A stretch of 51,640 nucleotides of DNA from Mesotoga sp. BH458_6_3_2_1 (GTDB lineage Bacteria; Thermotogota; Thermotogae; Petrotogales; Kosmotogaceae), in contig NZ_JFHL01000012.1 in the NCBI RefSeq assembly GCF_003664995.1, positions 1-51,640 on the forward strand, written 5' to 3'. This document shows, piece by piece, positions 1 to 51,640 of this stretch. Position 1 is the first letter of the stretch, and each line of letters begins with the position of its first letter. Below the pieces are notes generated by a model. That model was given only the letters and a program-made list of their open reading frames with translations. It was not told the origin of the DNA and did not search any database. The position numbers were made by a program, and so were the translations under genes.

Positions 1-1014
1 ACTATATCCCAGAGCAGCAGCACATTCAGCTGGAATGGTAGTGATTCGGATGGGACTATTGCTAAGTACGAATACAGAAAAGATGGAGGTACTTGGACAA
101 GCAATGGGACGAGCACAAGCTATACATGGAGCGGCTACTTAGAAGATTACCACACATTTGAAGTTAGGGCTCAGGACAACGAAGGCGCTTACTCAAGCAC
201 AGTAAGCTGGAGCTTCACATATTCGACGGGAGCGGTAGTAGTCGGAGAAATGGTACTCGTCGAGGGTGGAACGTTCACGATGGGAGATGAGTTTGGGGAT
301 CTAGAGGACTGGTGCAGACCAGTTCATGAGGTAACTCTCACATATGATTTCTGGTTGGGTAAATATGAAGTGACTTTCGACGAATACGACGCTTTCTGTG
401 AGGCCACTGGCAGGAGTAAGCCTGACGACTGGGGTTGGGGAAGGGGAACCAGACCTGTAATGAATGTCAGCTGGTGGGACGCGATAGCTTACTGTAACTG
501 GTTGAGCTCGAAAGAAGGATTGCCCGTAGCTTACAGATTGTTGGGAGAAACTGATGAAGGACAGATCTTGGACGCGAATGGCAATGTGACTACTGACATA
601 ACTAAGGTGGTGGGTTATAGATTACCGACACAGGCAGAATGGGAGTATGCTGCCCGGGGAGGAAAATACCGCTCGCCTTACAAATATTCGGGAAGCGATA
701 ATGTAGATGAAGTTGCTTGGTACGAGGAAAATTCGGGAAGCAAGACCCACGAGATCGGACTAAAACTGGCTAACGTGCTCGGTATATACGATATGTCTGG
801 AAACGTATGGGAATGGTGTAGCGACTGGTGGTACTACTACACAGAAACACCAAAGACGAACCCCTACAGCAGTACAATTGATTCCTACCGTATGAATCGT
901 GGGGGTTGTTGGTATTTTGGTGCGACAGGGCCGCGTGTAGCTAATCGCGGCTATAGTGATCCGACTGGTACGGGCAGCAACTTGGGCTTACGTATTTGCA
1001 GGATGGTGTACTGA
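1..1014 (+). CDS. FGE-sulfatase (C-type-lectin fold) surface protein, 3' part
   Basis: The reading frame is open from base 1, so the gene begins outside the window. The first ~80 codons encode an Ig/fibronectin-like domain (SDSDGTIAKYEYR, HTFEVRAQDNEGAYS). From about base 250 the frame encodes a formylglycine-generating-enzyme (SUMF1/FGE-sulfatase) domain with the usual landmarks: VEGGTFTMGD, NVSWWDAIAYCNWLS, YRLPTQAEWEYAARGG, GIYDMSGNVWEWCSDWW and a terminal RGGCW...LGLRICR. Many bacterial members of this fold are binding proteins rather than oxidases; the Ig-like domain suggests a surface or secreted ligand-binding protein (inference). The C-terminal ~40 codons resemble a DGR variable region. 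An internal ATG at 250 could be mistaken for the start, but it lies mid-protein. Confidence 0.85.
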   Translation, partial: TISQSSSTFSWNGSDSDGTIAKYEYRKDGGTWTSNGTSTSYTWSGYLEDYHTFEVRAQDNEGAYSSTVSWSFTYSTGAVVVGEMVLVEGGTFTMGDEFGDLEDWCRPVHEVTLTYDFWLGKYEVTFDEYDAFCEATGRSKPDDWGWGRGTRPVMNVSWWDAIAYCNWLSSKEGLPVAYRLLGETDEGQILDANGNVTTDITKVVGYRLPTQAEWEYAARGGKYRSPYKYSGSDNVDEVAWYEENSGSKTHEIGLKLANVLGIYDMSGNVWEWCSDWWYYYTETPKTNPYSSTIDSYRMNRGGCWYFGATGPRVANRGYSDPTGTGSNLGLRICRMVY

Positions 1015-1019
1015 ATACG
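889..1019 (+). other. Candidate DGR variable region (VR)
   Basis: The last ~40 codons of the FGE-fold gene fit the VR layout known from diversity-generating retroelements: constant RGG-W, RVANR, P and LGLR-R blocks separated by positions that in templates are usually AAC/AAT. Here those positions read TAT TTT GGT, GGC TAT AGT GAT and GGC AGC AAC, nearly all of NNC/NNT form, as expected after adenine-specific mutagenesis of AAY codons. A 6-bp inverted repeat, CGTATT (991-996) and AATACG (1014-1019), brackets the stop codon, where DGRs often carry a hairpin. No template repeat or reverse transcriptase is visible in the window. Confidence 0.5.
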
Positions 1020-1117
1020 CTTTAGCCTTTTTACAATTTACCCTTTTCTGCGGTTTCGAGCGCCTGGCACGGAGTAGCCCGCAGGCGCGAGGAGACGCAG
1101 GAGGTACCGGAGGTTAT

Positions 1118-1452
1118 ATGGCCTTCAGGATAATAACGGTCCCATTCGACAATTAGAGAGAAGTGTTCCCGGATAACGAGATCAACAACTTCCTGCTGGA
1201 CAAGAAGGTGAAAAGCTATTGAGTTAAGTTCTTTATCTGTTTCTAGAAGCCTTTCTGGGGCGTTTTTCTGGAATATGAAGAGATAGAGGATAGAAGCGTT
1301 GAAAAGCTGACATCACCTCAGGGTAAAGGATAGAAGGAAGTATTCGAAAAGCCGAAGGACCAGAAGAAGGAAAAGGGTTACAAACTCGGCTTTCCGGTTC
1401 CTATAGCGTACTTTCTGCTTTTTTATTGGCATCATAGCCTAACTGCTGAAGT
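1118..1452 (+). pseudogene. Decayed DGR accessory (HRDC-type) gene
   Basis: A good ribosome site (GGAGG at 1109-1113) precedes ATG 1118. The frame reads MAFRIITVPFDN and then continues with protein-like sequence (VFPDNEINNFLLDKKVKSY, KPFWGVFLEYEEIEDRSVEK, KEVFEKPKDQKKEKGYKLG) interrupted by four in-frame stops: TAG 1154, TGA 1220, TAG 1244 and TAG 1331. No frameshift is needed over more than 300 bp, so inactivation was by point mutation and looks recent. The pattern resembles the N-terminal part of HRDC-domain accessory proteins found beside DGR reverse transcriptases (from memory of the family). The HRDC domain itself would follow but is lost before the ROK gene. A 7-bp inverted repeat (1060-1066/1082-1088) lies just upstream. 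Confidence 0.5.
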
Positions 1453-1472
1453 CAAGATAAAGGCTACAGAAG

Positions 1473-2372
1473 TCAGTCTTTGTGAACTCTCCTTGACAGG
1501 GAGAGTATTCCAAGTATGTTTGGATTGGGTTCTATAGAGGAAAGCTCAATCTTTACCTTCTTTCCTGGAACTCTGTAGTAGTTCTCTTCAATGGTCTTAA
1601 GCATTCTGTCGAAATAGTACCGGTTCTTCCCGAGACTTCCTCCGACTACCAGTACCCCAGGATCGAGAGAATCTATGAGGTTGCAGAGAAAGCGTCCAAG
1701 AGTTTCAGAAGCTTCGGTTATCATTTCTTTGAAAACCGGCTCGTTCAACTGTGCTCGATTCATTATCTCTTTTGTGCCGATCTTTATTCCAAGCGAATCA
1801 TGTGCTCTAATTTCAAGACCCCTGCCGCCTGAAATCGCTTGCAGGCAGCCGCGACGACCACAAGTGCAAAGCGGACCATCCGCTTTCACTATTGTGTGGC
1901 CGATTTCGCCCGCTGCGTTGTTTGCTCCCCGTAAGATTTTACCCCGGACGACCATTCCCATACCTATTCCCGTACTGACGGTGACGTAGATGAGCGACTC
2001 AATTTCCTTTCTGAATTCCCATTCGCCGAAAGCGGCCGCATTGCAATCGTTTTCGATTACACCTTCTGCACCGAGAAAGGAGGAGGCTCTTCTGAAGAGC
2101 TCCACGTTTTTCCACCCGAGGTTCGGCGACCAGATCAAATTGCCCTTTTCGGGACTGACGGCACCTGCCGTGCAAAGCCCCCAGCGGTTGATATTTCTAC
2201 TTCCTTTCATGCGAAGACAGATGTTACTAAGTCGCTCGAAGAAACTATCAATTCCTTCAGCCGGTCTGGTGGGAAATTCCTCCGATGAATAAGGCTCCAC
2301 TTCTTTCTCATTGAAAGCCGATACGAGAGTTTTGGTACCTCCAACGTCGATCGCTATTTCAACTGCTGGCAT
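1473..2372 (-). CDS. ROK family sugar kinase
   Basis: 299 residues. The N-terminal IAIDVGGTKTLVSAF is the phosphate-binding loop of the ASKHA fold. ENDCNAAAFGEW and VTVSTGIGMGMVV are ROK signatures, and GEIGHTIV with CTCGRRGCLQA is the zinc-binding ROK motif (CxCGxxGC). It presumably phosphorylates a hexose or sugar acid in the cytoplasm. The start ATG follows GGAG with 6-bp spacing. It overlaps the upstream aldolase reading frame by 14 bp, so the two were translated together; a kinase paired with KDPG aldolase suggests a 2-keto-3-deoxy-sugar-acid route (inference). Because the aldolase partner is truncated, this gene may now lack its original promoter. Confidence 0.85.
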   Translation of the reverse strand: MPAVEIAIDVGGTKTLVSAFNEKEVEPYSSEEFPTRPAEGIDSFFERLSNICLRMKGSRNINRWGLCTAGAVSPEKGNLIWSPNLGWKNVELFRRASSFLGAEGVIENDCNAAAFGEWEFRKEIESLIYVTVSTGIGMGMVVRGKILRGANNAAGEIGHTIVKADGPLCTCGRRGCLQAISGGRGLEIRAHDSLGIKIGTKEIMNRAQLNEPVFKEMITEASETLGRFLCNLIDSLDPGVLVVGGSLGKNRYYFDRMLKTIEENYYRVPGKKVKIELSSIEPNPNILGILSLSRRVHKD

Positions 2373-2838
2373 TTACGGCTCTCCGAATTTTCTGGATCCT
2401 TTCAAGAACCTCTCCTTCTCTTCCCTCATCAAAAAGGTTTCTGTTTGCTATGTAGGAACCGATTCCGAGCGCAACAGCTCCTGCTCGCATGTATTCTGTA
2501 GCGTTTTCGGACGTTACCCCGCCGAAAGGCATGAATTTGACTGTGGGAAAGGGACCCCTGAATGCTTTGAGCAAATTCAGTCCTTCCGCACCGCCGGGGA
2601 AGAGTTTCAGAAAGTTGAATCCGTTGTTCAGCGCCGTCTGTATATCTGTAGAAGTGTAGACACCGGGTATATAGCTTATTCCATCCCTTATCGACAACTT
2701 TGCGATTTCCTCGCTAAACCCCGGGCTGAGAACGAAATCGGCATTCGAGCGGAGCGCTCTCGAATATGCCGTATCATCGTATACTGTACCGGCCCCGATC
2801 ACGAGCTTTCCGTAGAATTCCTTCTTGAGTTCGTGCAT
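2359..2838 (-). pseudogene. eda: KDPG/KHG aldolase, 5'-truncated
   Basis: The remaining 159 residues match the 2-dehydro-3-deoxy-phosphogluconate / 4-hydroxy-2-oxoglutarate aldolase family from about residue 60 onward: VIGAGTV, DFVLSPGFSEEIAK, IPGVYT, NFLKLFPGG (the Schiff-base lysine) and MPFGGVTSENA. Family members are about 205-215 residues; the first ~55-60, including the catalytic Glu and the following Arg-containing strand, are missing. Upstream of MHELKKEF the frame reads only eight more codons into TAA at 2863-2865, and the left end of a mosaic repeat (GGGACAGACTCC, 2847) begins within those codons. The gene was therefore cut at the repeat boundary. An active enzyme is unlikely. Confidence 0.8.
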
Positions 2839-2846
2839 TCCTGAAA

Positions 2847-3600
2847 GGGACAGACTCCTTTTTTAACATTCAGTTAACCTTAGGACCGTGACGCTGGGAA
2901 GAGCATCCCAGGAAGTAATGCGCCGAAAGATCACCGGCGGAAGTGATGCCCGGAGGATCGTCCGGGGAAGTGAGGCTGCTTCGCAGGAGGCAAAAAGGAG
3001 CCAGTCTGCTGCGCAGGCCAGTCAGGCTCCGCCTGGCCAGTCTCGCCTATGGCGAGGCCAGTTCCGCTTCGCGGGGAAGCAAAAAATCGGGTTAGAAAAG
3101 CGGGTTATCAGAACGGGTTCTTGAAGAGAAAGAAGCTGAGACAAGTAAAGACGAATTTGAAGGCTTATTCGGATGACGGGGGACCGTTGACGGACAACGA
3201 TGTCTTGAGAGTGTTCAGCGGGTCTTCTTTCTTAAGCGAAAAGCGGCTCTTGGTTGCGAGATACCGTGCAGACCCCCCAAACAGGAGAATTTTGGGGCAG
3301 GCTTTAAGGGCAGGCTCATCGGAATGACAATTAACAGTTACTGCGAAAAGGCTAGATTCAGTCATTCCGACAAAGCTCTTGGTCGGAATCTTGAGAGTAT
3401 TGATTCACGATTTTGACCTAGAATGTGAACAGACCCTTACTCTAGAACGAAGAACAGGTTTTATTCGGAGAACGGAGAACCGCTCAACGTTCAACCAGTT
3501 TCTCTTGCTCTTACGAACCCCCTACCTGCTAACCCAACCCCGGTCTTTCAAAAGCCCAGATCCTGAACAGGAGCACTTCAGGATGACAAAATGAGTTCGT
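2847..3600 (+). repeat. Mosaic hairpin repeat, copy A
   Basis: The left end GGGACAGACTCC...TTCAGTTAACCTTAGGACC is shared with copy B (5303). A hairpin array runs from 2888 to about 3090: CTGGG/CCCAG, CGCCG/CGGCG, CCCGGA/TCCGGG, CTGC/GCAG, then four hairpins separated by the linker CCAGT (CTGC-TG-CGCAG, CAGGC-TCC-GCCTG, CTCGCC-TAT-GGCGAG, CCGCTTCGCGG). From about 3283 to 3480 the sequence is nearly identical to 44033-44220, including the inverted TTCCGAC...GTCGGAA. No convincing gene is present; short open frames here arise from the palindromes. Confidence 0.8.
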
Positions 3601-3988
3601 TCTGATCAGATTGCTTCAATCTTCCTTCTTCTCACAACTTGCATCTTGCAACTGAACTTCCGCTCTTTCCCACATCTAACCCGCTGAGCCCGACAATGGC
3701 TTTTCCGCAGTTACGATTTTCAATTACTAAATGATAGAATGAGGGCATTCTTGGTTTTCTTCGGTATTAGTATGCATTTTTATTGGAGGAGAGCTTCGTT
3801 AAGTGTAGCAAAAGGTTTCCGCCAGAAGAGAAGTGTAATAGCATTAGAAATCTGAACTTGCTTGTATTGTTGGTTCTTCATCGAAGAGGATCTGAAGTGA
3901 TTTCAATAAAGGGTCAGATAGTTGAAGCGTCGGGCATCTGTGAGTGCACCGAATGTGGAGCGATATCTTATGGAAGGACGATGTGATA
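3601..3988 (+). other. Non-coding tail and leader before aminotransferase
   Basis: Pyrimidine/adenine-rich mosaic-repeat debris runs to about 3690. A weak sigma-70-like promoter may lie at TTACGA (3711-3716), 18-bp spacer, TAGAAT (3735-3740). A strong ribosome-site-like GGAGGAG (3785-3791) has no ATG/GTG/TTG at normal distance. A 33-codon in-frame stretch ending CECTECGAISYGRTM just before the aminotransferase has a CxxC motif but no start; I could not assign it. Confidence 0.4.
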
Positions 3989-5203
3989 ATGGATCAGTTA
4001 ATAGAAAAGTTTTCAAAACTTGGTGTAGATAACGCTCCTGGACAGGAGAGTCTTCAAGATGGCGAGGGGCTTCAACTTATAGGAGAGAAGATTCCCGGAA
4101 GACCGGTTGATTTTTCTCATGGGGATGTCAATGCTTTTGAACCGATCCCGGGATCACTGGATGCATTTGTAGAAGGCGTCCGCTCGGGCGGTGAGCAAGC
4201 GTATACTGAATACAAAGGAAGAGGCAACATACGAGAATCTTTGTCTGAAAAGCTTTCTACATTCACCAACACTCCAATTTCTCCAGATACGCAGCTCATC
4301 ATTACACAGGGGACCCAGGGAGCGCTTTTTCTGGCAGCGGGATCACTAATTGGCCGGGGAGATAAGGTCGCAATAGTTGAGCCCGACTATTTCGCCAACA
4401 GAAAACTGGTGCAATTCTTCGATGGCGAAATCGTTCCAGTAGCGCTGGATTTTCTGGAGTCTAATGGGCTAGCCGGTTTGAATCTTGCCGAGCTTGAAGA
4501 ATCTTTCAAAGCCGGTGTTAAGGTCTTCTTGTTCTCCAATCCTAACAACCCGACGGGTGCTATTTACACGGCTGATGAGATTCGGTCTATCGCTTACCTT
4601 GCAAAGAAATATGATGTATCGGTTGTCGTAGATGAGCTTTATGCAAGACAAATTTTCGATGGCAGAGTGTATACACATCTGTGTGCCCAAGACACAATAC
4701 CAGTCAATCTAATCACAATCATCGGTCCATCCAAAACAGAGTCTTTAAGCGGTTATCGGTTAGGAGTTGCATTTGGTTCCGAAAATATCATTGCACGAAT
4801 GGAAAGACTGCAGGCTATTGTCTCTCTGCGCGCCGGAGGTTATTCTCAAGCTGTACTTACATTGTGGTTCAACGAACCAGAGGGATGGATGGAAGATCGA
4901 ATCGATGCACATCAAAGGATCCGTGACGATCTGGTAAAATTGCTTCACGGCGTGGAAGGTGTCAAAGTCAGAAAAACAGAAGCCGGTAGTTATCTATTTG
5001 TGACAGTTCCCGAGTTGACCGTCACTATGAGAGAGTTTGTTAAAATCCTAAGATTTCAGGCCGATGTTACGGTGACAGTCGGAACGGAATTTGGCCCTCA
5101 GTTTATTAATAGTTTTCGCATCAATTTCTCTCAAGATCATCACTTTGCAGCGGAGGCAATTAATCGTACGGTACAGCTGATTGAAAGATACCGGAGAAAA
5201 TAA
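3989..5203 (+). CDS. Aminotransferase class I/II (PLP-dependent)
   Basis: 404 residues from ATG 3989 (GGAAGG about 11 bp upstream); an earlier ATG at 3944 would add 15 residues with no ribosome site. Fold-type I aminotransferase features are in order: TQGTQGALFLAAGSL (cofactor phosphate region), VEPDYFANRK, FSNPNNPTGAIY (the NPxNPTG motif), VVVDELYARQIFDG (the Asp that contacts the pyridine nitrogen) and IIGPSKTESLSGYRLG, in which SK is the Schiff-base lysine. Substrate cannot be read from sequence; aspartate/aromatic-type or a MalY/PatB-like lyase are possible. It stands alone between two mosaic repeats. Confidence 0.88.
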   Translation: MDQLIEKFSKLGVDNAPGQESLQDGEGLQLIGEKIPGRPVDFSHGDVNAFEPIPGSLDAFVEGVRSGGEQAYTEYKGRGNIRESLSEKLSTFTNTPISPDTQLIITQGTQGALFLAAGSLIGRGDKVAIVEPDYFANRKLVQFFDGEIVPVALDFLESNGLAGLNLAELEESFKAGVKVFLFSNPNNPTGAIYTADEIRSIAYLAKKYDVSVVVDELYARQIFDGRVYTHLCAQDTIPVNLITIIGPSKTESLSGYRLGVAFGSENIIARMERLQAIVSLRAGGYSQAVLTLWFNEPEGWMEDRIDAHQRIRDDLVKLLHGVEGVKVRKTEAGSYLFVTVPELTVTMREFVKILRFQADVTVTVGTEFGPQFINSFRINFSQDHHFAAEAINRTVQLIERYRRK

Positions 5204-5302
5204 TAAGCGGTATTTGTTTATCCAAGTGCCTCTTTGTTACTCAGGAATGGTAATCGCTAACCTCAAATCTGGATAAATCCCTTCTTTCGAATCCCTTCTT
5301 TC

Positions 5303-6240
5303 GGGACAGACTCCATTTTTTACATTCAGTTAACCTTAGGACCGTGACGCTGGGAAGAGCATCCCAGGAAGTGATGCCCGGAAGAACATCCGGGGAAGTG
5401 ATGCCATTATAGAACATTGGACGCAATGCCGGCAAAGATCGTGCCGGGACGCAATGCACTGAGGAGCATCAGTGGACGCAAGGCTGGACTAGAACATTTC
5501 AAGAAGTGATGCTGGGAAGAGCATCCCAGGAAGTGATGCCCGGAAGAACATCCGGGGAAGTGAGGCCGACTTCGTCGGGAAGTGATGCTCGCCGGCGCGA
5601 GGAAAGAGCCCCTCTCCTCTCTGGTCGTAAAACGTTGTGAAAAGCCGTCCTTTGAGAAGAGCACACACCCCACCGCAAGCGGTCCCCCCCGCTCAAGCGG
5701 GGATTTAGAAGCCGTCCTTGGTCCTTCGTCCCAGAACATGGACCCGTCCTTCGAAAGAGAAGGAATAACAGATCCTCAATCTGGAACGAAGAACAGGTTT
5801 CCTCGGCGAACGGAGAGCCGCTCAACGGAGAACCATTTTCTTTGCTCTTTCCAGCCCCCAATCCGCTAACCCCAACTCCGGTCTTTCAAAAGCCCAGATC
5901 CCGGATCAAGTCCGGGATGACGGTGTTGGGTGTCTCAGTCACAGTCAGTCACCTCCGGTGGCCAGTCGCACTGCGTGCGGCCAGTTTCGCTTCGCGGGGA
6001 AAGGGACGCTTGCCAGAAGACGCTGCACGCTGATCGCTGGGAAGAGCCTTCTTCGTTCCAGATAATGAAGCCGTCCTTTGAGAAGAGCACACTCCCCACC
6101 GCAAGCGGTCCCCCCCGCTCGAGCGGGGATTTAGGAGCCGTCCTTGGTCCTTCGCCCCAGAACATAAATCCTCCCTTCGAGAGAGCTGGAAGAACAGATC
6201 GTCGCATTGGAACGAAAGATATCTTTTCGAACCCAAAATA
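5303..6240 (+). repeat. Mosaic hairpin repeat, copy B
   Basis: It begins with the same left end as copy A after a short direct duplication (ATCCCTTCTTTCG twice, about 5277-5302). The array 5345-5610 holds about ten modules, e.g. CTGGG/CCCAG twice, CCCGGA/TCCGGG twice, GCCGGC/GTGCCGG, CACTG/CAGTG, CCGAC-TTC-GTCGG and CTCGC/GCGAG, joined by GGAAGTGATGC or GGACGCAA. Then come two copies of the block with ACCGC/GCGGT and CCCCGCT/AGCGGGG (about 5640-5780 and 6060-6225). CCCGGATCAAGTCCGGG (5898-5914) and a CCAGT-linked hairpin trio (5945-6000) lie between them. No gene is supported in 5204-6267. Confidence 0.8.
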
Positions 6241-6267
6241 TTCTGCCTTTGACCATGATTCGAGCTG

Positions 6268-7461
6268 CTAAAGCTTCTTCAAAAGCCTTTCTAGTCTGGC
6301 AGGAGAAACAACGGAAACAGCACCCAGGAAACTTGCAAAGTCGTCGATGCCCTTCTTTATAGCCGCTTCCATTTCCTCTGTGACGGTAACGTCATCCTCC
6401 CACCACCAGTTCTTTATATTCAAGATCTTCTTCTTTTTATCGAGAACTGGCTCGAAACGGGCAACGAAGTCTGCTCCGTAGAGAACGGGTAGAACGTAAT
6501 ACCCGTACTTCCTGTCCTTAGGCTGTTTATAGACCTCCCATACGTATTCGAATTCGAAAATGCTCTTTATGAATTTCCTGTCCCATAGCAGATTATCAAG
6601 CGGAGCTAAAAAAGCTGCCTCAAATGGTTCATCGATTACGAGGCATCGATCGAGAAGTTCGTGATTGGAGCTAGCAATGTAAACTGGATATTCAACCCCC
6701 TCGATCTCCAGCTCGATCAACTCACCCGAGTGGACCATCTCCTTTATTGCGGCTATCCGTCCGCTGCTGTTCAGACCCTTTATTCCAAGCCAGGCATCGC
6801 CCGATCTCGACCAGAAAAGCCCGATGCTGTCGATCCTTCTTCTGATATGCCAGCGGTGATAATCCTCTTCGGTCGTGTTGGGGTCGGACCTTCTCATAAG
6901 ATTCTCGGGCATACACCTCCCGGCCAAGTCGTAGAACTTTCTAGTTCCGTTCCTGTGATGTATCACAAGCTCTCCCCGCCAGTACAGACTCTCGAGTGCC
7001 GCCCTGGAGACGTTGGTCGGCGCCCAATACCAGCCGACCTTTTTGTCGAAGTCAAAGTCCTGCGAGGAAAGCGGGCCTCTGACCTCAATTTCTTTCATTA
7101 TGTGATCGGCTATCTCGTCTATGTGCTCGCTACTTCTTATATTAGCTTTTGAGTCTTCCCTGAATCTTTCGAAATACGGCCAGTCTTCGACCGGGTATAA
7201 AGACATGTTTTTATCAAAGCCTTCAATCAATTTCCTATCCTCGTAAAGTAGTTTGTAAAGCATTTCCGGTCTGTAATTTTCCACTCTTGACTGGAGAACG
7301 AGGTCTGTGTTCATCCCGGCGATGTTCAGCGGATCGAACTGCAGACAACCGACTTTTCTTACAAACTGAAGTATTCCGTCGCTACACTGAATCCTTTTTG
7401 GAGGTAGCAGATTCTGATAGGAGAGCAAAATCCTCTTTGCGTGATCTTTGGTGATCTTCAT
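6268..7461 (-). CDS. AlkX/YcaQ-like DNA glycosylase (HTH_42 winged helix)
   Basis: 397 residues, ATG preceded by AAAGGAA at 8-bp spacing. The protein matches the winged-helix family formerly called DUF1006 and now known for the AlkZ/AlkX (YcaQ) interstrand-crosslink DNA glycosylases. A QxD catalytic motif appears in GCLQFDPL (Q41, D43), as in the AlkX branch. Other conserved blocks are FDKNMSLYPVEDWPYF, WYWAPTNVSRAALESLYWRGEL, FLAPLDNLLWDRK, KYGYYVLPVLYG and FVARFEP. It probably unhooks bulky alkyl or crosslinked bases (family knowledge). It is monocistronic here; its 3' end abuts mosaic repeat B. Confidence 0.85.
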   Translation of the reverse strand: MKITKDHAKRILLSYQNLLPPKRIQCSDGILQFVRKVGCLQFDPLNIAGMNTDLVLQSRVENYRPEMLYKLLYEDRKLIEGFDKNMSLYPVEDWPYFERFREDSKANIRSSEHIDEIADHIMKEIEVRGPLSSQDFDFDKKVGWYWAPTNVSRAALESLYWRGELVIHHRNGTRKFYDLAGRCMPENLMRRSDPNTTEEDYHRWHIRRRIDSIGLFWSRSGDAWLGIKGLNSSGRIAAIKEMVHSGELIELEIEGVEYPVYIASSNHELLDRCLVIDEPFEAAFLAPLDNLLWDRKFIKSIFEFEYVWEVYKQPKDRKYGYYVLPVLYGADFVARFEPVLDKKKKILNIKNWWWEDDVTVTEEMEAAIKKGIDDFASFLGAVSVVSPARLERLLKKL

Positions 7462-7671
7462 GCTAAACTTCCTTTCTTTGACAAATCTTCTCCCTGAATG
7501 TTATCATATGTCTTCGTGATCATCAGCGTACGTTCGGTGAAGCGCCTCTATTGAAGAGACTATAAGGCGAATACTGACGATTCACGATCTACCATTCTCC
7601 GTATCTGGGCAGGTCTGCATATCTTATGTGAAGCAAGTAAGAACTCCATTTAGTTGTTCGTCTATTTCTTC

Positions 7672-7703
7672 GCAAATAAAAGCCCGGGAAGGTTCCCCGA
7701 GCT
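7672..7703 (-). terminator. Rho-independent terminator of transglutaminase gene
   Basis: Read on the minus strand: AGCTCGGG, a 7-nt loop, CCCGGGCT (one mismatch), then TTTATTT. It lies about 40 bp after the stop of the gene ending at 7744. Confidence 0.75.
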
Positions 7704-7743
7704 GAATCGATGGTTGAATTTCAATAGATTACGCTTTCGAGAA

Positions 7744-9132
7744 TCACCTCAACAAAGTCGTCTTCATCGCAAATGATTCGAGTATCGTTATTGTCACTTC
7801 GAGCTTCTCATTTCCAAACTCACTCTCCACGTAAGGACTCTGCATAGTTATTTCGAGAGACTGAATATCGGCTGGCCTTTCTTCCGGCATGTAATTAGAA
7901 GAATTCTGGACAATGAATCTTAGAGGGTCCTGGTTTCCGAAGAAGTAGTCGATGAATTCACTTCGCTCTTGCTCTGTAATACCCAGGGTGTACGTCGCAA
8001 TCTGACCCGCGGAAGTATCGACCGGAATCCAACCGTAATTGGGTAGATAGAACTCGGCCCAGAAATGTGTGCCAAGGCTCCCAGCGAAAATCTGAAAGCC
8101 TCCCGGCGTCCTCGCCGGTATCCCTATAGATCTGCAAAGGGCGGAGAAGATAATCGACTGGGTTCCGCAGTCCCCGAACCCATGCTCGAAGGAATAGACG
8201 CTTTCTGGAACGCCTGACGCGTCGATTGAAGCGTGAGCCATAAAGCTGTAAGGGATATTCTCCACAACGTAGTAATATATCTTTCTGGCCTGGAGGTACG
8301 GGTTTGTCTCATCTCCAACGATGCTTCTGGCCAGGTGCTCGAACCTTTCATCGAAGTAAATGTCACCTTCAGACTTTGTGAATTCGCGGTACAGGGAGCT
8401 TTCGGTGTCATAGTCTCCAACCTTTTCAGGATCGACATCGAACTGTTGTTGGTAGTGTCTAAAAGTGAATTTCACCGAAATATCGAGATCCTCCTCCAGA
8501 GCTGAAAGATCAAATTTGAAAAGAATATAGGCTATGTTACCATCAATTTTCGGTAGGCCAACCATCGCTTCTTTCGGAATAACTTCGAGAACGGTAATTT
8601 TCTCTTGAGTTGCAGTCTGAAGTGGAAGCGGCAGCCAGATTCTCAGTGAGCCCGTTTCCGGCAACAAGGACCTTTCAGTCTGTAAAGTGTATTCAATAAG
8701 ATACTCTTTGGGATTGAAATAAGGGCTGAAGTCCGACTTGAAATTGGCAAAAGGCGTTTGCCGCGGCCCGTATTCGCTGAGAAGGTGCTTGACCAGCAAA
8801 GTATTGGTGGCCGACCATTTAGGTTCTCTCTTAACCAGTTCTGGATCGCGGGTGAAAAGGTTGTGCTCAAAGTCTTCATAATACATCTCGACACCTTCGA
8901 CAACAAACCTCTGAATATCTCTATCCACTATGAATCGTCTGATCTCTTCATCGTTCTTGAGATCCGGATAGTGCCTCAAGATTATCTCTTTGGCCTCTTC
9001 GAAAGTCAGCGAGAACTCGATCGTGAGTTTCAGCTCATTCTGACTTTGGAAATGCTCGTCCGATCTCTGAAGAGTGTTGCCTAGAACTAGCGCGGACAGA
9101 AGCAAGATCAAAAAAACAAGTTTTGTTTTCAC
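7744..9132 (-). CDS. Exported transglutaminase-like protein
   Basis: The GTG at 9132 is preferred because GGGGGT lies 6 bp upstream; a start at 9147 would overlap that site. The product is about 462 residues. An N-terminal signal peptide (KTKLVFLILLLSALVLGN) points to export. The C-terminal half holds a transglutaminase/protease-like core with all three catalytic residues: Cys in HGFGDCGTQSIIFSALCRSIGIPAR (around residue 322), His in GTHFWAEFYLP and Asp in WIPVDTS. The N-terminal ~250 residues, with beta-rich segments (LRIWLPLPLQT), are typical of bacterial transglutaminase-like proteins of unknown substrate. Such proteins act as peptidases or amidases; exact function unknown. Confidence 0.82.
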   Translation of the reverse strand: MKTKLVFLILLLSALVLGNTLQRSDEHFQSQNELKLTIEFSLTFEEAKEIILRHYPDLKNDEEIRRFIVDRDIQRFVVEGVEMYYEDFEHNLFTRDPELVKREPKWSATNTLLVKHLLSEYGPRQTPFANFKSDFSPYFNPKEYLIEYTLQTERSLLPETGSLRIWLPLPLQTATQEKITVLEVIPKEAMVGLPKIDGNIAYILFKFDLSALEEDLDISVKFTFRHYQQQFDVDPEKVGDYDTESSLYREFTKSEGDIYFDERFEHLARSIVGDETNPYLQARKIYYYVVENIPYSFMAHASIDASGVPESVYSFEHGFGDCGTQSIIFSALCRSIGIPARTPGGFQIFAGSLGTHFWAEFYLPNYGWIPVDTSAGQIATYTLGITEQERSEFIDYFFGNQDPLRFIVQNSSNYMPEERPADIQSLEITMQSPYVESEFGNEKLEVTITILESFAMKTTLLR

Positions 9133-9370
9133 ACATTTACCCCCCATTTTGTCTAAAGAGAAGACATGACAACAGTATACAACTATTGATTATTCATAAT
9201 TCAGACAGGCAATATATTCTTATGACCGAAACAAATTTATCAAGACCTGGATCCTTTGTTGTCAATGATGGCTCGCCTAACGAAGGCTAGAAGATTCGAC
9301 GGCAGTTCTTTGACCAGATCCCGGGTTGGGATGACATTGGGCTATCCGAAAGAGCTGCATCTCATCGCTC

Positions 9371-9811
9371 TCACTTTGATAGCTGATAGATCAGGACGCC
9401 GAAAAGCATTAAGAGCAGACCTGTGAGTTTTGCCGGAGTCAGCTGAAGAGGTGTTTCACCGAAAAACCCCGAAATGTTGATTATTAGTGCGAAGATTATC
9501 TGTGTGATAACAATTATCACGATTCCTCTGCTGGCGCCAAGTGCAGATACGCCCTGCGCAATGCTGAAGATGATAAGGACACCGATGAATCCTGAAGTCG
9601 CATATATCGGATTCAATCCCTTGAGTGATTCGTAGCTAAGTTCGCCTCTTCCAAAAAGCAGTAAGAGAAATGAAGCAAGGAGAAAACCCGTACCGTGTAT
9701 GAAGAAATTCGAGCCAAAAAAGCCGATTTTCTCGCTAAGTCGCGCGCTGAAAACGCTCTGCATGGCGATTACTATGCCTGCAGTCACGGAAAAGAGAATA
9801 CCCTTAATCAT
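9371..9811 (-). CDS. YdcZ (DUF606) family small DMT transporter
   Basis: 146 residues with four predicted membrane segments (GILFSVTAGIVIAMQSVFSA, FIHGTGFLLASFLLLLF, YATSGFIGVLIIFSIAQGV, GIVIIVITQIIFALIINISGFF) and a fifth at the C-terminus (GLLLMLFGVLIYQL). This is the normal size for the DMT-superfamily YdcZ family, whose members are thought to act as dimers; the transported substrate is unknown. The gene follows the Crp/Fnr regulator with a gap of 7 bp, an association that recurs in other bacteria (family knowledge), suggesting the regulator controls it. Confidence 0.85.
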   Translation of the reverse strand: MIKGILFSVTAGIVIAMQSVFSARLSEKIGFFGSNFFIHGTGFLLASFLLLLFGRGELSYESLKGLNPIYATSGFIGVLIIFSIAQGVSALGASRGIVIIVITQIIFALIINISGFFGETPLQLTPAKLTGLLLMLFGVLIYQLSK

Positions 9812-9818
9812 TTTTTAT

Positions 9819-10514
9819 TCACCCGTAAAGATCCGAGGCCAGATTCTTGAGTTTGTCGTAATCGACTATTCTAATCTGTGATCTACTGACTCTAAGTATT
9901 CCTTCTCTGTCCAGTTCGTTCAAAACCCTGTTTACATGGCGGTAGCTAGCCCCCAAAAGCTCGGCGATCTCAGCTTGACTTTCAGTTTCCAGTTCATCCA
10001 GCATTTTTTCATTCCTTTCATTTGAGGTCATCAGCAGAAGGTAAGATGCGATTCTAGTCTTTAGGGGTGCGGAAGAAGTCAAGGTCTTCACGACGGCATT
10101 GTGATAAAGCTTGAAAGACAGTTCACGAATGATCAGTCTCAGGACGGCGGGATTGGTCATCAGATTCTCTCTTACCTGAGAAAGCCTGAGAGCCAGAAGT
10201 TCAGATTCAGAGACTGCCGAAACCGAAGTCTTGACGGTGAATTCATTGGCTATTTCCAGGTCTCCGAGCAAAGAAAGGGGAACGCAGAACCTAAGCAATA
10301 CTCTGTTGCCATTTCTCAAGAGAATCGAGATCTTAACCTTGCCTTTCACAAGAAAGTACAGATACTCAGGTCGCTCGTCTACGGTGAAAATGTCTTCGCC
10401 TCTTTCGAAGTTGTGCAAGGTGAAAAGTTTATTGACCTCCTCCTCGAAAAACCCGGCCAGTTTGAATCTCGACAAGTATTCCGTTATTCGCTTTCTGTCT
10501 CTTATTTCTTTCAT
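9819..10514 (-). CDS. Crp/Fnr family transcriptional regulator (YeiL-like)
   Basis: 231 residues; ATG with GGGAGGG 6 bp upstream. The N-terminal half is a cyclic-nucleotide-binding-type beta barrel (FTLHNFERGEDIFTVDERPEYLYFLVKGKVKIS, LLGDLEIA), followed by the dimerisation helix and a Crp-type helix-turn-helix (ESQAEIAELLGASYRHVNRVLNELDREGIL). There is no N-terminal cysteine cluster, so it is not a classical FNR iron-sulfur sensor, and the cAMP-contacting Arg-Ser pattern is not evident. It forms a two-gene unit with the YdcZ-like transporter. Confidence 0.88.
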   Translation of the reverse strand: MKEIRDRKRITEYLSRFKLAGFFEEEVNKLFTLHNFERGEDIFTVDERPEYLYFLVKGKVKISILLRNGNRVLLRFCVPLSLLGDLEIANEFTVKTSVSAVSESELLALRLSQVRENLMTNPAVLRLIIRELSFKLYHNAVVKTLTSSAPLKTRIASYLLLMTSNERNEKMLDELETESQAEIAELLGASYRHVNRVLNELDREGILRVSRSQIRIVDYDKLKNLASDLYG

Positions 10515-11235
10515 GAATAGCCCTCCCGGATAACAGTATATTACCAGTGCAAGTTGAATGAATAGGACAGATGTCTATTAAGACAATGTTCGGATGCTGG
10601 AAGGATTTTGCTTCTCTCGAAAGTTTCGTCAGCTATTCGCTTGCGGAGACTCCGCTGTCAAATGCAAGTTTGATGCTAGATTCACGAGGTAAAAAAGGAA
10701 CTATGATTAGCATTACCTTCGAAGAGCAATGTTCTCTGCAGTGGAAAATGGTTTGTTTCACAAATGGATTGAAACATCGGAGAATTGAACTTGCTGCCTG
10801 TATCGGTGTGCTTTTCGATCCACACACTCTACAGAGCGGAAGATAGACAGGATAGGCTTTAGTAATCTGAAGAAACAGATGTGAATAGCGGGTGAGCGCA
10901 AAGGTAAACAGAGATGATATACCGATAAGTCTAGACAAGGGCAAGTTCCAAATGTGTCGAGCTGTAGAAAGAATCAAGAAAAATAACATTCGTTAGCTTC
11001 GCTTCAGGAAGAAGAGAAACTGCAATAGCTATTGTGAACGATCAGGCTTTATTCGAGAGGAACATCGAGATTCTCAAAATTGAGAGTCCGTACGGGGTAT
11101 TACGAAACGGAAAAACCAATCTAGTTGAGAAGAGCATTTTCGGATACTTTCATTAGATATGCCCGAAAGGGATGCATTGTATGAGCCTTAAGAGGAAAAC
11201 TACAAAACGACTTAGTCGGATGAAGTTTGTTACTG
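10515..11235. other. Gene-poor 0.7 kb with orphan coding-like stretch
   Basis: No gene with start, ribosome site and coherent sequence was found. From about 10978 to 11154 (+) one frame reads KITFVSFASGRRETAIAIV, then NDQALFERNIEILKIES and ends NLVEKSIFGYFH-stop. It looks like the end of a real protein but has no start and no family I recognise, so it may be a gene remnant. An open frame at 10571-10846 (+) has no ribosome site and unconvincing composition. Confidence 0.35.
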
Positions 11236-11952
11236 CTACTTTCGTAGAACGGCGGACATCGTCGGTACATCCCAGATGGTGATTATCTGCAGTGGAGTCT
11301 CGCTTCTTCGTCCGTTTTCGGTCACAAGTATAGCCTCGAGTCTTTTTCCAAGAGCGCTGAATTCGCCAAATGAGTCAACAATGTCGAAGAGGGTTGACTT
11401 TCTGCTTACGAATTCCACTGCCTCGTCTTCTTCGGCATATTTCATTACATCACGTACCCGCGTTTTTCTTATGTTTGCCCTTTCTTCATTATCTACACCT
11501 GCCATCCATCTGGCGACTGCATTTGTCGTTAGAATACCTATGAATTCATCACCATCATAGACTGGAATCTGAGAATATGACTTCTCCGCGATGATTGTAA
11601 GCGCCTTCTCCAGGCTCTCTTTTATATCTATCGTCGCTACTTTCTCGTATCCAAATACTGAAGTTACCTTTGGCGGATTGTTTAGCATCCGCGCAATCCT
11701 CTCTATGTCTTGGACTACTTCGTCGTGGGGCTCTGCGATAGGTTTGGCATCGCTTGTTAGGGTGTGCACTATCGCGTTGCGTAACTCGGCATATTCAAGT
11801 AGCATGTCGAGAAAGCTTCTCAGGACCTTGTCTCTCTTCGATAAGTCTCTCAAGGATCGTGAGAATCCATCTATCCGATAATCCTCGTTAAATCTGCTCA
11901 AGTATCCTTCTATTGATCTGAAGGCCTGCATAAATCTCTCTGAATTATCCAT
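11236..11952 (-). CDS. CBS-domain protein
   Basis: The start is ATG 11952 because AGGAGGT lies 4-5 bp upstream; the longer frame from 12009 reads through that site. 238 residues. The N-terminal ~85 residues are helical (FMQAFRSIEGYLSRFNEDYR, FLDMLLEYAELRNAIVHTL). A CBS pair follows: VTSVFGYEKVATIDIKESLEKALTII with SYSQIPVYDGDEFIGILTTNAVARWMA, and a second, more divergent repeat ending VTENGRRSETPLQIITIWDVPTM. CBS pairs usually bind adenine nucleotides and regulate attached activities, but no catalytic domain is present. It is a stand-alone predicted sensor. Confidence 0.8.
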   Translation of the reverse strand: MDNSERFMQAFRSIEGYLSRFNEDYRIDGFSRSLRDLSKRDKVLRSFLDMLLEYAELRNAIVHTLTSDAKPIAEPHDEVVQDIERIARMLNNPPKVTSVFGYEKVATIDIKESLEKALTIIAEKSYSQIPVYDGDEFIGILTTNAVARWMAGVDNEERANIRKTRVRDVMKYAEEDEAVEFVSRKSTLFDIVDSFGEFSALGKRLEAILVTENGRRSETPLQIITIWDVPTMSAVLRK

Positions 11953-12433
11953 ATCGACCTCCTGAATGGAACTCAGCTTACAATTGCAGAGAATCAGCAA
12001 TGGTAACAAAACCAGGCAAGAAGTGAAGAGACGACTCTCTGCTTAAATAGAGTATATCAAAACAAATCGGGCAGTAGAAGAACAGCAGATCTACAATCGT
12101 CATTAGGGGTCGGAGTATTTCTGGTAATTGCAAGATCTCCCGAATACGCGGACCCGTTTCTTGAGGAGAATTACAAGCTATCTATTCATTCCGATATTTA
12201 CCAGAACTTTGTGGAACGAATATTGTTCACAATGTTTCAAAGAGCAGCCGGGGGATGGCTGCTCTCCAGGAGAAAACCGAATCTAACTGCTGCCGTGCAA
12301 GTCGCATAAATGAACAGTATGGAGTTTACTACTGCTGTATCCTAAGTAAAGAAACTAAGAGCTGCTCTCATAATAGAAGTATGGAAATCTCATCTCAATG
12401 TGGAAGAGGCCTAATCAATTCAGTCCTCATCTG
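11953..12433. other. Intergenic, hairpin at 12241-12265
   Basis: A perfect 9-bp stem (AGAGCAGCC / GGCTGCTCT, loop 7) lies at 12241-12265. On the minus strand it is followed by TTTG, so it may be a weak terminator for the small gene ending at 12434, though it is about 170 bp beyond its stop. A stretch at about 12118-12240 (+) reads protein-like (VIARSPEYADPFLEENYK) without a start. Nothing else is evident. Confidence 0.4.
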
Positions 12434-12697
12434 CTACATCAGACTTTTCAGAATTTTTTTCAGCTTTTTGAACGTCTTCCCTTTCTGCGGATAAGGGAGT
12501 GTAAGTAGCCAGTCGTTTATGAGTGCAACTGCCATTGTGTAAGCTCTTCCTTCCTGAATCAGTTCGGCTATTTCCTCGTCCTTAAGAAGGTTGCTCTCGA
12601 GGATCATATCGGCTCTCTTGTAGAGATAGGGTTTTGCGGAGTCCGAAATCAGCTCTCGAATCTGTCTTTTGATAATTTCCCTTTCCTTTTCCCTCAC
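12434..12697 (-). CDS. Small hypothetical helical protein
   Basis: 87 residues from a GTG start (GTGAGGGAAAAGG). Highly charged and predicted helical throughout (REKEREIIKRQIRELISDSAKPYLYKRADMILE, DEEIAELIQEGRAYTMAVALINDWLL), ending with a lysine-rich tail (KGKTFKKLKKILKSLM). I recognise no family. The composition and even codon use look like a genuine gene, and a weak purine-rich site (GGTGATG) precedes it. Confidence 0.55.
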   Translation of the reverse strand: MREKEREIIKRQIRELISDSAKPYLYKRADMILESNLLKDEEIAELIQEGRAYTMAVALINDWLLTLPYPQKGKTFKKLKKILKSLM

Positions 12698-13600
12698 AAT
12701 TCATCACCGTTCAAATCGTATTAAAAGAATGATCTTCTATCTTCATCATCTTCCTCTGATGTCCATGCAAAACAGTGCCTGTTGAAAAGAAAATTCAGTA
12801 ATTCTAATTTGAAATTACACTAGCATTTTGCAGTGAGCTCATTTTCGGAACAAGAACCGTGAGATATTCTATACTTGCGAGCCGCTTTCGAAAAGTCATG
12901 GTGGTTCGACAAATAGGAATTACATCATTCAGATGATCTTTCTTTTTCGACAATTTAGATTTGTTCATTAGGCGGGAGATTACTGTTAGATGACCTCCTG
13001 ATCCTTTTTACAAGTATCTTGGAGCCAGTCGAGGAGAAATCAAGAATTGATCATTTCTTAATTGAGATTCAGTCTAAAGTGTTAATTCACAGTGATGATA
13101 ATGAAAGGAAATTGACTGATTGACGCCGCTTGAATTTCATTAAGGCTATTATCTATCTTCATCATCTGCTATTTAATGAGGTTTTCGTCAATACTGCCTA
13201 ACTGAATGAAACAAACGGAAGTGAATTTCCTCAAATCGAATGATTTGTGGAAATTAATTTCTGGGGAAACCGAGCGTTTGACAATGAGAACCGGACGATC
13301 TTGTAAGCCTAGTAGCTTGCCAAGCGATCGAGTGATAAGGCTCTGGGCGAATTCAAGATCGTGAATTCGAATCGGGAAAGTGTTTGACTGGAGCAGATTG
13401 AAGCTTTCCGAATAGCCCCTCTGGCTGGCACCTAATTGCAAAGTCAGAGTTTGGAAGAGAGTTGATGTTACGGACATCTAATGACAACTTGGTCCTGGCG
13501 AATGCGATCAGTTGAAGTAAGCAAGAGGAACTGGTCGTGCAGTGATCCGCTTAAGATAAATGAAGCAAAATCAGAGTTTCTGGAAGAGGTGTGGAATACT
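12698..13600. other. 0.9 kb without supported genes
   Basis: AT-rich, with many stops in all frames. A short motif, CTATCTTCATCATCT, occurs twice (about 12737 and 13155). The open frame 13169-13477 (-) has no ribosome site and no recognisable sequence. The region presumably holds the promoter of the prepilin operon starting at 13601, but no clear -35/-10 pair was identified. Confidence 0.35.
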
Positions 13601-14206
13601 GTGAAAAAAGAGTATCTAACTCGAGCGTACGATGAGCATCGGGCCGGTTGGTTTTTTGGCGAGGGTAATAAGAATAGATACGGCAAGAGAGGTATGACCA
13701 TGGCCGAGCTTCTCGCAGCCCTAGCAGTATCAACAATGGTTCTTGTCACTGTAACAATAATTGCCTCGCTTTCTCTGAAGTCATCCGGTCAGGTTAGCGC
13801 CTCTATGGCCATAGATGAAGAGATTACAAAACTCCATACTTCTATGCGTTCTCTTGTGTCAAGGCAATGGACTCTGCTTGCGGGTGTCGCCGGACTTGAG
13901 GATGGCGTTGAAGGGGAAAATGATACTATCGAACTCATGCACAGTATTCCAGCAGAGAGTGTTCTTGAATGGTTGACAACGACTTCGACCATCACATATA
14001 TTCCACTTGAGAAGAGAATTGTCCATGTTTTTCAGACCAGCACAGACGGGGCTGTAGCAACTAATACGATATCGAATCACGTTGACGCTTTTGAAGTAAT
14101 TCCCATCGTTAATTTTCTCACTTACCAGGCTACTTTCACATACTATGACAATTCGGGAAGAGCAATTACGAGTCGCAAAGCGGAAGGGGCGGTGAGGTTC
14201 TATTAA
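13601..14206 (+). CDS. Prepilin-like protein with Glu5 (type IV pilus/T2S)
   Basis: The processing site KRG|MTMAELLAALAVSTMVLVTV has Gly at -1 and Glu at +5 with a hydrophobic helix, the class III signal of type IV pilins and pseudopilins. The C-terminal ~150 residues would form the globular periplasmic head. I place the start at GTG 13601 (GAAGAGG upstream), which still gives a long 31-residue leader; an ATG at 13481 in the same frame has no ribosome site. It is the first gene of a three-gene prepilin cluster and overlaps the second gene by about 3 bp. Confidence 0.75.
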   Translation: MKKEYLTRAYDEHRAGWFFGEGNKNRYGKRGMTMAELLAALAVSTMVLVTVTIIASLSLKSSGQVSASMAIDEEITKLHTSMRSLVSRQWTLLAGVAGLEDGVEGENDTIELMHSIPAESVLEWLTTTSTITYIPLEKRIVHVFQTSTDGAVATNTISNHVDAFEVIPIVNFLTYQATFTYYDNSGRAITSRKAEGAVRFY

Positions 14207-14609
14207 GAAAGGATTCACTTTTGCCGAGACATTGATTGCCCTTGCAATTCTCGCAGGGTTTTTAACCATGGGATTTGCTCTGGTTATTGCTCACAAGAAA
14301 ATGTCTATGGAGGTTAGCAGGGTTTCCGAGATTGAAGCGGTGGCAAACCTTGTTGGCGGTTTTATCAGGCAGGATAGAAGACTTCTGGATTGCAAAGACG
14401 AGGAGGAAGTTTCGAGCAGGCTCAGCGAGCTGATTGCTATCCTTAACGATGACTACATTTCCAATTCGGGTTTTGCAGGCACCGAAGTTTCGACAATTAC
14501 TGGAGTTCCATTAATAGAAGATGATGAGATATATACAATCTCATTCAAACTGGCCGATAATCTGGCCAGAAGAGAGGAGGCCTACCATGTTGTGGTCTCG
14601 ATACGATAG
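14202..14609 (+). CDS. Prepilin-like protein, apparent ATT start
   Basis: The frame around 14202 reads IKKG|FTFAETLIALAILAGFLTMGFALVIA, a textbook prepilin signal (basic leader, Gly-1, Phe+1, Glu+5). Upstream of it, in frame, is only Gly-Ser and then TGA, with no ATG, GTG or TTG. The only plausible initiator is ATT 14202-14204, overlapping the TAA of the preceding gene (ATTAA) and preceded by GTGAGG at 4 bp. An ATG at 14232 would delete the leader and cleavage site. The product is about 135 residues, a minor pseudopilin of GspI/PilV-like size, probably translated by coupling. Confidence 0.75.
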   Translation: MKKGFTFAETLIALAILAGFLTMGFALVIAHKKMSMEVSRVSEIEAVANLVGGFIRQDRRLLDCKDEEEVSSRLSELIAILNDDYISNSGFAGTEVSTITGVPLIEDDEIYTISFKLADNLARREEAYHVVVSIR

Positions 14610-16218
14610 AAACAAAGGGTTTGCTCTTCCAATGACACTTATTCTCCTGACCTTTGGAGCCTTTGTTCTGTTTGCTGCAAGCACTCAACTGAACAGGACA
14701 TCTCAGAAGATGAAGAACTACAAGACTTCTTCTAGCCTTCAGAACTATGCAACAAATGCTGTTGATACTGCTTCTCACATATTTCTTGAGAACATTGGCA
14801 CTTATGATCTGGTTCCTTGGGACGGGGTAGAAGAATTCAAGTCGCACATTCTTGCCAGAGGAGGGGTAGAAAAGTATTACTGGCAGAGCTTCCTCGCAGA
14901 CATAGATAGCTCGGTTGACTGTGCTAATCTTACTGAAGAGATACGGGCACTCTCGGCAGATCCAGGATTGGGAGGGGACGAGTACACGCTAGAAGCATAT
15001 GTTTACCAGGTCGGTGGGCGCTATACGATCGTTGCTTCGGCTCAGATAGGAGGCAGGAAGGCCTATGCGCTGGGTTTGATCTCTTATGTTAGAGGCGGGC
15101 TTGTGATTCCTGCTATCCGCATGGCTGCATTGAACAGGACTCTCGCACTTATGAATGTGACAGGAGGTCATGGCAATCCGAAAGTCCATGGAGATCTAGT
15201 CTATGGGAGCGCGGTTGTGCTTAATGGATTGACGATAGACATGACTTCTACCAGTACACCGAGTGACATAATTACGGGAGGAGTCACGGGAGACTCATTG
15301 ACTGTTTATGAAGATGGAGATGAGCTTGATCAGGAAGGCGTAAATGAGCTTCTCGAGAATTTCCCGGGCTGGTATACGCCTTCCGACCCAAACATTTCAT
15401 CTGATGATGTTTATAACCAGTGGAAGGCCGAGTATGTGGAGCTTCTTCCCGATGCAAGTTATACAGTTGTTCTCAGCAAGGATCAAACGCTTTCGAGTGT
15501 GGATGAAAATGTGATGGTTGTCGTGAAGGCTCCAAGCAATGTCAGCGATCCTCAGTTTCAAGCAAGCTTTAGCGATGAGGGTTTGGAGATCTGCCTTGGC
15601 AATAATTGCCTTGAGATTCCCGAGTCACTGACTTCCTCTGCGACTCTATCTATACAGATTGCAGGAGATACTGTTTTTGGTAATGATCCCCACAAGATCA
15701 GTGAAGTTGTCGGTCATTATAACGTTTCCGTGCTTGGCAATGCGACAATCAACACGAACATCGTCTTGGACCATCAATATGATTATGTGAATAACGGAAA
15801 TGGAAATTCACCTGTAGGAAACAAGACAAAGAAAGTCTCTGAAACGATTATCAGCAATATGCTCGGCGAGGAGAAAACCTCTTCGTTGATGCTCGCCACT
15901 ATCGGTGGAGACATGATCCTTAAATTTGAGAAAGGAAACTCCACCCACGGAAACAAGTCGTTGATAGGTTCATTCTTCTCATGGAAAGATGAGGGGGAAG
16001 GCGGAGATATTCTATTTTCTGGAATAGAGAATCTTGATCACGGAAATGGTCACACTCCCCAGCTCTTCCTCTTTGGATCGCTCACAGCTTATTCCTTTGA
16101 TCCAGATGGAGATGCAGATAATCTGGATTCCTTTGTTGCAGTTGCAGATTCTTGTGATTCTTCATCACCTGGAACAGGTAACGGAAGATTGTCACTCATT
16201 GGTATTCAGACCTGGTGA
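14587..16218 (+). CDS. Large GspK/PilX-like minor prepilin
   Basis: The start is ATG 14587, with AGAGGAGG 6 bp upstream; it overlaps the previous gene. 543 residues. The leader DRNKG|FALPMTLILLTFGAFVLFAA has the Gly cleavage site and hydrophobic helix but Met instead of Glu at +5; lack of Glu5 and large size are characteristic of the tip component GspK (and similar PilX-like proteins). The remaining ~490 residues are an exported domain with Gly/Asn-rich stretches (HGNPKVHGDLVYGS, DYVNNGNGNSPVGNKTKK, ENLDHGNGHTPQLF) and Cys pairs. It likely caps or initiates the pilus built from the two preceding products. Confidence 0.75.
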   Translation: MLWSRYDRNKGFALPMTLILLTFGAFVLFAASTQLNRTSQKMKNYKTSSSLQNYATNAVDTASHIFLENIGTYDLVPWDGVEEFKSHILARGGVEKYYWQSFLADIDSSVDCANLTEEIRALSADPGLGGDEYTLEAYVYQVGGRYTIVASAQIGGRKAYALGLISYVRGGLVIPAIRMAALNRTLALMNVTGGHGNPKVHGDLVYGSAVVLNGLTIDMTSTSTPSDIITGGVTGDSLTVYEDGDELDQEGVNELLENFPGWYTPSDPNISSDDVYNQWKAEYVELLPDASYTVVLSKDQTLSSVDENVMVVVKAPSNVSDPQFQASFSDEGLEICLGNNCLEIPESLTSSATLSIQIAGDTVFGNDPHKISEVVGHYNVSVLGNATINTNIVLDHQYDYVNNGNGNSPVGNKTKKVSETIISNMLGEEKTSSLMLATIGGDMILKFEKGNSTHGNKSLIGSFFSWKDEGEGGDILFSGIENLDHGNGHTPQLFLFGSLTAYSFDPDGDADNLDSFVAVADSCDSSSPGTGNGRLSLIGIQTW

Positions 16219-16240
16219 AATAGATTCGCATGAGAGAAGG

Positions 16241-16268
16241 AAGGCCCCGGTATCGCCGGGGCTTTTTG
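16241..16268 (+). terminator. Rho-independent terminator of prepilin operon
   Basis: GCCCCGG (16244-16250), loop TATCG, CCGGGGC (16256-16262), then TTTTT. It lies 23 bp after the last prepilin stop. Confidence 0.9.
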
Positions 16269-16291
16269 TTTCAACAAGATATTGTCATTCT

Positions 16292-17365
16292 CTAGTTCAA
16301 ATAAGCTTCGAAGCCGTTTTCCATCAGGTCTGAGTACGTCGGAACATCTGTGTAGGTGAGCTCCGTGCCCATGAACATGTTGTAACCGTTGATCAGCGCT
16401 TCGACTGTAGCCAGATGCAGGCCGACCCGGTGTTTGAGAGGATACTTCTCATCGTAGAGCACATCGGCGTTTTCTCGCCACGTGTAATCGAAACCGGGAT
16501 TAGGAGATTCAACAAGGAATGAAATACTTTCTGTGGCGTCTCCGATTTCTCTATGGCTAAGGCCCTTGAATCGTATATCGGACTCTTCGAGGTTCAACGA
16601 GACCCCGTAGTTGAATTCTATTTCCATCGTGGCGTATGCGCCAATCTCGAGCCCGCGCTGGTGACAGACAAGCATGTATGCCAGTCTGCCTCCCTGAACC
16701 TTATTTCCGTCAACAATGCTGTAGTTGTCTGGAGTATCGCTCTCATGCATGTCGAGGTTGAAATCGACCTTCTCGGTTCTTATCAGTTCAATTATTGCGA
16801 AGGCCAGCTTTTCGGTGGGGGTTCCGTCGGGTCGACCGGGGAAGTTTCTATTTAGATTTCTCGACTCATACCCCGGAAGTTCCTGTCCCGATTGATAATG
16901 GATGTAGACATCTGGATCGGGAACACCCTGATCTTCGATGTCGGTGTTTCTATCTCCATATACAAGGAAACGAGGCCCCGTCTTCGATTCGATTTGCAGG
17001 AAGTGGTCCGGCTGGTTTGGGTAGAATACGGTTCCTATCGAAGCCGCGCTGCTGTTGCCAAAAGGCAGAACAATTATCCTGCCGCTCTTTACCAAAGCGG
17101 TTTCAATGAATATTGTCGCAGCTACGGTTCCTGCGATTTCCATTGGATGAGTACCACCCATAAGCAGAAAAGTAGGCCCGGGCACTCCGCTGTCCATGTA
17201 GTAGACGGGAGTATCCATGTTCGTTCCCTTGAGAGGTTCGAAGTAATCCGAAAGCCATCCCGTGCTCGTTACGCCGTAACCTGCGCGAATATCAGGCCTG
17301 AAAAAATTTGCCATCGAAAATGACGCAACGAGAACCAGCATAAAGATGATAAGAATCTTTCTCAT
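16292..17365 (-). CDS. Exported M14-type zinc carboxypeptidase / deacylase-like protein
   Basis: 357 residues; ATG preceded by GGAGG. The signal peptide is MRKILIIFMLVLVASFSMA. The catalytic fold is indicated by the zinc ligands GGTHPMEIAG (His73, Glu76) and a second His in FNLDMHESD, with an Arg-rich substrate region ESRNLNRNFPGRP. This arrangement belongs to the succinylglutamate desuccinylase/aspartoacylase branch of the M14 superfamily, whose exported members are poorly characterised. A catalytic Glu is plausible in FLVESPNPGFDY. It is monocistronic and convergent with the prepilin operon. Substrate unknown. Confidence 0.82.
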   Translation of the reverse strand: MRKILIIFMLVLVASFSMANFFRPDIRAGYGVTSTGWLSDYFEPLKGTNMDTPVYYMDSGVPGPTFLLMGGTHPMEIAGTVAATIFIETALVKSGRIIVLPFGNSSAASIGTVFYPNQPDHFLQIESKTGPRFLVYGDRNTDIEDQGVPDPDVYIHYQSGQELPGYESRNLNRNFPGRPDGTPTEKLAFAIIELIRTEKVDFNLDMHESDTPDNYSIVDGNKVQGGRLAYMLVCHQRGLEIGAYATMEIEFNYGVSLNLEESDIRFKGLSHREIGDATESISFLVESPNPGFDYTWRENADVLYDEKYPLKHRVGLHLATVEALINGYNMFMGTELTYTDVPTYSDLMENGFEAYLN

Positions 17366-18045
17366 TTTCTATTACCTCCGATCGTTTGAAGAAAAGCAAG
17401 GGGCGCCAGGACTCTATCAGCTTGTACAATTACATTATCACGTTTTGAATTCTCAGTGTCAAGCCTTTTTACCTGTGGAATGTGCTCGAAAACGGTGATA
17501 TCAAACGTCCTCATCGTTTCGCAGATGTGCGTCTGAACCATGTAGATTAGAAGACTGGATGTTGATTCTCTTCTTTGGAGTTATAGACTGTCTGATTTAT
17601 TGACGCTGTCGAATTTCCTACTTATTCTGAAAACCGGCTTTCGCTTTCGATCTGCCCCGGCCCTGACTAACAGTAAGTATTGCTAAGGTAACTCTGACAT
17701 TCTTGAATTGAGCTGTTTTTTTGCTATGGTCTTGAAAAGAAAAAACCAAGGAGTAATTCGGGGAGTTCTTAAGAAGAGTCTTCTCACAAAGACTGCCTAT
17801 GGGTCCTTCTCATCAAAAAGCTGCAACTAACACCGAGAGTTAAGCTTGCTGTTGAAGTTTCTCCATCTGACCCATTCATGGAAAGCGTTCGAGAAGACAC
17901 AGCTTAACCGTTTTAGGATCTACCGAAAGCGCCCGGCATGGAAAGAAAAAGCCCGGCCGAGAAGCCGGGGGTTAATAGGTGATGTTCTCTTTGATTTCCA
18001 TCCGAAAAGTGATAACTGCCGGATACCTTTACAAAACGGGCGACT
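17366..18045. other. 0.7 kb intergenic with aroA terminator
   Basis: Apart from the minus-strand terminator at 17945-17970, no gene or repeat is evident. Short open frames (e.g. 17846-18091 +) lack ribosome sites. The promoter of the M14 gene (start 17365) must lie at the low end, but no clear boxes were identified. Confidence 0.4.
17945..17970 (-). terminator. Rho-independent terminator of tct-aroA operon
   Basis: On the minus strand: CCCGGC, loop TTCTCG, GCCGGG, then CTTTTTC. It lies about 75 bp beyond the aroA stop. Confidence 0.85.
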
Positions 18046-19335
18046 CTATTCAGTCTCGAATCCAGCTCCAACGCCGTTCATAAGTTCATAGAAGCCCGGG
18101 AAGGAGACCGAGACGCATTCGGCGTTGCCGATCTCCGCAACCCCGTCCGAGAAGAGCCCGGCGACTGCGAGGGACATAGCCACTCTGTGGTCGTCGTGGC
18201 TTTCGACCTTCGCTCCAGTTAGTTTCTTGCCGCCATGGATAGTCATTTCATGATCAGTATCCTCGATCGACGCTCCCATTTTCGAGAGCTCCCTCTTCAT
18301 TACCTCGACTCTGTCGGTTTCTTTCACTCTTATGCTTTCTATTCCGGTCAATACGGTATCTCCCTCTGCGAAGCAGGCGGCAACTGAGAGAATGGGCAGA
18401 GCATCGGGAATGTCGGAACAGTCTATGGTGATTCCCCTGAGTCTGTTTCCCCCCCTGGCCTTTAGAGAGTTAGTAGCCCCGTCGAGAGTTACGTCTCCAC
18501 CCATCTCCTTCAGGATATCTACGATTACAGAGTCTCCCTGGCTTCCGGACAGATCTAGATCCTCTATCACAATCTCGGAATCGGTAACCAGCGCCGCTAC
18601 GAGTGGGAATGCAACGGATTCCCAGTCGCTTGGTATTGAGGTTTCGACTGTTCTGTATTCCTGGGGGCCTTCCACTTCGAAGAAGCTGTAGTTCTTCTCG
18701 TCGTATTCGATTTTTATTCCGTGTTCGGTCATCCAGTCCACAGTCATTTGGAGATAAGGTCTCTCTATGGCTTTTTGGACTTCGATTCTTGTTTTGCCAT
18801 TTATTCTCGCGGAGGCCAGAAGCATCCCGGAAATGTATTGGGACATCTTTCCGCCAAAGACGATCGTGCCGGCCTTCATTGGGCCTTTTATTATTACAGG
18901 AGCTGCATTGCTGTTTATCCTCGTGGTGACGGCGAAGGCTCCCAGATCTCTCATCGCCTCCAACAGCTTTCCCACGGGCCTCCTACGTATCTGGTAATCA
19001 CCCGTCAAAACGACGTAATCGTTCAGAGTTCCGGAGATCGCCGTGGCGAAGTAATAGGTCGTCCCGGAATTGCCGCAGTCGATCACATCGTCGGGAACTT
19101 TCAAACCATCCTGAGAGCTCTGGATCGTCCACACTCCCTTTTCGATCTTCACATCCGATCCAAAAGCCCTTGCTGCTCTTGTCGCCGAAAGGCAGTCTTC
19201 ACTGGGAAGAGGGTTCTTTATGGTTGAGAGCCCGTTTGCCATTGTGGCGATGAGGACCGCTCTTATTGTGTGGCTCTTTGAACCGGGTACGGAGAGCCTC
19301 CCTGAGAGGTTATGCCTGGAAGCAAAGGCTATCAT
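18046..19335 (-). CDS. aroA: Divergent EPSP synthase-like enolpyruvyl transferase
   Basis: The start ATG 19335 has GGAGG 7 bp upstream; ATG 19341 is too close to that site. About 429 residues. EPSP synthase landmarks are present: PGSKSHTIRA (Lys and Arg of the PEP/shikimate site), DCGNSGTT, IRRRPVGKL, ERPYLQMT, DIPDALPILSVAA (catalytic Asp), IRVKETDR (Glu, Arg) and DDHRVAMSLAVAG. Two sites deviate: NSGTT is followed by YYF instead of the usual M/I-R-L, and the phosphate-binding S-S/A-Q motif reads MSQ. The gene sits 2 bp after tctA in a solute-transporter operon rather than with other aro genes, so it may act on a different substrate (inference). The ordinary shikimate step remains possible. 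Confidence 0.8.
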   Translation of the reverse strand: MIAFASRHNLSGRLSVPGSKSHTIRAVLIATMANGLSTIKNPLPSEDCLSATRAARAFGSDVKIEKGVWTIQSSQDGLKVPDDVIDCGNSGTTYYFATAISGTLNDYVVLTGDYQIRRRPVGKLLEAMRDLGAFAVTTRINSNAAPVIIKGPMKAGTIVFGGKMSQYISGMLLASARINGKTRIEVQKAIERPYLQMTVDWMTEHGIKIEYDEKNYSFFEVEGPQEYRTVETSIPSDWESVAFPLVAALVTDSEIVIEDLDLSGSQGDSVIVDILKEMGGDVTLDGATNSLKARGGNRLRGITIDCSDIPDALPILSVAACFAEGDTVLTGIESIRVKETDRVEVMKRELSKMGASIEDTDHEMTIHGGKKLTGAKVESHDDHRVAMSLAVAGLFSDGVAEIGNAECVSVSFPGFYELMNGVGAGFETE

Positions 19336-19337
19336 TT

Positions 19338-20849
19338 TCATTCCTCCTGTCCTTTGCCAGACCTTCTGGAGAAAAGCTTCCTCAATCCGGTCTTGACAAA
19401 CTTGAAATTTGAAAACAGCGATATTAGTATGAAGGCTATCAGTATGAGACTGATCGGTCTGGAGATCATGGAGATAATCAGATTATCACCGGCTGAGGCC
19501 AGTGAAACCGCTCTTCTAAAATTGGAATCCATCAGCGATCCCAGCACTATACCGAGCACCATGGGAGCCACCGAGTATCCCTTCCTTCTCATAACGAATC
19601 CAATCAGACCAAAGATGGCCATAATTAGAACATCGAAAACACTTGAATTTATCGCATAAGCACCGATTATACACAAGATTGCAACCACTGGAAGCAGGAT
19701 CTTCTTCGGAATCAGCACCATTCTTGCCATTAGAGGTGCCACACCGATTCCGAGAGCAATTATCGATAGAGATCCAATTATTCCAGCAGCCAGTATTACG
19801 TAGAAGAGGTCAGGAGTCTGCGTGAAAAGCAGGGGTCCGGGCCTCAAACCATGAACGTACATTGCAGACAAGAGAACGGCGGTAACCGCATCTCCAGGGA
19901 CGGCAAGTGTCAGCATAGGTATGAGTGCTCCACCTATACAGGCGTTGTTTGCAGACTCACTGGCAACTATCCCTTCGATTGCCCCCTCGCCAAACGGAAC
20001 TTCAGGTTTTCTGACCGTCTTTTTCGCCTGATCATAAGCGATAAGAGCGGCAACGGGGCCGCCCGTTCCTGGTAATGCACCTATAAATGTTCCAATCAAA
20101 GACGCTTGAATCGAAAGTGGAATGTGCCTCGTCAGCTCTCTGAAACTAACTTTCTCCTTTCCCAGTTTTCCGGCTATCGGTTCGAGTGAGCGCTGCCCTA
20201 TCTGAATCAGGATCTCCGAGAAGCCAAAGAGTCCAATCAGTGCAGCTATTAGAGAGATACCTGCCTGAAGCCTCATCGAGCCGAATGTGAATCTAGGTGT
20301 ACCCATAATCGGATCGATTCCGATCAAGCTTATGATGACTCCCAAGGCCGCACTGATCAATCCTTTGAGGAAGTTCTTTGAAGTCAAGGATCCGACAGTT
20401 GTAAGGCCGAACAGAGCAAGTAGGAAGTAATCCATGGGCGAGAACTGTAGGGCTATCTTTGTAACTGGTTTTGCGAGCAAGGCTAGCATGATCAGACCGA
20501 ACATTGTCCCAAAAAACGAGTAGAAAGTGGCTACCCGCAAAGCCTTTTTTGCTTGCCCCTTCATGGTCATGGGAAAGCCATCAAGAGTAGTTGCGACAGA
20601 ACCGGGAGCACCGGGGATGTTGATCAGTATGGCCGATATCGCCCCGGAGAAGACTCCGACGACATACACTCCCATCATGAGGGCCATCGCATCGTTGACA
20701 GCCCATGTAAAAGTTACCGAAACCAGAATTGCGGTGGCCATTGTGACGGAAAGCCCCGGCATTGCTCCAACGATAAGCCCGGCAAAGGCACCAACAAATA
20801 CCAGGAAAATGAACCTGAGATCTATCGCAGCAAGTATCTGTTCAATCAT
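19338..20849 (-). CDS. tctA: Tripartite tricarboxylate transporter permease TctA
   Basis: 503 residues from ATG 20849 (AAGGTGAT upstream; GTG 20855 is an alternative). The large membrane subunit of the TTT family. Characteristic blocks are GLIVGAMPGLSVTMATAILVS, INIPGAPGSVATTLDG, SFFGTMFGLIMLALLA, FIGALPGTGGPVAALIAYDQAKK and ACIGGALIPMLTLAVPGDAVTAVLL, within about 11-12 membrane segments. It works with the TctB small subunit and the periplasmic TctC binding protein encoded upstream to take up a carboxylate using an ion gradient. Citrate is the classic substrate, but the family is broad. Confidence 0.93.
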   Translation of the reverse strand: MIEQILAAIDLRFIFLVFVGAFAGLIVGAMPGLSVTMATAILVSVTFTWAVNDAMALMMGVYVVGVFSGAISAILINIPGAPGSVATTLDGFPMTMKGQAKKALRVATFYSFFGTMFGLIMLALLAKPVTKIALQFSPMDYFLLALFGLTTVGSLTSKNFLKGLISAALGVIISLIGIDPIMGTPRFTFGSMRLQAGISLIAALIGLFGFSEILIQIGQRSLEPIAGKLGKEKVSFRELTRHIPLSIQASLIGTFIGALPGTGGPVAALIAYDQAKKTVRKPEVPFGEGAIEGIVASESANNACIGGALIPMLTLAVPGDAVTAVLLSAMYVHGLRPGPLLFTQTPDLFYVILAAGIIGSLSIIALGIGVAPLMARMVLIPKKILLPVVAILCIIGAYAINSSVFDVLIMAIFGLIGFVMRRKGYSVAPMVLGIVLGSLMDSNFRRAVSLASAGDNLIISMISRPISLILIAFILISLFSNFKFVKTGLRKLFSRRSGKGQEE

Positions 20850-20864
20850 ATGCACATCACCTTC

Positions 20865-21317
20865 TCAAGGCAGGTAGACACTCAGTAGAACACCGAAGGC
20901 GTAATATAGACTAAGAGTAGTCCCCACAGAGATTATCCCTAGCAGCCACCAACGCTTTTCTCCAAGGAGGAGCAGCATAAGGGCCAGGTAAGGAATTGAA
21001 ATAGCAATGAAGCCAATCATCGGAAGAAGCCAGACATATATGAACGTCAGTGCCATTGAAATCGTTATCCTAAGCCAATCAACCTTATCAAAACCACCCG
21101 ATTTGAAACTCTTGCTTCTTACCGCCTGGAATATCAGAGATATCGCAAGCACAAGAAGTATTACTCCCATGATCAATGGGAAGAGACCGGGCGCAAGCGA
21201 CCAGGAACCGTAAGGGTTCATTCCCGCCGATACTACAATTATGAAGACGGCGATTACTGCAAAGAAAGCCCCCTCGAGTATCTGAAAATTTAGACTACCG
21301 CTCGTTTTCTCTTTCAT
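20865..21317 (-). CDS. tctB: TctB small membrane subunit
   Basis: 150 residues; ATG 21317 chosen because GGAGG lies 5 bp upstream (ATG 21329 overlaps that site). Four membrane segments are seen (GAFFAVIAVFIIVVSAGM, LFPLIMGVILLVLAISLIF, ITISMALTFIYVWLLPMIGFIAISIPYLALMLLLL, WWLLGIISVGTTLSLYYAFGVLLSVYLP), as expected for the ~150-residue TctB family. It lies 15 bp before tctA and downstream of a strong hairpin that separates it from tctC. Confidence 0.88.
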   Translation of the reverse strand: MKEKTSGSLNFQILEGAFFAVIAVFIIVVSAGMNPYGSWSLAPGLFPLIMGVILLVLAISLIFQAVRSKSFKSGGFDKVDWLRITISMALTFIYVWLLPMIGFIAISIPYLALMLLLLGEKRWWLLGIISVGTTLSLYYAFGVLLSVYLP

Positions 21318-21330
21318 AGTAACCTCCAAA

Positions 21331-21355
21331 GACGGTAGACACGAGGTCTACCGTC
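21331..21355 (-). promoter_or_regulatory. Intercistronic hairpin between tctC and tctB
   Basis: A perfect 10-bp stem, GACGGTAGAC / GTCTACCGTC, with a 5-nt loop is followed on the minus strand by only TTT and then the tctB ribosome site. Such a hairpin could protect the upstream tctC mRNA end and/or attenuate, giving more binding protein than membrane subunits (inference). Confidence 0.65.
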
Positions 21356-21365
21356 GATAGATAGA

Positions 21366-22355
21366 TTAGAATCTTTCTATTCCGAAGTCTGCAGGACTAT
21401 TGGGAGCTACACCGGCGTCATATAGAAGCCACGTGACGATCGAGGTCCAGCGATTCCAGTATTCGATTACTGCATCGCCCTGAACGTCATGCATTCTGGT
21501 GTAGAAGCTCGCCTCGGTGAATTCGATCCATCCGGGATCCTGAACTGCCTTCTGCGCGGCTTCGAGAATAACCTGTTTGATCTCGGGCGGAGTTCCTTCC
21601 TTTACGAGAATGCAGTTCGGGAATGTCAAAGGCAGGTAGCGCGCCATTTCGGGAATTGCGTCCGCTATTGGAGGAACATCTGGAATGGCAGGAGATCTCT
21701 CGCCCTTTGTGTAGACTGCAAGGGCTCTCAGATCACCGGTTTTCAAGTAATCTAGAACCGTACCGATGTTTCCAAAGGTGAAATCAACCTGACCGCTTAT
21801 TGTTGCGAGCATCGAGGGACTTCCTCCACCAAATGGTGTCATCGACACATCAAGACCTACCTCTTTCAGAAGTAGTCCCTGTATATGACCGCTTGCACCG
21901 GGACCGGAGTAGGACATCTTGATCTTTCCGGGGTTCTCCTTGATTGCCGCGACAAGCTCATCCATGGTCTGGAACTGTGAATTTCCCGGTACAACAACCA
22001 CTTTCATGTCTTCAACATTCATGATGATGCCTTCAAAGTTGTCGAAACCCAGTTTCCCGGTACCCATAACCCTGAAGACTCCTGGAGTCTCGGCAGACAA
22101 AAGAAGCGTATAGCCATCGGCAGGTTTCGAGTACACAAAGTCCGTTCCAATAGCTCCAGAGGCGCCCGCCTGGTTCAGTACAATCACCGAAACACCAAGC
22201 TGCTTTTCAAGATAAGGTGCCAATGCCCTTCCCACTCTGTCGGTAATACCGCCGGCCGCCCACGGGATAACTAAAGTAACGGCTCTTGTTGGATATGATG
22301 CAAGAATCGAGACTGCAATAACAAGAACTAGCGAAAACAGAAGAACTTTCTTCAC
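21366..22355 (-). CDS. tctC: TctC/Bug-family periplasmic solute-binding protein
   Basis: 329 residues from GTG 22355 (GGAGG 9 bp upstream) or 331 from ATG 22361 (3 bp). Signal peptide KKVLLFSLVLVIAVSILA. The family signature follows: YPTRAVTLVIPWAAGGITDRVGRALAPYLEKQLG, VLNQAGASGAIGTDFV, YSGPGASGHIQGLL, GGGSPSMLATISGQVDFTFGN and KEGTPPEIKQVILEAAQKA. It captures an organic acid outside the membrane for TctAB. It is first in the tctCBA-aroA operon, the usual position for the binding protein. A TATAAT-like -10 lies on the minus strand at 22408-22413, without a good -35. Confidence 0.9.
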   Translation of the reverse strand: MKKVLLFSLVLVIAVSILASYPTRAVTLVIPWAAGGITDRVGRALAPYLEKQLGVSVIVLNQAGASGAIGTDFVYSKPADGYTLLLSAETPGVFRVMGTGKLGFDNFEGIIMNVEDMKVVVVPGNSQFQTMDELVAAIKENPGKIKMSYSGPGASGHIQGLLLKEVGLDVSMTPFGGGSPSMLATISGQVDFTFGNIGTVLDYLKTGDLRALAVYTKGERSPAIPDVPPIADAIPEMARYLPLTFPNCILVKEGTPPEIKQVILEAAQKAVQDPGWIEFTEASFYTRMHDVQGDAVIEYWNRWTSIVTWLLYDAGVAPNSPADFGIERF

Positions 22356-22385
22356 TACCATCCACCTCCTCGGAATCGGAAAACG

Positions 22386-22430
22386 TTTGCCATTTGAGAA
22401 TATATAGATTATACTTTATTGCATGGCAAA
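22386..22430. promoter_or_regulatory. Inverted repeat around tctC promoter region
   Basis: TTTGCCAT (22386-22393) and ATGGCAAA (22423-22430) form 8-bp half-sites 29 bp apart, flanking the minus-strand TATAAT. It is a possible operator; the spacing is unusual. Confidence 0.3.
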
Positions 22431-22454
22431 ATTCGAAATTCAAATATCTCACAA

Positions 22455-22484
22455 TTGATTATTCCCTAACTCTTAATGTATAAT
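22455..22484 (+). promoter_or_regulatory. Sigma-70-type promoter of MFS gene
   Basis: TTGATT (22455-22460), 18-bp spacer, TATAAT (22479-22484). It would give a leader of about 150 nt before the MFS ATG at 22644. Confidence 0.6.
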
Positions 22485-22643
22485 GTTTACAAGCAAGAAG
22501 GAAGAAACTGCTTTTTTCCTCAAAGAAGAGATTCTCAATCTTTTCTCCGGGATCGGGCGGCATTAATGACAACGGTTTGAGAGAAGTCAGATGGTTTTTT
22601 GCAGTTTTAGGAAAAGGTTTTCCAGATTTTTGGAGGCAGAATT

Positions 22644-23924
22644 ATGAACAAAAACGAATCTGTTTTATCGACCTCTGGCAGCAAACTTTCGATATACGCT
22701 CTGCTTGTATCGGCGTATTTCTTTTCTTACTTCTTTAGAGTCTCGGCCTCTGTGAGCCTTCCAATAGTCTCGGCGGAATGGGGAATGAGCGCTTCCCTTG
22801 TGGGCTTCATATCCAGTCTGTATTTCTATGCGTATGCCTTCATGCAGCCCATCAGCGGAGCGCTGAACGACAGATTTGGCCCACTAAGAATTGTCTCCTT
22901 CGGTATGCTTACATCTGGAATTGGAGCTCTTCTCTTTGGCTTTGCCGCGAATCCTGTGTTGCTCGGCACGGGCAGGTTACTGACTGGACTGGGCCTCGCG
23001 CCGATGCTCTCCGGAGTTCTCGTCTTTCAGTCGCACTCATTTCACAGGGACAAGTACTCTTTTTTCTCCGGCATAACCTATACTCTCGGAAATTTCGGAG
23101 CGGTGATTTCCGTTGCCCCGCTCGCCTTTGCTCTCGATCGTTTCGGAAGAAGAAACGTTTTCATATTGCTTGCAGTTCTTAACTTTGTTCTTGCGGCCTC
23201 GCTGATAATTCTGAGGAGAAGAGACCCCGTGACAACTGCAGGCAACACGACTGAGAGAAGCAGTTTCATTGACAACTTGAAGGATTCGTTCAGAAAGATC
23301 TTCAAGTCGCGACGACTGAAGTTGATGTTGATACTGTGGGGGACTTCTTTTGGCTCTTTGATGGCTTTGCAGGGACTCTGGGCCGTTACATGGTACCAGT
23401 CGGCGTACGGTGTTTCGTACGGAACGGCCAGTCTTTGGTCTACGCTGATAAGCATCGGGGTAATGGTAGGTAATTTCGCTGGGGCATATATAGCAAGACC
23501 AGCAAGGCTGAGGCTGACTGCAATTATCGTCTCATGTGTATCTTACGGAGCAGCGTGGATTGTATTCTGGTTGTCTATGAAGAGCCAGTTGCCAATTCCC
23601 GTGCCTGGGATCGTTGGATTTTTCCTAGGTTTCTGTGCAGGCGTCACCTACGACCATCTTACTGCCGGAGTGAACGATCTGGCTATGAAAGGGCGAGGAG
23701 GCTCGCTCTTTGGAGGAATGAATCTCTTCACTTTCATATCGGTGATCATATTTCAGTCTGGAACGGGATTTCTAGTTCAGCGTTTCTCATCATCCGGTGG
23801 AGCTGAAGCGCAAATAAGGGCATTCAATTCGACTTTTGGGATAGTGACATTGCTGGTTATAATAAGTCTAGTAGCGCTACCTTTTCTGAAATCTTTTTCC
23901 GAGCAGAGAGGTGATGTACTGTAA
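22644..23924 (+). CDS. Major facilitator superfamily transporter
   Basis: 426 residues, ATG with GGAGG 7 bp upstream. About twelve membrane helices. MFS motif A is seen after helix 2 in GALNDRFGPLRIVSFG, and GRLLTGLGLAPMLSG, YTLGNFGAVISVAPLAFALDRFGRR resemble the nitrate/organophosphate/organic-anion type MFS groups. The central loop (TTERSSFIDNLKDSFRKIFKSRRLK) is basic and cytoplasmic. It is followed without a gap by a LacI regulator, which probably controls it. Substrate cannot be read. Confidence 0.9.
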   Translation: MNKNESVLSTSGSKLSIYALLVSAYFFSYFFRVSASVSLPIVSAEWGMSASLVGFISSLYFYAYAFMQPISGALNDRFGPLRIVSFGMLTSGIGALLFGFAANPVLLGTGRLLTGLGLAPMLSGVLVFQSHSFHRDKYSFFSGITYTLGNFGAVISVAPLAFALDRFGRRNVFILLAVLNFVLAASLIILRRRDPVTTAGNTTERSSFIDNLKDSFRKIFKSRRLKLMLILWGTSFGSLMALQGLWAVTWYQSAYGVSYGTASLWSTLISIGVMVGNFAGAYIARPARLRLTAIIVSCVSYGAAWIVFWLSMKSQLPIPVPGIVGFFLGFCAGVTYDHLTAGVNDLAMKGRGGSLFGGMNLFTFISVIIFQSGTGFLVQRFSSSGGAEAQIRAFNSTFGIVTLLVIISLVALPFLKSFSEQRGDVL

Positions 23925-24988
23925 AAAAGAGTGACAGGATTACGATAAAGCAGGTTGCTGATTACGCCGGTCTCTCGGCGGCAACGGTATCGAGGGTTAT
24001 CAACGGTTCGAGACCAGTGAGAGAGGATCTTCAAACCAGGGTTTGGGAGGCCGTAAAGAAGCTCAACTACAGGCCCAACGTTGCCGCAAGATTCATGAAA
24101 GGCCAGACGACCAACACGATAGGAATGCTCGTGCCGGATGTTTCACACCCCTTTTTCAGTGCTATGATTGCCGGGGCGATCTTGAAGGCCCAGGAAATAG
24201 AGCACGTGATAATCATTTCGACTGCCGATGGAAAGAGAGAGATCGAAAAGGCTGCGATAGACAGCCTTGCAAGGACCGTCGTGGATGGCCTCATCTATTG
24301 TCCGGTCTCCACGGGAGACCCGCTTCCCGAAATAGAGAGTTTCAAAGATCTCCCGATAGTGGTTGTAGGAAGAAGAAATGTCTTTGAATCGAAGCCCCAC
24401 GTCTATACCGACAACGTGAAAGGTGGCTATCTTGCCACTCGTTACCTCTTGAGACTCGACAGAAAGAGAGTAGGATTTCTCGCTGGCTTCTGGTCAACCC
24501 CCTGTACTGTAGACAATATAAGAGAAGTGGCTTCCAGCAAAGAGGCTGGCAAATACACTACCCTCGACAGATATACGGGATACAGGAGGGCGCTTGATGA
24601 AGAGGGCATAGAATACGATCCTTCTCTCGTAGTGTTGTGCGGATACAGTTACGAGGCAGGTTATGAAGCGGCAAGAGAGTTGCTGGAGAGAATGATCGAG
24701 GTCGATTCGGTCATCGCCGCGAACGACCTGGTTGCTGCCGGGGTGATAGCCTTCTTCACGGATCAGGGCGTGAATGTTCCCGATCAGATCTCGGTGGTAG
24801 GCTACGACAACAACCTGATTGCTCCTATAACGATTCCCACTCTCACATCTGTCGACCAGGATCCCAGAACCCTGGGGTCGGAATCGGTCGTTGCTCTATC
24901 GAAGATACTGTCCGGAAAGAAAGTCTCTGACACTATTATCGATGTCAAGCTTACGATAAGAAACTCCACAAGTGTAATGCATCACTGA
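23921..24988 (+). CDS. LacI-family regulator with non-canonical start
   Basis: The DNA-binding region reads KKSDRITIKQVADYAGLSAATVSRVINGSRPVRED followed by NYRPNVAARFMKGQTTNTIG, a complete LacI helix-turn-helix and hinge. The effector domain follows (IGMLVPDVSHPFFSAMIAG, VVDGLIYCPV, TDNVKGGYLATRYLL, VIAANDLVAAGVIAFF, ISVVGYDNNLIAPITIPTLTSVDQD). No ATG, GTG or TTG lies upstream of the HTH in this frame. Candidate initiators are GTA 23921 (GAGAGGTGAT at ideal distance, overlapping the MFS stop as GTAA) or ATT 23939. Alternatively, slippage on the A6 run 23923-23928 could join the frame to ATG 23914. GTG 24017 would lose the HTH. About 355 residues. Confidence 0.8.
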   Translation, partial: VKKSDRITIKQVADYAGLSAATVSRVINGSRPVREDLQTRVWEAVKKLNYRPNVAARFMKGQTTNTIGMLVPDVSHPFFSAMIAGAILKAQEIEHVIIISTADGKREIEKAAIDSLARTVVDGLIYCPVSTGDPLPEIESFKDLPIVVVGRRNVFESKPHVYTDNVKGGYLATRYLLRLDRKRVGFLAGFWSTPCTVDNIREVASSKEAGKYTTLDRYTGYRRALDEEGIEYDPSLVVLCGYSYEAGYEAARELLERMIEVDSVIAANDLVAAGVIAFFTDQGVNVPDQISVVGYDNNLIAPITIPTLTSVDQDPRTLGSESVVALSKILSGKKVSDTIIDVKLTIRNSTSVMHH

Positions 24989-25216
24989 TTTCTCATTTGA
25001 TCGAGTATCTTTCACGAAAAACTCTAGATCCCCTTGATAGATATGTCTGAAGAAGCCAAATAAACAAAGCCTTCTCACCAACGCATGGAACGCTTATTGC
25101 GCTTACCATTTACCCGCTCGCACTGTGCTCATCAAGTGAGTTAGCTGAGCTTCGAAAGACCCCGATGAGATCCAACTCATATAATTGTCAGTCAAAGCTG
25201 GAAAGAGGTGATTGAT

Positions 25217-26689
25217 TTGTATGGAAGAGCTGTAGAGTTTCCATCTTCTGGAAGCTGGATAAATGTAGAGCGACCTCTGACTCTAGAGGATCTCAAAGGG
25301 TATGTTGTGCTGTTTGATTTCTGGACATACTGCTGCATAAACTGTATTCATGTGATCCCGGACCTCAAGTGGCTGGAAGAGAAGTACAATGACAGTCCTT
25401 TTCTTGTTATCGGCGTCCACTCAGCGAAGTTTGAGAATGAACGTGAAGAGAGGAGTATTAGAGCCGCTGTCGAGCGTTATGAAATAGAGCATCCAGTTCT
25501 TATCGACAACGAGTATTACCTTTGGGACAGGTATGTGGTTCGCGCCTGGCCGTCCTACGTCTTGATCGGACCCGACGGAAAGATTTTGTCAAAAACCTCG
25601 GGCGAGGGCAAGCGAGATTACCTCTCAAATGAGATTTCCAAAGCTCTCGAGAGTGGGAAGATGAGAGGGATTTTGAGCAACGAGAGAATTCCGCTCACGC
25701 CAAAGGCGTACAAGAGAGATTCGACACTTTCATTTCCGGGGAAGATTGCTTTTGGGGATTCAAAAACGATGTTTATTAGCGATTCTAACAACGATCGGAT
25801 ACTCCTAACGGAGCTTATCTCTCCTTTCGAAGCAAAGATAGTCGATCAGATCGGAGGCTGGAGTAGCGGCTTCGGAGATGGGACTTTCGAAGAAGCGCGC
25901 CTTGACAAGCCTCAGGGCATGGTCTATTCAGAGGGTGTACTCTACATAGCCGATACAGAGAACCATGCAATAAGAAAAGCCGATCTAATAGAAAGAAATC
26001 TAAGGACGATCTCGGGAGACGGTCTTCAGGGATTTAGCTGGCATTTCAGCGGTGAAGCATCTAAGGCGCGGCTTAACTCCCCATGGGATCTCCAATCAGA
26101 CGGAAGGTACCTCTATATAGCAATGGCCGGAATGCACCAGATCTGGAGACTTGATTTGAAGGAGAACACAATTCGTTCATTCGCAGGCAGTGGGGCCGAG
26201 AATATCGTAGACGGTTCGCTGAGTGATGCTAATTTTGCGCAGCCCAGCGGAATATACCTGGATGGCAGGAGTCTTTATGTTGCCGACTCGGAAGTTTCAG
26301 GGATAAGGTATGTTGATCTCGGAGCGGAAAAGGTTCACACGGTTGCCGGGAGCGGACTCTTCTCATTCGGTCATATCGACGGGATCCTCCAAAGGGCCTT
26401 GTTCCAGCATCCGCTGGGCATTCACGGCAATGGTAGATTTCTGTACATTGCCGACACCTACAATCACGCGATAAGAAAGATTGATCTGGGAATCAGGCGT
26501 GTCGAGACGATAATCAAGAATCTAGGAGAGGGAACCTGCACACTGGATGGAGAAAAGTGCTCTACTCTCGGTCTTTTCGAACCGAACGATGTCAAATACA
26601 ATAGCGGGCTGTTGTACATAGCCGACACGAATAATCACTTGATACGAGTTTTCGACGGGAAGGAACTGGTCGAGTTAGTTATTGGTTGA
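25217..26689 (+). CDS. Thioredoxin-like NHL-repeat protein (NHLRC2-like)
   Basis: TTG 25217 is preferred because the long ribosome site GGAAAGAGGTGAT (25200-25212) would overlap the alternative GTG 25208. About 490 residues. Residues 1-150 form a redoxin domain (VVLFDFWTYCCINCIHVIPDLKWLEEKY, with a WCxxC-like CINC; ARAWPSYVLIGPDG type strand). The rest is a six-bladed NHL propeller with repeated LYIADTENHAIRKADL, GRSLYVADSEVSGIRYVDL, FLYIADTYNHAIRKIDL and LLYIADTNNHLIRVFDG. This architecture is that of NHLRC2 and bacterial homologues of unknown biochemical role. No signal peptide is evident. The stop codon TGA is part of the adjoining mosaic repeat. Confidence 0.87.
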   Translation: MYGRAVEFPSSGSWINVERPLTLEDLKGYVVLFDFWTYCCINCIHVIPDLKWLEEKYNDSPFLVIGVHSAKFENEREERSIRAAVERYEIEHPVLIDNEYYLWDRYVVRAWPSYVLIGPDGKILSKTSGEGKRDYLSNEISKALESGKMRGILSNERIPLTPKAYKRDSTLSFPGKIAFGDSKTMFISDSNNDRILLTELISPFEAKIVDQIGGWSSGFGDGTFEEARLDKPQGMVYSEGVLYIADTENHAIRKADLIERNLRTISGDGLQGFSWHFSGEASKARLNSPWDLQSDGRYLYIAMAGMHQIWRLDLKENTIRSFAGSGAENIVDGSLSDANFAQPSGIYLDGRSLYVADSEVSGIRYVDLGAEKVHTVAGSGLFSFGHIDGILQRALFQHPLGIHGNGRFLYIADTYNHAIRKIDLGIRRVETIIKNLGEGTCTLDGEKCSTLGLFEPNDVKYNSGLLYIADTNNHLIRVFDGKELVELVIG

Positions 26690-27925
26690 TTCGCAGGAGG
26701 CCTTCTCAGGTCAACCGTCAACAGTCCACCGTCCTCCGAAAAAGAAGAAGAACCAGAGCAGAAGTGAGGCCGACTTCGTCGGGAAGTAATGCTCGCTTGC
26801 GCGAGGAAGAATAAAACAATAGACGCAAGGCTGGGCAAGAACGGCCCAGGTCGCAATGCCGGCCAAGAACATGCCGGGACGCAAGGCTGGCGAAGATCAC
26901 GCCAGGTCGCAAGGCTGCCTTCGGCAGGAGGCTGTTTTGAAGCCAGTCTGCTGCGCAGGCCAGTCAGGCTCCGCCTGGCCAGTCTCGCCTTTGGCGAGGC
27001 CAGCTCCGGCTACGCCGGGCAAACTAAGACCGTTGAGAAAGAGCGTTGTGGAGAGGTTCGCTGCGCTCACGAGAGAAGAGAGAGAGAGAGAAGAAACCAG
27101 TAAGATTGGTGATGAAACTTACGCTGATTCGCAGGAAACCTCTCAGGTCAACTGTCAACAGTCCACCGTCCTTCGAGAAGAGCACACACCCCACCGCAAG
27201 CGGTCCCCCCCGCTCGAGCGGGGATTAAAGAGCCGGACTTTTTGAAGAACATGCCGGGACGCAAGGCTGGCGAAGATCACGCCAGGTCGCAAGGCTGCCT
27301 TCGGCAGGAGTCGGTTTTGAAGCCAGTCTGCTGCGCAGGCCAGTCACCTTTGGTGGCAAGTCTCGCCTTCGGCGAGGCCAGCTCCGGCTACGCCGGCCAA
27401 ACTAAGACCGTTGAGAAAGAGCGTTGTGGAGAGGTTCGCTGCGCTCACGAGAGAAGAGAGAGAGAGAAGAAACCAGTAAGATTGGTGATGAAACTTACGC
27501 TGATTCGCAGGAAACCTCTCAGGTCAACCGTCACGGGTTCACCGTCCTCCGAGAAGAGCACACACCCCACCGCAAGCGGTCCCCCCCGCTCGAGCGGGGA
27601 TTTAGAAGCCGTCCTTGGTCCTTCGTCCAATAGCATGGACCCGTCCTTCGAAAGAGCAGGAAGAACAGATCCTCGCTCTGGAACGAAGAACAGATTCCCT
27701 CGTCTAACGGCGAACCTTCAACGGCGAACCGTTCAACGATGAACCATTTTCCTTTTGCTCTTACGAACCTCGAACCACCAACCTCCGACCCCGGCCTTTT
27801 TTACAACTCACAACTCGGAACTTGCAACTGATCTTTTGCTCTTTCCTACCCCCTACCTGCTAACCCCAACCTCGGTTTTCAAAGATCAGATCCCGGATCA
27901 AGTCCGGGATGACAATGTGAGAGGC
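26690..27925 (+). repeat. Mosaic hairpin repeat, copy C (tandem double unit)
   Basis: It starts inside the NHL stop codon with the tail module (ATTCGCAGG...CTCAGGTCAACCGTC). The hairpin array 26765-27020 includes CCGAC-TTC-GTCGG, CTCGC/GCGAG, CTGGGC/GGCCCAG, GCCGGC/TGCCGG, CTGGC/GCCAG and CTGCC-TTC-GGCAG. These are followed by CCAGT-linked hairpins, a GA microsatellite, and the block with ACCGC/GCGGT and CCCCGCT/AGCGGGG. A second unit follows with a 380-bp period (identical blocks at 26867 and 27247), in which one arm pair is exchanged (CACC-TTT-GGTG for CAGGC-TCC-GCCTG). The end contains CCCGGATCAAGTCCGGG (27893-27909). Confidence 0.82.
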
Positions 27926-28265
27926 TTGAGAAAGTGCAATGTCCACGGGATGAAGGCCTAGATAGCATTGAGGATCTTGATGGGTCACTTACTTCTGTTT
28001 GCCAGACTCTAGACCCGAGACCCCAGACCCGCTGTCAATCTTGTCTCTACCTGCTAGTCCCAACCCAGGTCTTTGATTGATAGTACCCTTCTGCTATGCT
28101 TGGAAAGGCTGCTGCCTCAGTTGCTTTGCACATGCAAAGAGTCTTCTCCGCTGAAAGAACCAGATGAGTTCTTGATAACCATATGCTCATGGATGAGAGA
28201 AATCAAGTATGTTGGCACGGTGTTGCATCAAGACACTCGACCATAATTGCGGAGAGTGAAAAAAT
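27926..28265. other. Repeat debris and leader of prepilin gene
   Basis: It contains a CTAGACCC/AGACCC-rich stretch (about 28005-28045) related to 47696-47745. It ends in the ribosome site GGAGAGTG of the prepilin gene. No promoter boxes were clear. Confidence 0.4.
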
Positions 28266-29138
28266 ATGAGAGAAGAGTATTCTAGACATTACAGAAGAAG
28301 GGGTTTTTCACTAGTAGAATTGCTGATTGTTCTCTCAGTTGTCGCTGCCCTTATTGCCGTCATCGCTCCCATAGGAACGAATGTACTGCGTAGATCTGCG
28401 GCCGTTTCCGCTGCAAGAGATCTCAAAACGCTCTCGAATGCTTTGTCAAATAGGATCTATCTGGATGGAGAGTTGCCTGATTCGATCAAAGAACTCGGGA
28501 GAAATATCGACTCAACTTCGTTTGGGGCTGCTTGGAAGCAGAATGAAGACGGTGAATACAGCTACTTTGTCTTCACAAACCGCGAAGTTGATTTCGAGAG
28601 TGTGTCGGAGATTCTCACAGATTCAAGGCAGGGAGTTCCTTTCGGAATAGATGATTATGCCTTCCTTGAAGACGGTTTAGAAGAAGACTCGTTGTACTCA
28701 GAAGTGATCTATTACAGCCTTTTAGGACCGGATTCGGTGGCTCCCCTTACGGAATTCGGATCGAGTTTTGAGGAGATAAGCAGTGGTTTAATTCAACTCA
28801 TTATGGATTTTTTTGAAAACCGTGGAAGCTATCCCAGAGATTGGGCCGACTACAGATACGATGATCTTGGTCTTGACAAGGCTTCCTGGACACCTCCAGT
28901 TGACGGGGTGCTTTACAAACCTTCGGGAAGACTTCTAAGAGTAATACCTGATTCCGACCACAAGTTCATCTTCAACTTTCTCGATTCGTCTGATAAGTTT
29001 GAACTTACGAGCAGTTACAACTGGGACCTAATATTCAATATTGGAGATGATTCTTCTGATACCGGGCACTGGTACCTAAACTCTATAGAAGGAAGGAAAG
29101 TCGACATCTCGACCCTAAGAATTGTTAAGGTAAAGTAA
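28266..29138 (+). CDS. Prepilin-like protein (GspG/pilin type)
   Basis: 290 residues, ATG with GGAGAGTG 7 bp upstream. The short basic leader and processing site RRRG|FSLVELLIVLSVVAALIAVIAP have Gly-1, Phe+1 and Glu+5 and the classic SLVELLIVL motif. The predicted globular part is large (~250 residues) and acidic (DDYAFLEDGLEEDSLYSEV, DSDHKFIFNFLDSSDKFELTSSYNWDL). It is separated by 12 kb from the three-gene prepilin cluster but could be assembled by the same machinery. Neither a prepilin peptidase nor an assembly ATPase is in the window. It is monocistronic. Confidence 0.82.
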   Translation: MREEYSRHYRRRGFSLVELLIVLSVVAALIAVIAPIGTNVLRRSAAVSAARDLKTLSNALSNRIYLDGELPDSIKELGRNIDSTSFGAAWKQNEDGEYSYFVFTNREVDFESVSEILTDSRQGVPFGIDDYAFLEDGLEEDSLYSEVIYYSLLGPDSVAPLTEFGSSFEEISSGLIQLIMDFFENRGSYPRDWADYRYDDLGLDKASWTPPVDGVLYKPSGRLLRVIPDSDHKFIFNFLDSSDKFELTSSYNWDLIFNIGDDSSDTGHWYLNSIEGRKVDISTLRIVKVK

Positions 29139-29337
29139 TTGGAGGAAGTATGACTGACCGGGAAGTCTGCCGGTTTGCTGTTGTTCTTTGTGTGCAAGAA
29201 GACCACTCAGATATTTCTTGCAGTTCTGTGAGTAGCGTGAAGAGGTTTTCCTAAGATATCTTCTTGTGTGTTATGTTGAAAGTTCGCTTTCTGGCAATGT
29301 GTTCTATGTCGAGGTTTCCAGATAATGATCTCGAATT

Positions 29338-29518
29338 CTTCGTGAATATCTGGAACGAGCTGTTTCTGGCGTCAATGTTCATCTTCTCGGACGAAAAGAT
29401 GACGGTTCCCGTTGCACTGAACCCCTTCATCTCAAAGGCAGGTATAAGCTGGGATGTCTTAAGCGCGGGACTTGTGCTCTCTCTATTACCGACGATGATA
29501 GTGCTCGCCTTTGCCCAG
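29338..29518 (+). pseudogene. Duplicated fragment of sugar ABC permease gene
   Basis: The 181 bp are colinear, without gaps, with 34354-34534 inside the second permease gene; only about five bases differ. In frame it reads FVNIWNELFLASMFIFSDEK...VALNPFISKAGISWDV...LSLLPTMIVLAFAQ. There is no start, no flanking permease sequence, and both ends join unrelated DNA. It cannot encode a working protein. Confidence 0.9.
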
Positions 29519-30250
29519 CCTTGCGTCCGCCGATGCTTTCCAGCGCATTGCATCTTATGTTTTTTTCTTCTTCCTTCAGCAAAGTGGCTCCTTAATGGTC
29601 ATAAGGTCCTTTGTTGCGCCCTTTTGCTCTTGATCTTAAATCCCCGCTTGAGCCTGACCCACTCTTCCGCTTTTGCCTTACCCTAGACCTAACAACCCCA
29701 GACCCGGCTATTCTGAACGTGATCTGCTTTTTCTCCTTGCTCTTTGAAGTCTCGAAGATGGTTTTTCTCGAAGCGGAGCTCTCCCCATTAATCTCTCCCG
29801 ATCTTGCATTCAGTCCTTCTGAGACACTCTCCGCCACTACGTGGTCCTCCTTCCTCAAGGGAGGATTTGAGAGCAGGATCATCAAGAGCCAGGTAAAGCA
29901 TGTATTGTCAAGGGGGAAGAGAGACCATACGATCTCTAATTAACACCCTAACTTACGAGTAATGATGAGCTCTCGAGAGTTGATTAAAGAGCTCTTCAAG
30001 GCTTTTCCGGATGCCAGATCCTTACTTCACCTCTTTGCTTTTCCTTTCTCTCTACTCTCTGAAAATGGTTTGACTAAGAACGAAGAGCAGATCGTAGCTC
30101 TGGAGGGAAGAACTTCTTTCTTTCCTAACTCGCGTCTTGCTATTACGACGGTAAGCAAAATTGTATATTAAACGCTGCTCAGCAGATTTAATTGGCCTTA
30201 AATGGATATAATGTGACTTGATTTTCCTTTTATTTACTGTGCCAATCGTA

Positions 30251-30282
30251 TATAATATTTAGTAAGAGACTATTACTAAATA
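30251..30282 (+). promoter_or_regulatory. -10 box with overlapping ROK-type operator
   Basis: TATAAT (30251-30256) overlaps a perfect 10-bp inverted repeat TATTTAGTAA (30256-30265), 7-bp spacer, TTACTAAATA (30273-30282). It lies 28 bp before the GTG of the ROK repressor. The symmetry and position suit autoregulation and control of the whole downstream sugar operon. Confidence 0.65.
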
Positions 30283-30310
30283 GGTTTCTTAAGTTGTTTG
30301 AGGTGAGAAA

Positions 30311-31462
30311 GTGATATCCAAGCCAAGCGACCTCAAAGGGAAAAACATCGGAAGAGTCATCCAGCTGCTCCTCGCAAAGCCCGATACTCCAAGGGTTGAG
30401 CTCGCGAGGCAGACAGAGCTCACAAAGACGACGATTTCTTCGATTGTTGCGTCGTTGATTGATCTTGGAATAGCTGAAGAACTTTCGGGAGAGAAGACTG
30501 GTCTTGTAGGCAAGGCTCCGATTCCTGTGAGGATACGAAGTGACGCCGCGACGGTTATTGGCGTGAACCTCGCAAGAGGCAGTACAACAGGTGTGGCCAT
30601 GTCAGCAAGCGGCAAGCCTCTCGCTTCGAGTGTCAAGTCAGTCGCGAACAAGACCAGGGCCGATGCTACGGCCAATCTCTTCGATGTTGTTCAAAGACTG
30701 ATCAATAAGTGTTACAGGAATGAGATCAGGGTAGACGCTATTGGGATCGGGGCTCCCTCCCCACTGGATAAGGAGAAGGGAGTAATCTACTCTCCATTTG
30801 GCCTGAGTGACTGGCGGAATTTTTCGATTGGTGAGATTACGGAGAAGAAGTTTGGTCTTCCCGTCTTTCTCGTTAATGATGGTGATGGCGCGGCCTTTGG
30901 CATGAAATGCTTCGGGAAGTGCAGAGACATCAGTTCTTTTATAAGTCTATATTTTGACGAAGGAATCGGCGCGGGAATAATCCTGAAGGATGAAATCTAC
31001 AGCGGAAGTTTCGGCTATTCAGGAGAGATCAGCTACGCTCTGCTTAAGAGCTTTTGTGATGAGCCAATTGATGACAGCAGCCTGAGTCTGGATACGATTG
31101 TCTCTGCTCTTAACTCTGAGCTTGGAGAGAATCTCGGAAGTATCGATGATTTTCTCTGTAAAGGGTCTGTCTTCAGTCGAAGAATGGCCTCTGTGATCGG
31201 AAGAGTCGGTGATGAATTAGGCCGTATTGCAGCGCTTGTTTCAAACATTTTCGGGCCGGAAGCCGTCGTGGTAAATGGGAAGCTTCTGGATTTTGGAGAG
31301 ATCTTTTTCGAAGCGTTGAGAACCTCTTTCGAATCAAGCCTCTTCTCGGGAGATCAAGTTCGGCTTATAGGAGGTAATAGTGACCAGTTTGAAGCATTCT
31401 CGACCGGAGCCGCCAGCTATGCAATATTCAGTTACTTGATGAGCAAGGCACTAACAGATTAG
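30311..31462 (+). CDS. ROK-family transcriptional repressor (NagC/XylR type)
   Basis: 383 residues, GTG start with GAGGTG 5 bp upstream. The N-terminal winged helix (NIGRVIQLLLAKPDTPRVELARQTELTKTTISSIVASLIDLGIAEE) is followed by the ROK sugar-sensing domain (VIGVNLARGSTTGVAMSASG, AIGIGAPSPLDKEKGVIYSPFGLSDW, FLVNDGDGAAFGMKCFG, YFDEGIGAGIILKDEIYSGSFGYSGEISYALL). The usual zinc motif CxCGxxGC is not present at the expected place. As first gene of the ABC/mannosidase block and next to a palindromic operator, it most likely represses the block until a sugar or glycoside binds. Confidence 0.9.
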   Translation: MISKPSDLKGKNIGRVIQLLLAKPDTPRVELARQTELTKTTISSIVASLIDLGIAEELSGEKTGLVGKAPIPVRIRSDAATVIGVNLARGSTTGVAMSASGKPLASSVKSVANKTRADATANLFDVVQRLINKCYRNEIRVDAIGIGAPSPLDKEKGVIYSPFGLSDWRNFSIGEITEKKFGLPVFLVNDGDGAAFGMKCFGKCRDISSFISLYFDEGIGAGIILKDEIYSGSFGYSGEISYALLKSFCDEPIDDSSLSLDTIVSALNSELGENLGSIDDFLCKGSVFSRRMASVIGRVGDELGRIAALVSNIFGPEAVVVNGKLLDFGEIFFEALRTSFESSLFSGDQVRLIGGNSDQFEAFSTGAASYAIFSYLMSKALTD

Positions 31463-31492
31463 CACCACAAAACTACACAAGGGGGCATGCAA

Positions 31493-32743
31493 ATGAAAAA
31501 GAGAGTCTTTATTTCGCTGCTACTGGTAATGTTGATCGGAGTCTTTTCATTCGGCGTAGTCACGCTCAATTTCATCGAGGTTCTTACGAGTCCTGCGAGG
31601 ACACAGGTAATCAAGGAGATTATCGCAGACTTTGAGGCCAAGAACCCGGATATCAAGATAAATCTCATATCTCCGCCTTATGAGCAGGCCGATCAGAGGG
31701 CAACGCTCATGCTCAATACTAACCAGGCTCTTGACATTATTGAAGTCAGGGACTACACAGTGAAGCAGTTCGTGAACAACGGAAAGCTGGAGAACCTTGA
31801 GAGCTATCTCTCAGGCTGGGAGCACAACGACACTCTCACTTTCGTTGCGAATCAGGCCGCAAGAACTGTAGACAACACTGCTTTCATCGTGCCGCAGTTC
31901 TTCTTCATCAAGGGACTTTTCGTGAGAACGGACGTCCTCGAAGAACTGGGTGTGAACTACATTCCAAAGACGATGAGTGAGCTCGTTGAACTCTGTATAG
32001 AGATCACGGATCCGGACAAGAATCAGTTCGGATTTGGATTCAGGGGAAAGTCCTGGGAGTTCAAATTCTCTGATCTGATCGCCACATCATTCTTGAGCGA
32101 CATCGATGCAGCCAATATCTATAAGACGCAGTCCGGTGATGTCTACTTCGATGACCCGAGGGCTCTTGAAGGACTTAAGATGTATGTGAGACTTTTCGAA
32201 GGTGGAGTCCCCGCTGACGGAATTAACTGGGGATTCAACGAACAGGTCAATGCCTTCGTATCGGGTATCACTCCGTTTCTTATTCAGGATCCGGATACGG
32301 TAGCCCTCGTAGATGAGATGCTTGGAAGAGAGTACTACACCGTAGTACCGGTTCCAGTAGGTCCTTCGGGGAAAGCTTATCTGGACTATGGATTCAGTGG
32401 ACTGGGAATCCCTTCATACTCAAAGCACAAGGAAGAGGCGTGGGAATTCATTAAGTATATCTCTAGCCCTGAGGTTAACGCGTACTACAGCAAGAGTTAC
32501 GGCCCGCTTCCAATCCATTCTTCCACATACGAGAATGATCCGTATTTCAGTTCCGGCGTCTACACGGCATGGAGTTACATGATGAGTCATCCGGAGAAGT
32601 ACATCTTCGCGTCGTACCCTCTAGACTCCGAAAAGTGGCCAGGTTGGCCCGAGATTCACCAGCAGGATATGCAGTCACTGCTTCTCGGCGACACAACGAT
32701 CGAAGCCGTTGCTGCCAAATGGGCTGAGTACTGGGCAGACTGA
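31493..32743 (+). CDS. Sugar ABC transporter substrate-binding protein
   Basis: 416 residues; ATG 31493 chosen because GGGGG lies 7 bp upstream (ATG 31487 is 1 bp away). Signal peptide KKRVFISLLLVMLIGVFSFG without a lipobox cysteine. Family-1 extracellular solute-binding features: FIEVLTSPARTQVIKEIIADFEAKNPDIKINLI, DQRATLMLNTNQALDIIEV, GLGIPSYSKHKEEAWEFIKYISSPEVNAYYSKSYGPLPI. It delivers a sugar or oligosaccharide to the two permeases encoded next. A terminator-like hairpin follows it, which would make this the most abundant product of the operon. Confidence 0.92.
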   Translation: MKKRVFISLLLVMLIGVFSFGVVTLNFIEVLTSPARTQVIKEIIADFEAKNPDIKINLISPPYEQADQRATLMLNTNQALDIIEVRDYTVKQFVNNGKLENLESYLSGWEHNDTLTFVANQAARTVDNTAFIVPQFFFIKGLFVRTDVLEELGVNYIPKTMSELVELCIEITDPDKNQFGFGFRGKSWEFKFSDLIATSFLSDIDAANIYKTQSGDVYFDDPRALEGLKMYVRLFEGGVPADGINWGFNEQVNAFVSGITPFLIQDPDTVALVDEMLGREYYTVVPVPVGPSGKAYLDYGFSGLGIPSYSKHKEEAWEFIKYISSPEVNAYYSKSYGPLPIHSSTYENDPYFSSGVYTAWSYMMSHPEKYIFASYPLDSEKWPGWPEIHQQDMQSLLLGDTTIEAVAAKWAEYWAD

Positions 32744-32773
32744 TTAAGAACTGAAAGAGACTGACTAAAGATT

Positions 32774-32821
32774 CGGCACGGCGGAAAAAGACTCAATGAT
32801 TTCGACGCCGTGCCGTTTTTC
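32774..32821 (+). terminator. Strong hairpin with T-tract after binding-protein gene
   Basis: CGGCACGGCG (32774-32783) and CGCCGTGCCG (32806-32815) form a perfect 10-bp stem with a 22-nt loop, followed by TTTTTC. It lies inside the operon, so it is probably a partial terminator that lowers permease expression. Confidence 0.8.
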
Positions 32822-32858
32822 TGAAATATACAGACCGGTCTACTGAGAGGTGTTGGAT

Positions 32859-33743
32859 TTGAGAAAGAGCTTCTGGAAGTTTTTCATAATGATGATTCCA
32901 GCTTTCATCCTCCTGATCGTTTTTACGTACACTCCCATTATTCGCGGTGGAGTTATGGCCTTTCAACGCTACAATATGTTCGACCTCTCTAAGATAGGGT
33001 TCATAGGGTTTGGCAACTTTGAGGCAATAATAAACGATCGCAATTTCGATTTCTTCAAAATAGTTGTCAACACCCTGGTGTGGGTCTTTTTCTCTCTGGT
33101 GTTCCAGTTTGGTCTTGGCTTTGGTCTTGCCCTTCTGATGAGAAAGCCCTTCAAGGGCAGAGGGATCTATTCGGCCTTAGTATTCTATCCGTGGGCCGTG
33201 TCGGGTTTTGCTATAGGCCTTATCTGGGCGTGGATGTTCAACGGCCAGTTTGGGATAGTCAATGACATTCTTGTGAGGCTGGGGATAATAAGTAATCCTA
33301 TTGGCTTCCTTTCGAATCCCAAGTATGCGATGATGTCAGTAATAATAGCCAACGTCTGGTATGGGATCCCCTACTTCGCCATTATGCTGCTGGCAGCTCT
33401 TCAATCGGTTCCGAACGAGCTTTACGAGGCGTCTAGAATCGATGGCGCCAACAGGTTCAAGCAATTGTTCAAAATAACCATACCTTACATAAGGCCTACC
33501 ATTATCAGTACGGTCCTTCTAAGAACTATGTGGATAATGAATTTCCCGGAGATAATCTATGGAATGACCGGCGGAGGGCCGGCCAACTCGACGCAAATAT
33601 TGGCGACTCACATGATAAATAGGATCTACCAGTTTTATGATTACGGTCAGGGCGCGGCGATTGGCTTCATAATAATGTCGATGCTTTTGCTGTACGCGAT
33701 TGTGTTCCTGAAAATCTCTTCCCGAAAGGAGGTTACCGTATGA
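32859..33743 (+). CDS. Sugar ABC permease (MalF-like)
   Basis: About 294 residues from TTG 32859 (AGAGG 8 bp upstream; GTG 32850 overlaps that site). Six membrane segments starting with FFIMMIPAFILLIVFTYTPI. The cytoplasmic EAA loop that contacts the ATPase reads ELYEASRIDGANRFKQLFKITIPYIRP. It pairs with the next gene product as the heterodimeric channel of a carbohydrate-uptake (CUT1) importer. No ATPase gene is present in the window, so a shared MsmX-type ATPase is likely. Confidence 0.9.
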   Translation: MRKSFWKFFIMMIPAFILLIVFTYTPIIRGGVMAFQRYNMFDLSKIGFIGFGNFEAIINDRNFDFFKIVVNTLVWVFFSLVFQFGLGFGLALLMRKPFKGRGIYSALVFYPWAVSGFAIGLIWAWMFNGQFGIVNDILVRLGIISNPIGFLSNPKYAMMSVIIANVWYGIPYFAIMLLAALQSVPNELYEASRIDGANRFKQLFKITIPYIRPTIISTVLLRTMWIMNFPEIIYGMTGGGPANSTQILATHMINRIYQFYDYGQGAAIGFIIMSMLLLYAIVFLKISSRKEVTV

Positions 33744-34579
33744 AGGCGCTCATGAAGGTTACTGGCAAAATATTGAAAGCGCTCGCCCTCGGGCTCTATC
33801 TTGTGGCTGCGTTATTGCCCCTCTATTGGGTAGTGGTGACATCCTTCAAGGGTTCAAGAGAGATCTATACTTTTCCGCTGAAGTATCTTCCTGAGAAGCT
33901 GTCATTTGAGAGTTACGCCAAGCTCTTTGGCTTCGCAAATTTCGGCGTGTACTTCCGAAACAGCGCAATAGTGGCGCTTGCAGCGGCCTTAGTTGCCATG
34001 CTTATATCTATGTTCAGCGGCTATGCTCTTTCTCGAATTCAGGCGAAGAAATTCAGGAACGGCACATTGCTTGCCATGTACTTCACGCAGATGGTGCCAC
34101 CGTTCATACTTATGGCCCCGCTGTTCGTAATGCTCGCGAATTACGGGATGACTGATAGACTTTCTACGTTGTTCATCCTCTATGTGACCATGGTAATTGC
34201 TTTCAGCACTATCATGTCAAAGAGCTTTTTTGACAGGATCCCCGTTTCGCTGGAGGAAGCCGCAGTGATTGACGGCTGTAATACTTTGCAGGCAATGTTC
34301 AAAGTTGTATTTCCCCTCACGAGACCGGGACTGGCGGCGATTTTCAGTTTTGCCTTCGTGAATATCTGGAACGAGCTGTTTCTGGCGTCAATGTTCATCT
34401 TCTCTGACGAAAAGATGACGGTTCCCGTTGCGCTGAACTCCTTCATCTCAAAGGCAGGTATAAGCTGGGATGTCTTAAGCGCAGGACTTGTGCTCTCTCT
34501 ATTACCGACGATGATAGTGTTCGCCTTTGCCCAGAAATACATAATTGCCGGACTCACCGAAGGCGCAATAAAAGGATAA
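33740..34579 (+). CDS. Sugar ABC permease (MalG-like)
   Basis: 279 residues; starts in an ATGA overlap with the upstream permease, with AAAGGAGG before it. Six membrane segments; the EAA loop is VSLEEAAVIDGCNTLQAMFKVVFPLTRPG. The C-terminal half (from FVNIWNELFLASMFIFSDEK) has a nearly identical fragment 5 kb upstream at 29338-29518. It is the second subunit of the CUT1 importer. Confidence 0.92.
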   Translation: MKALMKVTGKILKALALGLYLVAALLPLYWVVVTSFKGSREIYTFPLKYLPEKLSFESYAKLFGFANFGVYFRNSAIVALAAALVAMLISMFSGYALSRIQAKKFRNGTLLAMYFTQMVPPFILMAPLFVMLANYGMTDRLSTLFILYVTMVIAFSTIMSKSFFDRIPVSLEEAAVIDGCNTLQAMFKVVFPLTRPGLAAIFSFAFVNIWNELFLASMFIFSDEKMTVPVALNSFISKAGISWDVLSAGLVLSLLPTMIVFAFAQKYIIAGLTEGAIKG

Positions 34580-34600
34580 AGAGATTGGAGGATTTTGAGG

Positions 34601-35755
34601 ATGCAGAAGAAGCAGATAACTGAGATTTTGCACCATCTTGGAGAAGAAGATCTACCTTGTGGAGCGGTCAATCCTCCATTGTTTCAGACTTCGATTTTCT
34701 CGTTCAAGGACTTTGACGATTTTTCAACGGCCCTTTCAGATGAGACGAACCACTTTCTGTACACGAGGGGGAACAACCCGACTGTAAACATTCTTGAAAA
34801 GAAATTGGCTGCGCTCGAGCATGCGGAGAGAGCAAAGCTTTTCGCGTCGGGCGTCGCTGCGATAGTCTCCAGTATTTCAGCCTTCGTGCAGAGTGGCGAT
34901 CATATAGTGACGATCAAGGACTGCTACAGCTGGACATCCACGTATGTGGCGAAGTATCTAGCAAGATTCGGAGTAGAACACACATTTGTGGAAGGAAGTG
35001 ATGCAAATGAACTTGAGGCGGCACTCAGACCTAACACAAAGATCATATATCTCGAAAGCCCAACAACATTCACTTTCAAACTTCAAGATCTGACCGAAGT
35101 GTCCTCGCTGGGAAGATCAAAGGGAATCAAGACGATAATCGATAATACATGGGCAACTCCGATCTATCAGAATCCGATTGATTTCGGAGTTGATCTCGTG
35201 GTGCATTCGGCTTCGAAATACCTTGGCGGAAACAGCGATGTAGTCGGCGGTGTTGTTGCCGGATCAAATGAAGATGTCAAGAGAATCTTCGAAAAGGAGT
35301 TTCTAAATACCGGGGCCGTGCCCGATCCCTTTGCCGCCTGGCTCATATTGAGGGGAATCAGGACTCTTCATATTCGGATGCCGGTTCATTTTCAGAATGC
35401 GATGGAGCTCAGCAGAAGATTGCAGGAAAACGAAGCCGTTGAATATGTTCTGTATCCTATGCTCGAATCTTCAGATCAGTACTCTCTTGCGAAGAAGCAG
35501 ATGAGGGGAGGTTCCGGCCTCTTTTCGTTCAAGCTCAAAACGAGAGACATCGACAGGATAAAGAAGTTTGTCAACTCTCTCAAGTTCTTCAGGAGGGCAG
35601 TAAGCTGGGGCGGGTATGAGAGCCTAGTCTCTCCCTATGCGGTTTCTCACAGAGATCCCGGTGACAATGTATCTCTGATAAGAATTCACGCAGGATTGGA
35701 GGAAATCGAAGTCCTTTCCGAGGATCTCGAGAACGCAATAAGAACCGTTCTTTGA
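34601..35755 (+). CDS. Cys/Met-metabolism PLP enzyme (cystathionine synthase/lyase type)
   Basis: 384 residues; ATG 34601 has GGAGG 9 bp upstream. Landmarks of the family: YTRGNNPTVNILEKKLAALEHAE, LFASGVAAIVSS, IYLESPTTFTFKLQDL, TIIDNTWATPIYQNPIDFGVDLVVHSASKYLGGNSDVVGG (HSASK carries the PLP lysine) and LRGIRTLHIRM. Known members are cystathionine gamma-synthase, beta- and gamma-lyases and O-acetylhomoserine sulfhydrylase; the sequence alone does not decide. Its place between a sugar importer and a mannosidase is unexpected. Confidence 0.88.
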   Translation: MQKKQITEILHHLGEEDLPCGAVNPPLFQTSIFSFKDFDDFSTALSDETNHFLYTRGNNPTVNILEKKLAALEHAERAKLFASGVAAIVSSISAFVQSGDHIVTIKDCYSWTSTYVAKYLARFGVEHTFVEGSDANELEAALRPNTKIIYLESPTTFTFKLQDLTEVSSLGRSKGIKTIIDNTWATPIYQNPIDFGVDLVVHSASKYLGGNSDVVGGVVAGSNEDVKRIFEKEFLNTGAVPDPFAAWLILRGIRTLHIRMPVHFQNAMELSRRLQENEAVEYVLYPMLESSDQYSLAKKQMRGGSGLFSFKLKTRDIDRIKKFVNSLKFFRRAVSWGGYESLVSPYAVSHRDPGDNVSLIRIHAGLEEIEVLSEDLENAIRTVL

Positions 35756-35811
35756 GTGGTTATTGGTACCGCTCATGATAAATGAGTTTCAGGGATATTG
35801 GAGGAGATACT

Positions 35812-38800
35812 GTGTATCATTCTAGATACGAGTCATACGTTAGGCTCAAAAAGGAACTGTCTGAGCTCTTTCCCTATACTGTGAGAAAGAGAGAGAGTAT
35901 CAGTGACTGGCAGTTCAGCGGATCGCCTTCGGAAACTCCGCCTGAAGAAGGATGGAAAGAGATGTCTGCCGGTTACTGCTGGAATGAAGAGAGCTTTCCC
36001 GTCTGGTTCAGATCGAGTCTTGAGAGAGGGAAGCTTGAAGAGGGCGAAAGGCTCTTTCTAAGAATTGTTCCGGGAGGCGAGAGTCTTGTAATGGTTGACG
36101 GTCGTTCTTATGGCGAGATAAACGTCTATCATCAACTCCTGGATGTAACAAGATTTGCAGACGGAAAAGGGCATATTCTTGATGTTCAGACCGTTCCGAA
36201 GGGGCTCTTCGGTACACATCTGTCCGGACCAGTCTTTGAAGCTGCGGAGCTTCTAACCATAGATGAATCGGTTTCGGGGGCATATCTCGATTTCATGGTG
36301 GCTATCGACGTTTTTGAAGCGACGAAGGATGACCTGCTAGCCGAGAAACTGTTGAAGGTCATCAGCGATTGCCTATCGGAAATTGAGCTGCCGAGATCGA
36401 CGGAACAGTACTTCAAGACCGCTCCGGACAATCCCACCCTTTTTGGTCAGCAGCAATACGGAAGCGTTAATCATCTCTGGCACTCCCCAGATTTCGAGAA
36501 GTCGAGCGGTAATGAATTGCCCGAGGAGTACAAGGCTACGATAATGAACGCGCGAAAAACTCTGAATGACTCAATAGTGAAGCTGAGAGAGGAACACGGA
36601 TCGGCGGGCTCTGTTCAGGTTGCCGGGCAGGCACATATAGACTATGCGTGGCTGTGGCCGATAGACGAAACGAAGAGAAAGATCAGAAGAACCTTTGCCA
36701 ATGCGCTTAGGCTTATGGAGAAATATCCCGAGTTTGTGTATATCCAGTCTTCGGCACAGATGTATAAGGATCTTAAGGAGAACGATCCAGAACTCTACGA
36801 GAGAGTCAGGGAGAGTATAGCAAGGGGAAGCTGGGAAGCGATAGGCGGAATGTGGGTCGAAAGCGACTGCAACATTTCCAGCGCGGAGTCTCTCGCTAGG
36901 CAGTTCCTCTACGGTCAGAAGTTCTTTGAAGAGGAGTTTGGTATCAGGTCGTCGGTAGCGTGGCTGCCTGATGTTTTCGGTTTCTCCTGGATACTTCCCC
37001 AGATTATGAAAGAGGCGGGAATAAAGTACTTCTCCACGACTAAGCTGAAATGGAATGAGAAGAACCGCTTTCCCCTCGACCTCTTCCGCTGGAGAGGTTT
37101 GGACGGAAGTGAGATCGTTTGTCATTTCTTCGATAACCCTCAAGGGGGCTACAACGGAATGATCAACCCCGAAGCCGTTCTAGGAACATGGAATAACTTT
37201 CAGAACAAGCAGATTTACAACAAAACAGTCACAACTTTTGGCTACGGAGATGGCGGCGGAGGCCCGACCGATGAGATGCTGGAGTACTATGAACGGTTGA
37301 AGAACTATCCCGGAATGCCATGCCTTGAAATGGCCCCACTGCAGAAGTACTACGAGAATCTGCCGAAGGATAGTGAGCTGCCCGTTTGGGATGACGAACT
37401 TTACTTCGAACTGCACAGAGGTACTTTCACGACTCAGGCAAGAACTAAGAAGCTCCACAAAGAGGCCGAAGACGCGCTGTACAGACTTGAAGTATTGGGA
37501 GCGCTACTTGTCGAGAGAGAAGGGTATCCGATCGAGAGAGTTCGGAAGCTGTGGGAGATTCTTCTTCACAATGAATTTCACGATATCCTTCCCGGCTCGT
37601 CGATCAACGAAGCGCATCATCAGGCTGAAAACGAACTCGGCGAGGTGATCGCCGAGGCTGACGAGATCTCCGGAGGCTTCCTGAGTTCCAGGAGCGATGG
37701 AAATGCCCTGTTCAGAACCATTATCAATTCAGGTTCATTTCCGCGAGAAGTAATCTTTTCCGATGAAGGCGAGAGATGTTTGCGGAGGTCTGACGGCAAG
37801 AAGCTCGCCTCCCAAAAAACGTATGATGGAAAATCCGTATACAGTCTCGACGAGAAGATCTCTCCTTTCTCCGCTCAAGTCTTTGAATACATTGACGAGA
37901 AAGTCGAGCGGTACGCGCCCGATGGCGACACCTTGATGGAGAACGCTTATTTGATCGTTGAAGTGCATGCTGACGGAAGTATATCTGCCTACGACAAGAT
38001 ACTTGACAGAAAGCTTCTTTCTGGACCGGGAAATTCTCTCTATGTCTATAAAGACATTCCCGTTGCATGGGACGGCTGGGATATCGATCATGACTATGCC
38101 AGATCGAGAAAAAGGCTCGATGCTTATGAAGTGAGAACGATAGAAAGCGGCCCTGTAAGGAAAGTAGTTCAGGCAACTTATCATTACGAGGGAAGCTCGA
38201 TAATACAGAGATACGTCCTGAATGCCTCTTCAAAGAGGTTGGATATTGAAACTGAAATCGACTGGCACACCAGAAGGACCTTGCTAAAGGCTCTTTTTCC
38301 TGTCAATCTTCTCTCCAGGGAAATCAGGTGCGACCTTTCGGCCGGCCATTCGTTCAGAAGCACGAGGGTCAGAAACTCCTTTGAGGAAGCGCGATTTGAA
38401 TTTCCGGCTCATCGATGGGTGGAGGTTTCGGAACCGGGTTTCGCCGTCTCTATATTGAATGACGGCAAATACGGCCACGCCTGCTCCGATTCCGAGTTTT
38501 CGTTGACGCTTCTCAGATCGCCGATCTATCCTGATTTCTTCGCCGACGAGGGAAGGCACAGTTTCACGTACTCGTTGTTTTCTCATGACTCCACAGACTC
38601 TCTAGAAGCAGTAGTAGAAGCAGAAGGCCTCAATAAACCACTAGTTCTGGCATCTGGCAGGGTGGATTTCGGTGAAGACTGCCTTCAGATATCGGCCAGG
38701 AATCTGAAAGTTCTCGCCTTGAAACACTCCGAGGGAACCGGTTATGTGCTCAGAGTGGCCGAAGTTGAAGGCAGATGTGGGGTTGCCAGTGTCAGAACTT

Positions 38801-38928
38801 CTATGCCCTTTGAGCGTTGCTGGATCTCCAACATTCTTGAAGACAAGGCCAGCGAACTTCCTGTTGTAGATGGAAGGGTTCAAATCGAGTACAGGCAGTT
38901 CGGCTTACATACTCTGATTTTTGAGTGA
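35812..38928 (+). CDS. Alpha-mannosidase, glycoside hydrolase family 38
   Basis: The start GTG 35812 has TTGGAGG 7 bp upstream; ATG 35782 has none. About 1038 residues, the usual GH38 length. The zinc site AGQAHIDYAWLWPIDETKRK is near residue 275, and the nucleophile Asp lies in SSVAWLPDVFGFSW near 385. GGMWVESDCNISS, YFSTTKLKWNEKNRFP, FGYGDGGGGPTDEML and LLHNEFHDILPGSSI are further family blocks. The C-terminal half is the beta-sandwich (IIQRYVLNASSKRLDIETEIDW). There is no signal peptide, so it acts in the cytoplasm on imported mannosides, consistent with the importer upstream. Confidence 0.95.
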   Translation: MYHSRYESYVRLKKELSELFPYTVRKRESISDWQFSGSPSETPPEEGWKEMSAGYCWNEESFPVWFRSSLERGKLEEGERLFLRIVPGGESLVMVDGRSYGEINVYHQLLDVTRFADGKGHILDVQTVPKGLFGTHLSGPVFEAAELLTIDESVSGAYLDFMVAIDVFEATKDDLLAEKLLKVISDCLSEIELPRSTEQYFKTAPDNPTLFGQQQYGSVNHLWHSPDFEKSSGNELPEEYKATIMNARKTLNDSIVKLREEHGSAGSVQVAGQAHIDYAWLWPIDETKRKIRRTFANALRLMEKYPEFVYIQSSAQMYKDLKENDPELYERVRESIARGSWEAIGGMWVESDCNISSAESLARQFLYGQKFFEEEFGIRSSVAWLPDVFGFSWILPQIMKEAGIKYFSTTKLKWNEKNRFPLDLFRWRGLDGSEIVCHFFDNPQGGYNGMINPEAVLGTWNNFQNKQIYNKTVTTFGYGDGGGGPTDEMLEYYERLKNYPGMPCLEMAPLQKYYENLPKDSELPVWDDELYFELHRGTFTTQARTKKLHKEAEDALYRLEVLGALLVEREGYPIERVRKLWEILLHNEFHDILPGSSINEAHHQAENELGEVIAEADEISGGFLSSRSDGNALFRTIINSGSFPREVIFSDEGERCLRRSDGKKLASQKTYDGKSVYSLDEKISPFSAQVFEYIDEKVERYAPDGDTLMENAYLIVEVHADGSISAYDKILDRKLLSGPGNSLYVYKDIPVAWDGWDIDHDYARSRKRLDAYEVRTIESGPVRKVVQATYHYEGSSIIQRYVLNASSKRLDIETEIDWHTRRTLLKALFPVNLLSREIRCDLSAGHSFRSTRVRNSFEEARFEFPAHRWVEVSEPGFAVSILNDGKYGHACSDSEFSLTLLRSPIYPDFFADEGRHSFTYSLFSHDSTDSLEAVVEAEGLNKPLVLASGRVDFGEDCLQISARNLKVLALKHSEGTGYVLRVAEVEGRCGVASVRTSMPFERCWISNILEDKASELPVVDGRVQIEYRQFGLHTLIFE

Positions 38929-38955
38929 AGAGAGAAGCTTTGGGAAGTGATGAAG

Positions 38956-39882
38956 ATGAATGAAGCAGAAGGAAAGATACTGGGTATAGATATTGGAGGC
39001 ACGAAGACCGCAGTTGTTTTGGGCGATGAAGACCTGAATATCATCAGGAGAAGGGAGTTTCCTACTGAACCCGATAGCGGTTTTGAAAACTTTGTCGAGA
39101 GACTCTCTTTTGAAATCGATGCTCTGGTGGAGAGGGAGGTTCCGGCCAGAGCGGGAGTATCTGTTGGAGGTCCAATGGATGCAAATACGGGAACTCTTTA
39201 CAATCCTCCTCATCTCAGGTGGGGGACGGTCAACATAGTAGAACCGCTTGAGGAACGTTTTCATTTTTCCGTGACAGCTCAGCACGATGGAAGAGCCGGA
39301 GCCCTGGCAGAAAGTATTCTGGGAGCAGGAAAGGGTTTCTCAAACATTATCTTTCTGACGCTTGGGACAGGCCTTGGAGCGGGAATAATCATAGACGGCA
39401 AAGTGTACAGTGGATCGAAGGGATTAGCCGGAGAGGTCGGTCACATGCGAGTGGCCGATGACGGACCGTCGCTCTTCGGCAAGAACGGTTCCTGGGAATC
39501 ATATTGCGGCGGAACAGGGATTTCGCTGTATGCCAGTTATAGATTCCCGGAGAGATTCAGACGGGGAACAACCGCCGAAGAAATCGCAGGTTTGGCCTTG
39601 AAGGGAGATGCTTACGCTGTCATAGTACTTGAGGAAAGCGGAACTTACTTCGGCAAAGGTCTGGCAGTGCTTCTGGACATTCTGGATCCTGACAGAATAA
39701 TACTTGGAAATCTTGCGTGGCGTCTTCCCGAAGTATGGCTGGAGTCTGCAATGAAGAAGGCTGTCTGTGAGTCTTTGATTGGTGAGGAAGCGAGAGAAAG
39801 AGTCGTTCTCTCCGGACTCAAAGACAAGATCGGTGATTACGCGGCGTTGATTGTGGCCAGTGGAAGAGGAGGGAGGCGATAG
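38956..39882 (+). CDS. ROK sugar kinase without zinc-cysteine motif
   Basis: About 308 residues; start at ATG 38956 or 38950 (GGGAAG 9 or 3 bp upstream). ROK features: ILGIDIGGTKTAVVLGDED, VGGPMDANTGTLYNPPHLRW, AQHDGRAGALAES, LTLGTGLGAGIIIDGKVYSGSKGLAGEVGHMRV and LDILDPDRIILG. The EVGH histidine is kept, but the usual CxCGxxGCxE block is replaced by LFGKNGSWESYCGGTG, so structural zinc is probably not bound. Located after the mannosidase, it may phosphorylate released mannose or another hexose (inference). Confidence 0.87.
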   Translation: MNEAEGKILGIDIGGTKTAVVLGDEDLNIIRRREFPTEPDSGFENFVERLSFEIDALVEREVPARAGVSVGGPMDANTGTLYNPPHLRWGTVNIVEPLEERFHFSVTAQHDGRAGALAESILGAGKGFSNIIFLTLGTGLGAGIIIDGKVYSGSKGLAGEVGHMRVADDGPSLFGKNGSWESYCGGTGISLYASYRFPERFRRGTTAEEIAGLALKGDAYAVIVLEESGTYFGKGLAVLLDILDPDRIILGNLAWRLPEVWLESAMKKAVCESLIGEEARERVVLSGLKDKIGDYAALIVASGRGGRR

Positions 39883-39885
39883 GAG

Positions 39886-40482
39886 ATGGAGCTTGAAGAC
39901 GTGGCCCGAAAGGCCTTTGAAGAAAGCATAAGGGTGAAGAAAGAGTTCATTGGACGTTATGGAGAGGCTCTTCTAGAGGTTGCCCGTGAGGTAGTACGTA
40001 GAATCGGTAACGGTGGCACGGTCTATTTCATGGGAAATGGAGGAAGCGCTGCAGATGCCGCTCATCTGGCAGCGGAACTTGTGGGAAGATTCTATCTCGA
40101 GAGAAGGCCGATAAGGGCAGTGTCCTTGCCCAGCAACGACTCGATTCTTACCGAGATCCCGAATGATTTCGGATATGATCAAATCTTTTCGAGACAGTTG
40201 GAAGCCTTTCTGAGAGAAGAGGATGTGGTAATAGCCATAAGCACGAGCGGGAACTCGAAGAATGTAATTAAGGGTCTCGAAGTGGCTAAGAAAAGGCTCT
40301 CTTTTAGAATTGGCATGACTGGCAGGACGGGCGGCGAAATGGTCGATCGATGTGACTATTTATTCAAGGTTGATTCAACGGATGTGCCGAGAATACAGGA
40401 GACACACATAACACTGGGACACGTGCTGTGCCAGCTAGTAGAAGCTATGGTAGCTGAAAAAAATAGAATTGGGCAGATTTGA
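39886..40482 (+). CDS. gmhA: SIS-domain phosphoheptose isomerase (GmhA-like)
   Basis: 198 residues, close to the GmhA family length; starts 3 bp after the ROK stop with GGGAGG upstream. GmhA signatures: GTVYFMGNGGSAADAAHLAAELVGRF, PIRAVSLPSNDSILTEIPNDFGYDQIFSRQLEAF, VVIAISTSGNSKNVIKGLEVAKKR and the C-terminal IQETHITLGHVLCQLVE with catalytic His. The classic reaction is sedoheptulose 7-phosphate to D-glycero-D-manno-heptose 7-phosphate. In this catabolic-looking block another phosphoketose is possible. It is followed by an unrecognised gene and a PfkB kinase-HAD fusion, the order expected for heptose-type sugar processing. Confidence 0.87.
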   Translation: MELEDVARKAFEESIRVKKEFIGRYGEALLEVAREVVRRIGNGGTVYFMGNGGSAADAAHLAAELVGRFYLERRPIRAVSLPSNDSILTEIPNDFGYDQIFSRQLEAFLREEDVVIAISTSGNSKNVIKGLEVAKKRLSFRIGMTGRTGGEMVDRCDYLFKVDSTDVPRIQETHITLGHVLCQLVEAMVAEKNRIGQI

Positions 40483-40498
40483 AACGGCAGGTGGAATG

Positions 40499-41500
40499 AT
40501 GAGATACGACGGAAAGTTCAAGATATTCGACAGTTCAAGTATAAGAACCTATCCGCTTAAGGATAGACCAAGCGAGGTCTCTATCTCAGACTTGATCGAT
40601 GAAAATGAAGCGATCGATGAAGCAGAAAGCTACTCTTCAAGAGATCTGGAAGAGCTGGCTTCGAAGGTTGTGGAAGCTAGAAGGCAGGACAGACCGGTGA
40701 TAGTATTCAGCGGGGCCCATATAATCAAGAATGGTATGGGGCCGCTTCTTTCATCGCTCATAAAGAAGGGAATCATTTCTGCCCTTGGAGTCAACGGGGC
40801 CTTTACAATACACGATTTCGAACTGGCCTACTGCGGAAAGACCTCCGAGAGCATTCCCAACGCCTTATCAGAAGGACTTTTCGGCTTTGCAGAAGAGACG
40901 AACAGATACATAAACCAGGCACTTGTCCATGGAAACAGTCTTCTTATTGGTTATGGAGAGTCAATTGGCAGATTGATATCTGGCGAACCCTTTCCCGAAA
41001 AGGCGAAATGTATGTACCCCGAGGTTTCGGTTCAGTATAACGCGTTCCAGAAAGACATTCCGCTCTGTGTTCATTGCGCCGTGGGAACGGATATCTTTCA
41101 TATGACTGCTCACTTCGATGGAGAGGCTCTTGGTGGTTGTTCCGGAAGAGACTTCCTTGTATTCGCCAACGAGATTTCGAAACTGGAGAATGGCGGAGTA
41201 GTCATAGTCATCGGTTCGGCCGTGATAGGGGTTGAAGTGATACTGAAGGCGATTTCGATGGCCGCAAATGTTGGAAAACCTCCAAAGGGAATCACAACGG
41301 CCAGCTTCGACATAAGAGAGGCTGATCTCGAGCAAGCTTCCAAAAACAACAAGAGCGCTCCTTCTTACTACTTTCGGGACATAAAATCGATCGTGACAAG
41401 AATTCCCAAAGCATTTGGCGGTAATGGTTACTACATAAAGGGCGATCACAGAGAGACTCTGCCGGCATTTTACAGGGCGATTGTGAGGAGATCGGTATGA
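40499..41500 (+). CDS. Unrecognised conserved-looking cytoplasmic protein
   Basis: 333 residues from ATG 40499 or 40496 (AGGTGG just upstream; ATG/GTG at 40469 would overlap gmhA). It has no signal peptide. Noticeable blocks are RPVIVFSGAHIIKNGMGP, LIKKGIISALGVNGAFTIHDFELAYCGKTSE, VSVQYNAFQKDIPLCVHCAVGTDIFHM and GGVVIVIGSAVIGVEVILKA, which read as alternating strands and helices of a Rossmann-like fold, with a faint resemblance to deoxyhypusine-synthase-type NAD proteins. I cannot assign a function. It overlaps the downstream gene by 4 bp (ATGA) and sits between an isomerase and a kinase-phosphatase, so a step on the same phosphosugar is likely. Confidence 0.75.
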   Translation: MRYDGKFKIFDSSSIRTYPLKDRPSEVSISDLIDENEAIDEAESYSSRDLEELASKVVEARRQDRPVIVFSGAHIIKNGMGPLLSSLIKKGIISALGVNGAFTIHDFELAYCGKTSESIPNALSEGLFGFAEETNRYINQALVHGNSLLIGYGESIGRLISGEPFPEKAKCMYPEVSVQYNAFQKDIPLCVHCAVGTDIFHMTAHFDGEALGGCSGRDFLVFANEISKLENGGVVIVIGSAVIGVEVILKAISMAANVGKPPKGITTASFDIREADLEQASKNNKSAPSYYFRDIKSIVTRIPKAFGGNGYYIKGDHRETLPAFYRAIVRRSV

Positions 41501-43332
41501 GTCCAATGAATGAAAAGAAGCCAAGAATCCTCGTTATCGGAGACTTGTTTCTGGACAGGTACGTCTATTACGATCCCGCTCTGTCGAAACCAAGCCTAGA
41601 GACGGGGCTCATGACAGTAACTGGAATCAAAGAGGAGTTTTCTCCCGGGGCTGCTGGAAACGTGGCCAAGAATCTTGCGATGCTTGATGTGGAAGTAATC
41701 GTGCTGGGGCCTGTGGGCTGCGACGGAAGGCTGTACGATCTCGAAAGAGAACTCAGTAGGTACGGAATATGCACTCAGTTCCTAATAAAGTCGCAGGCTC
41801 ATGTCACGCCAGTTTATACAAAGTTCATAAACTTGACCACGGGTGAGGAGGATCTTCCAAGGCTGGACGTTCCTCCGACTGGTCTGAACGAGACAAGCAA
41901 AGCCGAGATGCTAGGAGCAATCGGACTTCTTGTGCCAACCGTCGATGCCGTCGTTGTCGAAGACCAGGCAGACATTCCCGGGAGGGGATGTGTAGATAAC
42001 GAGATAGTATGCCGCCTTCTCGAAATGCGCACAAGATTTCGAGACAAGATCTTCATAGCTGATTCCAGGACCAAACCCGAGGCCTTCACCGGTTTTCTTG
42101 TGAAGGCTAACTTGAATGAATTCATCCGTGGTTTGAAGGGAATGGATATCCTGAGCAAAGATGAAAGCGAAGTTCCCGACAAAATACTGGTCCAGCGACA
42201 TTTGGTGGATTTCTCTCGGAAAGTCAGATCGCCAGTTGTAATTACCGCTGGCGAAGATGGATCGTTCTGTTTCGAGTATGGTGTGTTGAACCGGGTTTTC
42301 AGGCTTGACGGAGAAGTGAGAGATGTCTGTGGAGCGGGAGATGCTTACATTGCCGCACTCACGGTAGATCAATGCTCTGAAGAAAACACCTTATTGGATT
42401 CAGCTAGAATGGCAACGAAAGCCGCAGCACTCTGCGTCTCTCAGAAAGGGACAGGAACACTTTCAATACAAGCGCTTTCCGCGTTGAGTGAACCCGAATA
42501 CTCCGAAATCGATGATCCTTCAATCTTCAGGAACACCTGCAGGCTTCCTGGTAATGTTAAGCGAGTACTCTTCGATTTTGATGGCACGATTTCTCTCCTA
42601 AGAGAGGGCTGGCAGCCAATTATGAGAGATCTCATGATACGTTTCATTACCGGAAAGAAGCAGATTGGAGAAGACGAGCTTTCAAGACTCAGGGTCGAGG
42701 TAAACGAATTTATTGCTGAAACCACAGGTTTTCAAACAATACTGCAGATGGAGGGACTCCGTAAGCTCGTTGTTCAGTACGGGTTTGTTCCACCTGACGA
42801 GATTATGACTCCACTGGAGTATAAGAAGATCTATACCGGATACTTAAAAGATATAGTGAAGAAACGCATCAATGAAAACACTAAAAGCAGATACTTACTT
42901 CGCGGAGCGCTTGGGTTCCTGAAGGCCCTGCGAAAAAGGGGAGTCACTCTTCTGGTTGCATCGGGAACCGATAAGGAAGATGTGATAAAGGAAACAAAAT
43001 ACCTAGGAGTACACAGCTACATGAATGGCGGGGTCTTTGGAGCATTGAACAGCGTCGAGGAGTATTCGAAAAAGAAAGTCATTGAAAGGCTCATGAAAGA
43101 GGAGAAAATAAAGCCCGACGAACTCGTTGTAATAGGCGATGGGCCCGTTGAAATCACTGTAGGCAGAGAAGCCGGGGCATTCACCTTAGGGGTTGCCTCA
43201 AATGAGAAGGCCGGTTTTGGCTGGAACAAAGAGAAATTTGAAAGACTGGAGAAAGCCGGGGCAGACGTAATAATTCCCGATTTCTCGACTAGAGCCTCGC
43301 TTACGAAACTAATTTTCAAGAATGAGATCTGA
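41497..43332 (+). CDS. PfkB sugar kinase fused to HAD phosphatase
   Basis: 611 residues, starting in an ATGA overlap with AGGAG upstream. Residues ~10-335 are a PfkB/ribokinase domain most like the heptose-7-phosphate kinase half of HldE (RILVIGDLFLDRYVYYDP, SPGAAGNVAKNLAMLDVEV, AVVVEDQAD, and the anion-hole/base motif DVCGAGDAYIAAL near 276). Residues ~355-605 are a HAD phosphatase (RVLFDFDGTISLL near 360, LLVASGTDKEDV, VVIGDGPVEITVGREAGA near 547). HldE normally carries a nucleotidyltransferase instead; here a phosphatase takes its place, which could do the GmhB step (inference). The mosaic repeat starts directly after the stop. Confidence 0.85.
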   Translation: MSPMNEKKPRILVIGDLFLDRYVYYDPALSKPSLETGLMTVTGIKEEFSPGAAGNVAKNLAMLDVEVIVLGPVGCDGRLYDLERELSRYGICTQFLIKSQAHVTPVYTKFINLTTGEEDLPRLDVPPTGLNETSKAEMLGAIGLLVPTVDAVVVEDQADIPGRGCVDNEIVCRLLEMRTRFRDKIFIADSRTKPEAFTGFLVKANLNEFIRGLKGMDILSKDESEVPDKILVQRHLVDFSRKVRSPVVITAGEDGSFCFEYGVLNRVFRLDGEVRDVCGAGDAYIAALTVDQCSEENTLLDSARMATKAAALCVSQKGTGTLSIQALSALSEPEYSEIDDPSIFRNTCRLPGNVKRVLFDFDGTISLLREGWQPIMRDLMIRFITGKKQIGEDELSRLRVEVNEFIAETTGFQTILQMEGLRKLVVQYGFVPPDEIMTPLEYKKIYTGYLKDIVKKRINENTKSRYLLRGALGFLKALRKRGVTLLVASGTDKEDVIKETKYLGVHSYMNGGVFGALNSVEEYSKKKVIERLMKEEKIKPDELVVIGDGPVEITVGREAGAFTLGVASNEKAGFGWNKEKFERLEKAGADVIIPDFSTRASLTKLIFKNEI

Positions 43333-43335
43333 TAG

Positions 43336-44590
43336 CAGCCGCGAGTCCGACTCCGTTGGGAAGTGATGCTCGCTGGCGCGAGGAAGAATAAAACAATAGA
43401 CGCAAGGCTGGGCAAGAACGGCCCAGGTCGCAATGCCGGCCAAGAACATGCCGGGACGCAAGGCTGGCGAAGATCACGCCAGGTCGCAAGGCTGCCTTCG
43501 GCAGGAGGCATAAGAGGAGCCAGTCTGCTGCGCAGGCCAGTCAGGCTCCGCCTGGCCAGTCTCGCCTTTGGCGAGGCCAGTTCCGGCTACGCCGGGCAAA
43601 CTAAGACCGTTGAGAAAGAGCGTTGTGGAGAGGTTCGCTGCGCTCACGAGAGAAGAGAGAGAGAGAGAAGAAACCAGTAAGATTTGGTGATGAAACTTAC
43701 GCTGATTCGCAGGAAACCTCTCAGGTCAACCGTCACGGGTTCACCGTCCTCCGAGAAGAGCACACACCCCACCGCAAGCGGTCCCCCCCGCTCGAGCGGG
43801 GATTTAGAAGCCGTCCTTGGTCCTTCGTCCAATAGCATGGACCCGTCCTTCGAAAGAGCAGGAAGAACAGATCCTCGTTCTGGAACGAAGAACGGTTTCC
43901 TCGCCGAACGGCGAACCGTTCAACGATGAACCAGTTCCTTTGCTCTTTCCAACCCCCTACCTGCTAACCCCAACCCCGGTCTTTCAAAAGCCCAGATCCC
44001 TGATCAAGTTCGGGATGACTCTGAACAGGAGGCCCCAAACAGGAGAATTTTGGGGCAGGCTCATCGGAATGACAATTAACGGTTACCGCGAAAAGGCTAG
44101 ATTCAGTCAATCCGACAAAGCTCTTGGTCGGAATCTTGAGAGTATTGCTTCTCGATTTTGACCTAGAATGTGAACAGACCCTTACTCTAGAACGAAGAAC
44201 AGGTTTTTTATTCGGAGAACGGGAACCGCTCAGCGGTCAACCAGTTTCTTTTGCTCTTACGAACCTCGAACCACCAACCTCCGACCCCGGCCTTTTTTAC
44301 AACTCACAACTTGTAACTTAGAACCGATGCAGTGCTCTTTCCAGCATCCAGCATCTCTTTTCGGCCAACGGCGAACCGTTCAACGATGAACCATTTTCCT
44401 TTTGCTCTTACGAACCTCGAACCACCAACCTCCGACCCCGGCCTTTTTTACAACTCACAACTTGTAACTTAGAACCGATGCAGTGCTCTTTCCAGCATCC
44501 AGCATCTCTTTTCGGCCAACGGCGAACCGTTCAACGATGAACCAGTTCCTTTGCTCTTTCCTACCTCCTACCTGCTAACCCCAACCTCGG
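43336..44590 (+). repeat. Mosaic hairpin repeat, copy D
   Basis: It begins a few bases after the kinase-HAD stop. The hairpin array 43345-43600 holds the same slots as copy C (CTCGC/GCGAG, CTGGGC/GGCCCAG, GCCGGC/TGCCGG, CTGGC/GCCAG, CTGCC/GGCAG, then CCAGT-linked hairpins). It is followed by the GA microsatellite, the ACCGC/GCGGT block (43772-43802), an imperfect CCCTGATCAAGTTCGGG site, and the TTCCGAC/GTCGGAA block shared with copy A (44033-44220). The end is a direct tandem duplication with a 151-bp period (44251-44401 and 44402-44552). No gene. Confidence 0.82.
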
Positions 44591-44613
44591 TATAACGACG
44601 TTAAGTGACTTCG

Positions 44614-45016
44614 TCAAAGCCAGACCAGAGTAAATCACTCCTTTTTAAAACTTCTGTTGCATAATTTGGAAAAGTTCGTTTATCATAGTATTTGCTGTTA
44701 TAATCAGTTTGTTCGATTCTTCCCGCAGGCGATCCTTGCTTTGCAAGGTTATTGAATACTTGTTAGCTGGTCAGCAATAATTAACGAAGTCTATTCGTTA
44801 GTTCTGCTGTGAGTTGTTCGACATGATCAAGGATCTGCCTCCCGAAGATCATTAGCTTCTTTCTTCAAGTCGGTTCTTGTCTGATTCGAAACTGAACGGA
44901 TTAGCCGTTCGGTGAGATTTTGTCCTGAGTGAGTTATTTTCTTGTTTTTCTGGAGGTCGTAAGACCTCGAGTTTGGGGTATTCCCCATAAATACATTACA
45001 GTAGGAGGGGTTTTAT
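44614..45016 (+). promoter_or_regulatory. Promoter and ~305-nt structured leader of first C69 gene
   Basis: TTCGTT (44675-44680), 18 bp, TATAAT (44699-44704), in a block of about 90 bp conserved with the second C69 gene. Near the end of the leader are two small hairpins: GAGGTC-GTAA-GACCTC (44953-44968) and GGGG-TATT-CCCC (44975-44986). These are followed by ATAAAT and the ribosome site GGAGGGG (45004-45010). The same order occurs at 49416-49479 with changed stem and loop bases. Confidence 0.6.
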
Positions 45017-46681
45017 TTGCGCAAAACGTTGTTAGTTCTGATTGCCGTAGCTGCAATCGTGAGTCTAGGATGGGCTTGCACGACCGTAATCGTCACCAAG
45101 GGTGCATCAGTTGATGGTTCTGTTATGACAAGTCATTCCTGTGACTGCGGTGAATGTGATTTCAGGTATGTCTTCATTCCTGCGGCCGACTTCGAAGCCG
45201 GTAGTAAGAGACCTGTATATCCTTTCCACGAACCTTATCCACGCTATATTGGTAAAGATATGGGCCCGACTTACGATGATCCTAACTTCGCACCTTACGA
45301 ACCTCTTGGATACATCGATCAGGTTGAGCACACATTTGCTTACTATGAAGCGGCATACGGCGTCATCAACGAACATCAGGTTGCGATCGGCGAGTGTACC
45401 TGTTCGGCAAAGGTCTACGCCCAGCCTGTAGCAGGCGAGTGCATCTTCGATATAGCTGCTCTTTCAAAAGTGGCACTAGAGAGATGTACAACAGCAAGAG
45501 ACGCAGTTAAGGTCATGGGAGACCTTGCAGTTGAGTACGGTTATTACGGCTGGGGAGAAACCCTGACCGTTACTGACCCCAACGAAGCATGGGTCTTTGA
45601 AGTATGCGCATCACCCGACAAGAAGAGCGCTCTCTGGGCAGCAAAGAAAGTCCCGGACGGAGAAGTCTTCGTCGAGGCCAATATTTTCAGGATCAGAGAA
45701 CTAGATCCGGAAAATCCCGACATCATGTTCTCTCCTAATTTGATCGAAGTTGCTACCGAAGCAGGCTGGTACGATCCCAGCACCGGTCCTATCGATTGGA
45801 TGGCAACTGTAAGCACAGGCGAGTACTCTCAGCCCTATTACAGTTTGAGAAGAATCTGGAGAGTACTTGACAGGGTAGCACCCTCTAAGGAATTCTCTCC
45901 TTGGGTAGAAGATGGATTCACGACTGATTACCCGTTCTCGGTAGTACCTGATGAGAAACTTTCAGTTGCAGACGTAATCTCTCTGTTCAGAGACTTTTAC
46001 GAAGGCACAGAATTCGATCTAACTGAAGGACTCGCAGCAGGACCTTTCGGCAATCCTAATCGCTATGCAGGATCGAGCAAGCTTATAAAGGGTAGCTGGG
46101 AAAGAGCAATCTCAATATTCAGATGTGATTATGTTTTTGTTACACAGGTCAGAAACTGGTTGCCGGATCCTATCGGTGGAGTCGTATGGTTCGGAGCGGC
46201 AGCACCTCATGAATCGATTCTCGTTCCCCTTTACTGTGGAATTAACGACGTTCCCTACGCATTTGATCATGGCAATCTTCACGAATTTGATGCTGACGTA
46301 GCAGGTTGGGCCATGAACTTCATGGGCAACTGGGCGGAACTGAAATTCAGCTACATGTACCCCGAGATACAGTCTCTTCAGCAGAAAATCGAAGGAAAGC
46401 TCTTTGCAGTACAGCCAGCGATTGAAGCGGCAGCAGCACAGCTCTACGAAGTTGATCCCGAACTCTGTAAGGAATTTCTCACAGATTACGTGGCTGATGT
46501 AACTAACAGAGTCATGGAAGATGTTTGGGATTTCAACAGGTACCTGATAACTAAGTACAGAGATGGATATATCAACGTTCCCAACGTCGGATCTTCTGCA
46601 GGATACCCCGATTGGTGGCTTGACGCAGTAGGATACGATGAGGGTCACATATTTGGAGACGACGGTTACAAAGCAAAGTAG
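45017..46681 (+). CDS. Exported C69-family dipeptidase, copy 1
   Basis: 554 residues, TTG start 6 bp after GGAGGGG. The N-terminal RKTLLVLIAVAAIVSLGWA is a signal peptide; cleavage before Cys21 would expose the N-terminal nucleophile of the Ntn-hydrolase fold (CTTVIVTKGASVDGSVMTSHSCDCG). Family C69 blocks follow: IGECTCSAKVYA, IFDIAALSKVALERCTTARDAVKVMG, GYYGWGETLTVTDPNEAWVFEV, WAAKKVPDGEVFVEANIFRIRELD, YSLRRIWRVLD and VWFGAAAPHESILVPLYCG. These are dipeptidases of the PepD type, here directed to the cell exterior. It has a close paralogue at 49480 and a strong terminator after it. Confidence 0.93.
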   Translation: MRKTLLVLIAVAAIVSLGWACTTVIVTKGASVDGSVMTSHSCDCGECDFRYVFIPAADFEAGSKRPVYPFHEPYPRYIGKDMGPTYDDPNFAPYEPLGYIDQVEHTFAYYEAAYGVINEHQVAIGECTCSAKVYAQPVAGECIFDIAALSKVALERCTTARDAVKVMGDLAVEYGYYGWGETLTVTDPNEAWVFEVCASPDKKSALWAAKKVPDGEVFVEANIFRIRELDPENPDIMFSPNLIEVATEAGWYDPSTGPIDWMATVSTGEYSQPYYSLRRIWRVLDRVAPSKEFSPWVEDGFTTDYPFSVVPDEKLSVADVISLFRDFYEGTEFDLTEGLAAGPFGNPNRYAGSSKLIKGSWERAISIFRCDYVFVTQVRNWLPDPIGGVVWFGAAAPHESILVPLYCGINDVPYAFDHGNLHEFDADVAGWAMNFMGNWAELKFSYMYPEIQSLQQKIEGKLFAVQPAIEAAAAQLYEVDPELCKEFLTDYVADVTNRVMEDVWDFNRYLITKYRDGYINVPNVGSSAGYPDWWLDAVGYDEGHIFGDDGYKAK

Positions 46682-46725
46682 TCTTCTAGAAGCACTCCTT
46701 TCACAATGAAACTTGTTCAGAAGAG

Positions 46726-46757
46726 GGCCGCCCAAAGTGGGCGGCCTTCGCATTTTT
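46726..46757 (+). terminator. Terminator after C69 copy 1
   Basis: GGCCGCCC, loop AAAGT, GGGCGGCC, then TTCGCATTTTT. The same sequence follows the second C69 gene at 51187. Confidence 0.9.
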
Positions 46758-46783
46758 GAGCATTAATAGACAATGGTATTGAA

Positions 46784-47310
46784 ATGCCGACTCCGTCGGG
46801 ACGCAAGTCTGACTTCGGCAGGAAGTGATGCGCCGAAGAACATCGGCGGAAGTGATGCCCGGAGAAACGTCCGGGGAAGTGAGGCCGACTTCGTCGGGAA
46901 GTGATGCTCGCTGGCGCGAGGAAGAATAAAACAATAGACGCAAGGCTGGGCAAGAACGGCCCAGGTCGCAATGCCGGCCAAGAACATGCCGGGACGCAAG
47001 GCTGGCGAAGATCACGCCAGGTCGCAAGGCTGCCTTCGGCAGGAGGCGTTTTTGAAGCCAGTCTGCTGCGCAGGCCAGTCAGGCTCCGCCTGGCCAGTCT
47101 CGCCTTTGGCGAGGCCAGTTCCGGCTACGCCGGGCAAACTAAGACCGTTGAGAAAGAGCGTTGTGGAGAGGTTCGCTGCGCTCACGAGAGAAGAGAGAGA
47201 GAGAAGAAACCAGTAAGATTGGTGATGAAACTTACGCTGATTCGCAGGAAGCCTCTCAGGTCAACCGTCATGGGTCCACCGTCCACCGATAAGATCAGTT
47301 GCAAGTTCTA
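46784..47310 (+). repeat. Mosaic hairpin repeat, copy E
   Basis: The array 46784-47125 contains CCGAC-TCC-GTCGG, CTGAC-TTC-GGCAG (imperfect), CGCCGA/TCGGCG, CCCGGA/TCCGGG, CCGAC-TTC-GTCGG, CTCGC/GCGAG, CTGGGC/GGCCCAG, GCCGGC/TGCCGG, CTGGC/GCCAG and CTGCC-TTC-GGCAG. CCAGT-linked hairpins follow, then the GA microsatellite (about 47187-47205) and the tail module. Flank and first modules are shared with copy F, but F lacks several slots. Confidence 0.82.
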
Positions 47311-47830
47311 GGTCCGAAAGTAAAAAAATCACAGTCAGTCATGCTCCAAAAAACCGCTGTACGCTTAAAAACAAAAAACCGCTGATCGCTCACAAATTTG
47401 CTCGTAAAATACGGGGACAGACAGGTTTTCCATTGTCTGTCCCCCCCACTTGATAAAGGTTATCCTCATTTGAGCTCGACACAGAAAATCCATGCTTGGT
47501 TCCTTGTTTCGGATAATGAGACTTCCTTTGCCAAGATCAAGTACCAGATCCCGTATAGGAACACTACGGGATGATGAAGTGAGGCACTTCTGAAAGCCTC
47601 TTCGTGATAACAATACAAGAAGTCTTCGAAAAGCCGCTATCGTGATGACGTCCTCTGTAACACCAATAATTGTGAATCTGTCAGCCGCTTTTGTTCGCCA
47701 GACTCTAGACCCAAGACCCAAGACCCCAGACCAGCTGTGAATCATCTCTATGCCCGCTTGTCGACAAAGCTTATTGGAATGAGGACACAGGTTCAAGGAA
47801 TTACGACATGAAAAGGAAGTTTCGCACCAT
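47311..47830. other. Non-coding with GGGGACAGAC palindrome
   Basis: GGGGACAGAC (47413-47422) and GTCTGTCCCC (47435-47444) form a perfect 10-bp inverted repeat with a 12-nt loop. The motif recalls REP elements linked to Y1 (REP-associated) transposases (from memory). The rest is debris of the mosaic repeat (CTAGACCC/AAGACCC stretch 47701-47735). No transposase or other gene is seen. Confidence 0.5.
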
Positions 47831-48937
47831 TCAGGTTTTCTTTGAATGATATTTGTTAAGCAAATAAGCCGAGAGGAAGACGGTGGCCGGAATCGAAAGG
47901 ATTATCCCAATGCTTCCTGCAAACGCTCTGATGATCTCTGTTGCAATTACGTCCATGTTGATTATCCTTATCAAAGGTGTTTTGTATGCCAGAAAGACCA
48001 GCATCAGGAAGATTGAGCTTCCTGTGTACGCGAGGGTAAGAGTGTTGGTCATCGTTCCCATTATATCTCTGCCGATGTTGAAGCCCGATTTCACGAGTTT
48101 GCCCGTCGCGATATCGGGGTTGAGGGATTTCATTTCAAACATTGCCGAAGAGATCGACATCGCGACATCCATCACTGCACCCAGCGTCCCGATGATTATT
48201 CCGGCAAACAGCAGACCCATGAAATCGAAATGAATATTTTGGGGTATATACACGAGCATCGTTGCCTCGTCGCTGCTCAGACCCGTAAGGTTGGCAAGTG
48301 AGCCGGTTATGTAAGCAATAACGCTTGCAGAGAGTACGCCGCACAAAGTGCCGAAGGCCGCAGAGAATGACTTCGTGTTGATACCGGAGACGATTCCGAA
48401 AGTAAGCACTGTAATCAATACCGCCGACAACGAAGAAGCGCCTATAGGGTCGAACCCGGCAAGTATCAGCGGCAACATCACTTTGATTATGATTAGGCCA
48501 GTGATAGTAAGAGTTATAAACGATTTGAGCCCGGAGGTCCTTCCAATAAGCAGAAGCAAGGCTATGAATACTAGCACAATAACGAAGACGTATCTCTGCC
48601 TTATGAAGTCAGTTATGTGGAAAGTCTCTTCTCCCCTTTGATCAACGTAAAGCACTACGGTATCGCCGTCTTCCACGCGAATATCCATCGCGGTGTTATC
48701 TGTAAAGTGGTTCTCGACAATCACCTCTTCACCGGCATGGCTTCCATTAAGAATCTTGATCCTAAGTGTTTGCAGACCCTTTCCCGAATAACCTCCTGTT
48801 TCATCGAAACTTACGATCTCCAGGACCTTTCCCTTGATCGTACTTTGATCGTTTACCGAAGCATTTATGAAAGTAAAAAGCACATAACCGAATAAGACCG
48901 CTCCCATTATGTAGAGCAAAGCTTTCTTCAATCTCAA
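47831..48937 (-). CDS. YibE/F-like multi-span membrane protein
   Basis: About 368 residues; TTG 48937 is preferred (GGGGGAG 8 bp upstream) over TTG 48943. One N-terminal membrane segment (ALLYIMGAVLFGYVLFTFI) is followed by an extracytoplasmic domain of ~95 residues (KVLEIVSFDETGG, DGDTVVLYVDQRGEETFHITDF). Seven or so membrane segments come next (VFVIVLVFIALLLLIG, SFITLTITGLIIIKVMLPLILAG, ITVLTFGIVSGINTKSFSAAFGTLCGVL, LLFAGIIIGTLGAVMDVAMSISSAMFEM and others). This layout matches the YibE/YibF family, whose function is unknown. It is transcribed divergently from the second C69 gene. Confidence 0.85.
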   Translation of the reverse strand: MRLKKALLYIMGAVLFGYVLFTFINASVNDQSTIKGKVLEIVSFDETGGYSGKGLQTLRIKILNGSHAGEEVIVENHFTDNTAMDIRVEDGDTVVLYVDQRGEETFHITDFIRQRYVFVIVLVFIALLLLIGRTSGLKSFITLTITGLIIIKVMLPLILAGFDPIGASSLSAVLITVLTFGIVSGINTKSFSAAFGTLCGVLSASVIAYITGSLANLTGLSSDEATMLVYIPQNIHFDFMGLLFAGIIIGTLGAVMDVAMSISSAMFEMKSLNPDIATGKLVKSGFNIGRDIMGTMTNTLTLAYTGSSIFLMLVFLAYKTPLIRIINMDVIATEIIRAFAGSIGIILSIPATVFLSAYLLNKYHSKKT

Positions 48938-49024
48938 CTGCAAATCTCCCCCAGGCTCACTTTGTTTCCTTGGAATTATATCATCTAATGCATTACCCGA
49001 AGAGGTCCAGGCTATCGAAAGGCC

Positions 49025-49479
49025 GTAAAGCCGTCAAAGCCAATCGGAGAAAATCTCTCCTTTATAAAACTTGTGTTTCGGATTTTGGAAAAGTTCGTTT
49101 GTCATAGCATCTGCTGATATAATCAAGACGGGTGATTCTTCAGGCAGGAGGTCGCGTTACTTCTGAAGTTTGAGTTGATGGTTTGCCGTGGGGACGGTGA
49201 CCGCACTGATCATTATTCTTCTTGCGACCCACCATGCTTGTGAAATGCAGAGCAAAATATCCGTTTCTGTTCGGTGATTCTGCCTAATCGTTCTTTGAAC
49301 GAGTTATCAGGCCTTTTCTCTACAGGCAGATCCCGACTCCCTTAGAGCTATCCCGCCAGATAGCGGTCTCTCTAATTAACACTGTTGGCAGGTGCTGCTT
49401 AGACATTATTCTTTATGAGGTCCAACGGCCTCAGAAGGGGTTAATCCCCATAAATTCTTTTCGTTGGGAGGGGTTTCAA
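49025..49479 (+). promoter_or_regulatory. Promoter and ~350-nt structured leader of second C69 gene
   Basis: TTCGTT (49094-49099), 18 bp, TATAAT (49118-49123), matching the block before copy 1. Near the end, TGAGGTC-CAAC-GGCCTCA (49416-49433) and GGGG-TTAAT-CCCC (49437-49449) are followed by ATAAAT and GGGAGGGG. A further palindrome GGAGA-AAA-TCTCC lies at about 49037-49049. The remaining leader is poorly conserved. Confidence 0.6.
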
Positions 49480-51144
49480 TTGCGAAAGATTTCGTTAGTC
49501 CTGATTGTGGTTGCCGCGATCGCAAGCTTTGGTTGGGCATGTACTACGATTATCGTAACAAAGGGAGCATCTGTTGACGGCTCCGTCATGACAAGCCATT
49601 CATGCGACTGTGGTGCGTGTGATTTCAGGTATGTCTATGTACCGGCTGAAGACTACGAACCCGGTACCTTGAGACCGGTGTATCCGTTCCTCGAAGGATA
49701 CCCCCGTTATTCCGGTACCGCTATGGGTCCAACGTACAACGATCCTAACTACCCGCCGACAGAACCTCTTGGCTTCATCGAGCAGGTGGAACACACATAT
49801 GCGTACTTCGACGGTGCGTATGGAATCATAAACGAGCATCAGCTGGCGATAGGGGAGTGTACCTGTTCGGCAAAGGTCTACGCCCAGCCGGTGGCTGGAG
49901 AATGCATCTTTGACGTATCGGCTCTTTCGAAAGTCGCTCTCGAAAGATGCACTACTGCTCGCGAAGCCGTTGAGCTGATGGGAGCTCTTGCGGTTGAGTA
50001 CGGTTATTACGGCTGGGGAGAAACATTGACGGTTGCCGATACCGAAGAAGCATGGGTCTTCGAAATCTGTGCTACGCCCGACAAAAAGAGTGCTCTTTGG
50101 GCAGCAAAGAAAGTTCCGGACGGAGAAGTCTTCGTCGAGGCCAATATTTTCAGGATCAGAGAACTAGATCCGGAAAATCCCGACATCATGTTCTCTCCGA
50201 ATTTGATCGAAGTTGCTACCGAAGCAGGCTGGTACGATCCCAGCACCGGTCCTATCGACTGGATGGCAACTGTCAGCACAGGCGAGTATTCTCAGCCCTA
50301 TTACAGTTTGAGAAGAATCTGGAGAGTACTTGACAGCGTAGCACCTTCTAAGGAATTCTCTCCTTGGGTAGAAGACGGCTTCAGCAAAGCTCTTCCATTC
50401 TCTGTCGTTCCAGATGAGAAGCTTTCCGTTGCAGATGCAATCTCTCTCTTCAGAGACTTCTACGAAGGTACAGAATTCGATCTAACTGAAGGACTCGCAG
50501 CAGGACCTTTCGGCAATCCTAAACGCTATGCAGGATCGAGCAAGCTCATAAAGGGTAGCTGGGAAAGAGCAATCTCTATATTCAGATGTGATTATGTTTT
50601 TGTTACTCAGTCCAGAGGTTGGCTTCCTGACCCCGTTGGCGGTGTTGTCTGGTTCGGAGCGGCAGCACCTCATGAATCGATTCTAGTTCCGATGTTCTGC
50701 GGGATTACCGATGTGCCTGATGCCTTTGACACCGGTAGCCTAGAGAAGTTTGATCGGGATGTTGCGGCATGGGGCATGAACTTCATGGGCAACTGGGCGG
50801 AACTGAAATTCAGCTACATGTACCCCGAGATACAGGCTCTTCAGCAGAAAATCGAAGGAAAGCTCTTTGCAGTACAGCCGGCAATTGATATGGCAGCGGC
50901 CCAGCTTTTCGAAGCCGATCCCGAACTCTGTAAGGAGTTCCTCACGGATTACGTTGCAAACGTATCTGAAAGTGTTATGGAAGAACTGTGGGATTTCAAC
51001 GAATACCTTATTACAAAATACAGAGACGGATACATCAACGTTCCTAACGTTGGTTCATCTGCAGGTTATCCCGACTGGTGGCTCAAGGAAGTAGGATACG
51101 CCGACGGTCACCTGTTTGGTGATGATGGTTACAAAGCTAAGTGA
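49480..51144 (+). CDS. Exported C69-family dipeptidase, copy 2
   Basis: 554 residues, same length as copy 1; TTG start after GGAGGGG. Signal peptide RKISLVLIVVAAIASFGWA, then Cys21 nucleophile in CTTIIVTKGASVDGSVMTSHSCDCG. The protein is colinear with copy 1 with no gaps. DNA similarity is uneven: the 5' third differs at many synonymous sites, whereas blocks such as 50118-50345 are almost identical to 45655-45883. Surface-loop differences include YVPAEDYEPGTLRPVYP. The paralogues probably share function, and their own promoters and leaders allow separate regulation. Confidence 0.93.
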   Translation: MRKISLVLIVVAAIASFGWACTTIIVTKGASVDGSVMTSHSCDCGACDFRYVYVPAEDYEPGTLRPVYPFLEGYPRYSGTAMGPTYNDPNYPPTEPLGFIEQVEHTYAYFDGAYGIINEHQLAIGECTCSAKVYAQPVAGECIFDVSALSKVALERCTTAREAVELMGALAVEYGYYGWGETLTVADTEEAWVFEICATPDKKSALWAAKKVPDGEVFVEANIFRIRELDPENPDIMFSPNLIEVATEAGWYDPSTGPIDWMATVSTGEYSQPYYSLRRIWRVLDSVAPSKEFSPWVEDGFSKALPFSVVPDEKLSVADAISLFRDFYEGTEFDLTEGLAAGPFGNPKRYAGSSKLIKGSWERAISIFRCDYVFVTQSRGWLPDPVGGVVWFGAAAPHESILVPMFCGITDVPDAFDTGSLEKFDRDVAAWGMNFMGNWAELKFSYMYPEIQALQQKIEGKLFAVQPAIDMAAAQLFEADPELCKEFLTDYVANVSESVMEELWDFNEYLITKYRDGYINVPNVGSSAGYPDWWLKEVGYADGHLFGDDGYKAK

Positions 51145-51186
51145 TCGTCCGGTGTAACACCTCCTTTTAAAGGTTGTACAGAAGAG

Positions 51187-51218
51187 GGCCGCCCAAAGTG
51201 GGCGGCCTTCGCATTTTT
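51187..51218 (+). terminator. Terminator after C69 copy 2
   Basis: GGCCGCCC, AAAGT loop, GGGCGGCC, then TTCGCATTTTT, identical to that at 46726. Confidence 0.9.
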
Positions 51219-51243
51219 GAGCATTAATAGACAATGGTATTGA

Positions 51244-51640
51244 AATGCCGACTCCGTCGGGACGCAAGTCTGCCTTCGGCAGGAAGTGATGCGCCGAAGA
51301 ACATCGGCGGAAGTGATGCTCGCTGGCGCGAGGAAGAATAAAACAATAGACGCAAGGCTGGGCAAGAACGGCCCAGGTCGCAAGGCTGCCTTCGGCAGGA
51401 GGCGTTTTTTAAGTCAGTCTGCTGCGCAGGCCAGTCACCTTCGGTGGCAAGTTGCACTTCGTGCGGCCAGTTCCGGCTACGCCGGGCAAACTAAGACCGT
51501 TGAGAAAGAGCGTTGTGGAGAGGTTCGCTGCGCTCACGAGAGAAGAGAGAGAGAGAGAAGAAACCAGTAAGATTGGTGATTAAACTTACGCTGATTCGCA
51601 GGAAACCTCTCATTTTGGGGCGAGTATGTAAAGAAGATTG
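51244..51640 (+). repeat. Mosaic hairpin repeat, copy F (runs off window)
   Basis: After flank identical to copy E come CCGAC-TCC-GTCGG, CTGCC-TTC-GGCAG, CGCCGA/TCGGCG, CTCGC/GCGAG, CTGGGC/GGCCCAG and CTGCC-TTC-GGCAG. CCAGT-type hairpins follow with exchanged arms (CACC-TTC-GGTG, GCAC-TTC-GTGC, CCGGC-TAC-GCCGG), then the GA microsatellite (about 51538-51560). After CTCTCA (to 51612) it diverges from the other copies. Confidence 0.8.

Follow-up and report, generated by a model that had tools for sequence, protein, structure and literature searches.

A probable DGR relic at the 3' end of an FGE-fold gene in Mesotoga sp. BH458_6_3_2_1

Positions 1-1430 of the window, the 51,640-bp stretch of DNA analysed here, very probably (at roughly 0.9) hold the first half of a dead cassette of a diversity-generating retroelement (DGR), a system by which selected codons in a binding protein are randomised. 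Its full order would have been FGE target, HRDC, Avd, reverse transcriptase (RT) and template. The window is the whole of contig C12 in the 36-contig, 3.23-Mb genome of Mesotoga sp. BH458_6_3_2_1 (G000), which is rated 99.98% complete. On this reading an RT, from this cassette or from a sister one within the lineage, would once have copied a template repeat and misread its adenines. The 3' part of the FGE gene would have been overwritten by the cDNA, converting AAC/AAT codons to NNC/NNT and leaving the framework constant; the pattern is seen in the sequences, and the process is inferred from known DGRs. Targets would have included several FGE genes, both in this genome and across the genus. 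The core would have been lost later, with HRDC decaying to a pseudogene while deletions removed Avd, RT and template. An initial annotation had taken the end of the FGE gene for a DGR target, a view now borne out by the constant framework, the variation at adenine sites, the template register and the HRDC pseudogene next door. The features concerned are collected in Table 1.

Table 1. Features assigned to the putative DGR relic, in window coordinates
Feature	Position	Strand	Basis
FGE/C-type-lectin-fold variable protein ORF	1..1014	+	ORF, domain search and PDB match
DGR variable region (VR): 36 codons in template register, then 3' framework	886..1014	+	comparison with known templates
Constant 3' end of VR (GGnTTnCGTATTnnnAGGA...), equivalent to the initiation-of-mutagenic-homing (IMH) segment	985..1014	+	conservation
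Conserved T-rich tract (ACGCTTTAGCCTTTTTACAATTTACCCTTT) 3' of the stop	1018..1047	+	comparison across VR loci
Imperfect inverted repeat, 19-nt arms, 74%	1048..1100	.	conserved 3' of several genus VRs
DGR-associated HRDC accessory protein pseudogene: N-terminal part and start of HRDC domain	1118..1429	+	BLASTP, tblastn

The target gene and its product

The target ORF lacks a start codon, its 5' end being cut by the start of the contig, and ends with a stop at 1012-1014; the C-terminus of the product reads ...YRMNRGGCWYFGATGPRVANRGYSDPTGTGSNLGLRICRMVY*. An Ig-like stretch is followed by an FGE domain (247-999), identified in Pfam as the FGE-sulfatase domain PF03781 (E=1e-53); the genome as a whole contains 18 matches to FGE domains, this one included. 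Among solved structures the top match was TvpA, a DGR variable protein from Treponema denticola (PDB 2y3c, E=1.2e-28), and true formylglycine-generating enzymes scored lower. Alignment with solved formylglycine-generating enzymes revealed no match to their catalytic cysteine pair in the C-terminal region of the window protein. The cysteine-bearing segment of these enzymes (e.g. GGSYMCHRSYCYRYR), which we take to hold the catalytic residues, aligns to GGCWYFGATGPRV, a stretch three residues shorter. As the open frame has been kept, the product is probably a ligand-binding protein of fixed specificity, a role predicted from its fold.

Repeats at 1-222, 5' of the FGE domain, are matched at up to 86% by contig C14 of this genome, and this may be the reason why the contig breaks there. 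Short repeated units (e.g. GGAAGTGA-, GCCAGTC- and GAGGCCAG-like) were also seen in the intergenic stretch 2900-3070.

The variable region of the window

The VR lies at the 3' end of a C-type-lectin/FGE-fold gene and is followed by a constant, IMH-like segment that is conserved across the genus and with the targets of the Desulfamplus and Prosthecochloris DGRs. Counted from 886, its template-defined AAY codons are numbers 1, 4, 10, 11, 12, 15, 20, 22, 23, 24, 28, 30, 31 and 32; these are the codons that are AAC/AAT in all five of a set of independent DGR templates from other phyla, against which the VRs were judged, the genus's own template not having been found. C or T occupies the third base in 13 of these 14 codons (with a base rate of 0.5, P is about 9e-4), the share of C/T-ending codons being 0.52 in the genes of the window and 0.49 in the body of the target gene. 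The initial remark that nearly all variable codons are NNC/NNT was thus confirmed at the template-AAY codons.

Against the consensus framework, 24 of 80 positions differ in the window VR, 17 of them third positions. Since this is the most framework drift among the copies compared, the VR appears not to have been overwritten for a long time, and with so many differences it is, on its own, weak evidence for a DGR. A sequence-only profile (R1) matches 876-1038 at 4.8e-29, the window itself being one of the 19 sequences in the alignment (A1) from which the profile was built.

The VR family across the genus

Sequence 3' of the window gene matched contig C30, which led to paralogues at C30, C3 and C25 of the same genome and at G011:C63. 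With the G011 copy as query, every well-assembled genome of the genus gave VR-type matches. Within the genus, profile R1 located VRs in 8 of 10 genomes; outside it, three genomes of the family and further Thermotogota, including other families, had them too. The genus framework reads CGG GTG NNT CGT GGC GGT AGC TGG NNC NNC NNT GCG ACG NNC GTG CGG GTA GCG in its first half and NNT CGC NNC NNC NNC TCG CCC ACT NNC ACG NNC NNC NNC CTC GGG TTC CGT ATT in its second. Framework DNA is nearly constant across species, also at silent sites, and the genus VRs share a single codon register with the templates of unrelated DGRs.

Pairwise diversity was compared by codon position in seven little-drifted VRs, which were picked by eye ahead of the test. 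At AAY codons it was 0.672 for positions 1+2 and 0.116 for position 3, and at the other codons 0.081 and 0.281, respectively. None of 3000 permutations reached the AAY-site contrast, a count to be read as a contrast and not as an exact probability because the VR copies share descent. When all 14 non-redundant VRs were taken, the values were 0.699 and 0.268 (AAY) and 0.157 and 0.385 (other), and the ordering was unchanged. Seven FGE C-termini without the VR signature, used as a control, showed no codon-position effect (0.713 versus 0.718). Because of this contrast between the VRs and the flat paralogue control, bases 1+2 of the VR codons appear to have been randomised with base 3 held, as from misreading of template adenines and unlike ordinary selection. 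Judged on the five templates from other phyla, the variable positions of the genus VRs thus coincide with template adenines.

The HRDC pseudogene

The initial annotation had also noted a decayed HRDC-like gene behind the target, and this was substantiated. Four in-frame stops (one TGA and three TAG, at about 1154, 1220, 1244 and 1331) interrupt the frame, whose 3' end is lost. With stops read as X, it matched the HRDC protein of the Prosthecochloris DGR by BLASTP (1e-8) and, better, the intact HRDC protein of the Desulfamplus DGR (36% over 97 aa, tblastn 1.9e-13). The HRDC domain of the Desulfamplus protein spans residues 73-139, and the match reaches only the start of that domain. No match was found in Pfam, NCBIfam or PHROGs, because the pseudogene is too broken and truncated, and a tblastn search against plasmids gave nothing at E<=1. 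The HRDC Pfam model found nothing above cut-off in the whole genome.

The accessory gene of the locus therefore exists only as this pseudogene; no Avd gene was found in the window, and neither an Avd nor an RT remnant was detectable there. The next gene, from 1473 on the opposite strand, belongs to the ROK family. At G011:C63, too, the VR is followed by this same HRDC start, broken off there as well. HRDC proteins also accompany the DGRs of T. denticola (PMC4891356).

Sequence elements after the stop codon

A T-rich tract (CTTTnGnnTTTTTACnTTTTTACC) follows the stop of the target gene in Thermotogota and in Desulfamplus and is less exact in Prosthecochloris. Such sites were seen after the VRs at 1018-1047 of the window and at L084, L086, L100, L122, L135, L147, L149, L256 and L243. 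The tract is absent from the Desulfamplus and Prosthecochloris templates. We suggest that it may form part of the homing address, and the comparison across phyla points to it as a candidate homing signal of the FGE-HRDC type of DGR.

An inverted repeat bracketing the stop, as initially described, was not recovered: the repeat finder returned none across 1012-1014, and the nearest one (arms 1048-1066 and 1082-1100, 74% complementary) lies 34-86 nt downstream. Nor does the stretch 1010-1120 fold better than shuffled DNA (z -0.75), and Rfam gave no match over the window. In G006, the 3' end of a restriction-component-like gene carries, without a VR, the 95-bp element that follows VRs elsewhere (L101 and L104, at about 1173 and 1160 kb of G006:C1), with a tyrosine-recombinase-like ORF adjoining.

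Comparison with intact DGRs

By DNA, a VR from G006 matched an unannotated spot on the conjugative plasmid pPAES01 of Prosthecochloris aestuarii (NC_011061; 75%, E=3e-3). It proved to be the template repeat within a complete DGR, whose other parts are an FGE target, an HRDC protein, Avd and an RT (IGNLTSQ). A 26-base template pattern then identified 19 further loci, spread over many phyla, and for nearly all of them the retrieved DNA also encoded a DGR-type RT. In one of them, in Desulfamplus magnetovallimortis (NZ_LT828545), the order is FGE-VR, HRDC, Avd, RT and template.

The window locus shares with the Desulfamplus and Prosthecochloris cassettes an FGE target with a C-terminal VR, the codon register, the T-rich tract after the stop and an HRDC gene directly 3' of the target, but differs from them in that this HRDC gene is pseudogenised and Avd, RT and template are missing. 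The window protein resembles TvpA, variable protein 1 of T. denticola, in its C-type-lectin/FGE fold and in a VR that aligns at the C-terminus, although identity within the VR itself is low. TvpA belongs to a DGR system with an RT and a template. Isolates of its species that lack both keep orphan targets, which were read as leftovers of lost DGRs (PMC4891356). The same situation is met here, with VR genes that persist without RT or template and HRDC as part of the intact systems; in T. denticola, however, the template is known from sister isolates, whereas none is known in the genus of the window, where the loss is genus-wide.

Template and reverse transcriptase search

Near-copies of 880-1025 and DGR-type RTs were sought throughout the genome, as the initial annotation had proposed. 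Beyond matches of 14-17 nt there was no template-like copy. An RVT_1 search returned group II intron-type RTs only, with IGxxxSQ in place of QGxxxSP as the mark of a DGR-type RT: one is full-length (QGGVISP), and the others are broken, including a copy on its contig. The earlier observation that neither template nor RT is visible on this side of the locus accordingly extends to the entire assembly. This outcome, one of those named at the outset as refuting a DGR target, counts against present activity and not against past action. Neither was found in G006 or G008, VR-carrying genomes of one and two contigs. Three partial matches (G023:C234, G023:C113 and G006:C1:1129830) were rejected as templates on reading. 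The VR had no match among phages; viral contigs yielded 53 matches to the VR framework pattern, none with framework around the match on reading, and none to the template pattern.

Two genus genomes carry an apparently intact DGR with a VR target, an Avd-like ORF and an RT (IGALTSQ) at L052 (G007:C212) and L058 (G009:C277). A template-like stretch (ALRGGNWNNGSNARSGL...) lies just upstream of the RT, and in G007 it is in frame with it. This phage-type DGR was rejected as the source of the window VR, having another template and another target.

The VR at G000:C25 is orthologous to that at G011:C23 in a sister species (98% over 728 bp), with one silent difference in the VR. Because this pair is near-identical, template and DGR-type RT are missing and the G007/G009 system is a different one, the VRs examined are, as far as their sequences tell, frozen relics. 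The DGR had initially been described as possibly dying; the loss of activity stands, but "dead at this locus" describes it better, because the locus lacks Avd, RT and template and its VR has drifted.

Alternative explanations

A system that is still active, with RT and template in an assembly gap or on a plasmid or prophage and acting in trans on scattered VRs, is quite improbable. With the assembly in 36 contigs and the target at the edge of one, the RT could conceivably lie in a gap or on a lost plasmid. Several genus VRs look little drifted (3-8 of 80 framework differences), DGR RTs with an Avd gene do occur in G007 and G009, and an FGE-type DGR travels on a conjugative plasmid in Prosthecochloris. 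Yet no template-like copy or DGR-type RT was found in G000, G006 or G008, the template of the G007/G009 system differs, in the window the HRDC gene is a pseudogene and no VR compared has drifted further, and the orthologous VR pair is frozen. Unlikely, too, is a scheme in which FGE genes with a VR stay on the chromosomes of the genus and act as docking sites, visited by an RT-template module that rides on mobile elements and is lost again. Were it true, the little-drifted VRs of genomes lacking a template would be recent products of a transient DGR in trans, and the homing address would be the T-rich tract, which three phyla share and templates lack.

That the VR gene and a short HRDC stub were transferred already apart from the DGR core, which would then never have been in the lineage, is an unlikely though conceivable course. 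The downstream element and HRDC start recur at G011:C63, and in G006 the element sits at the end of a restriction-like gene beside an integrase; eight of the ten genus genomes carry VRs, as do other families of the phylum, and this fits vertical inheritance with repeated loss of the core better, a point that is not decisive. Hardly credible is the notion that no DGR was ever involved and that these are ordinary FGE-sulfatase paralogues with a variable C-terminal loop and a codon bias. RGG-W, R-A-R and GFR are indeed generic motifs of the FGE family, and many of the FGE domain matches in the genome lack the VR signature. The inverse codon-position pattern is missing from precisely such ordinary paralogues, however, so that this notion is already contradicted, and it also fails to account for the near-constancy of the framework at silent sites between species, the adjoining HRDC pseudogene and a codon register like that of true templates. 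A dead FGE-HRDC-Avd-RT-template cassette thus remains the preferred reading.

Occurrence and related loci

A full-text literature search of partial coverage returned no paper on DGRs in Mesotoga and, for names of the Thermotoga type, nothing relevant. A DGR relic thus seems new for Mesotoga, orphan-target relics as such having already been described in T. denticola isolates (PMC4891356). A lineage of the Thermotogota, Mesotoga, is thereby added to the groups shaped by DGRs. Across the genus, diversified binding proteins outlive their mutator, which raises the question of why frozen DGR repertoires are retained.

A second VR family with a framework of its own (CGGGTGnnTCGGGGCGGCAGCTGG...TTTTAACTTTTGTATTTTTACC) was seen in G022 and G023, from another family of the phylum (L143-L154); no DGR RT was found in these two genomes. 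A 1054-aa protein with a VR, encoded on the minus strand at G000:C30:5019-8183 (L033), contains two FGE domains and two TIR_2 stretches. Two genes lie next to it: one encodes TPR repeats and matches AAA_16 weakly, below cut-off, and the other matches TrkA_N weakly. In published discussions of conflict systems, DGR-diversified FGE/C-type-lectin domains figure as sensors (PMC7159879, PMC10907252), and by analogy this locus resembles the published DGR-diversified sensor/conflict systems.
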